A stretch of 34,058 bases of DNA from NCBI GenBank assembly GCA_903913865.1, contig CAIWMU010000200.1, forward strand, positions 1 through 34,058, written 5' to 3'. Below, piece after piece: positions 1 through 34,058 of this stretch (the first letter of the stretch is position 1; each line of letters starts with the position of its first letter). This DNA comes from an uncultured Verrucomicrobia subdivision 3 bacterium (lineage in GTDB: Bacteria; Verrucomicrobiota; Verrucomicrobiia; Limisphaerales; UBA8199). The translations under genes were made by a program, and so were the position numbers. The notes below the pieces were generated by a model. That model worked only from the letters and a program-made list of their open reading frames with translations, did not search any database and was not told where the DNA came from.

Positions 1-94
1 CCGGCCACCGCTGCTTGGCCATGTAGTCTCGGCACGCTTGTTCCGTCGCAAACCACTCGCGGAATTCGATAATCGTCTGCGGATATGCTTCCAC
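1..94 (-). CDS. IS1595-like transposase, N-terminal part (runs off the window)
   Basis: On the minus strand a reading frame from a GTG at 94 runs off the left edge. About 31 residues are visible, including the stretch IIEFREWFATEQACRDYMAK followed by QRWP. This resembles the N-terminus of IS1595-family (ISXO2-like) transposases, where a short helix with '(A)CrxYl...RWP' precedes a zinc ribbon of the type 'dGFxCPrC'. The zinc ribbon and the catalytic DDE domain would lie outside the window. The start is uncertain, since two TTG codons also lie in frame upstream, after a TGA stop. If the element is complete, an insertion sequence abuts the GH172 gene. A fragment is equally possible. Confidence 0.55.
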   Translation of the reverse strand, partial: MEAYPQTIIEFREWFATEQACRDYMAKQRWP

Positions 95-215
95 AGCCGA
101 ATTCTGTCGAAAAAACAACAAGCGTCAAGTGCATAGCCCTACAGATTATTTTTGCCTGCCTCCGGTCCCCGGTTTGTTCAGTGTGAGCATCCACCCGGTC
201 TGAGGCGTTTGGCTA

Positions 216-244
216 TTGCCCACGATGCGGTGGGGCGGTTTAAT
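216..244 (+). promoter_or_regulatory. Sigma70-like promoter of the GH172 gene
   Basis: A -35 TTGCCC (216-221) and a -10 TTTAAT (239-244) are separated by 17 nt. The -10 box ends 6 nt before the ATG at 251, so the predicted transcript starts at or next to the start codon. Identified by eye only. Confidence 0.5.
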
Positions 245-250
245 GGGGGT

Positions 251-1888
251 ATGGACAGATCCTTCTTTCAACGGCATTTGGTGGCTGCGATAGCGGTATT
301 TTTTGCAGCCTGTTCCGCTTTTGGGGACAGTGCAGGGCTCAGAGGGTTGGCACAGCCCCACGAGGGGAGAAGTCAGCGGTCCAGTTCGACCCACCGGGCC
401 GGGCCGGATGGGCGTTACGATGCGGCGGCCCGGCCCAAAGGGGATTTGGAGGAAGCCAGCAATTGGGACAACCAGAACCTCGCACCCGGAGCCACACGGG
501 TTCTGCTTGATGCTGCGGGACCCGGGGTAATTACACACATTTGGATGACTTTCCTCGGGCCGGAACCGCAGGGATGGGCCAGACAGGGCTCTGCGAATCA
601 TCAGGAAATGCTGCTCCGGATTTACTGGGATGGAAGGAAGATCCCCGGGGTGGAGGCGCCGGTTGGGGACTTTTTTGCCAACGCCTTCGGCAAACGGAGT
701 GAGGTGATCAGTGAGCCCGTTGTGGTGGAGGATGCCGATTCCTACAACTGCTTCTGGCAGATGCCCTTCGCAAAGTCGGCCCGGGTGGAGATCGTGAACC
801 AGGGGAACAAGCCGGTGAGCCTGCTTTACTATAATATTGATTGGATCAAGAAGAAGGAACTGTCCAAAGGCACCCCCTATTTTCACGCCCAATACCGGCA
901 GGAATACCCGACAGTCAGGGGTAAAGATTATGTGGTTTTGGAGACCCAGGGGAAGGGGCACTATGTGGGGACTGTGCTAAGCGTTCGCACCCGCAGCCCC
1001 GGATGGTTTGGAGAGGGGGACGAGAAGATCTACATCGACAACGAGGCCAGACCTTCCATCTGGGGAACGGGAACCGAGGACTTTTTTTTGTCGGCCTGGG
1101 GGTTGAAGAGGACCAGCACACCCTACTTTGGTGTCCCCTATTTTGACCAATGGGGAATTGTGGGAGGGCACACCAGTGCCTACAGGTGGCAAATCCATGA
1201 TCCGTTCGTCTTCAACACCGGCATCAAGGTCACTTTTGAGCACTTTGGTTGGATTTCTCCGGATGAGAATCCAAATGGGAAGACAACCAGCTGGAACGAG
1301 CGGGAGGATGATTATTCGAGCGTGGCATTCTGGTATCAAACAGGCGAGCCCACTTTCGCCGCACGCGCGCCAGCAGCGACGGACCGTCAGTTGCCTTCGC
1401 TTGAAAGAACCACCATTTTTGCCAGGGACTACTCCGGTGCCGGTTATCATGGGGAAGGGGATGTGGCGAGCCAGCAACTTGCCCTGTATCCAGGCCCGCA
1501 GCTGCTCTACAAGCCTGCCCGTATGGAGGGGGCCTGGGTCGAAATCCCGTTCACAGTCACGAACAGGGAGCCGTTGCGCCTTCTGCTGAATGCCACAGAA
1601 TCCTATGATTTCGGCCGATACCAGGCCTATCTGGACGGGATCAAGCTGGGGGATGTTCTGGATTTTTATAGTGAGAAGATTCAGGGCACGGAGAGCCATC
1701 TGCTTGATTTCTGGCCAGAGCCGGGACCTCACAAGTTGCGGTTGGAGTGTGTTGGCAAGAATTCAAAGTCCGAGGGCTTCTATCTGGGCCTTGAATCCAT
1801 CCGGCTACGGGAGCGACGTCCCCGGGTCTCGGATTATGGGTTCGATCGGGAGAAAAACTGGAAGGAAAAGCCGGTGCTTTACAACTGA
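251..1888 (+). CDS. Secreted GH172 / DUF2961 family glycoside hydrolase
   Basis: A 545-residue protein from the ATG at 251. It starts with an apparent signal peptide (MDRSFFQRH, then a hydrophobic stretch to about residue 25), so it probably acts in the periplasm or outside. The body matches the DUF2961 pattern: NWDNQNL early in the chain, a 'PGVITHIWMTF' strand, and the signature GTGTEDFF at residues 274-279 with Glu276. DUF2961 is now family GH172, whose characterised members act on difructose anhydride or alpha-D-fructofuranosides and alpha-D-arabinofuranosides. The C-terminal 150 residues look like an extra beta-sandwich. The true substrate cannot be read from the sequence. The start was chosen because a good promoter ends 6 nt before it and the frame upstream lacks a signal peptide. 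Family assignment is firm, substrate is open. Confidence 0.85.
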   Translation: MDRSFFQRHLVAAIAVFFAACSAFGDSAGLRGLAQPHEGRSQRSSSTHRAGPDGRYDAAARPKGDLEEASNWDNQNLAPGATRVLLDAAGPGVITHIWMTFLGPEPQGWARQGSANHQEMLLRIYWDGRKIPGVEAPVGDFFANAFGKRSEVISEPVVVEDADSYNCFWQMPFAKSARVEIVNQGNKPVSLLYYNIDWIKKKELSKGTPYFHAQYRQEYPTVRGKDYVVLETQGKGHYVGTVLSVRTRSPGWFGEGDEKIYIDNEARPSIWGTGTEDFFLSAWGLKRTSTPYFGVPYFDQWGIVGGHTSAYRWQIHDPFVFNTGIKVTFEHFGWISPDENPNGKTTSWNEREDDYSSVAFWYQTGEPTFAARAPAATDRQLPSLERTTIFARDYSGAGYHGEGDVASQQLALYPGPQLLYKPARMEGAWVEIPFTVTNREPLRLLLNATESYDFGRYQAYLDGIKLGDVLDFYSEKIQGTESHLLDFWPEPGPHKLRLECVGKNSKSEGFYLGLESIRLRERRPRVSDYGFDREKNWKEKPVLYN

Positions 1889-1917
1889 CAAAGTGGACTG
1901 GCGTGGGGAATGACACC

Positions 1918-1926
1918 TGTTATATT
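1918..1926 (+). promoter_or_regulatory. Extended -10 promoter of the small secreted-protein gene
   Basis: TGTTATATT (1918-1926) matches an extended -10 (TGn plus TATATT) and ends 6 nt before the ATG at 1933. No convincing -35 is seen, as is usual for extended -10 promoters. The mRNA would be leaderless. Confidence 0.45.
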
Positions 1927-1932
1927 TCCACC

Positions 1933-2520
1933 ATGAGAACATTTGCTTTTAACGTGAGAATGGCGGTGCTGGCAGGGGCGGTGCTGCTGGGTGGTTCCGC
2001 CTTTGCGGGCAACTCGGCCTTTGATCTGGTGAAATTGGGGAACCGCTATGTGGGGGAGCAGTCCCGCGACAAGGTTTCGCGGATCGCCTCAGAGAAGTCC
2101 ATCGGCACGATCACGCCCAGCATATGGGTGGTCACCTATTTTGACTCCATTGCCAACCAACGTTCCTGCGACGTGAAATTTGGGGCGGGAAAAATGATGA
2201 GCGTCAAGAACCCGTTGCGGCCGCTGGATCATGTGCTGGGGAGCGGTCCGGCAATGGTGCTGGAGGAGTTGAAGGTGGATTCCGATACGGCCCTGAAAAC
2301 CGCCATCAAGCAACCGTTGCTGGAAAGCATCAAAATCACTTCCACACAGCTCGAGTTGAGACGAACCGGGCGGGGGAAGGGGGAACCGGTGTGGACCGTG
2401 ACTCTCTGGGCCAACAAGGTGAGCAACACCACCCGGGATGCGAAGGTGGGGGAGGTTCAGGTATCAGCGATCGATGGCCGGGTCACAGGATCCGATATTC
2501 AGCCCAGCCGGCTGGAGTAG
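1933..2520 (+). CDS. Small secreted protein, PepSY-like C-terminus
   Basis: A 195-residue protein with a clear Sec signal peptide (MRTFAFNVRMAVLAGAVLLG, cleavage likely after SAFA at residue 24). The mature part is about 170 residues and has no transmembrane segment. Its last 50 residues (VWTVTLWA ... GEVQVSAIDGRV) have the 'W.V......G.V.VdA.tG.V' shape of PepSY and PepSY-like domains, which are found in secreted or periplasmic proteins and are often inhibitory or scaffolding. That family link is a weak pattern match and no specific role can be given. An in-frame ATG at 1903 is rejected because 1933 begins the signal peptide and sits 6 nt behind a -10 box. It follows the GH172 gene by 44 nt but seems to have its own promoter. 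Confidence 0.75.
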   Translation: MRTFAFNVRMAVLAGAVLLGGSAFAGNSAFDLVKLGNRYVGEQSRDKVSRIASEKSIGTITPSIWVVTYFDSIANQRSCDVKFGAGKMMSVKNPLRPLDHVLGSGPAMVLEELKVDSDTALKTAIKQPLLESIKITSTQLELRRTGRGKGEPVWTVTLWANKVSNTTRDAKVGEVQVSAIDGRVTGSDIQPSRLE

Positions 2521-2539
2521 TCTCAACATCCCGGCTGGG
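2503..2539. terminator. Possible bidirectional terminator hairpin
   Basis: CCCAGCCGG (2503-2511) and CCGGCTGGG (2531-2539) form a perfect 9-bp stem with a 19-nt loop, between two convergent genes. The left arm overlaps the last codons of the upstream gene and no T-tract follows, so the assignment is weak. Confidence 0.3.
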
Positions 2540-2577
2540 GATTGTCCCCCGGAGGCTTGTCGGATTTATGGGTTTCA

Positions 2578-5500
2578 TCAGGGATATTTGGCCCTGAAGA
2601 ACCGGGGTGCGGGGCTTGAGGGACTGGCATTCGTGAGAACAATCGTTCCGCTGGTGTTGATCATCTCCGCAATGGGCATCCATTCCACAAGGTTCGTAGA
2701 GCATTGAAGCTGAATCATAAACCCCGGATCGCTGGATATCTTGAGGGTCACCCCTCCATCAGGGAGAGGAGTGATGAGGTTGAACAAAGGAGGAATGGAT
2801 GGTGTGACGGTGAGCAGTGCCGACCCGCTTGTCGTGGAGCCCGCACTATTCGTGACGATTACGGAGTAGGGTCCAGCATCTGCGGCCTGCAGGTTGCCAC
2901 GGGTGATGGATGTGGCTGTGGCCCCGGGGATATTGGTCCCATGAAGCCGCCACTGGTAGGCCGGGGCAGGAGTGCCTCCCGCATTGGCCGTGAATGTTGC
3001 GCTCGAAGCCCTGGGGCGGCTCAGACCTGATGGTTGCCTGGTGATATAGGGAGGAATATTGGTGACGAACCGTTCCACCCTCACATTGTCAAAGATGCAA
3101 AAGCTCAGGTTTGTGTTGTCGGAGAGCGACGCGAAGTAGTCCCACAGTCCTATCGAAATGTTGTCTGCGGTCGTCGTTGCCCCGGTGATGGTTGCCATCC
3201 TGAGGCCGTCGATGAACCACTCAACAGTGCCACCTGTTTTGGAGATAATGACATCGCGCCAGGCAAAGCCGATGCTGCCGACCGCCAATCCGCCTGATTG
3301 TTGAGCGTAGGCGCTCTGCTGCAAGGACGGGGCGGTCTGACCCGCAGGGAAGGTCGCCGCGTAGTAAGCGTTGTTATTTCCACGGGAATCGCTGCCCGTG
3401 CCTGCCGAATAAATGCCGGAGGCCGCCGTGTGGTAGGTTGTTCCGCTGAATGCGCCGAAGTCATTCAAACTGGTGGTGGAGGTGTCGGATGCCTGGCCCT
3501 CCCCATCGGCCGCGAACCAGAAACCGTCCGCCGTGGAACCTGCGGCTGTCCATAGGACTCTATTTCCCGCCGTGCCGATTCCGGCGGTTGCATGTTGTGA
3601 AGAACCGACCCCACCGGCGGGGAATGGTCCGTTCTGGTTCATCCAGAGGTCGAAGCGGAGCCGGAAATCGCCTGTAGCAGTTTGGCCTATGGGGGAGAGA
3701 CTGATTGCTGCCGGGACTCCCAGAGAGACGTTTGCCTCAAGTTTCAATCCCCGCGTCGTATTGCTGACGGAGTTCGGGGCTGAAGGAATGCCGTAAGGGG
3801 CGTAGTTGTAGTTAAACGTGGCCCGGGAATCCGTGGAGGACCGGTTAATGGCCCAATTCCCGCTGGTGTTGGCATCAAAATCATCGAAAAACAGCCGCCT
3901 CAGCGGGGGAAGCATGGTTTCCACAAGTGCCACGGAACTTGTTGCCGCTCCGAAACGGTTCGTCACGATCACATCGTAATAGCCGGAGTTTGAGGGAGTG
4001 GCACTGTTGATTGCGAGCGTGGGAGTTGTGGCTCCGGCGAGGGGTGAGTCGTTGAACCGCCACTGGTAACTCAAGGGGGGTGAGCCGGAGGCGGTTACGT
4101 TCAGGACGAGATTCGACCCCTGCACCACTCGCTGGCTCTGCGGCGGGGATGTCACGCCGGCCGGGATATTTGTGGCCACGACCGTGTTTAGAAAGTTCAG
4201 GGCACTGGCCATGTATTCGGCGCGGCGGGTTGCGCTGGTGATGGACTCGAAGGGGAATCCGAGAAGCAGGGTTCGACCGCCACCGACGGAGCCGTCATAC
4301 TGAACTGCGGCACCAGCACCGGTTGCGTAAGTCATTGCTGTGGAGGCTCCCGCTCCGAAAGGGCCGAGTTGGTCCGGGGATTGGAGCCAATAAATCCCCT
4401 TTGTGCCATCGTCCAGGCTGGCACCGGATCGGCCTGCGAGCAGTCCGCCTGCCGTCGGGTTGGCGGCATAGCTGCCGGAATTATCGTTTGTGAAAGCGGC
4501 GTGGAGTTGGGTGTGGAGGAATATGCGATCTGCGGCCGTTGGGCCTGTGGGACCATCCAAATCAAGCGCCACATCGGCACCCGAAACAAAGAGCGCGCCT
4601 CCTGATGAAAGGTAGGCCGATATGCGTGATTGTTCGGCTGAACTGAAGGTTTCGCTGTTTGTTGATTCGTTGCCGCAGGCCCAAATGACAACCGGATAAT
4701 TGCCCAGGGCAATCTGTGCGCCCGTGATGGCCTCATTCTGGCAGGAATCGAACGTTGCCCCGCAGGCGGCAAGGGCTTTGCCGTGGGAAACGACGTAGTC
4801 GAAGGAATTAATCCAACGCGGGAAAACCCGCTCAATCGTGCCACTGTTTGCGGGAGGACCCCAGCTTTGGGCGGTGACGTTTTGCCTCAGGTTTGTGGTT
4901 CGGTCATAGCGGTCAAATCCGTTGACCACCAGGACGCGCGTTGTTCCCGGTGTGAGGCTGGTCCGGCAGCCCGCCACTTCGGAGGGCATGCTTTCACCGC
5001 CACCGTTGGAAGCGCTCACCCTGAAGTAGTAGTCCACACCGGAAGGAATGTTCGACAGGGTGATGCTGGTTGCCGGCCCGGCATTGAGAGGGTTCCCAAA
5101 CCCGTAACCGTTGGTCGAGCGGTAGACGGTGTAGTTCGTCGGGTTCTGGCTCCCGCCAAGCGCCACAGGCGCACTCCAGGCCAGGGAAATTTGCCCGGCA
5201 GCTCCCGCCACAGCCCGGAGATTGGTGGGGGCTTCAGGAAGGAACTGGAGACCGGGAGGGTGGTTGGTGTCGAACTGGTTCATGAACTTCACGATCGAGT
5301 GCATGGCGGCTTTCCCGACAGCCGCCCTGGCCTTGGGATCCCGCATGATGGCGGCATCGGTGGCATCATCATGAAACGCCACCTCGATGATGGTTGCCGC
5401 CATCTCATAATTGAAGTAGCTGCCGTCGATTTCAGAATAGCCGCCTGTGTAGGTGTGGGTGGCCCGGTTGTTCCAGGTCGCTTCCAGCGGAGGCGAACCG

Positions 5501-6750
5501 AGGGCCACCAGATCGTCATTCACCTCTCCGCCAGCGATATTTGCGAGGTCGGCCTGCGCGGGCGTTGGATCGCTCGTGATCAGTGCCATTGTCCCGCGCC
5601 CGCCCCCGGCGTTGGAGTGGAAGCCGATGTGGATGCGGTCGAAGATATCGCCCGAATCTTCACGGTTCATTTCCGCCGACATTTTCGGCGGGGCGGACCA
5701 ACTGTCGCTTTCGTCCGTGCCGGAACCGTCATAAAGGGCGGAGGACTGGCCCTGACCGAGGTTTGCCTGCACCCAGTAGCGCATGCTCTCATCCTCCCGG
5801 GGGTAGCGGGAGATCCCCCCTCCGCGATCTACGGTGCCCATGCCGTTGCCGAACCGGATTGCATCCGCGACCACCACAGTGCCATTGGTGCTGCCGCGCA
5901 GGTTGCTGATCACGACGGAACCATTCAACGAATTGGATCCGGCGTTGAAGTAGTATTCGCCCATGTAAACCCAGCCGTTGCCGACCCGATAATGGGGAAT
6001 GCGCACCTGGGATTCACCGCCGGTGTGGCGTATGCGGTAAAGTTGGTCCCCGCGATCCAGCCCGTGGCGTGTCCAGCAGTAAACCGGGTAAAACCCGGCT
6101 GATGGAAGGGTGGGTGTGTAGGATGCGGTGGCGGTCTCCGTGGCATCCAGATTTGCAAACCGGTAGGGGACGTCGCCCGCCGTCCCCCAGAAAATGGTCG
6201 AGGTGCTGTCACTCCATCCGCCGGACCAGGTCACTGCCGGATCATCGTTATCGATGATTGCCTCGTTGGTCTGGTGCCCCAGCGGGCGCATCGAGACAAT
6301 TGTGGCACCCGCGTTGAAGCAGTAGGCGGCAAAGAAATTGAGCTGGTCCAGATTGCCGTAGTCCTCGTTCATCAGGTTTCCGATACCCCGTTGCAAACGC
6401 CAATAAGTGGGGTCGTAGATCCAGCCGTGGCCACTGTTCATGTAAACGACCTTTCCGGAGAGGACGCCGCGCTGCTGCTGGGCCGAGGAGGCCGTATTTG
6501 CGAAGGATCTCGGGGCGGGTGGCGATCGAAAGTAATGAACGGGAGCGTTGTTGGGTTCACTCCAGTCAGGAGAGAGGATGGTTCGCATGTCCGGGTGATC
6601 CGGATCAATGCGGTCGGCCAGATCCGACCCTGAAGGAAGGCCTAAAGCGTGAGATTGGGCGGTCCCCGCCAGGGCAAGGACCAGGGTGATCCGCGTGACA
6701 AGCCGTTGCGCTGGCCCGGAAGGGAGCAGGTTCGAGAAAGGACGCATCAT
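2578..6750 (-). CDS. Secreted multidomain N-acetylmuramoyl-L-alanine amidase with inserted golvesin-type domain
   Basis: A 1390-residue exported protein with a signal peptide over residues 1-36. The catalytic part looks like Amidase_3, the zinc enzyme that cuts the stem peptide from peptidoglycan MurNAc. Candidate zinc ligands are His108 (MNSGHGW), Glu129 (NLMNED) and His378 (GFHSNAG), with catalytic Glu456 (ATIIEVAFHDD). Residues about 164-303 interrupt this domain with a golvesin C-terminal-like module (W...G, GFYPVYCW, ending VVVADAIRFG). Downstream come an FN3 domain (about 505-597), a flavodoxin/glutaminase-like alpha-beta region (about 604-860), an Ig-like repeat, a concanavalin-like beta-sandwich, a second Ig-like repeat, and a C-terminal 'CSTNLVEW ... 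RFFRAKYP' tail typical of Verrucomicrobiota secreted proteins. It stands alone between a convergent and a divergent gene. The amidase call rests on motifs and is good. The functions of the appended domains, probably wall or glycan binding, are inferred. Confidence 0.8.
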   Translation of the reverse strand: MMRPFSNLLPSGPAQRLVTRITLVLALAGTAQSHALGLPSGSDLADRIDPDHPDMRTILSPDWSEPNNAPVHYFRSPPAPRSFANTASSAQQQRGVLSGKVVYMNSGHGWIYDPTYWRLQRGIGNLMNEDYGNLDQLNFFAAYCFNAGATIVSMRPLGHQTNEAIIDNDDPAVTWSGGWSDSTSTIFWGTAGDVPYRFANLDATETATASYTPTLPSAGFYPVYCWTRHGLDRGDQLYRIRHTGGESQVRIPHYRVGNGWVYMGEYYFNAGSNSLNGSVVISNLRGSTNGTVVVADAIRFGNGMGTVDRGGGISRYPREDESMRYWVQANLGQGQSSALYDGSGTDESDSWSAPPKMSAEMNREDSGDIFDRIHIGFHSNAGGGRGTMALITSDPTPAQADLANIAGGEVNDDLVALGSPPLEATWNNRATHTYTGGYSEIDGSYFNYEMAATIIEVAFHDDATDAAIMRDPKARAAVGKAAMHSIVKFMNQFDTNHPPGLQFLPEAPTNLRAVAGAAGQISLAWSAPVALGGSQNPTNYTVYRSTNGYGFGNPLNAGPATSITLSNIPSGVDYYFRVSASNGGGESMPSEVAGCRTSLTPGTTRVLVVNGFDRYDRTTNLRQNVTAQSWGPPANSGTIERVFPRWINSFDYVVSHGKALAACGATFDSCQNEAITGAQIALGNYPVVIWACGNESTNSETFSSAEQSRISAYLSSGGALFVSGADVALDLDGPTGPTAADRIFLHTQLHAAFTNDNSGSYAANPTAGGLLAGRSGASLDDGTKGIYWLQSPDQLGPFGAGASTAMTYATGAGAAVQYDGSVGGGRTLLLGFPFESITSATRRAEYMASALNFLNTVVATNIPAGVTSPPQSQRVVQGSNLVLNVTASGSPPLSYQWRFNDSPLAGATTPTLAINSATPSNSGYYDVIVTNRFGAATSSVALVETMLPPLRRLFFDDFDANTSGNWAINRSSTDSRATFNYNYAPYGIPSAPNSVSNTTRGLKLEANVSLGVPAAISLSPIGQTATGDFRLRFDLWMNQNGPFPAGGVGSSQHATAGIGTAGNRVLWTAAGSTADGFWFAADGEGQASDTSTTSLNDFGAFSGTTYHTAASGIYSAGTGSDSRGNNNAYYAATFPAGQTAPSLQQSAYAQQSGGLAVGSIGFAWRDVIISKTGGTVEWFIDGLRMATITGATTTADNISIGLWDYFASLSDNTNLSFCIFDNVRVERFVTNIPPYITRQPSGLSRPRASSATFTANAGGTPAPAYQWRLHGTNIPGATATSITRGNLQAADAGPYSVIVTNSAGSTTSGSALLTVTPSIPPLFNLITPLPDGGVTLKISSDPGFMIQLQCSTNLVEWMPIAEMINTSGTIVLTNASPSSPAPRFFRAKYP

Positions 6751-6808
6751 ACAAATCGAAAACAGATCAGGGACTCACCCCTGCGACCACCAATACAACT
6801 GGAGTTGG

Positions 6809-6837
6809 AGCATATGAGGGGGGGCATATCAGGTCAA
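6809..6837 (-). promoter_or_regulatory. Sigma70-like promoter of the amidase gene, with internal palindrome
   Basis: Read on the minus strand, -35 TTGACC (6837-6832) and -10 TATGCT (6814-6809) are 17 nt apart, giving a leader of about 50 nt before the ATG at 6750. The spacer holds an inverted repeat, ATATG at 6812-6816 and CATAT at 6825-6829 around a run of seven G/C pairs, which could be an operator. Confidence 0.55.
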
Positions 6838-6907
6838 CACACACAATGTGTCTAGGCCAAGTCCTTGGTTGGCCTGATGCTCCACGATTTCATTGTGAAG
6901 CCCGTTC

Positions 6908-6936
6908 TTGATGTGGGGACCGGTTGCTTTTACTCT
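6908..6936 (+). promoter_or_regulatory. Sigma70-like promoter of the GrpE-like gene
   Basis: TTGATG (6908-6913) and TACTCT (6931-6936) are 17 nt apart. The -10 box ends 6 nt before the ATG at 6943, again predicting a leaderless mRNA. The -10 match is modest. A hairpin, AGGCCAA (6854-6860) with TTGGCCT (6869-6875), lies upstream between the divergent promoters. Confidence 0.4.
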
Positions 6937-6942
6937 TGGATC

Positions 6943-7764
6943 ATGAGTCATGGTGAGAATCCCAAGCTGGCCAAGTGGCCTTTTTTTGCTGCCGACCTCC
7001 TTTTGCTGGTCTGCGCCTATTTCGTTGTGTCGCGCGGTCCCGAAACGCTGGATTTATGGCGGTCGATCGTGATCGTGGCGGCTGTGGGTCTTGGGGGGTA
7101 TGTCAGCGTGCTGCCGTTCCTGAAGGAATACGAGTCCTCCACAAAGTTGGCGGAGGTGGGTGAGTTGGAGGGGGTGGTGGGGCAGATTGACAAGGTGGAG
7201 ACGATCGCCGCGCAGATCACCGGGGCAACCTCGCGGTGGCAGTCGGTCCAGGAGGCATCCGAGAGGATAGTGAAACAATCCACAGAGATATCGAACCGGA
7301 TGACGGCGGAGGCACGGGCGTTCTCGGATTTCATGAAGAGCACGAACGATGTGGAAAAGACGAATCTGCGGCTGGAGGTGGAGAAATTGCGTCGGGTCGA
7401 GGGCGATTGGCTTCAAGTGCTCGTTCATGTTCAGGATCATGTCTTCGCGCTTCACCAGAGCGGGGTCCGCTCGGGACAGCCGGCACTGATCGAGAATTTG
7501 ACCAGTTTCCAGGGGGCATGCCACGATGCGTCCCGCCGGGTGGGGCTTGGGGTCTTCGCTGCTGCGCCGGGGGAGGTTTTTGATCCGAAGCGGCACCAGC
7601 TGGTGGAAGGGGATGCCTCCGCCTCCGCCGGGCGTGCGATTGCAGGAACCCTCGCCCCCGGCTACACATTCCAGGGACGATTACTTAGACCCGTGGTGGT
7701 CCAACTGCAGGCTGATGGTGCGGGGGCAACACCGCCCGTTGAAGATCCGGTCGAGACGGTCTGA
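6943..7764 (+). CDS. Membrane-anchored coiled-coil protein with GrpE-like C-terminal domain
   Basis: A 273-residue protein. Two hydrophobic segments (about residues 13-30 and 41-60) form a hairpin anchor. They are followed by a long polar, heptad-like helix (about 63-155) and then a region resembling the C-terminal half of the nucleotide-exchange factor GrpE: an FDPKRHQLVEG segment (213-223), close to the 'fDPnxHeAv' signature, then APGYTFQGRLLRPVVVQLQ (238-256), close to 'GYxlxgRvlRpAxVxV'. GrpE releases ADP from DnaK in the cytosol. A membrane-tethered version would act at the inner face of the membrane, but this is inference. Usual GrpE proteins are about 180-220 residues and soluble. No dnaK or dnaJ gene is nearby. 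The ATG at 6943 is preferred over upstream in-frame codons because it follows a promoter by 6 nt. Confidence 0.7.
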   Translation: MSHGENPKLAKWPFFAADLLLLVCAYFVVSRGPETLDLWRSIVIVAAVGLGGYVSVLPFLKEYESSTKLAEVGELEGVVGQIDKVETIAAQITGATSRWQSVQEASERIVKQSTEISNRMTAEARAFSDFMKSTNDVEKTNLRLEVEKLRRVEGDWLQVLVHVQDHVFALHQSGVRSGQPALIENLTSFQGACHDASRRVGLGVFAAAPGEVFDPKRHQLVEGDASASAGRAIAGTLAPGYTFQGRLLRPVVVQLQADGAGATPPVEDPVETV

Positions 7765-7795
7765 GCGGTAATCCCCCGGTGATTCCGGTGCCTCT

Positions 7796-9199
7796 TCAGC
7801 TCATCCCCATGGACAGCACAGGGGATGGAAGCACTCGATTGATCTGGTCCACTCTGTAGCCGAATCCAGCACCGGAAATCGAAGACAGATCGAGGCGGCC
7901 ATGACGTCGGCTGTAGAGGCCGGGATGCACTCTGGATTCCGGTGCTGAGGCATCCGGGTAGAACTGCATCGCGTTGCTTTCCACTCCCATGATTGTTCCC
8001 AGATGTGCTGCGAGTTGAAGGTGGGGAATCTGGGCGAGCATCGGGTTGGTCAAGTCCTGCACCATGAGTTGAAGCCCTGCCATTTTTGCCCAGCAGGCAG
8101 TCAGGATGGCTCCGGTTTGAGTCTTGCAGGTCTTGAGAGCCACGCCGGTCCAGCCAAGCCCCATGCCCAGACGGACCATTCTCCAATCGTGGGCGCTCTC
8201 ATCGAGAAACAGCGGCTTCCGGGCGCTCACAGAATGAACATCGATCCCGTGCCGTTCGAGGTCGTAGGGAAAGGGCTGCTCGACATAGAGAATACTCCTG
8301 AAGATGGTTGGTTCATCCTGCGCAAGGTGATCGAGAATCTGGTTCACGTATTCAGGATCGAGCACGGTGCAGTTGAAATCGGCGGAGAGATGCTCCACCC
8401 CGTGGTCCGATCCGATGCGGGCCACCGAGACGAGACGCTGATAATCCCGGTCGGCATCGTTGCCTCGCAGTTTGATTTTCAGGCATTTTAGTCCGTCACG
8501 ACGAATCCAATCCGCGAGCAGCAGAGGTTCGCCATCCTGCGGTTCGTTTCCGCTGAAGTCATCGGCCGTCAGCGGGTCAAGGCCACCCACCAGATGCCAG
8601 ACCGGCAATGAAGTTGGCGGGGCAGGTATGAAAAAGTCCGATGGATACCGGCTGGCGAATTGGTTGGCTGGTTCGAGAAATCCTGCAAGGTCCCGTTCCA
8701 ACAGGTCCGGTCCGTAGGTTTCATAAACAGGCCGTCCTGTGAGATGGCCGTAGGCGTCGTGAAGAGCGATGTCAAATGGCGAGAGGCAGAGCAGGGCAGC
8801 GAGCCATGGCATGGGTTCTGCAGGTTCTGCCGGGGGATTGCCCCGGTTGAAGGACTGCAGGATTTCCGGCAACCGTTGCTCCATGAAATCGTGGCCCAGC
8901 ACCAGTGGGTGTGCAGCGGGCTCGATCGCCATCAAGTTCCCGGCCAGTTCCACGCAGAACCGTGTGAGGCAGTCCTGACGCCAGTTGAACGGGCTCGCGC
9001 CGGGCCAGACCCATTGGACGCTCAACGGTGTCTCCCCCCAGCCTTCTGCCTCCTCTCCATCCGAGCCCCGGATCCGGAGCCAGACCCGCGCACAGATGAC
9101 GGAGGTGAGCACTTCGGAGCCGAACTTGAGGGGAACCCGGGTTTTGACCGGGAGGAACCAGAGGCGCAGGGCGGTGATTGCCTGAATCCGCGGGGGCAT
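7796..9199 (-). CDS. Enolase-superfamily (mandelate racemase / muconate lactonizing type) enzyme
   Basis: A 467-residue cytosolic protein with the enolase-superfamily barrel motifs. These are Lys241-Ile-Lys243 (LKCLKIKLRG), metal-ligand candidates Asp274 (SADFN), Glu307 (YVEQPF) and Asp333-Glu334 (FLDES), and a second basic motif Lys356/Lys359 (ALKTCKTQTG). This is the arrangement of MLE/dipeptide-epimerase-like members, with lysines on both sides of the active site. The family performs Mg-assisted proton abstraction alpha to a carboxylate (racemisation, epimerisation, cycloisomerisation, dehydration). The protein is about 100 residues longer than typical members, mainly in the N-terminal cap (residues 60-230). 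It starts 5 nt after the stop of the MFS transporter gene, so the two are probably one transcript and the substrate may be what the transporter imports. Confidence 0.8.
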   Translation of the reverse strand: MPPRIQAITALRLWFLPVKTRVPLKFGSEVLTSVICARVWLRIRGSDGEEAEGWGETPLSVQWVWPGASPFNWRQDCLTRFCVELAGNLMAIEPAAHPLVLGHDFMEQRLPEILQSFNRGNPPAEPAEPMPWLAALLCLSPFDIALHDAYGHLTGRPVYETYGPDLLERDLAGFLEPANQFASRYPSDFFIPAPPTSLPVWHLVGGLDPLTADDFSGNEPQDGEPLLLADWIRRDGLKCLKIKLRGNDADRDYQRLVSVARIGSDHGVEHLSADFNCTVLDPEYVNQILDHLAQDEPTIFRSILYVEQPFPYDLERHGIDVHSVSARKPLFLDESAHDWRMVRLGMGLGWTGVALKTCKTQTGAILTACWAKMAGLQLMVQDLTNPMLAQIPHLQLAAHLGTIMGVESNAMQFYPDASAPESRVHPGLYSRRHGRLDLSSISGAGFGYRVDQINRVLPSPVLSMGMS

Positions 9200-9204
9200 G
9201 GTCG

Positions 9205-10464
9205 TTACTCGGGCAGGGGTTTGCCCTTCGTTTCGGGGGCGAGCCAGATGATCAGCATTCCGATCGCGTAGATGAGGGTGATGGAGGCACCCGCGCGGGC
9301 ATAACTGCCCTCGTAGTGCCGCATCAGCAACCCCATCTGGACCGCCCCGATGGCGGCAAAAATCCGCCCTGTATTATAGCAGATCCCCTGGCCTGTGGCC
9401 CGTGCCCGGGTGGGAAACAGCTCAGGAAGGTAGAGGGGCAGCCAGCCGAAAAAGGCGGCGGTTGACCCGCCCACAAGAACCACCATCCCCAGGAACAGGG
9501 GGCCGTAGGCATCCACCCTGCGGAAGAGAAATGCGGAACTGAGAAGTGAGACCAGGCAGAGGATGAAATAGGCCGTCCGGCGCCCCATCTTCCCGCCGAT
9601 CCATGGGCCGATGAAGCATCCGATAATGGCACCGACCGCAGACAGCATTTGTGTGACCCCCTTGGCGTTGGCAACTTTCCCGCCGGTCAGTTGATCAGCC
9701 CAGGAGGGAAGCCACTGGACCGAACCCCACGTGCCGATCAGCACGATCGAAGCCACGACGATCCCGATGGCGGTATTTTTCCAGAGCCTGGCTGAGAAGA
9801 TCTCTCGCAAGGGTGTGACCACTACTCCCTTGATCGAGGATTTCCAGCGTTCCGATTCCGGAACGTAAAATGCGATGAACAGACAGAGAACCGCCGGGGC
9901 CGCACCGGCGAGCATCACCCAGCGCCAGGAATCGCGGGTGACGCTGAATACCGTCCCCAGGGCTCCGACCAAACCGAATCCCAGATTGGCTGCGGCACCA
10001 ATCGCACCCGCCAGCAGCGGTCGCTTCCCCTCGGGCCAACATTCCATCACGAGTGCCACACCGAGCGACCATTCGCCACCCATGCCAATCGCGGAGAGAA
10101 ACCGGAACAAGGCAAGGTGCCATGGGGCGGTTGCAAAGTAGATGCAGCCAGTGAAGAGGGAATAGGCCAGGATGCTCAACATCATCGATCGAACCCTCCC
10201 GATCCGGTCGCCGAGCCAGCCGAAGATGAAACCTCCAGCCGCCGCACCCAGCAGGAACCAGGCGGTGATCCAGCCCATCCAGGTTCCAATCAGGCGGTCC
10301 GCCTCAACCCCGAGCAGGTCCTGCAGTGCGGGGCGGGCCACAAGCGGGAAGATACCCTGTTCCACTCCATCGAACATCCAGCCAAGGAACGCCGCTGTGA
10401 GAACCAGCCACTGGTCGCGACTGGGTTGACGGCTCGGCGGGCTGAAGGACGTGGCAGATTGCAT
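9205..10464 (-). CDS. MFS transporter (organic acid / sugar acid:H+ symporter type)
   Basis: A 419-residue polytopic membrane protein with about 12 hydrophobic segments. The first helix carries GWMFDGVEQG, close to the 'GWxxDGxD/E' signature of NanT- and AAHS-type carboxylate symporters. The loop between helices 2 and 3 has GWLGDRIGRVRSM (MFS motif A), with its pseudo-repeat GGKMGRRTAY in the second half. Such carriers import organic acids such as sialic acid, lactate or aromatic acids with protons. The substrate here is unknown. The enolase-superfamily gene follows by 5 nt, which suggests uptake plus first-step catabolism of a hydroxy- or sugar acid. The ATG at 10464 is preferred to an in-frame TTG at 10494 because it leaves a short hydrophilic N-terminus. 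Confidence 0.85.
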   Translation of the reverse strand: MQSATSFSPPSRQPSRDQWLVLTAAFLGWMFDGVEQGIFPLVARPALQDLLGVEADRLIGTWMGWITAWFLLGAAAGGFIFGWLGDRIGRVRSMMLSILAYSLFTGCIYFATAPWHLALFRFLSAIGMGGEWSLGVALVMECWPEGKRPLLAGAIGAAANLGFGLVGALGTVFSVTRDSWRWVMLAGAAPAVLCLFIAFYVPESERWKSSIKGVVVTPLREIFSARLWKNTAIGIVVASIVLIGTWGSVQWLPSWADQLTGGKVANAKGVTQMLSAVGAIIGCFIGPWIGGKMGRRTAYFILCLVSLLSSAFLFRRVDAYGPLFLGMVVLVGGSTAAFFGWLPLYLPELFPTRARATGQGICYNTGRIFAAIGAVQMGLLMRHYEGSYARAGASITLIYAIGMLIIWLAPETKGKPLPE

Positions 10465-10540
10465 TGACACAAGGGACAACCTGCCGTGCGTCAAGGCAAG
10501 TCAAAAGCCGTGAAAACGGGTCGCAAATCAGCCGGGGAGA

Positions 10541-10560
10541 GGGGTGGCGTATGCCGCCCC
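10541..10560 (-). terminator. Possible terminator hairpin after panD
   Basis: GGGGTGGC / GCCGCCCC (10541-10548, 10553-10560) form an 8-bp stem with a GTAT loop and one mismatch on the minus-strand RNA, about 20 nt past the panD stop. No T-tract follows, so it is weak. Confidence 0.3.
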
Positions 10561-10578
10561 CGGAAGCTGGACTATCCC

Positions 10579-10941
10579 TCAGATGCCCCGCTCGTTGATG
10601 ATCTGGTTGCCCTCTCCCAGAACGATGACCCTGGGAGCCCAATTCCCGGCCTCTGCAACTTCAAGTTCGGTGAAGCTCATGATCGTGAGCCGGTCTCCCG
10701 GTTTCCCGAGGTGTGCGGCTGCCCCGTTGAGCACGATTTCATTTGTGCCACGCTTTCCGGGAATCGCATAGGTCTCGAACCTGGCAGCATTTGCCATGTT
10801 GCTGCAGAGGATTTTCTCGTAGGGAAGAAGTCCGACCTTTTCCATCAGGTCGAGATCAATGCTCATGCTGCCCTCATACGCAACATTGGCTGCGGTGACG
10901 GCGGCACGGTGAATCTTAGATTTCAAAATGTGAACGAGCAT
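10579..10941 (-). CDS. panD: Aspartate 1-decarboxylase proenzyme
   Basis: A 120-residue protein matching PanD, which makes beta-alanine from L-aspartate for pantothenate and CoA synthesis. The proenzyme cuts itself at Gly24-Ser25 to make the pyruvoyl cofactor, and the motif YEGSMSID places that pair exactly at residues 24-25. Lys9 (LKSKIHRA) and Arg54, Thr57, Tyr58 (ARFETYAIPG) fall at the same positions as the active-site residues of E. coli PanD, and NGAAAHL is also present. The start at 10941 is fixed by this numbering, and a longer in-frame extension upstream should be rejected. Neighbours do not belong to the pantothenate pathway. A candidate promoter lies just upstream, so it is probably expressed separately from the secreted-protein gene before it. 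No Shine-Dalgarno is visible. Confidence 0.95.
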   Translation of the reverse strand: MLVHILKSKIHRAAVTAANVAYEGSMSIDLDLMEKVGLLPYEKILCSNMANAARFETYAIPGKRGTNEIVLNGAAAHLGKPGDRLTIMSFTELEVAEAGNWAPRVIVLGEGNQIINERGI

Positions 10942-10977
10942 AAAGAGTGTCGCGACCCGAACCCGCGCGACCGCCTC

Positions 10978-11005
10978 AATATAGGTTTGCTGCCACAGGA
11001 TGCAA
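10978..11005 (-). promoter_or_regulatory. Promoter candidate for panD
   Basis: On the minus strand TTGCAT (11005-11000) and TATATT (10983-10978) are separated by 16 nt. The start site would fall near 10971, giving a leader of about 30 nt. It lies directly behind the stop codon of the upstream gene. Confidence 0.45.
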
Positions 11006-12952
11006 CTATTTGTCAGGAGGATGCACTGTGGAGGCGGGGGGTGGAGTCGGCAGGAAGATGCGGTGCCAGAAGCCATGGGCATCCGCCCCGGCCCCGCTGA
11101 CGGAGATGTGGAAATGGCGCTCAACCTGCTCAAAGGGCGGTGCCAGGGCCGGGTCGAGCCATTTTCTGGCGGTATCCTCCGGGAGTGACATGCCGATCAG
11201 GCCCAGAAACGCACCCGTCAGATTGCCTGTGGGGAGGGAATCGGTTCCGAGCTTCCATGCTGCGTAGCTTTCGCGCAGGGTCTCCCGGTCGTTCTCCCAC
11301 GCAAACATGGTCGATCCAGGTGGGGTCACCGCTGCTTTGGCCTCGTTGAGCCCCGGGGTGTCTTTCAGTGCCTTGCCCTCGGTTGGCATGTTGCGGATGA
11401 ATTCCTCCAGAAGGGGGGCATCTTCCGAGAAAGCCACATACCCTGTCATGGCAACGAAGTGCAGGCGACTGTCAGGCGAGGCTATCTCCACCCCCGGAAG
11501 GGGTGCGGTTGGAAATGGCACAGTAATTATCCTGTTGCTCAGGAAATCGCGGGATTCCGCCACGCCCGCCTGGGGGTTGAGCAGGAGCAGGACCGGTTTT
11601 GCAGAAGCGGCGACCTGTTCGGAATTGGTCACTCCAAGGATCAGGAGGCTGGCCGGAGCCGGGGCGTTGCTCGCAGCGGCGGCGGCCTTGGTGTATGTGA
11701 GAACGTCATTGCCGAGGTTCCCCATCAGTTGCCTGCGAACATCGAATCCGGGAGCCGATGCTTTCTCAACATCGTTTACGGATTGAATCAGGAAATTGAC
11801 GACGCTGAGGGTCTGCGGCGAAGCCTCCCCAATCCATTTTTCCAGGTCAATCCATGCCTTTGAACCGTCGAGACGCCATCTGCGAAAAGCCTGAGCTTCA
11901 GCCGGGATGAATGGGGGGGGATCCAATTCAAGAGATTCCCCCGGTAGGATTTTGAAAATGCCCTGACGGGAGGCTGCGGGCAGACCGAGCCAGGATTGGA
12001 GCATGAGCCCCCGGGGACGATCCTCAAGCGTCAGCCGTGCCTGCTGGATTCCCTCAACGCCAGCACCCTTTAGAACGGACAGTATCCCTGGTGGCGGATT
12101 GGTATCCGCACTGTTCGGCGGGGCATTTGTTGCCCCTACTGCCGGGGGTAGAAGGTCCCAAAAAATGTGGGGATCAATCCAAAGATAGGCGAGGGCGTTG
12201 CTCAGGGACGGGGCCTGGGCGGTTTGAAACAGGGGGTTCTCGGCCAGAAAGGGGGTTGGGGCGTTCGTGAGTCTTCCCAAGGCGTTGTCGAGGGTGCCAA
12301 CATCAGTGCCGGCAAGGAACATGGAATCCGACTGGCCCACAAACCATTCCATCTCAATGATGCTGTTGGTGGGCGGGGCGTTTGTTCCATCGGGGACCAC
12401 CTCCAGCCTGGGAGTGACGTTCAAAAATCTTCTGACCGGCTCCGGCAGGGCCTGCACGGGGAGGTTGATGGCCGTGAAGTCGTGGTCATGGATCTTCAGG
12501 GGACGAACCTTGATTCCGGCCTGGGCCTGGCGCCGGAAGTAGGCTTGCAAATTGGTGGAGATCGGGTTGCGGTTCCATCCCACATCACAAAGGAACAGGA
12601 GGGCCGGAGGGGTGGCGGTGTTCGAGAGCCATCCGTTTTGAATCAGAGCCAGCGCTGCCGGACCGGTGGGGTATTGGACAATCTGCTTCCATGTTGCGGA
12701 GAATGACCCGCCTGATGGACGCCCGGCAGACGCATCCAACTCATGCTGGAAATTGGTCCGGACTGATGCCATCGATGGATCCATCCAGGCCCGCCACCAG
12801 GGCAATTTTTCCAGACCCGCCTGGAGCCGTGGCACGTCTGGGGCGGCCAGCACCGCGACGCAATCCCTCGGGAGCAGTTGTTCAGGCAACTCGCCCCCGG
12901 TGAGGGCGAGTTGCGACAGACATGCAGCAAGCCAGATGAGCAGGTGCTTCAT
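11006..12952 (-). CDS. Secreted protein of unknown function, 648 residues
   Basis: The protein begins with a Sec signal peptide (MKHLLIWLAACLSQLALTGG) and has no other membrane segment, so it is probably periplasmic or exported. The opening of the mature chain, LLPRDCVAVLAAPDVPRLQ, followed by repeated strand-helix units, and a second half with segments such as NLGNDVLTYTKA, TGYVAFSEDAPLLEEFIRNM and STMFAWEND, has the overall look of DUF3352-type secreted proteins ('lPadtllyv...'). That comparison is only by eye. Asn-Ala-Pro-rich linkers (near residues 190 and 275) and a Pro-rich C-terminus are visible. The start codon shares one base with the stop of the upstream oxidoreductase gene (TGATG), which indicates translational coupling in the operon with the GH2 and oxidoreductase genes. 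Its role there is not known. Confidence 0.75.
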   Translation of the reverse strand: MKHLLIWLAACLSQLALTGGELPEQLLPRDCVAVLAAPDVPRLQAGLEKLPWWRAWMDPSMASVRTNFQHELDASAGRPSGGSFSATWKQIVQYPTGPAALALIQNGWLSNTATPPALLFLCDVGWNRNPISTNLQAYFRRQAQAGIKVRPLKIHDHDFTAINLPVQALPEPVRRFLNVTPRLEVVPDGTNAPPTNSIIEMEWFVGQSDSMFLAGTDVGTLDNALGRLTNAPTPFLAENPLFQTAQAPSLSNALAYLWIDPHIFWDLLPPAVGATNAPPNSADTNPPPGILSVLKGAGVEGIQQARLTLEDRPRGLMLQSWLGLPAASRQGIFKILPGESLELDPPPFIPAEAQAFRRWRLDGSKAWIDLEKWIGEASPQTLSVVNFLIQSVNDVEKASAPGFDVRRQLMGNLGNDVLTYTKAAAAASNAPAPASLLILGVTNSEQVAASAKPVLLLLNPQAGVAESRDFLSNRIITVPFPTAPLPGVEIASPDSRLHFVAMTGYVAFSEDAPLLEEFIRNMPTEGKALKDTPGLNEAKAAVTPPGSTMFAWENDRETLRESYAAWKLGTDSLPTGNLTGAFLGLIGMSLPEDTARKWLDPALAPPFEQVERHFHISVSGAGADAHGFWHRIFLPTPPPASTVHPPDK

Positions 12953-14295
12953 CAGCAGGGCCGACTTTGGCCTGGCATGGCGACAGGGTATTTACCCTGT
13001 GGCCCCGGCATCACCGGCGCTGCTTCGTCCCAGCGCAGTTTGTCCAGCCCGGGGGCCAGCTCACAGTCGGTGGCGATGGCTTCATCCCAGGTCAGCATGC
13101 GGCCTGATTCACAAGCCATCCGGCCCATGATCGCGGTGAAACAGGATTTTGCGCAGCGCTCAGTCTCGTTCAGCGGTTTGTCGGCGCGGATGGCGGCGAA
13201 TAGCAGATCGTGCTCCCGTTGGTAGTGGTCGCACTCAGGTCCCTGATAACTCCAGAGCAGCCTGTCGGAGGTTTGCTTGTGACCCTTGAAGAGGCGCGGC
13301 TTGGACTGGCCCTCTCCGAGAATGGCCGATCCCTTGGTGCCGTGAATGATGTCGCCGAAAAAGTCGTGGCAGTTGGCGATGTGTCGTCCCTGGGCCACCA
13401 TGCGTGTGCCATCCTCGAAGGTGTATTCCGCAGCGTAATGGTCGAAAAGTTGGTCCGCATCCTGACGGGTTTGCCGCCCACCCATGCCCTGCGCGGAGAC
13501 GGGCCATCCGTTCTTAGCCCAGCAGCAGACGTCAATGTTATGAATCAGCCAGTCCACCAGAAAACTGCCATTGAGCCAGGTGAAACAGCTGTAGTTGGAT
13601 ATCTGGTAGGCCAGTTCGCTCATTCCGGGGCTTTTGGGATTCACCCCAACCGGACCATGCATGCGGTATGCGTAGGAGGCGATGACATCGCCGATGACGC
13701 CATCATGGATTTGCTTGATGGTCTCCTCCAGAGGGACATAGTGCCTGCTCATCAAGCCGCCGGACACCTTCAGGTTCTTCTTTTGTGCCTCCTCGCCAGC
13801 CTTCAGCACCCGGCGGATCCCCGGTGCGTCCACAGCGAACGACTTTTCCATGAAGACGTTGACCCCTTTTTGCACCGCATACTCGAAGTGGATGGGCCTG
13901 AAGGCGGGTGGTGTGGCGAGGATGACAACGTCTCCCTTGTCCAAAGAGTCGATGGCGTGTTTGTAGGCATCCATCCCGATGAACTGGCGCTCCTTGGGCA
14001 GTGCCATCTGGTTTTCATGGCCCTTCTGAACATTCGCGACACACGCACTCATGCGGTGTTCGAACACATCCGCGACGGCCCAGAGCTTTGTCGGCCCCTT
14101 TGTGGAGAGGGCTTGTGCTATGGCACCTGATCCGCGCCCGCCACAGCCCACCAGGGCAACCTTGATGGTGTTATCCTCAGCAGCATAGCCGGGTCGGACG
14201 AGGGCTCCCCCGAGGCTTGCGGCTGCCAGCGCGGTAGTGGAGGTTTTCAGGAATTGTCTGCGGTTCAGGTTGGTTGAGTCAGGAGGTGTTTTCAT
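12952..14295 (-). CDS. Tat-exported Gfo/Idh/MocA family oxidoreductase
   Basis: A 447-residue protein. The N-terminus has a twin-arginine signal (NRRQFLK at residues 11-17, then an Ala/Leu-rich stretch to YAA at about 39), so it is probably exported folded with its cofactor. The dinucleotide-binding loop is VALVGCGGRGSG (46-57). The family's usual EKP motif reads EKS here (Glu150-Lys151-Ser152). The candidate catalytic His lies in WLIHNIDVCCW. Members oxidise or reduce sugars and related polyols with NAD(P), some as glycosidases acting through oxidation, and the exported versions keep the cofactor bound. It lies 18 nt behind the GH2 gene and overlaps the next gene by one base, suggesting joint action on liberated sugars. 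Compared with the paralogue at 18410-19795, the fold and length are conserved but the proline is lost. Confidence 0.88.
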   Translation of the reverse strand: MKTPPDSTNLNRRQFLKTSTTALAAASLGGALVRPGYAAEDNTIKVALVGCGGRGSGAIAQALSTKGPTKLWAVADVFEHRMSACVANVQKGHENQMALPKERQFIGMDAYKHAIDSLDKGDVVILATPPAFRPIHFEYAVQKGVNVFMEKSFAVDAPGIRRVLKAGEEAQKKNLKVSGGLMSRHYVPLEETIKQIHDGVIGDVIASYAYRMHGPVGVNPKSPGMSELAYQISNYSCFTWLNGSFLVDWLIHNIDVCCWAKNGWPVSAQGMGGRQTRQDADQLFDHYAAEYTFEDGTRMVAQGRHIANCHDFFGDIIHGTKGSAILGEGQSKPRLFKGHKQTSDRLLWSYQGPECDHYQREHDLLFAAIRADKPLNETERCAKSCFTAIMGRMACESGRMLTWDEAIATDCELAPGLDKLRWDEAAPVMPGPQGKYPVAMPGQSRPC

Positions 14296-14313
14296 GGCTT
14301 TATGACCGTATGA

Positions 14314-18237
<3,924 letters not shown>

Positions 18238-18340
18238 CTAATGTGGCAAGGGCAGGGGGCGTTTGTCCACAATCTTTGAAGGGTAGGGACGAGTTATATC
18301 AGGCCGGGTGACAGGCCGGTTGGGGTTTCGCTCCCCTCAC

Positions 18341-18372
18341 AAAAAAACCGGCACGGTCGAAACCGTGCCGGT
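18341..18372 (-). terminator. Rho-independent terminator of the second oxidoreductase gene
   Basis: A perfect 11-bp stem, ACCGGCACGGT (18347-18357) with ACCGTGCCGGT (18362-18372), closes a UUCG tetraloop on the minus-strand RNA and is followed by seven T residues (18347-18341). It lies about 40 nt past the stop at 18410 and separates this gene from the GH2 operon. Confidence 0.95.
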
Positions 18373-18409
18373 GATGTCAAAACCTTCCTTCAGCCTGGGG
18401 CTCTTGGAA

Positions 18410-19795
18410 TCAATATTCGTGCTTGTTCCGTCCCGGGGTGGGGATGGGGTATTTCCCATCCTTGGCGACGAGCGGTGCAGGACCGTCCATGGTCAGTTTG
18501 TCAACGCCGGGGGCAAACTCATGGTCGCCGTTGAGGATGTCCTCATAGGTAATCTCCAGACCCGTATGGGCAGCCATACGGCCCATGCTGGTGACGAGGC
18601 TGGCCTCAACGCCGCGTTTCGCTTCGTTGTAAGGCTTGTCGGCGCGGATCGCCTCCATCAGGTCGTTCCACTCGTTCAGATAGGGATCGTCCTGCCCGGG
18701 TATCGGCTTGGAACTCCAGAGCATGTTGGATCGCTGCATGTTCTGGCCCTTGAAGATGCTGGAAGGTCCACCGCAATCGCTCGATTTGGAAACGATTGCC
18801 AAGCCCTTGCTGCCGTGGGCGTAGCTGGAGTAGATGTCGTTGCAACCATTCACGCAACGTCCGTCCATATACATCTTGCCGCCGTCCGGGAAGGTGTATT
18901 CGACGGAGTAGGAGTCGAAGTTCTGGTCGATGTAGGTCTGACCTTCGGGATCGGTGCGGTAGTGGCGGCCACCGATGCCTTGTGCCTTTACGGGCCAGGC
19001 ATTCTTCATCCAGCACAGATGGTCGATATGGTGGATGTAAAAGTCGCTGTAGCAACCGCCGCTGGCCCACAGGAAGCTATGGAAGCGTTTGATCTGCCAC
19101 ATCACTTCGGCCGGGTTTCCAGGCCATTTGGTCGAGAATGCCGTTCCAACCGGGCCGTGCATGCGGTAACCGCGCATAAGGATCACATCGCCGATTTCCC
19201 CGTCCTCGACGCGCTTGTGGAGTTCCTGCAGCGCGCGGCTGTGCCGGGACATCAGGCCGACGCCCACCTTCAGATTCTTCTTGGAAGCCTCTTCCGCAAG
19301 GCCGAGCATGCGTTTGCTGGTCGGGCCGTCCACGGTGACCGGCTTCTCCATGAACACGTTCAGGCCCTTTTTGATGGCGTAGGTGAAGTGGACCCAGCGG
19401 AATGCCGGGGGGGTGGTTAGGATCACGATGTCGCCGGGCTTCAGGCAATCCATTGCCTTCTGATAGCCGTCGAAGCCGATGAACTGCCTGTCTGCGGGAA
19501 CTTCAACCTTCGCACCGTGCTCGTTCTTGATGCCTTCGAGGGCGCCGCGGAGGCGGTCTTCGAACACGTCTGCCATGGCCACGAGTTTCACGGGGCCGTG
19601 GCTGGTGCTCAGGGCGTTGCGCGCGGCACCGCCACCACGACCACCGCAACCGACGAGGGCCACCTGAATGGTGTCGCCACTTGCTGCGTGCACATGTGGA
19701 ATGGCCATCCCGGCCAACGCAGAGACTGCGGCCAGTCGTCCGGTCGTCTTGATAAAATCACGTCTGGAAGTTTGGGAGTTGGTTGAATTGTTCAT
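18410..19795 (-). CDS. Tat-exported Gfo/Idh/MocA family oxidoreductase (paralogue)
   Basis: A 461-residue protein with a twin-arginine signal (SRRDFIKTTGR at residues 10-20, hydrophobic stretch to about 37, cleavage near HVHA). The nucleotide-binding loop is VALVGCGGRGGG (46-57) and the family signature EKP is intact at Glu150-Lys151-Pro152. YIHHIDHLCW carries the likely catalytic His pair. Segments such as FIGFDGYQKA, LMSRHSRALQEL and RMHGPVG align by eye with the paralogue at 12952-14295 along the whole length. It presumably performs NAD(P)-dependent sugar oxidation or epimerisation in the periplasm, with a substrate that cannot be read here. It has its own promoter with a perfect TTGACA and its own terminator, so it is a single-gene unit divergent from mreB. 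Confidence 0.88.
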   Translation of the reverse strand: MNNSTNSQTSRRDFIKTTGRLAAVSALAGMAIPHVHAASGDTIQVALVGCGGRGGGAARNALSTSHGPVKLVAMADVFEDRLRGALEGIKNEHGAKVEVPADRQFIGFDGYQKAMDCLKPGDIVILTTPPAFRWVHFTYAIKKGLNVFMEKPVTVDGPTSKRMLGLAEEASKKNLKVGVGLMSRHSRALQELHKRVEDGEIGDVILMRGYRMHGPVGTAFSTKWPGNPAEVMWQIKRFHSFLWASGGCYSDFYIHHIDHLCWMKNAWPVKAQGIGGRHYRTDPEGQTYIDQNFDSYSVEYTFPDGGKMYMDGRCVNGCNDIYSSYAHGSKGLAIVSKSSDCGGPSSIFKGQNMQRSNMLWSSKPIPGQDDPYLNEWNDLMEAIRADKPYNEAKRGVEASLVTSMGRMAAHTGLEITYEDILNGDHEFAPGVDKLTMDGPAPLVAKDGKYPIPTPGRNKHEY

Positions 19796-19806
19796 AAATT
19801 GTTCAA

Positions 19807-19836
19807 ACTATCCGGACACGACACCCCACTTGTCAA
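19807..19836 (-). promoter_or_regulatory. Strong sigma70-like promoter of the paralogous oxidoreductase gene
   Basis: On the minus strand a perfect -35 TTGACA (19836-19831) and a -10 GATAGT (19812-19807) are 18 nt apart. Transcription would start near 19800, only about 5 nt before the ATG at 19795, so there is almost no room for a ribosome binding site. Confidence 0.6.
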
Positions 19837-20063
19837 ACGATAAAGTGCTGTCGTGGTGACCTAATTTTGAACCACTGGCGGACTGTGCGTGAATCCCAAC
19901 TTTGGAACAGGATCGGGGCCGGTCTTTCAGGTCGGCGCAGGCCGTCCCGAGGGCAATCGGTTGCGGCATGTTCTTTCCTGAGATCTGGTTCCGAATAGAC
20001 CGGTCCTGAGGACAGTGATCCTGCCCCCATGTAAAATTGGAACTTTTTGGATGGTTAATGTGC
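19837..20063. other. Non-coding spacer between divergent promoters
   Basis: No gene is visible between the two divergent promoters. The stretch holds three similar AT-rich motifs, TTTTGAACC (19865-19873), TTTGGAAC (19901-19908) and AATTGGAAC (20035-20043), and an inverted pair CCGGTCT / AGACCGG. These may be remnants of an insertion-sequence end or binding sites. Neither can be shown here. Confidence 0.4.
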
Positions 20064-20092
20064 TTGACCCTTGATGGGCCATTCCATAACCT
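20064..20092 (+). promoter_or_regulatory. Sigma70-like promoter of the mreB cluster
   Basis: TTGACC (20064-20069) and TAACCT (20087-20092) have the ideal 17-nt spacing. The start site would be near 20099, giving a leader of about 15 nt with a short AGG before the mreB ATG at 20114. It probably drives mreB and may read through to rng. Confidence 0.65.
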
Positions 20093-20113
20093 TCGATCTG
20101 TCAGGCATAGTTC

Positions 20114-21139
20114 ATGTTCGCGCAATTTAAAAGCCTCTTTTCCAATGACATTGGGATAGACTTGGGGACCGCAAATTCCCTCGTGTATGTACGAGACAGG
20201 GGAATTGTTCTGCGGGAACCCTCTGTCGTGGCCATTCAGGCAGGAACCACCAACGTACTTGCGGTAGGCGAGGAAGCCAAACGCATGCTTGGGCGGACCC
20301 CTGGAAACATAGTGGCCATCCGGCCGATGAAAGACGGTGTCATTGCTGATTTTGAGATCACCGAGGCGATGCTCCGGCACTTCATCCAAAAAGTTCACCA
20401 CCGCAAATTGATAGCCCCACGCGTTGTGGTGGCGGTGCCTTCGGGCATCACGGAGGTTGAGAAGCGGGCGGTCAAAGATTCCGCCACGCACGCCGGAGCC
20501 CGGGAGGTTTACCTCATTGAACAACCGATGGCCTCGGCCATAGGGGTTGGACTGCCGGTTCACGAACCGGCGGGTAATATGATCGTTGACATTGGCGGTG
20601 GGACTTGCGAAATCGCAATCATCTCCCTGGCCGGCATCGTCTTTAGCCGCAGCCTGCGGGTTGGCGGGGACGAATTTGACGAAACGATCGTTGCGCACAT
20701 GAAGCGTGCCTACAACCTGATGATTGGGGAACGCACGGCGGAAGAGATCAAGATACGTATAGGCTCTGCCTTTCCGCTGGAGCAGGAATTAACCATGGAA
20801 GTGAAGGGACGCGATCTTAGCGCCGGTCTGCCCAAAACGCTGACCATCCGCTCAGAAGAAATCCGCGAAGCCCTGCAAGAGCCGCTGTCGAGTATTTTGG
20901 AGTCCGTTCGCATCACCTTGGAGCGCTGCCCCCCTGAGCTTTCCGCCGATCTTGTGGATCGGGGGATAGTCATGGCGGGAGGTGGAGCGCTTGTGAGAGG
21001 CATTGACCGGCTGGTTGCCGAAGAGACCGGTCTGCCGGTCCATATTGCCGACGACCCCCTGAGCGCAGTCGCTGAGGGAACCGGTCGTGTCCTGCAGGAA
21101 CTCCAATTCCTCAAGCGAGTCGCTTCCAGTTCCAAGTAG
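20114..21139 (+). CDS. mreB: Rod shape-determining actin homologue MreB
   Basis: A 341-residue protein of normal MreB length. The phosphate-1 loop is [15 protein letters not shown], the phosphate-2 loop [16 protein letters not shown] and the adenosine loop [13 protein letters not shown], all intact. The N-terminal [10 protein letters not shown] is the short amphipathic helix that attaches many MreBs to the membrane. MreB filaments under the inner membrane guide the elongasome, which inserts new peptidoglycan along the side wall. It leads the cluster mreB-mreC-mreD-mrdA-rodA-rng, the order usual for rod-shaped bacteria. The gap to mreC is about 120 nt, so the following genes may have extra control. 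Nothing in the sequence suggests loss of function. Confidence 0.97.
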
Positions 21140-21262
21140 CCCGGTCCCTCCAATCATCAGACCACCCTCCTGTTCCTTTGCGAAGGTTCAGAGGGGAATC
21201 AGAGGCAGGTGTTAGAGCCCGCTTCGGCCCGGCAATTCCGGGTGAATGAGTCTGAGAATCGG

Positions 21263-22072
21263 ATGTTAAAACGGCCGCATTACATAGCCCTCGGCCTGGC
21301 TGCTTTGCTGACACTGATGGTGCTGAATCTGCCCGCGCGAGCGACGGAGCGGCTGAAGCTTGCCATTGGCAGCATTTTTGTACCCCTCTTCGGTCTCACC
21401 AGCACGGCCCAGCAACTGCCTTCCTCGGTTGGAAATCTGCTCATTACCCGCAAGGAACTGCTCCGCCAGAATGAGGTTCTCCGCATTGAAAATCAGCAGC
21501 TCAAATTGCAGGAGGCTCGGGCTGAAAATATCGAGCGGGAGAATGCCCGGTTGCGCCAGATTGTGGGCTGGCAGCATCAGCGTGGATGGAAGATGAAGCT
21601 CGGCAGGGTTATTCTCCGGGAGCCTGCCAACTGGTGGCGCAGTGTTCAGATTGATCTGGGTGCGCGGGAGGGCATCAGCAACAACCTGCCGGTCATCACC
21701 ATTGATGGGTTCCTTGTCGGGCGGACGGCCTCGGTTGGACTGACCCGTTGCCAGGTGTTGCTGGTTGGAGATCCCAACTGCCGGGTCTCCGCCCGGGTCG
21801 AAAACGAGGCCAGGGACACGGGGGTGATAGGTCCCGCCGGCCCGCTTGAGAGGGAGTTTGTTGAATTGGGGTATCTCTCCCGCAACGCGATTTTGAAGCC
21901 GGGCCAGGACATCGTCACGAGCGGTTTGGGAGGGATATTCCCCAAGGATGTCCCCGTCGGGAAGATTGTCGATTCACACCAGATCGATTTTGGCTTTCAG
22001 ACTCTGGCCCGGGTCCGTCTTGGGGCCAATTTGAACTCCCTGGAGGAGGTATGGGTGCTACTTGAAAAATAG
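21263..22072 (+). CDS. mreC: Rod shape-determining protein MreC
   Basis: A 269-residue protein from the ATG at 21263. It has a single N-terminal membrane segment (about residues 8-25), a coiled coil (about 55-95, with KELLRQNEVLRIENQQLKL) and the two-beta-barrel periplasmic domain with the typical ILREPANWWRSVQIDLGARE, GLVG-like (DGFLVGRTASVG) and EFVELGYLSRNA segments. MreC sits in the inner membrane and activates the PBP2-RodA synthase. A GTG at 21209 is also in frame and has a purine-rich AGAGG before it. The later ATG is preferred because it puts the membrane segment directly at the N-terminus, as in related proteins. Its stop lies one base before the mreD start. Confidence 0.93.
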   Translation: MLKRPHYIALGLAALLTLMVLNLPARATERLKLAIGSIFVPLFGLTSTAQQLPSSVGNLLITRKELLRQNEVLRIENQQLKLQEARAENIERENARLRQIVGWQHQRGWKMKLGRVILREPANWWRSVQIDLGAREGISNNLPVITIDGFLVGRTASVGLTRCQVLLVGDPNCRVSARVENEARDTGVIGPAGPLEREFVELGYLSRNAILKPGQDIVTSGLGGIFPKDVPVGKIVDSHQIDFGFQTLARVRLGANLNSLEEVWVLLEK

Positions 22073-22073
22073 G

Positions 22074-22625
22074 ATGAGCATTCCCCACACATTGTTGCTC
22101 CTTCTGGCCGCGTTTGGGGCGGTTTTTGTCCAGGCAGCTTTTCCTCTCGGGCGAATGCTCTTTGGCGCGCAAATTGATCTCCTCCCCTCGCTGGTAGTCT
22201 ATGCAGCCCTTTCCGGCGGGGTTTCCGCCATGTGCCTGGTTTCGATTTGGGGTGGGCTCCTGTTTGATTCCCTCTCCGCAAATCCGCTTGGAACCAGCCT
22301 GCCCCCCCTCCTGTTGGCGGGAACTGTGATTCTTCTGAACCGGGAACTCATTCTCCGGGATCAAACCTTTGCCCAGGCCGTGCTGGGGGTTTGTTCCAAC
22401 GCCGTGTTTGGTGTGTTCAGTCTGCTCATCCTGCTGCACCTCGGGACGCGTCCCACGCTGGGGTGGGGGACTGTCTGGGAGTTGCTGGTGACGGCTTTGG
22501 GGGGGGGCGTGTTGTCACCGTTGACCTTTCAACTGTTCGGATGGCTGGAGCGCCACCTGACCCATGGTGTGGTCGTGCAAACCAGCTTCAGAAACGACAG
22601 GGAAATCCGCAGGGGGCGTGGATGA
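22074..22625 (+). CDS. mreD: Rod shape-determining membrane protein MreD
   Basis: A 183-residue, highly hydrophobic protein with about five predicted membrane segments and the MreD-like opening MSIPHTLLLLLAAFGAVFVQ, then FGAQIDLLPSLVVYAAL and GLLFDSLSANPLGTS ('GLl.D......lG' is the MreD signature). MreD is a small inner-membrane partner of MreC in the elongasome. The ATG follows the mreC stop by one base, so the two are probably translated together. An in-frame TTG at 22062 inside mreC is less likely. Downstream, about 110 nt containing a palindromic element separate it from the PBP2 gene, whereas the other junctions in the second half of the cluster overlap or nearly touch. Confidence 0.9.
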   Translation: MSIPHTLLLLLAAFGAVFVQAAFPLGRMLFGAQIDLLPSLVVYAALSGGVSAMCLVSIWGGLLFDSLSANPLGTSLPPLLLAGTVILLNRELILRDQTFAQAVLGVCSNAVFGVFSLLILLHLGTRPTLGWGTVWELLVTALGGGVLSPLTFQLFGWLERHLTHGVVVQTSFRNDREIRRGRG

Positions 22626-22659
22626 AGATCACCCTCCAACATTCAGGCAAGTCCACTCA

Positions 22660-22711
22660 GGGGTCAGTCCTCACTTTTTGTAAACGACACAAAAAGGTGA
22701 GGACTGACCCC
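22660..22711. repeat. Palindromic repeat element between mreD and mrdA
   Basis: The left arm GGGGTCAGTCCTCAC plus TTTTTGT (22660-22681) and its inverted copy ending GTGAGGACTGACCCC (22689-22711) match at every base except one extra C. The loop is the 7-nt AAACGAC. The core GGGGTCAGTCCTCAC is one I associate with REP-like elements mobilised by REP-associated tyrosine (Y1) transposases. That link is from memory, not a search. The RNA would form a 22-bp hairpin inside the polycistronic message. Confidence 0.75.
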
Positions 22712-22734
22712 CTTCGCTGCATGGGGGGTGGGGG

Positions 22735-24777
22735 ATGCTGATTGTTGATCAGTTGAGGAAGGACGATCCGCAGCTGCGCTTTCTGGCGGTGGTGGTTCTG
22801 GGCGGTTTGTGTGTCCTGCTATCCGGCCTGTGGTGGGTTCAGGTCATCGCCCGGCATGATTATCAGGCGAACCTCGAGACCCAGTCCTTCCGGACTGTTC
22901 GCATTCCGGCGGTGCGTGGGCGGATCATGGATCGCAATGGCATCGCCCTGGCTGAAAATCGGCCCACGTACAATGTCAGCCTCTATCTGGAGGAACTCCG
23001 GAAACCTTTCGATGCAGCATCTGACGCCCTGGTGGTTGAGGGGCGGGCCACCCTGCGCGGCCAGGCGGAGCAGCGGGAGAAAGCCCTCGGGCGCAGCCTC
23101 TCCAAGGAGGAACGCAAACAGTTTTCGCTCGGGGTTCGGGAGAAAAATGACATGCGTCGGCTGGCCCGTTACCTCGTGGCGAGCAACGTGGTTTATCAGG
23201 TCGGACGTCAGCTTCAAATTCCGCTGGCTCTGGACCGGACCGATTTTGAACGCCACTACGACACCCGGCTGGCCCTGCCGTATCCCGTGCTGCGGAATCT
23301 GGAACCGGTGCAGATCGCCCGTTTTCAGGAGCAATCCACATCCCTTCCCGGAGTGGATATTGAAATCCAATCCACCCGTGTCTATCCCTTTGCAGGAACC
23401 TCGGCCCACCTGGTCGGGGCTCTGCGTCGGGACGATAGCTCCACGGAGGGTGAGGAGGCGTTTTTCTCCTATCGCCTTCCGGATTACCGTGGGGATCTGG
23501 GCATCGAGTATGGCTTTGACCGTTATCTTCGTGGAACCGCCGGGGCGAAGTCGGTGCTGGTGAACAATATAGGATACCGCCAGATGGAGCAGGTGTGGAG
23601 TTCCGTGGAGCCGGGGTCCAACATCGTGCTCACGGTGGACATGCGGCTGCAGCAGGCGGCTGAGAAGGCGATGCAGAGCGGTCCCCACGGGGCGCTGACG
23701 CGCGGGGCCGCCGTCGTGATGAACGTTCAAAATGGGGACGTGCTGGCGCTGATCTCCTCCCCGAGCCTAAATCCAAATCACTTCATCCATGGATTTCCCA
23801 GGGGGGAATGGCAGCGGATCATTGAAACCCAGGCACAGAAAAACAGGGCAACCCAGGAGAATTATGCGCCCGGGTCGATTTTCAAAACCGTGGTGGGGTT
23901 GGCCGCGCTCGAAGCGGGGCTGAATCCAAGGGCCACCATGGTCGTCCCGGAAAACCCGAATCAAAGGGGCAGGGGCTATTTTGTCCTGGGTCGCCGGGTC
24001 ATCCGGGACACCGCGCCTCCGGGCGTTTACGACTTCAAGAAAGCCCTCAAGCTCTCAAGCAACACCTACTTCATATCGCATGGCATCCAGCTCGGGCCTG
24101 AGCCGATCATTGCCCTGGGACACAAGTTTTTCCTCGGGGAGCGATTCGGCCTGCCGACCCGCCAGGAAACAGGTGGATATTTTCCAGATGCGGGCCGTGT
24201 GCGTGGGCATTGGACTGATGGCAATACGGCGAACCTTTCCATTGGACAGGATCCTGTGCTGGTCACCCCGTTGCAGGTTGCGGTCATGATGTCCGCTCTG
24301 GGGAATGGCGGGACAGTTTACTGGCCCCGGCTGGTTTCCCGGATCGAACCGGTGGACACTCTGTCAGGCTCGGTTCCGGTGGAGTTCCCCGCCGGTGTGG
24401 TTCGGGGTCGTCTTGGGGTCAGGCAGGGGAGCCTCACCGCCCTGTATGAAGCCATGCTGGCCGATACTGAGGATCCGGATGGCACGGGCAGCCATGTGCG
24501 GGATCACGCCAACATCCAGGGCTTGCGGATCTGCGGCAAGACGGGCACCGCACAAATCATGGACGAGCGCAACGTGAAGACCGGCCAGACAACATGGTTT
24601 GCGTCATTTGCCCCCTTTGAGAAGCCAAAGTATGCCGTCGTTGTGATGGTCGAGAATGGGGCTTCCGGCGGGGGGACCTGCGCGCCGATTGCAGGAAAGA
24701 TTTATCAGGCTCTTCTCGAGGTGGAAAAGGGAGTGGAGCTTTCGGGGGCACTTGCGAAAGCGGAGGTGGTTCGATGA
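22735..24777 (+). CDS. mrdA: Penicillin-binding protein 2, elongasome transpeptidase
   Basis: A 680-residue class B PBP. One membrane helix lies at about residues 16-38, followed by the pedestal/dimerisation domain (starting VRGRIMDRNGIALAENRPTY) and the transpeptidase domain. The three active-site motifs are intact: Ser381-Ile-Phe-Lys384 (APGSIFKTVVG), Ser441-Ser-Asn443 (LKLSSNTYF) and Lys602-Thr-Gly604 (CGKTGTAQ). GIEYGFDRYLRG is the usual anchor-domain motif. The enzyme cross-links peptidoglycan stems during side-wall growth, paired with RodA, and is the target of mecillinam-type beta-lactams in model species. A G-rich stretch (GGGGGTGGGGG) precedes the ATG. The stop overlaps the rodA start by four bases (ATGA), consistent with one-to-one production of the PBP2-RodA complex. 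Confidence 0.96.
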   Translation: MLIVDQLRKDDPQLRFLAVVVLGGLCVLLSGLWWVQVIARHDYQANLETQSFRTVRIPAVRGRIMDRNGIALAENRPTYNVSLYLEELRKPFDAASDALVVEGRATLRGQAEQREKALGRSLSKEERKQFSLGVREKNDMRRLARYLVASNVVYQVGRQLQIPLALDRTDFERHYDTRLALPYPVLRNLEPVQIARFQEQSTSLPGVDIEIQSTRVYPFAGTSAHLVGALRRDDSSTEGEEAFFSYRLPDYRGDLGIEYGFDRYLRGTAGAKSVLVNNIGYRQMEQVWSSVEPGSNIVLTVDMRLQQAAEKAMQSGPHGALTRGAAVVMNVQNGDVLALISSPSLNPNHFIHGFPRGEWQRIIETQAQKNRATQENYAPGSIFKTVVGLAALEAGLNPRATMVVPENPNQRGRGYFVLGRRVIRDTAPPGVYDFKKALKLSSNTYFISHGIQLGPEPIIALGHKFFLGERFGLPTRQETGGYFPDAGRVRGHWTDGNTANLSIGQDPVLVTPLQVAVMMSALGNGGTVYWPRLVSRIEPVDTLSGSVPVEFPAGVVRGRLGVRQGSLTALYEAMLADTEDPDGTGSHVRDHANIQGLRICGKTGTAQIMDERNVKTGQTTWFASFAPFEKPKYAVVVMVENGASGGGTCAPIAGKIYQALLEVEKGVELSGALAKAEVVR

Positions 24778-25991
24778 TGCGCCCGGGTTTCCTTTTGAGT
24801 GAGTCCCAATCCCGTGTTGAGGCGTTGCAGATTGCCGCCCTAGCCGGATTGATGGTCATAGGGGCGGCCTTTGTTTTCAGCGCCACCATGGTCAGCGAGG
24901 CGGCTGCCGCCGCCCCCTGGTACAGCCAAAGTTGGTTCAGGCAGGTCGCATACTACATTCTGGGCGCTGCCGCCGCCACCGCGGTCTGCCTGGTGGATTA
25001 TCGAATCTGGGCGCGCTGGTCTTTTGTAATCTATTGGATCATGATTCTGCTGCTGGTGGCGGTGCTCATTCCGGGCATCGGTTCCATGCGGTTTGGCGCC
25101 CGAAGATGGATCGATCTTAGATTCTTCCAGTTCCAGCCGTCTGAATTTGCGAAGCTGGCCTTTGTCGTGGCACTCGGGCATTACCTGAGCCGTCCGGTGG
25201 ACGAGTTGCGGGAGCTTGGCACGTTTGTCCGGTCGCTTGGGTTCATGGCACTGCCGTTCATCCTGATCATGAAGGAGCCGGATCTGGGATCGGCGTTGGT
25301 CCTGCTTCCGGCAGGCCTGGTGATGATGTTTGTCGCAGGCACTCCCCGCCGGTATTTGATCCGGCTGGGAATTGCAGTGGGCCTGCTGGGCGGGTTGTTT
25401 TTGGTGGATGTTCTATTCGCCCCGCCGAACTGGCAGGTCAAGCTGGAGGATTATCAGCGGCGTCGGTTGCTTGTCTATTTTGGCATTCAGCCCACAGCTC
25501 CGGCGGGAGCCAGCAAGGCGGAGCAGGAGTTGCTCAGGCGCCGGCAGTTCGACGATTCGCACAACGTGCGGCAGGCGCTGATTTCAGTGGGGTCAGGTGG
25601 CCTGACCGGGGCCGGGTGGCGGCAGGGGACGCAAAACTCCCTGGGCTATTTGCCGAGGGCGGTGGCGCACAACGATTTCATCTTCTCGGTCATTGCCGAG
25701 GAGAAAGGATTTGCAGGCAGCGTGGTGGTTATCACGCTCTACGGGGTGGTTCTGTTCACGGGGATCAGAATCGCCGGCCAGGCACGCGATCGCCTGGGCA
25801 AAATCATGGCGGTTGGCATCGTCATGATCTTTTTCAGCCATGTGTTTATCAATATTGGGATGAATATTCGTCTCATGCCGGTGACGGGTGTGCCACTGCC
25901 GCTGCTGAGTTACGGCGGGTCATCAGTGCTCACTTCGTTGATCTCGATCGGCATGTTGCAAAACATCCACATCTACAGAAAGGCTTATTAA
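24774..25991 (+). CDS. rodA: Peptidoglycan glycosyltransferase RodA (SEDS family)
   Basis: A 405-residue polytopic membrane protein with about ten hydrophobic segments. SEDS-family hallmarks are present: GARRWIDLRFFQFQPSEFAK in the first half, KEPDLGSALVLLPAGL, and the C-terminal LLSYGGSSVLTSL. The extracellular loop between about 215 and 290 carries the charged segment SVGSGGLTGAGWRQG. RodA polymerises lipid II into glycan strands and works as a complex with PBP2, whose gene overlaps it by four bases. The rng gene starts two bases after its stop. Length and motifs are normal for the family. Confidence 0.96.
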   Translation: MMRPGFLLSESQSRVEALQIAALAGLMVIGAAFVFSATMVSEAAAAAPWYSQSWFRQVAYYILGAAAATAVCLVDYRIWARWSFVIYWIMILLLVAVLIPGIGSMRFGARRWIDLRFFQFQPSEFAKLAFVVALGHYLSRPVDELRELGTFVRSLGFMALPFILIMKEPDLGSALVLLPAGLVMMFVAGTPRRYLIRLGIAVGLLGGLFLVDVLFAPPNWQVKLEDYQRRRLLVYFGIQPTAPAGASKAEQELLRRRQFDDSHNVRQALISVGSGGLTGAGWRQGTQNSLGYLPRAVAHNDFIFSVIAEEKGFAGSVVVITLYGVVLFTGIRIAGQARDRLGKIMAVGIVMIFFSHVFINIGMNIRLMPVTGVPLPLLSYGGSSVLTSLISIGMLQNIHIYRKAY

Positions 25992-25992
25992 A

Positions 25993-27975
25993 ATGAGTGA
26001 CAGAAACTTCTCCCGGCGACGCCGGGGTGGAATGCGTTTCCGCCCTACGGGCGGGCTGGGGCACACACAGCCGCACCAGCAGCAGAAGCAGGATCGGGAG
26101 GCTTTGCAGGCCCGCACGGAGGCTGTCGGCGAAGAAAACTCGCCGGACATGGTTTACGATCACAAGCACGCCAGTGAAATTGAGCGGGCGGAAAACCTCG
26201 CCGCCGGACTTCCCGCCGATGGGATCCACCGGGCGGGTGGGGATGGCGGGGGCGACAAGCACGACTTCCGCGAGCCGAATCTTGAGACGGCCGCAGAGGT
26301 TCAGGAAGAACAGCCGTTCAAGCCTGTCCCCGTGCCGGAACAGCCCAAGGGCATTCTTGAGACCATCCGCATGGTCGCAACGAACCTTGTCAAAAAGGTT
26401 CAACGGCTGATCAAGCCGGTGCAACGCCAGCACAAGGAGGTCATCATCAATGCTGAGACCCTTGAAACCCGCGTGGCGGTTCTCGAGGAGGGGCGTCTTG
26501 AGGAGTTCACCATTGAACGGACCTCCGAGGAGCGGCTGGTTGGAAGTATCTTCAAGGGCAGGGTGCGCAACCTGGAGGACGGCCTGAAAGCCGCCTTCGT
26601 GGACATCGGCTTTGAGAAGAACGCCTTCCTGCACTATTGGGACATCGTCCCGAGCAGCTTCGACAGCGGGGTGGAGATCGTTGAGCGGGAGGGCAACAAG
26701 CGCCGCGACCGCCCCAAGATCACTCAGAAGGACATTCCCCGCCTCTACCCCCCGGGTGGTGAGATCATCGTGCAGGTCACCAAGGGACCGATCGGCACCA
26801 AGGGGCCGCGGGTCACCACAAACCTGGTGCTGCCCGGCCGTTACCTTGTGCTTCTTCCGAATTCCGACCAGAGCGGTATTTCCCGCAAGATCGAAAACCA
26901 GCAGGAGCGCCAGCGCTTGAAGAAGATTCTGCGCGAGCTGAGCATTCCCGAGGGCATGGGAGTCATCATGCGGACAGTGGGTGAGGGACAGCAGAAGCGT
27001 TATTTCGTGCGCGATCTTGCGCTGCTGCTCGAGGAGTGGAAGGGAATTCAGGAGCGGATCAAGACCCGTCCACCGGCCACCTGCGTGTTTCAGGAGCCGG
27101 ACCTTATCGAGCGGACGGTGCGTGATTTCCTCACGGAGGATGTCGAGCGGATCGTTGTGGACAGTCCCCAGGCCTGCGACCGCATGCGGGAGATGATTTC
27201 AAAGATCTCCCGCCGTTCGGCCGACAAGGTGAAAATCTATTCCGATCCCCAGCCGATCTTCGACCGGTTCGGCATCACCCGCCAGTTGGAGAATGCCTTC
27301 TCGCGGCAGGTACATCTGAAGAGCGGCGGTTACATTGTCGTGGATGAGACGGAGGCGCTGGTTGCGATCGACGTGAACACCGGCCGCCACAAGGGCAGCA
27401 AGGATCAGGAATCAACCATTCTCAAGGTCAACATTGAGGCTGCCGATGAGATCTCCCGCCAGTTGCGCCTGCGCAACATGGGAGGTTTGATCGTGCTCGA
27501 TTTCATCGACATGAAATCCCGGCGCGACCAGCAGTCGGTCTATCAGCGCATGAAGGACGGTCTCCGGCGCGACAAGGCCAAGACCCATGTGCTGCCCATC
27601 TCCCAGCTGGGCCTGATGGAAATGACCCGCCAGCGCCATTCCGAGAGTGTGAATGCGGCTGTTTACGATGATTGCCCCTATTGCAAGGGCAGGGGCAAGG
27701 TGAAGAGCGCCCTCACCATGAGCGTGGAAATTCAGCGGAAGCTCAGCGAGATCCTCAAGAAGCGCTCCCGCGATGAGTCCGACTTCCAACTCCGCATCGT
27801 GGTTCACCCCACGATTCTGGAGCGGTTGCGCACGGAGGATGAAAAGCACCTCATCGAAATGGAGAAGCGCTATTTCGGCAAGCTCTCCTTCCGGGCCGAT
27901 CCGGCCCTGCATGCGGAGCAGTTCAAGATCGTCAATGTGGCCACCAACGAGGACCTGGCCAGCGTCGGTTGCTAA
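25993..27975 (+). CDS. rng: Ribonuclease E/G family endoribonuclease with N-terminal extension
   Basis: A 660-residue protein. The catalytic core runs from about residue 158 to the end. It has an S1 RNA-binding domain (about 185-270), catalytic Asp460 (ALVAIDVNTG) and Asp503 (IVLDFIDM), and the Zn-link Cys561-x-x-Cys564 (CPYCKGRG). The offsets between these residues equal those of E. coli RNase E (303, 346, 404, 407), so the core is complete. It cuts single-stranded AU-rich RNA in mRNA decay and rRNA/tRNA processing. The first 157 residues are extra: an Arg-rich start (SRRRRGGMRFRP) and a low-complexity Gln/Glu/Gly-rich stretch, then a basic helix (ETIRMVATNLVKKVQRLIK) that might touch RNA or membrane. 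The large C-terminal scaffold of RNase E is absent. The gene follows rodA by two bases, a known cluster order. Confidence 0.93.
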   Translation: MSDRNFSRRRRGGMRFRPTGGLGHTQPHQQQKQDREALQARTEAVGEENSPDMVYDHKHASEIERAENLAAGLPADGIHRAGGDGGGDKHDFREPNLETAAEVQEEQPFKPVPVPEQPKGILETIRMVATNLVKKVQRLIKPVQRQHKEVIINAETLETRVAVLEEGRLEEFTIERTSEERLVGSIFKGRVRNLEDGLKAAFVDIGFEKNAFLHYWDIVPSSFDSGVEIVEREGNKRRDRPKITQKDIPRLYPPGGEIIVQVTKGPIGTKGPRVTTNLVLPGRYLVLLPNSDQSGISRKIENQQERQRLKKILRELSIPEGMGVIMRTVGEGQQKRYFVRDLALLLEEWKGIQERIKTRPPATCVFQEPDLIERTVRDFLTEDVERIVVDSPQACDRMREMISKISRRSADKVKIYSDPQPIFDRFGITRQLENAFSRQVHLKSGGYIVVDETEALVAIDVNTGRHKGSKDQESTILKVNIEAADEISRQLRLRNMGGLIVLDFIDMKSRRDQQSVYQRMKDGLRRDKAKTHVLPISQLGLMEMTRQRHSESVNAAVYDDCPYCKGRGKVKSALTMSVEIQRKLSEILKKRSRDESDFQLRIVVHPTILERLRTEDEKHLIEMEKRYFGKLSFRADPALHAEQFKIVNVATNEDLASVGC

Positions 27976-27989
27976 GGTGGTTCGTGGAT

Positions 27990-28026
27990 TTCCGGCGGAG
28001 GGGGGCGATGCTCCCCCCCGCCGGAA
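27990..28026 (+). terminator. Strong hairpin at the end of the mre-rng cluster
   Basis: TTCCGGCGG (27990-27998) pairs with CCGCCGGAA (28018-28026), and inside it a run of G (28000-28005) pairs with a run of C (28013-28017), leaving a six-base loop. This long GC stem starts 14 nt past the rng stop. There is no T-tract, so it may stop RNA polymerase inefficiently or protect the 3' end. Confidence 0.6.
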
Positions 28027-28047
28027 TCTCCGGAGGGAGAGGGGGGT

Positions 28048-28075
28048 GTCGGGGACTTGATAAGTGCGCCCCGAC
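28048..28075 (+). promoter_or_regulatory. Second hairpin, in front of the CBM9-like gene
   Basis: GTCGGGG (28048-28054) pairs with CCCCGAC (28069-28075), and inside it ACTT pairs with AAGT. The stem ends 16 nt before the ATG at 28092. It could be a leader structure or part of a tandem terminator. Confidence 0.35.
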
Positions 28076-28091
28076 CGGTCTGTCAGGATGA

Positions 28092-29174
28092 ATGGTTTTC
28101 AGTTTGCGGATTATGATGAAATCGTTGATCGCGTGCGTCATTTTGCTCGGCTCACATACATGGGCCTCCGGCGGTTATTCGAACGAATGGGCCAGGATGA
28201 GGGAGATCACGCCCCGTAGTTATGTGTGCGAGCGTGCGAAGAAGCCGTTGAAGATTGATGGCCGTCTGGATGAGGCGGCGTGGGCTGGCGTGCCCTGGAC
28301 GGATGATTTTGCCGATATTGAGGGGCCCGGGAAGGCGCGGCCACAGTTCCGCACGCGGGCCAAGATGCTCTGGGACGACACCTATTTTTACGTCGGCGCG
28401 GAGATTGAGGAACCGCATGTCTGGGCGACCCTGACCAATCATGATGCGGTCATTTTTTACAATCCGGACTTTGAGGTGTTCATCGATCCAAACGGGGACA
28501 ACCATGACTACTTCGAGATTGAGATCAACGCCCTGAACACCGAGTGGGATCTGCGTCTTGTCAAACCGTACAAGGATGGCGGGCCGGCGCTGAATGAGTG
28601 GGAGATCCCGGGCCTGAAGACGGCGGTGCATGTGGATGGAACCATCAACGCACCCGGGGATCGGGACCGGGGCTGGACAGTGGAATTTGCGTTTCCGTGG
28701 AAATCGATGGCCAGTGTGGCCGGGCGCGGGGTGCGTCCCTCCGAGGGGGATCGCTGGCGCGTGAATTTCTCACGCGTTGAGTGGAAGATCCGGACTGACG
28801 ATGGCTCCTACACCAGGCTGCCCAGCACACCCGAGGACAACTGGGTCTGGTCCCCCACAGGGATCATCGACATGCACCGACCCGAGCGCTGGGGCTTTGT
28901 GGAGTTCACCCGGAAGACCGGCAAACGGGCGATCTACCATCCAGATCCCTCCCTGGCGATCCGGGACCGCCTGATGGAGGTTTACTATGCGCAGCGGGCC
29001 TTTTTCGCGGCGAACGAGCGGTGGGCGGGAACGTCGAAGGAATTGGGGTTTTCCGAGAATTCACGCGAGTTGCTCGTTGCCATCCGGCTCACCAGCGATG
29101 GATATGAGGCCACGGTTCCAACGGGTGATCTCAAGCCATGGCACATCCGGCAGGACTCCCTGCTTTGGCAATGA
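28092..29174 (+). CDS. Secreted carbohydrate-binding family 9-like protein
   Basis: A 360-residue exported protein. The signal peptide ends near THTWASG-like residues around 26. The mature chain opens with LKIDGRLDEAAWAGVPW, the typical start of CBM9-like domains, followed by ARPQFRTRAKMLWDDTYFYVGAEIEEP and the metal/ligand segment FYNPDFEVFIDPNGDNHDYFEIEINA. The CBM9-like domain binds the ends of soluble polysaccharides in xylanases, and in stand-alone secreted proteins the ligand is unknown. The last 80 residues lie outside the domain. Its stop overlaps the ATG of the next gene (ATGA), so it is translationally coupled to the GHL10-type glycosidase. An ATG at 28113 (MMKSLIACV) gives a more compact signal peptide and may be the true start. 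No convincing ribosome binding site precedes either. Confidence 0.85.
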   Translation: MVFSLRIMMKSLIACVILLGSHTWASGGYSNEWARMREITPRSYVCERAKKPLKIDGRLDEAAWAGVPWTDDFADIEGPGKARPQFRTRAKMLWDDTYFYVGAEIEEPHVWATLTNHDAVIFYNPDFEVFIDPNGDNHDYFEIEINALNTEWDLRLVKPYKDGGPALNEWEIPGLKTAVHVDGTINAPGDRDRGWTVEFAFPWKSMASVAGRGVRPSEGDRWRVNFSRVEWKIRTDDGSYTRLPSTPEDNWVWSPTGIIDMHRPERWGFVEFTRKTGKRAIYHPDPSLAIRDRLMEVYYAQRAFFAANERWAGTSKELGFSENSRELLVAIRLTSDGYEATVPTGDLKPWHIRQDSLLWQ

Positions 29175-30775
29175 TTTCGATAAACCAGATTCCGTCCATG
29201 GATCAAATGCCTCCCGCTGGGGGCCGTGGTTTTGCGATCAACGACGTTGGATCCTCCCCTTTGCGCTACCCACCCCGGGTGTTGTGCTGGATGTTCACCC
29301 TCGTAATGGTCTGCCTTCTGGTCAGGCCAGCACTCGGCGGTCCGCTTGATTTTCAACCCGTGGGGGTTGTCCCGCCCGCAGTGGGGCGGGAATACCGCGC
29401 AGCCTGGGTGGCGAGCGTCTCCAACATTGATTGGCCATCCACCAATTCGCTCATCCCGCAGCAGCAGCGGGCGGAGTTGATTGCCATTCTCGACCGCGCC
29501 AGTCGGCTAAAGTTGAACGCCATCTTCCTTCAGGTCCGGCCGGGGTGCGATGCCCTTTACTCCTCGAAGTTTGAGCCATGGTCCGAATACCTGACCGGCA
29601 CCATGGGCAAGGCCCCATCACCTTTCTACGATCCGCTGGAGTTTGCCGTGCGGGAGGCCCACAAACGGGGTATCGAACTGCACGCCTGGTTCAATCCCTA
29701 CCGGGCTCGTCACGCTTCAGCAAAGTCGCCAATTGCCCGGAACCACATCAGCGAGCGGTCTCCGAACATGGTCCGGCATTATGGACGCAGCCTGTGGCTC
29801 GACCCCGGGGAACGTGCCGTTCAGGACTATTCCCTCGCTGTGGTCATGGATGTCGTCAAGCGGTATGACATTGATGGAGTTCATTTCGACGACTATTTCT
29901 ATCCTTACAAGGAGAGGGATTCATCCGGGCGGCCCATCGAGTTTCCTGATGAGGCCAGTTGGCAAAAGTATGGTGCGAAAAGCGGTCTGGCGCGGGATGA
30001 TTGGCGGAGGCGGAACGTGAGCCAGTTCGTGGAGCGGGTGCATGATTCCATCCGGGCCGCCAAGCCCTGGGTTCGTTTTGGCATAAGCCCCTTCGGCATC
30101 TGGAGACCCGGCCAGCCGTCCCAGATTCGGGGGCTGGATGCCTGGGCCGAACTCTATGCCGATTCCCGCAAATGGCTGGAAAGCGGCTGGGTCGATTATT
30201 TTGTCCCACAACTCTACTGGTCGATCGATTCCCCGCAGCAGAGCTTCCCGGTTCTGCTGGGGTGGTGGACGGATCAGAATCCAAAAGGCCGCATGCTGCT
30301 TGCCGGCATGGATGCCACCAAGGTTGGGCATAGCTGGAAGCCGGAGGAGATTTTGCGGCAGATCTCCATCACCCGCCAGAGGTCTGGTGTTGCGGGGCAT
30401 GTCCATTGGAATATGAAAAGCCTCATGCGCCGCACCGACATGGATGACGCGCTGCTTGCAGGCGCCTACAAAGCACCGGCGCTTGTCCCGGCGTTGACCT
30501 GGGCCGGGGGCCGTCAGCCCGCGCAGCCGCAACTGCGTGTTTCCGGTTCCAAAGGGCTGGAAGTTTCATGGAAGGTTGCTGAGGCGGACAAGGTCTCCGT
30601 CTGGATTCTGCAGACCCGGTCCGGGTCGCGCTGGCAGACGAAAATCCTTCCGGCTGGCGAACGCTCCTGCAGGGTTGTGGGAGACTTGCCGGATGTCGTG
30701 GCGATCACCGCTGTGAATCGTTTCGGAATCACGAGCCGACCCGTATCAGTCGGGTCGCCTCGTGTGGCGCCGTAG
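29171..30775 (+). CDS. GHL10 / DUF187-type glycoside hydrolase (DigH-like)
   Basis: A 534-residue exported protein. A long n-region precedes the hydrophobic signal segment (about residues 35-55), ending near PALGG. The barrel has the DUF187/GHL10 (COG1649) signatures: EYRAAWVASVSNIDWPS, AIFLQVRPGCDALYSS, ELHAWFNPYRAR, GVHFDDYFYPY (likely catalytic Asp pair), FGISPFGIW and YFVPQLYWSID. E. coli DigH (YddW) of this family cuts peptidoglycan glycan strands stripped of stem peptides. That function is plausible here, since a cell-wall amidase that would make such strands lies in the same window and the elongasome genes lie directly upstream, but other glycans are possible. After the barrel a C-terminal FN3-like domain (about 440-530) is seen. 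The ATG at 29171 overlaps the preceding stop by ATGA and is preferred over ATGs at 29138 and 29291. Confidence 0.87.
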   Translation: MISINQIPSMDQMPPAGGRGFAINDVGSSPLRYPPRVLCWMFTLVMVCLLVRPALGGPLDFQPVGVVPPAVGREYRAAWVASVSNIDWPSTNSLIPQQQRAELIAILDRASRLKLNAIFLQVRPGCDALYSSKFEPWSEYLTGTMGKAPSPFYDPLEFAVREAHKRGIELHAWFNPYRARHASAKSPIARNHISERSPNMVRHYGRSLWLDPGERAVQDYSLAVVMDVVKRYDIDGVHFDDYFYPYKERDSSGRPIEFPDEASWQKYGAKSGLARDDWRRRNVSQFVERVHDSIRAAKPWVRFGISPFGIWRPGQPSQIRGLDAWAELYADSRKWLESGWVDYFVPQLYWSIDSPQQSFPVLLGWWTDQNPKGRMLLAGMDATKVGHSWKPEEILRQISITRQRSGVAGHVHWNMKSLMRRTDMDDALLAGAYKAPALVPALTWAGGRQPAQPQLRVSGSKGLEVSWKVAEADKVSVWILQTRSGSRWQTKILPAGERSCRVVGDLPDVVAITAVNRFGITSRPVSVGSPRVAP

Positions 30776-30850
30776 TCAACCGGAGGCGTAACCCTTTCTG
30801 CGGGCCACGCCCGGGTGGGGCGCAACCGGGGTGGGGGACTGTAGAGAAAA

Positions 30851-31235
30851 GTGCTGGAAGGGCTGTAAGCCGATTTCTGTCTGCCCTTGCGGGGAGAGAA
30901 TCATTTGTCTAAGCAGCCCGTACCCGGAACCGGCCCCGCTCCGAAGAGCGTTGCATGAGGCGGGCCGCCTCGCAGTTCCCTATTTGGCCTTGCACCCGAT
31001 GGGGTTTTCCGTGCCTTCATGCTTGCGCCTGAAGCGGTGGGCTCTTACCCCACCTTTTCACCCTTACCCCGGAGGGGGCGGTTTGTTTTCTGTGGCACTT
31101 TCCGTGAACCGGCCTCGCGGCCAGGTCCCCCGTGTGTATCTCCGCAAGCGGAGTTACGCGGCATCGCGCCCTACGGTGTTCGGACTTTCCTCCCCCCTGA
31201 TAAATCAGGGGAGCGATTCTCCGCCCTTCCAGCAC
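30851..31235 (-). ncRNA. rnpB: RNase P RNA, bacterial type A
   Basis: The catalytic RNA that trims the 5' ends of pre-tRNAs. Read on the minus strand, it opens with GTGCTGGAAGGGC and ends with the exact complement GCCCTTCCAGCAC (helix P1, 13 bp), which fixes both ends at 385 nt. Conserved blocks are in order: GAGGAAAGTCC (31192-31182), the CAGAAAACAAACCGCC block, AAGGGTGAAAAGGTG with GTAAGAGCCCACCG, AAAACCCCAT with GGTGCAAGGCCAAATAGG, GGCCGGTTC, TAGACAAATGAT, and ACAGAAATCGGCTTACAG (30880-30863). The order and presence of P4 halves mark a complete, probably functional molecule. It runs towards the GHL10 gene. Protein-like frames on either strand across this region are not genes. Confidence 0.97.
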
Positions 31236-31239
31236 GGAG

Positions 31240-31268
31240 ACCCTAACACCCCCAGGGGGCGGAAGCAA
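31240..31268 (-). promoter_or_regulatory. Promoter of rnpB
   Basis: On the minus strand TTGCTT (31268-31263) and TAGGGT (31245-31240) are 17 nt apart. The -10 box ends 4 nt before the first base of helix P1, so transcription would begin at or within a few bases of the mature 5' end. Confidence 0.5.
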
Positions 31269-31927
31269 GGATACCGGATGGATCCTTTTCGAACCCGGTT
31301 GACTCCGCCGCTGGTGTTCGCTCAGGTTCCGGATCCACCTGCGAGGCTTCGTGGGATATTTCCGGTGGGGTTCCAGCCAGGGACGAAGGACCCCGATGGA
31401 CAGAAATCGGCTCATGCCGAGAGCAGGTCCCTTTCGACTGAACCCTCAAGATTCGAGGCACCCGGGGGGGCTTGGTTCGCTTCTGGAGCCGGAGTTTATC
31501 CGCAGATTTCGCAGATTGCCGCAGATGGGGAAGAAGAGACCGGCTGGAATCTGCGTTCATCTGCGGATTACCCCTCGGGGATCGGTTATCGCAGGATATC
31601 CGCGAATGGGGATCCGTTCGCCGATGGGTTTGCAGATGTGCAAACTTCGCCTGTGGTTTGCTCGGGAGGTTGCCACGACGCGAACGGAGCGGAGCGTTTG
31701 GGTTGTCCGTCCGCCTCATGTGGACAGGGTCGCGGATCAGCGGGCAGGACAAAAAGCGCAGAGCAGTGACGGCGGGGGAAAGCTCATCGAGGGAGCGCCA
31801 CGGGGGGAGCCAAGTCTGCCGTGTTTCACGGCGTAGCTCTTTCAAGGGGAAGTGAAAGCCGTCAGTCTTGGCGACGGGGGCAACAGCTATTGGAATGGGT
31901 CTCCACAGGGGAAAGCTGAGAGTCAAC
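31269..31927. other. Non-coding stretch with repeat-like sequence
   Basis: About 660 bp upstream of rnpB without a credible gene. Open frames exist on both strands (for example a 227-codon frame on the minus strand from 31926) but their translations are rich in Arg, Pro and Ser, lack any domain and overlap rnpB. The stretch contains the CGCAGATT-type inverted repeat listed separately and, at 31832-31853, CTTTCA ... TGAAAG around AGGGGAAG. Its look is that of dispersed intergenic repeats common in Verrucomicrobiota and Planctomycetota genomes. Confidence 0.5.
31498..31568. repeat. CGCAGAT-type dispersed repeat, hairpin-forming
   Basis: ATCCGCAGAT (31498-31507) is the exact inverse of ATCTGCGGAT (31559-31568). 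Inside, CGCAGATT (31510-31517) pairs with AATCTGCG (31548-31555), and a third copy, CCGCAGAT, follows. The translated form PQISQIAAD recurs as a spurious peptide in many annotated genomes, which suggests a multi-copy element. This is from memory. Confidence 0.65.
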
Positions 31928-32263
31928 TCACGGCGACGGCTCGCTATCTGATAATCGCAGGTTCCGTGATTTCAAAAGGTGGAGGGCCAGCAACCCAACC
32001 AAAGCAACAAGTGCCCCCATCAAAGCAAATGACACCCACACATAGACGATGCCATTATCAGGCGAAGCATCAGAGGCGAACAGTTTCACCGTTTTGTAGG
32101 CCATTTTTTCAACACCAACAAAACACGCATTAATTCCCCCTCGAATCGGCGAAGACATCGGAAACCAGTCAAGCACAAGCGGAATAGCCCAACCGGTTAG
32201 AAACCCACCAACGGCCCCCGCCAAAAAGGTCACACAGACTGTTCGGCGACTGCTTTTTGTCAT
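31928..32263 (-). CDS. Small membrane protein, candidate partner of an orphan RHS tail
   Basis: A 111-residue protein not matched to any family. Two clear membrane segments (about residues 9-31 and 72-95) flank a polar loop of about 40 residues with one Cys (NACFVGVEK). The Arg/Lys-rich start MTKSSRR and the tail SRNLRLSDSEPSP suggest both ends are cytoplasmic. Base composition is more AT-rich than in the operons to the left. The ATG lies 5 nt behind the stop of a short RHS-like tail on the same strand (32269-32370). This repeats the layout of the RHS gene and lipoprotein upstream, so an immunity-like role against a surface or secreted toxin tail is a hypothesis. An unrelated accessory membrane protein is the alternative. 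Confidence 0.6.
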   Translation of the reverse strand: MTKSSRRTVCVTFLAGAVGGFLTGWAIPLVLDWFPMSSPIRGGINACFVGVEKMAYKTVKLFASDASPDNGIVYVWVSFALMGALVALVGLLALHLLKSRNLRLSDSEPSP

Positions 32264-32268
32264 AACGG

Positions 32269-32370
32269 CTATTCGACCCCAAAATACTTCTTACAGTTGC
32301 ATCCACCATTTGACTTAACAAAATCCCGATACCCAGTCATGGAAGCCTTCGTACTACCATGGCGACCCCA
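32269..32370 (-). pseudogene. Orphan C-terminal tail, RHS-like (no start of its own)
   Basis: Reading on the minus strand from 32370, the frame gives 33 residues starting WGRHGSTKASMTGYRDFV and ending CNCKKYFGVE before a TAG at 32271-32269. It has no proper start and joins directly to the methyltransferase fragment in another frame. A short Cys-containing tail ending '(K/R)xYFGV' is, to my recollection, seen at the ends of RHS-type proteins in this phylum, and the next gene begins 5 nt later, as in the intact RHS gene to the right. So it may be the displaced 3' end of an RHS gene. The fragment is short and this reading is tentative. Confidence 0.35.
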
Positions 32371-32546
32371 AACGCCCGCTTCTCCTTGGTCTCGCCCCAG
32401 AAGACTTCGTAGTTGCGGTTGCTGTTGAACGGCGGGTCGATGTAGATGAGGTCAACGCAAGCGGCGGGCAACTTGGGCAACTGCTCCAGGTTGTCCCCGC
32501 AATACACGACCCGTGTATCCACCAGCGATGATGCTTTCTTCGACAC
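32370..32546 (-). pseudogene. DNA methyltransferase, N-terminal fragment
   Basis: From a GTG at 32546 the first 59 residues match the N-terminus of type III-like (beta class N4/N6) site-specific DNA methyltransferases: VYCGDNLEQLPKLPAACVDL, then motif IV as LIYIDPPFNSNRNYEVFW and GETKEKRAF. The family normally continues with 300 or more residues including the SAM-binding FxGxG motif. Here homology stops at Phe59 (32370) and the frame ends ten codons later in unrelated sequence. It is thus a broken gene, cut at a recombination or insertion junction, and cannot make an enzyme. The sequence just beyond the break is the orphan tail described separately. Confidence 0.8.
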
Positions 32547-32554
32547 GCCGCACG

Positions 32555-32647
32555 ATTAAACCAGCCGAACCGGGAAAATTCAAGGACCAGCCCGGCAATG
32601 AAGATTGAAAGGAGGATTCGGATTCGCTGTTGGCGAACGGCCGTCAC
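32555..32647 (-). pseudogene. Possible N-terminal fragment of a membrane protein
   Basis: From a GTG at 32647 a frame reads VTAVRQQRIRILLSIFIAGLV-like, a basic start plus one hydrophobic helix, then runs into the methyltransferase fragment. It looks like the first 30 residues of a small membrane protein cut off at the junction. A related direct repeat, AATGARGATTGRAAG, occurs at about 32597 and 32648. Short and uncertain. Confidence 0.25.
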
Positions 32648-32663
32648 AATGAGGATTGGAAAG

Positions 32664-33098
32664 CTAAGGGTTCACCTGCTTACGCAACACCAAACGACTG
32701 TAAGCGTCGGGATCACCAATCCAAAACTCAATGAGCACTTCCTTGTTTTTGGTGATGAGACGAGCCCCATCAAGCATCGACATTGCCGGAGTTTCCCAAG
32801 ACAAATCCAAACTCCAACGATTGTCCTCCTTCTTTAGACTCCATTTGCCATCCACACTGGATTGGCGACCCAAGGAAACCTCTCTCGGAAAGTCCTGCGC
32901 CGTAAATGTTCCGTCTTGCCTGATGAGCAATTTCGTTGCCTCCAAAATCAACGCCGAGGGACAAGTGCTTTTGTCTTTGTCGGGCGTCCAAGTCCCGACC
33001 ATCGTTGCCTTGTCAGGCTTCACGGTAACATGGCTGTTGCCACAGCCTGCGCACAACGCTAGAGCCATCACCACGATGAGTTGACGCCAGAGCTTCAT
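32664..33098 (-). CDS. Putative lipoprotein directly behind the RHS gene
   Basis: A 144-residue protein. The N-terminus MKLWRQLIVVMALALCAGCG is a signal sequence with a lipobox-like end (Cys19 after Ala-Gly; Cys rather than Leu at -3 is unusual). The mature part is about 125 residues, with MVGTWTPDKDK near the start, then DGTFTAQDFP, SVDGKWSLKKEDNRWSLDLSW and IEFWIGDPDAYSRLVLRK, a small beta-rich shape reminiscent of lipocalin-like 'GtW' proteins. No family is assigned. Its ATG lies 2 nt behind the RHS stop, so it is co-transcribed and probably coupled. In polymorphic toxin systems that position usually holds the immunity gene, and a lipoprotein immunity would protect the envelope. This role is inferred from position only. 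Confidence 0.65.
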   Translation of the reverse strand: MKLWRQLIVVMALALCAGCGNSHVTVKPDKATMVGTWTPDKDKSTCPSALILEATKLLIRQDGTFTAQDFPREVSLGRQSSVDGKWSLKKEDNRWSLDLSWETPAMSMLDGARLITKNKEVLIEFWIGDPDAYSRLVLRKQVNP

Positions 33099-33100
33099 TC

Positions 33101-34058
33101 TCAGTTCGGGCAGTTGGATTTCTTGAAGGTGACATCTTCGTTCAACTCAATGTGCTGTGTCGTGGGTGAACCACCACCATTCTGGAAGAGCCTATTGATA
33201 AGTGGCGCAACGTTCTTTTGCCACCATTCTGTATAACCGAGAACCGGAGGACGCAGTGCAGATGCAGCCGTTGAACTATTATTTATGTCGAGCTTTACAT
33301 GCGTTTTGCCTGCGCAGCATGAGATTCCTGTCGCCGTCAGCGTTGCGTCATACGAGCCAAGGAAGGTGACTGCCAGATTGCCAGTTAGCCCTCCAGTCAA
33401 GAGCGTGGAATAATCTTTCAAATACTTCCCAACTCCCTGCACACCGCCAAGGTCGTATTTGCCCTGCTCTCCGGTGATTTGAAAATCTTTGTTATTGCAG
33501 CCATTGGCACACCGCCTCGCCGCTTCATCGGCGGCTTTCTTGATCAACTTTCTGATGTGCTCATGTTTGCGCAGCAGTTCGGCAAAACGGCCTCCAACCT
33601 TGAACTCTCGATGCTTGGGATCATCACCCGTCAACCACTCCCAACCCAACTCCCACGGCGTAATTGTCGAGCTTGGAGTATCCAGCAACCCGAACGGATC
33701 AAACGAATTGATACCATTATTTCCGACGAACCCGTAAAGGTTCAGCCCGCCCGCTTCGTCAATGGGGTCTTTGCTCAGCCATCTTCCGGTGCTCGGATTG
33801 TAGTAGCGATGGAGGTAGCAAACCAAATCGGTTTCGTCGTCGGTGTACTGCGTTGAAAATCTGATCGGGTTCGCCTTGGCCATGGGACCGGTGGCGCGTA
33901 TGACTTCCCCGAAGGGCCCGTATTCGTAGCGGGCCGAATCAGTGCCATCCGCAGCGTTGACCAACAACGACACGTTGCCATTGCCGTCGTGGGCGACGAA
34001 GTGGGTTGAGGGTTGGTTGTTGAGCGTTGAGAGGTCATGGATCCACAGCAGCCCGCCA
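33101..34058 (-). CDS. RHS-repeat protein, C-terminal core and variable tail (5' end outside window)
   Basis: The last 318 codons of an RHS/YD-repeat protein, reading off the right edge. The RHS-associated core is clear: ARYEYGPFGEVIRATGPMAK, then FSTQYTDDETDLVCYLHRYY, NPSTGRWLSKDPIDEAGGLN and LYGFVGNNGINSFDPFGLLD. The full protein would form the large beta-shell that encloses a C-terminal tip. The last about 210 residues are a variable tip with no recognised toxin fold. They hold a basic helix (ELLRKHEHIRKLIKKAADEA), Cys pairs (RCANGC, SCCAGK) and a beta-rich end (GYTEWWQKNVAPLINRLF). Such tips are secreted toxins or surface adhesins in many bacteria. The lipoprotein gene follows 2 nt later. 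The RHS core is certain and the toxin role is open. Confidence 0.88.
   Translation of the reverse strand, partial: GGLLWIHDLSTLNNQPSTHFVAHDGNGNVSLLVNAADGTDSARYEYGPFGEVIRATGPMAKANPIRFSTQYTDDETDLVCYLHRYYNPSTGRWLSKDPIDEAGGLNLYGFVGNNGINSFDPFGLLDTPSSTITPWELGWEWLTGDDPKHREFKVGGRFAELLRKHEHIRKLIKKAADEAARRCANGCNNKDFQITGEQGKYDLGGVQGVGKYLKDYSTLLTGGLTGNLAVTFLGSYDATLTATGISCCAGKTHVKLDINNSSTAASALRPPVLGYTEWWQKNVAPLINRLFQNGGGSPTTQHIELNEDVTFKKSNCPN

Follow-up and report, generated by a model that had tools for sequence, protein, structure and literature searches.

Can the fold of a nucleotide exchange factor be fixed at a membrane and, if it can, would the protein that carries it still behave as a GrpE? GrpE is treated as the single soluble partner of bacterial DnaK. 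The question is raised by a gene in a 34,058-nucleotide stretch of DNA (here called the window) from an uncultured Verrucomicrobia subdivision 3 bacterium, which an initial annotation read as encoding a membrane-tethered, GrpE-like protein. How much of this protein is GrpE, where does the remainder come from, how widely is it kept, and what might its head do near a membrane?

Gene start, membrane hairpin, and fold

The mechanical open reading frame of the GrpE-headed gene, on the plus strand, opens upstream at TTG 6865. In most relatives, an ATG (taken as the one nearest to the match) lies at, or a few codons from, the position aligned with 6943, and on that basis ATG 6943 is accepted as the start codon (Table 1). 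The suggestion in the initial annotation that the gene may be leaderless is supported by what precedes this codon: TTGATG at 6908-6913, a 17-base spacer, TACTCT at 6931-6936, and then 6 bases before the ATG. The same type of pattern, TTGnnn-16/17/18-TAnnnT, is found in 16 of the 55 upstream stretches scanned (one of them short, L029, and one with Ns, L021), compared with 1.03 on average and at most 5 in 500 mononucleotide shuffles, and it ends 6 to 12 bases before the ATG in 15 of its 16 carriers; the full pattern was not found in the remaining 39 of the 55. Shine-Dalgarno-like 4-mers occur in only 2 of 54 upstream stretches. The position of the putative promoter is consistent with a leaderless mRNA, and in a sizable share of the order the message of this gene is likely to be of that kind.

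Hydropathy places two membrane segments at about residues 12-30 and 36-54, and an AlphaFold model built with 55 sequences (mean pLDDT, 91.3) consists of a helix at 12-31, an unbroken helix at 38-177, a helix at 180-199, and then strands to 255. The two transmembrane segments originally noted are thus borne out by both approaches, and a membrane tether is predicted; with its two predicted membrane helices, the protein is unlike soluble cytosolic GrpE. In 54 of 55 sequences, the lysines and arginines of the N-terminal tail and of the region after helix 2 outnumber those of the intervening loop, which favors both ends lying inside but is a weak sign given that 32 residues are set against a loop of 9.

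Does the C-terminal part fold as a GrpE does? Structure prediction, the check that had been proposed for the GrpE assignment, agrees with it. GrpE or GrpEL1 accounts for every one of the 10 best Foldseek matches of the model in the PDB (E values of 4.8e-6 to 1.3e-3), and the next match has an E value of 1.0. VIA-align pairs the model with 1dkg_B at a Z score of 11.1 (147 residues, 3.4 A), and its first six rows are GrpE; on the contrary side, the GrpE chain 3a6m_A comes only 34th (Z score, 6.5), among unrelated helical proteins, and a VIA Z score alone is weak evidence for helical models. Across AlphaFold, Foldseek, and VIA, the bundle of short helices and the beta domain of GrpE are present in this protein.

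Table 1. Features of the GrpE-headed gene and its product, in window coordinates
Feature	Position	Strand	Basis
Coding sequence of the GrpE-headed membrane stalk protein, 273 aa	6943..7764	+	ATG 6943 to stop 7764
Putative sigma-70-like promoter, TTGATG-17-TACTCT, ending 6 bases before the ATG	6908..6936	+	Sequence pattern
Residues 1-61, predicted membrane hairpin (helices 12-31 and 38 onward), KWPF...D...P58 pattern	6943..7125	+	Hydropathy, model, profile match
Residues 62-157, helical stalk common to the CBM-headed family, not GrpE	7126..7413	+	hhalign
Residues 158-260, GrpE-derived head, two short helices and beta domain	7414..7722	+	hhalign, Foldseek/VIA

Separate descent of stalk and head

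The initial annotation had noted a long helix together with a GrpE-like C-terminal half. Is the long helix the coil of GrpE itself? The family alignment was cut into three pieces, namely, hairpin (residues 1-61), stalk (62-157), and head (158-260), and the pieces were compared by hhalign, whose E values here refer to single pair comparisons and are inflated by coiled or membrane segments. A family of proteins from other orders of the class, which we call CBM-headed for its terminal domain, provided the closest comparison. Its hairpin matches that of the GrpE-headed protein over 61 of 61 columns with an E value of 9.2e-27, whereas the best of 62 unrelated membrane segments reached 0.0039. The two stalks match in register over 94 columns (E value, 1.7e-7), although the two halves of the stalk taken alone get no further than 0.0011 and 0.00032. 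Against 17 canonical GrpEs of the same order, by contrast, the stalk gives an E value of 0.17, and a control comparison of canonical GrpE with the CBM-type stalk gives 0.098. The head behaves in the opposite manner: it matches residues 86-187 of canonical GrpE with an E value of 4.9e-9 and does not match the stalk of the CBM-headed protein (0.3), and a whole-profile alignment of the two families stops at column 199. Based on these piecewise matches and their controls, the GrpE part starts near residue 158, and its own coil is absent. The GrpE-type head therefore stands, at 158-260, and the reading of the long helix as GrpE coil does not. As judged by profile comparison, only the head is GrpE-derived, and the long predicted helix is a stalk that belongs to a different membrane protein of Verrucomicrobiota.

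Could the resemblance of the head to GrpE itself be an artifact of composition, a coiled-coil membrane protein that matches GrpE by chance? GrpE is the sole Pfam match of the 273-residue protein, and the single-sequence score is modest (33.1 bits against a cutoff of 25.8; E value, 5.4e-8); moreover, when PF01025 was run against 50 copies of the membrane form (source included), 40 scored over the cutoff at the same place, 1 fell below it, and 9 were not matched, which leaves 10 of 50 that would fit a chance match. That possibility is countered by the head alone, which matches by profile as described above, by the model, which matches by fold, and by a profile of 55 sequences that finds six PDB sequences at E values up to 0.01, all of them GrpE or GrpEL1 (best, 1.3e-6). 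We consider the artifact refuted as far as computation can refute it, and we give it next to no credence.

What, then, does the same stalk carry elsewhere? The CBM-headed protein, alike in hairpin and stalk, differs in having a long low-complexity linker and a CBM20-like beta-sandwich head instead of the GrpE head. The 17 loci of other orders that were read (L087 to L103) all end in this different domain of 86 to 91 residues, for which a beta sandwich is predicted with a pLDDT of 96; Foldseek places the CBM20 domain of STBD1 first among the matches of that model (E value, 5.8e-5). A Pfam scan of these heads gave no convincing family (two families were hit, each in 1 of 17; best E value, 0.051), and no PDB sequence match was found up to an E value of 1. 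Clustering of open reading frames at 19 loci (L087 to L105) gave, by inspection, no recurring neighbor recognized as a glycogen gene. Our guess is that the CBM-headed group is Opitutaceae-like. Separately, matches to the CBM20-like head were found at eight places, in frames of 135 to 231 amino acids, in five genomes of the source order.

The hairpin was found in 32 of 113 sampled genomes of the class, 18 of the same order and 14 in two families (f59 and f62) of other orders, with one match in 29 of the 32 and two matches in 3; Pfam scans of the hairpin-stalk module returned no family. When 286 genomes of the class were searched with the full family profile, 198 were matched at 0.001, in many cases through an ordinary GrpE. 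Among the matches listed, strong full-length ones (1.2e-54 or better) occur in the same order only, in 50 of the 52 genomes of that order listed. Some families belonging to other orders are matched over roughly the first 60 to 200 positions, and most of the frames concerned have 400 to 800 residues.

Hairpins of the same kind also occur in small proteins, one of them in the source genome (L142, at G000:C14:33403-33567; the others are L104, L135, L136, and L137), which carry an N-terminal KPxLGRGLGxLLG motif and the hairpin at or near the C terminus. A profile of these five sequences matches the hairpin with an hhalign E value of 7.3e-19; L142 alone reaches 8.7e-7, and only 7.4e-4 in the genome search. 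We take the motif to resemble the ParA-activating N terminus of ParB; in a Pfam scan of two of the five, no match reached the cutoff.

These distributions lead us to speculate that a hairpin-and-stalk platform exists across the class and that its heads are exchanged: one order would have a GrpE head that docks Hsp70, others a head like those that bind alpha-glucan, and further small proteins nothing but the hairpin, placed behind a tail resembling ParB-N. We offer this generalization tentatively, as a proposal somewhat less likely than not to hold. A membrane module with exchangeable heads would thereby be exposed in a little-studied phylum.

Distribution, the normal GrpE, and candidate partners

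How consistently is the GrpE-headed form kept? It was matched in 53 of the 58 genomes of the order (source included), mostly near full length; the five genomes with no match range widely in completeness (G008, 97%; G020, 57%; G031, 95%; G039, 80%; and G042, 78%), and further matches within the same genomes are weak (E value of 1e-5 or worse). Conservation across the phylum, which the initial annotation had raised, holds at the level of the order; a sample of 145 genomes of the phylum gave no further full-length match among the matches listed.

Nor does this protein take the place of a normal GrpE. In the source genome, a separate grpE (164.1 bits) lies on contig C250 directly upstream of dnaJ, which settles whether a normal copy exists beside its usual neighbor, and an ordinary dnaK lies on contig C24. 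When 55 genomes were searched with PF01025, 54 had some match and 53 had a match far stronger than the membrane form (best E value of 1.5e-22 or better), that of G034 being split over two contig ends; the exceptions are G011, where the sole match is the membrane form, and G038, which has none. The GrpE-headed protein is a genuine second protein of the GrpE fold, spread across the order and predicted to sit at the membrane. A different kind of additional grpE was seen at L124, L125, and L126 and at places in G007, G009, G045, and G046, where a divergent gene lies directly beside hsp70 and comes on top of the normal one.

Is there a partner encoded nearby? As first noted, neither dnaK nor dnaJ lies beside the gene, and none was found on the contig of the window. 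By tblastn over 47 windows (the source window and 46 others; two contigs are represented twice), dnaK was found in one (L057), and dnaJ and a normal grpE were found in none. In the single positive case (genome G040), the GrpE-headed gene stands head to head with the main dnaK, an arrangement that, as one case in 47, may be chance. An operon partner was considered and rejected, as clustering of open reading frames over the 47 windows gave no shared functional neighbor. A gene for an AddA-like helicase (named from a motif only) stands tail to tail with the GrpE-headed gene, 61 to 309 bases away, in 6 of the 47 windows (L039, L041, L047, L048, L055, and L073), which represent six genomes of five families; this adjacency looks like old gene order and not an operon. 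Elsewhere in the window, mreB, a PBP transpeptidase gene, rodA/ftsW, and an RNase E/G gene form one cluster by Pfam (20114-27975), and a minus-strand gene (2578-6750) encodes a 1,390-residue protein with Golvesin C-terminal, fn3, and Ig domains.

Two candidates encoded at a distance were also set aside. Many of the genomes, not all, contain a second DnaK whose profile match is split near position 351 (for example, G001:C57 and G032:C17). This second DnaK as an obligate pair was rejected, since each of the two occurs without the other (E values up to 1e-20): the GrpE-headed protein lacks such a DnaK in the source genome, G016, G029, and G051, and the second DnaK is present without the GrpE-headed protein in G020, G031, and G042. 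A membrane J-protein as a dedicated partner was likewise rejected: it was found in 9 of 55 genomes (source included), and in two or more of these the match is confined to the J-domain part. The source genome itself encodes two J-domain proteins with predicted membrane segments, G000:C214 (L130) and G000:C181 (L129), and L130 is the one whose relatives are patchy, in the 9 of 55 genomes just given.

Head residues and a proposed role at the membrane

Does the head keep the residues with which a GrpE meets its Hsp70? The family alignment has 55 rows (57 members minus L024 and L074, which have overlong frames), and the reference consists of 17 normal GrpEs of the order (20 were fetched, and 3 divergent Hsp70-linked ones were counted apart). 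Twenty-eight head positions are near invariant in the normal GrpEs (16 or 17 of 17). Of these 28, 12 are retained by most of the membrane forms, 8 of them by 44 or more of the 55 sequences, and another 12 persist in no more than 5. The best-kept positions are D165, G201, and G240 (55 of 55 each), H218, R249, and V253 (54 each), F213 (50), and D214 (45). The initial annotation had named the loss of DnaK-contacting residues as the result that would speak against its reading, and that loss is found for about half of them. Within the FDPxxH[EQ]A and GY....R motifs, His (54 of 55), Gly (55), Tyr (41), Asp (45), and the Arg equivalent to R186 (54) are kept in most sequences, and Pro (22) and Ala (6) are mostly lost, a mixed picture for these motifs. 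The position of E. coli G122 is Gly in 17 of 17 normal GrpEs of the order and in 0 of 55 membrane forms, where it is Gln in 47, and the basic N-x-[KR]-x-R motif of the long GrpE coil is absent from the aligned columns. The position mapped by alignment to M. tuberculosis R169 is Ala in 50 of 55 and is Gln in E. coli. The membrane form also has conserved residues of its own, such as W156, C193, R198, R199, and the Gln at the G122 position.

The constraint on these columns is informative as well. The head helices and the lower stalk hold about 2.8 bits per column, compared with 2.7 to 3.1 in the same columns of normal GrpE, so both regions are under constraint; the beta domain is less conserved in the membrane form (2.3 to 2.6 bits versus 3.2 to 3.3). 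Constraint on the lower stalk need not mean contact with Hsp70, because the lower stalk is also common to the CBM-headed protein. As reported, G122D abolishes exchange in E. coli and G122 lies on the face that meets a hairpin of the nucleotide-binding domain (NBD) (PMC10825016), and the long helix of GrpE contacts the NBD, the linker, and the substrate-binding domain (SBD) (PMC10803776 and PMC11685456). How should change at such positions be read? The divergent GrpEs encoded beside hsp70 (L124 to L126) keep the Gly of the G122 position, the Pro, and the Ala and have lost the His; because they too have diverged, residue change alone is compatible with an Hsp70 partner. The loss of Gly, Pro, and Ala in the membrane form exceeds the change in these proteins.

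Might the protein nonetheless be a fully working exchange factor that runs the GrpE reaction locally at the membrane? We think this unlikely. The Pfam score over the cutoff, the GrpE fold, and the Arg kept at the R186 position would fit such a protein, and the loss of R183, which we had considered as proof against exchange, was dropped, since characterized GrpEs vary there (Gln in M. tuberculosis and Ala in Thermus, as read from alignments) and this Arg is not universal even among them; set against these points are a G122 position that is never Gly, the absence of the canonical coil, and an FDP Pro retained in fewer than half of the sequences. Exchange activity of the GrpE-headed protein is doubtful.

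Is Hsp70 involved at all? The head could instead be a GrpE-fold scaffold with a new partner, that is, a dimerizing, protein-binding tip with no Hsp70 contact, the conserved function residing in the hairpin and stalk. It is the hairpin and stalk, not the head, that are common to the CBM-headed family; since that stalk bears another head in other orders, its role need not concern Hsp70. The 12 of 28 typical head positions that survive in so few sequences, the conserved residues peculiar to the membrane form, and the rarity of dnaK (1 of 47 windows) and dnaJ (0 of 47) near the gene point the same way. What this explanation does not account for is the retention of F213, H218, G240, and R249 of the beta domain in 50 to 55 of 55 sequences, and to our knowledge the GrpE head has no partner other than Hsp70. 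We regard the scaffold as a credible explanation that is nevertheless probably not the right one.

Starting from the architecture, the fold, the conservation, and the coexistence with a normal GrpE, which are established by computation, we posit a stalk protein that is anchored in the membrane and whose head, derived from GrpE, probably docks Hsp70 and anchors or slows it in place of fast exchange; our confidence in this proposal is evenly poised. In this model, the two-helix hairpin would sit in the inner membrane with both ends probably in the cytoplasm, and one long helix, presumably dimerized, would carry the head to a distance of about 14 nm (for 96 residues and a helical rise of 1.5 A per residue, if the stalk is one helix). 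The head, with its bundle-plus-beta-domain fold, would probably dock an Hsp70 near the membrane, most likely the ordinary DnaK; docking of DnaK is the likeliest use because we know of no other partner for such a head. Anchoring or a changed rate is to be expected because the GrpE coil has been replaced and positions of the G122 type are changed, and the protein would more likely anchor or slow Hsp70 than copy the normal fast exchange cycle. The GrpE-headed protein is best kept out of the class of GrpE exchange factors, given the absent coil, the changed G122 position, and the predicted membrane helices.

If the docking model is true, these cells would have a second, spatially fixed Hsp70 station, and, as far as our searches reach, the GrpE fold would have its first member anchored in a membrane. 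Among the papers listed in searches of open-licence literature there was no membrane-anchored GrpE, which is weak evidence of absence, and the words "transmembrane," "membrane-anchored," and "membrane-bound" do not occur in a review on GrpE-like factors. An order-wide membrane GrpE fold would show that the exchange-factor head is separable from its own coil and can be placed in space, and the protein makes it testable which part of GrpE holds Hsp70.

How does it compare with the systems that are known? With the GrpE and GrpEL1 exchange factors (PF01025; 1DKG, 4ANI, 8GB3, and 9BLS), it has in common the bundle and beta-domain fold and the F-D..H and G-Y....R positions. It differs from them in its N-terminal hairpin, in a long coil of other descent, in the changes at G122 and several other contact positions, and in being encoded away from dnaK and dnaJ while coexisting with a normal GrpE. 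A second comparison is with the organelle proteins Mge1 and GrpEL1, which work with an import motor and also use the exchange-factor fold at a membrane. Those factors are soluble, however, and the membrane tether of the import motor is another subunit, whereas in the GrpE-headed protein the predicted tether and the head belong to one chain.
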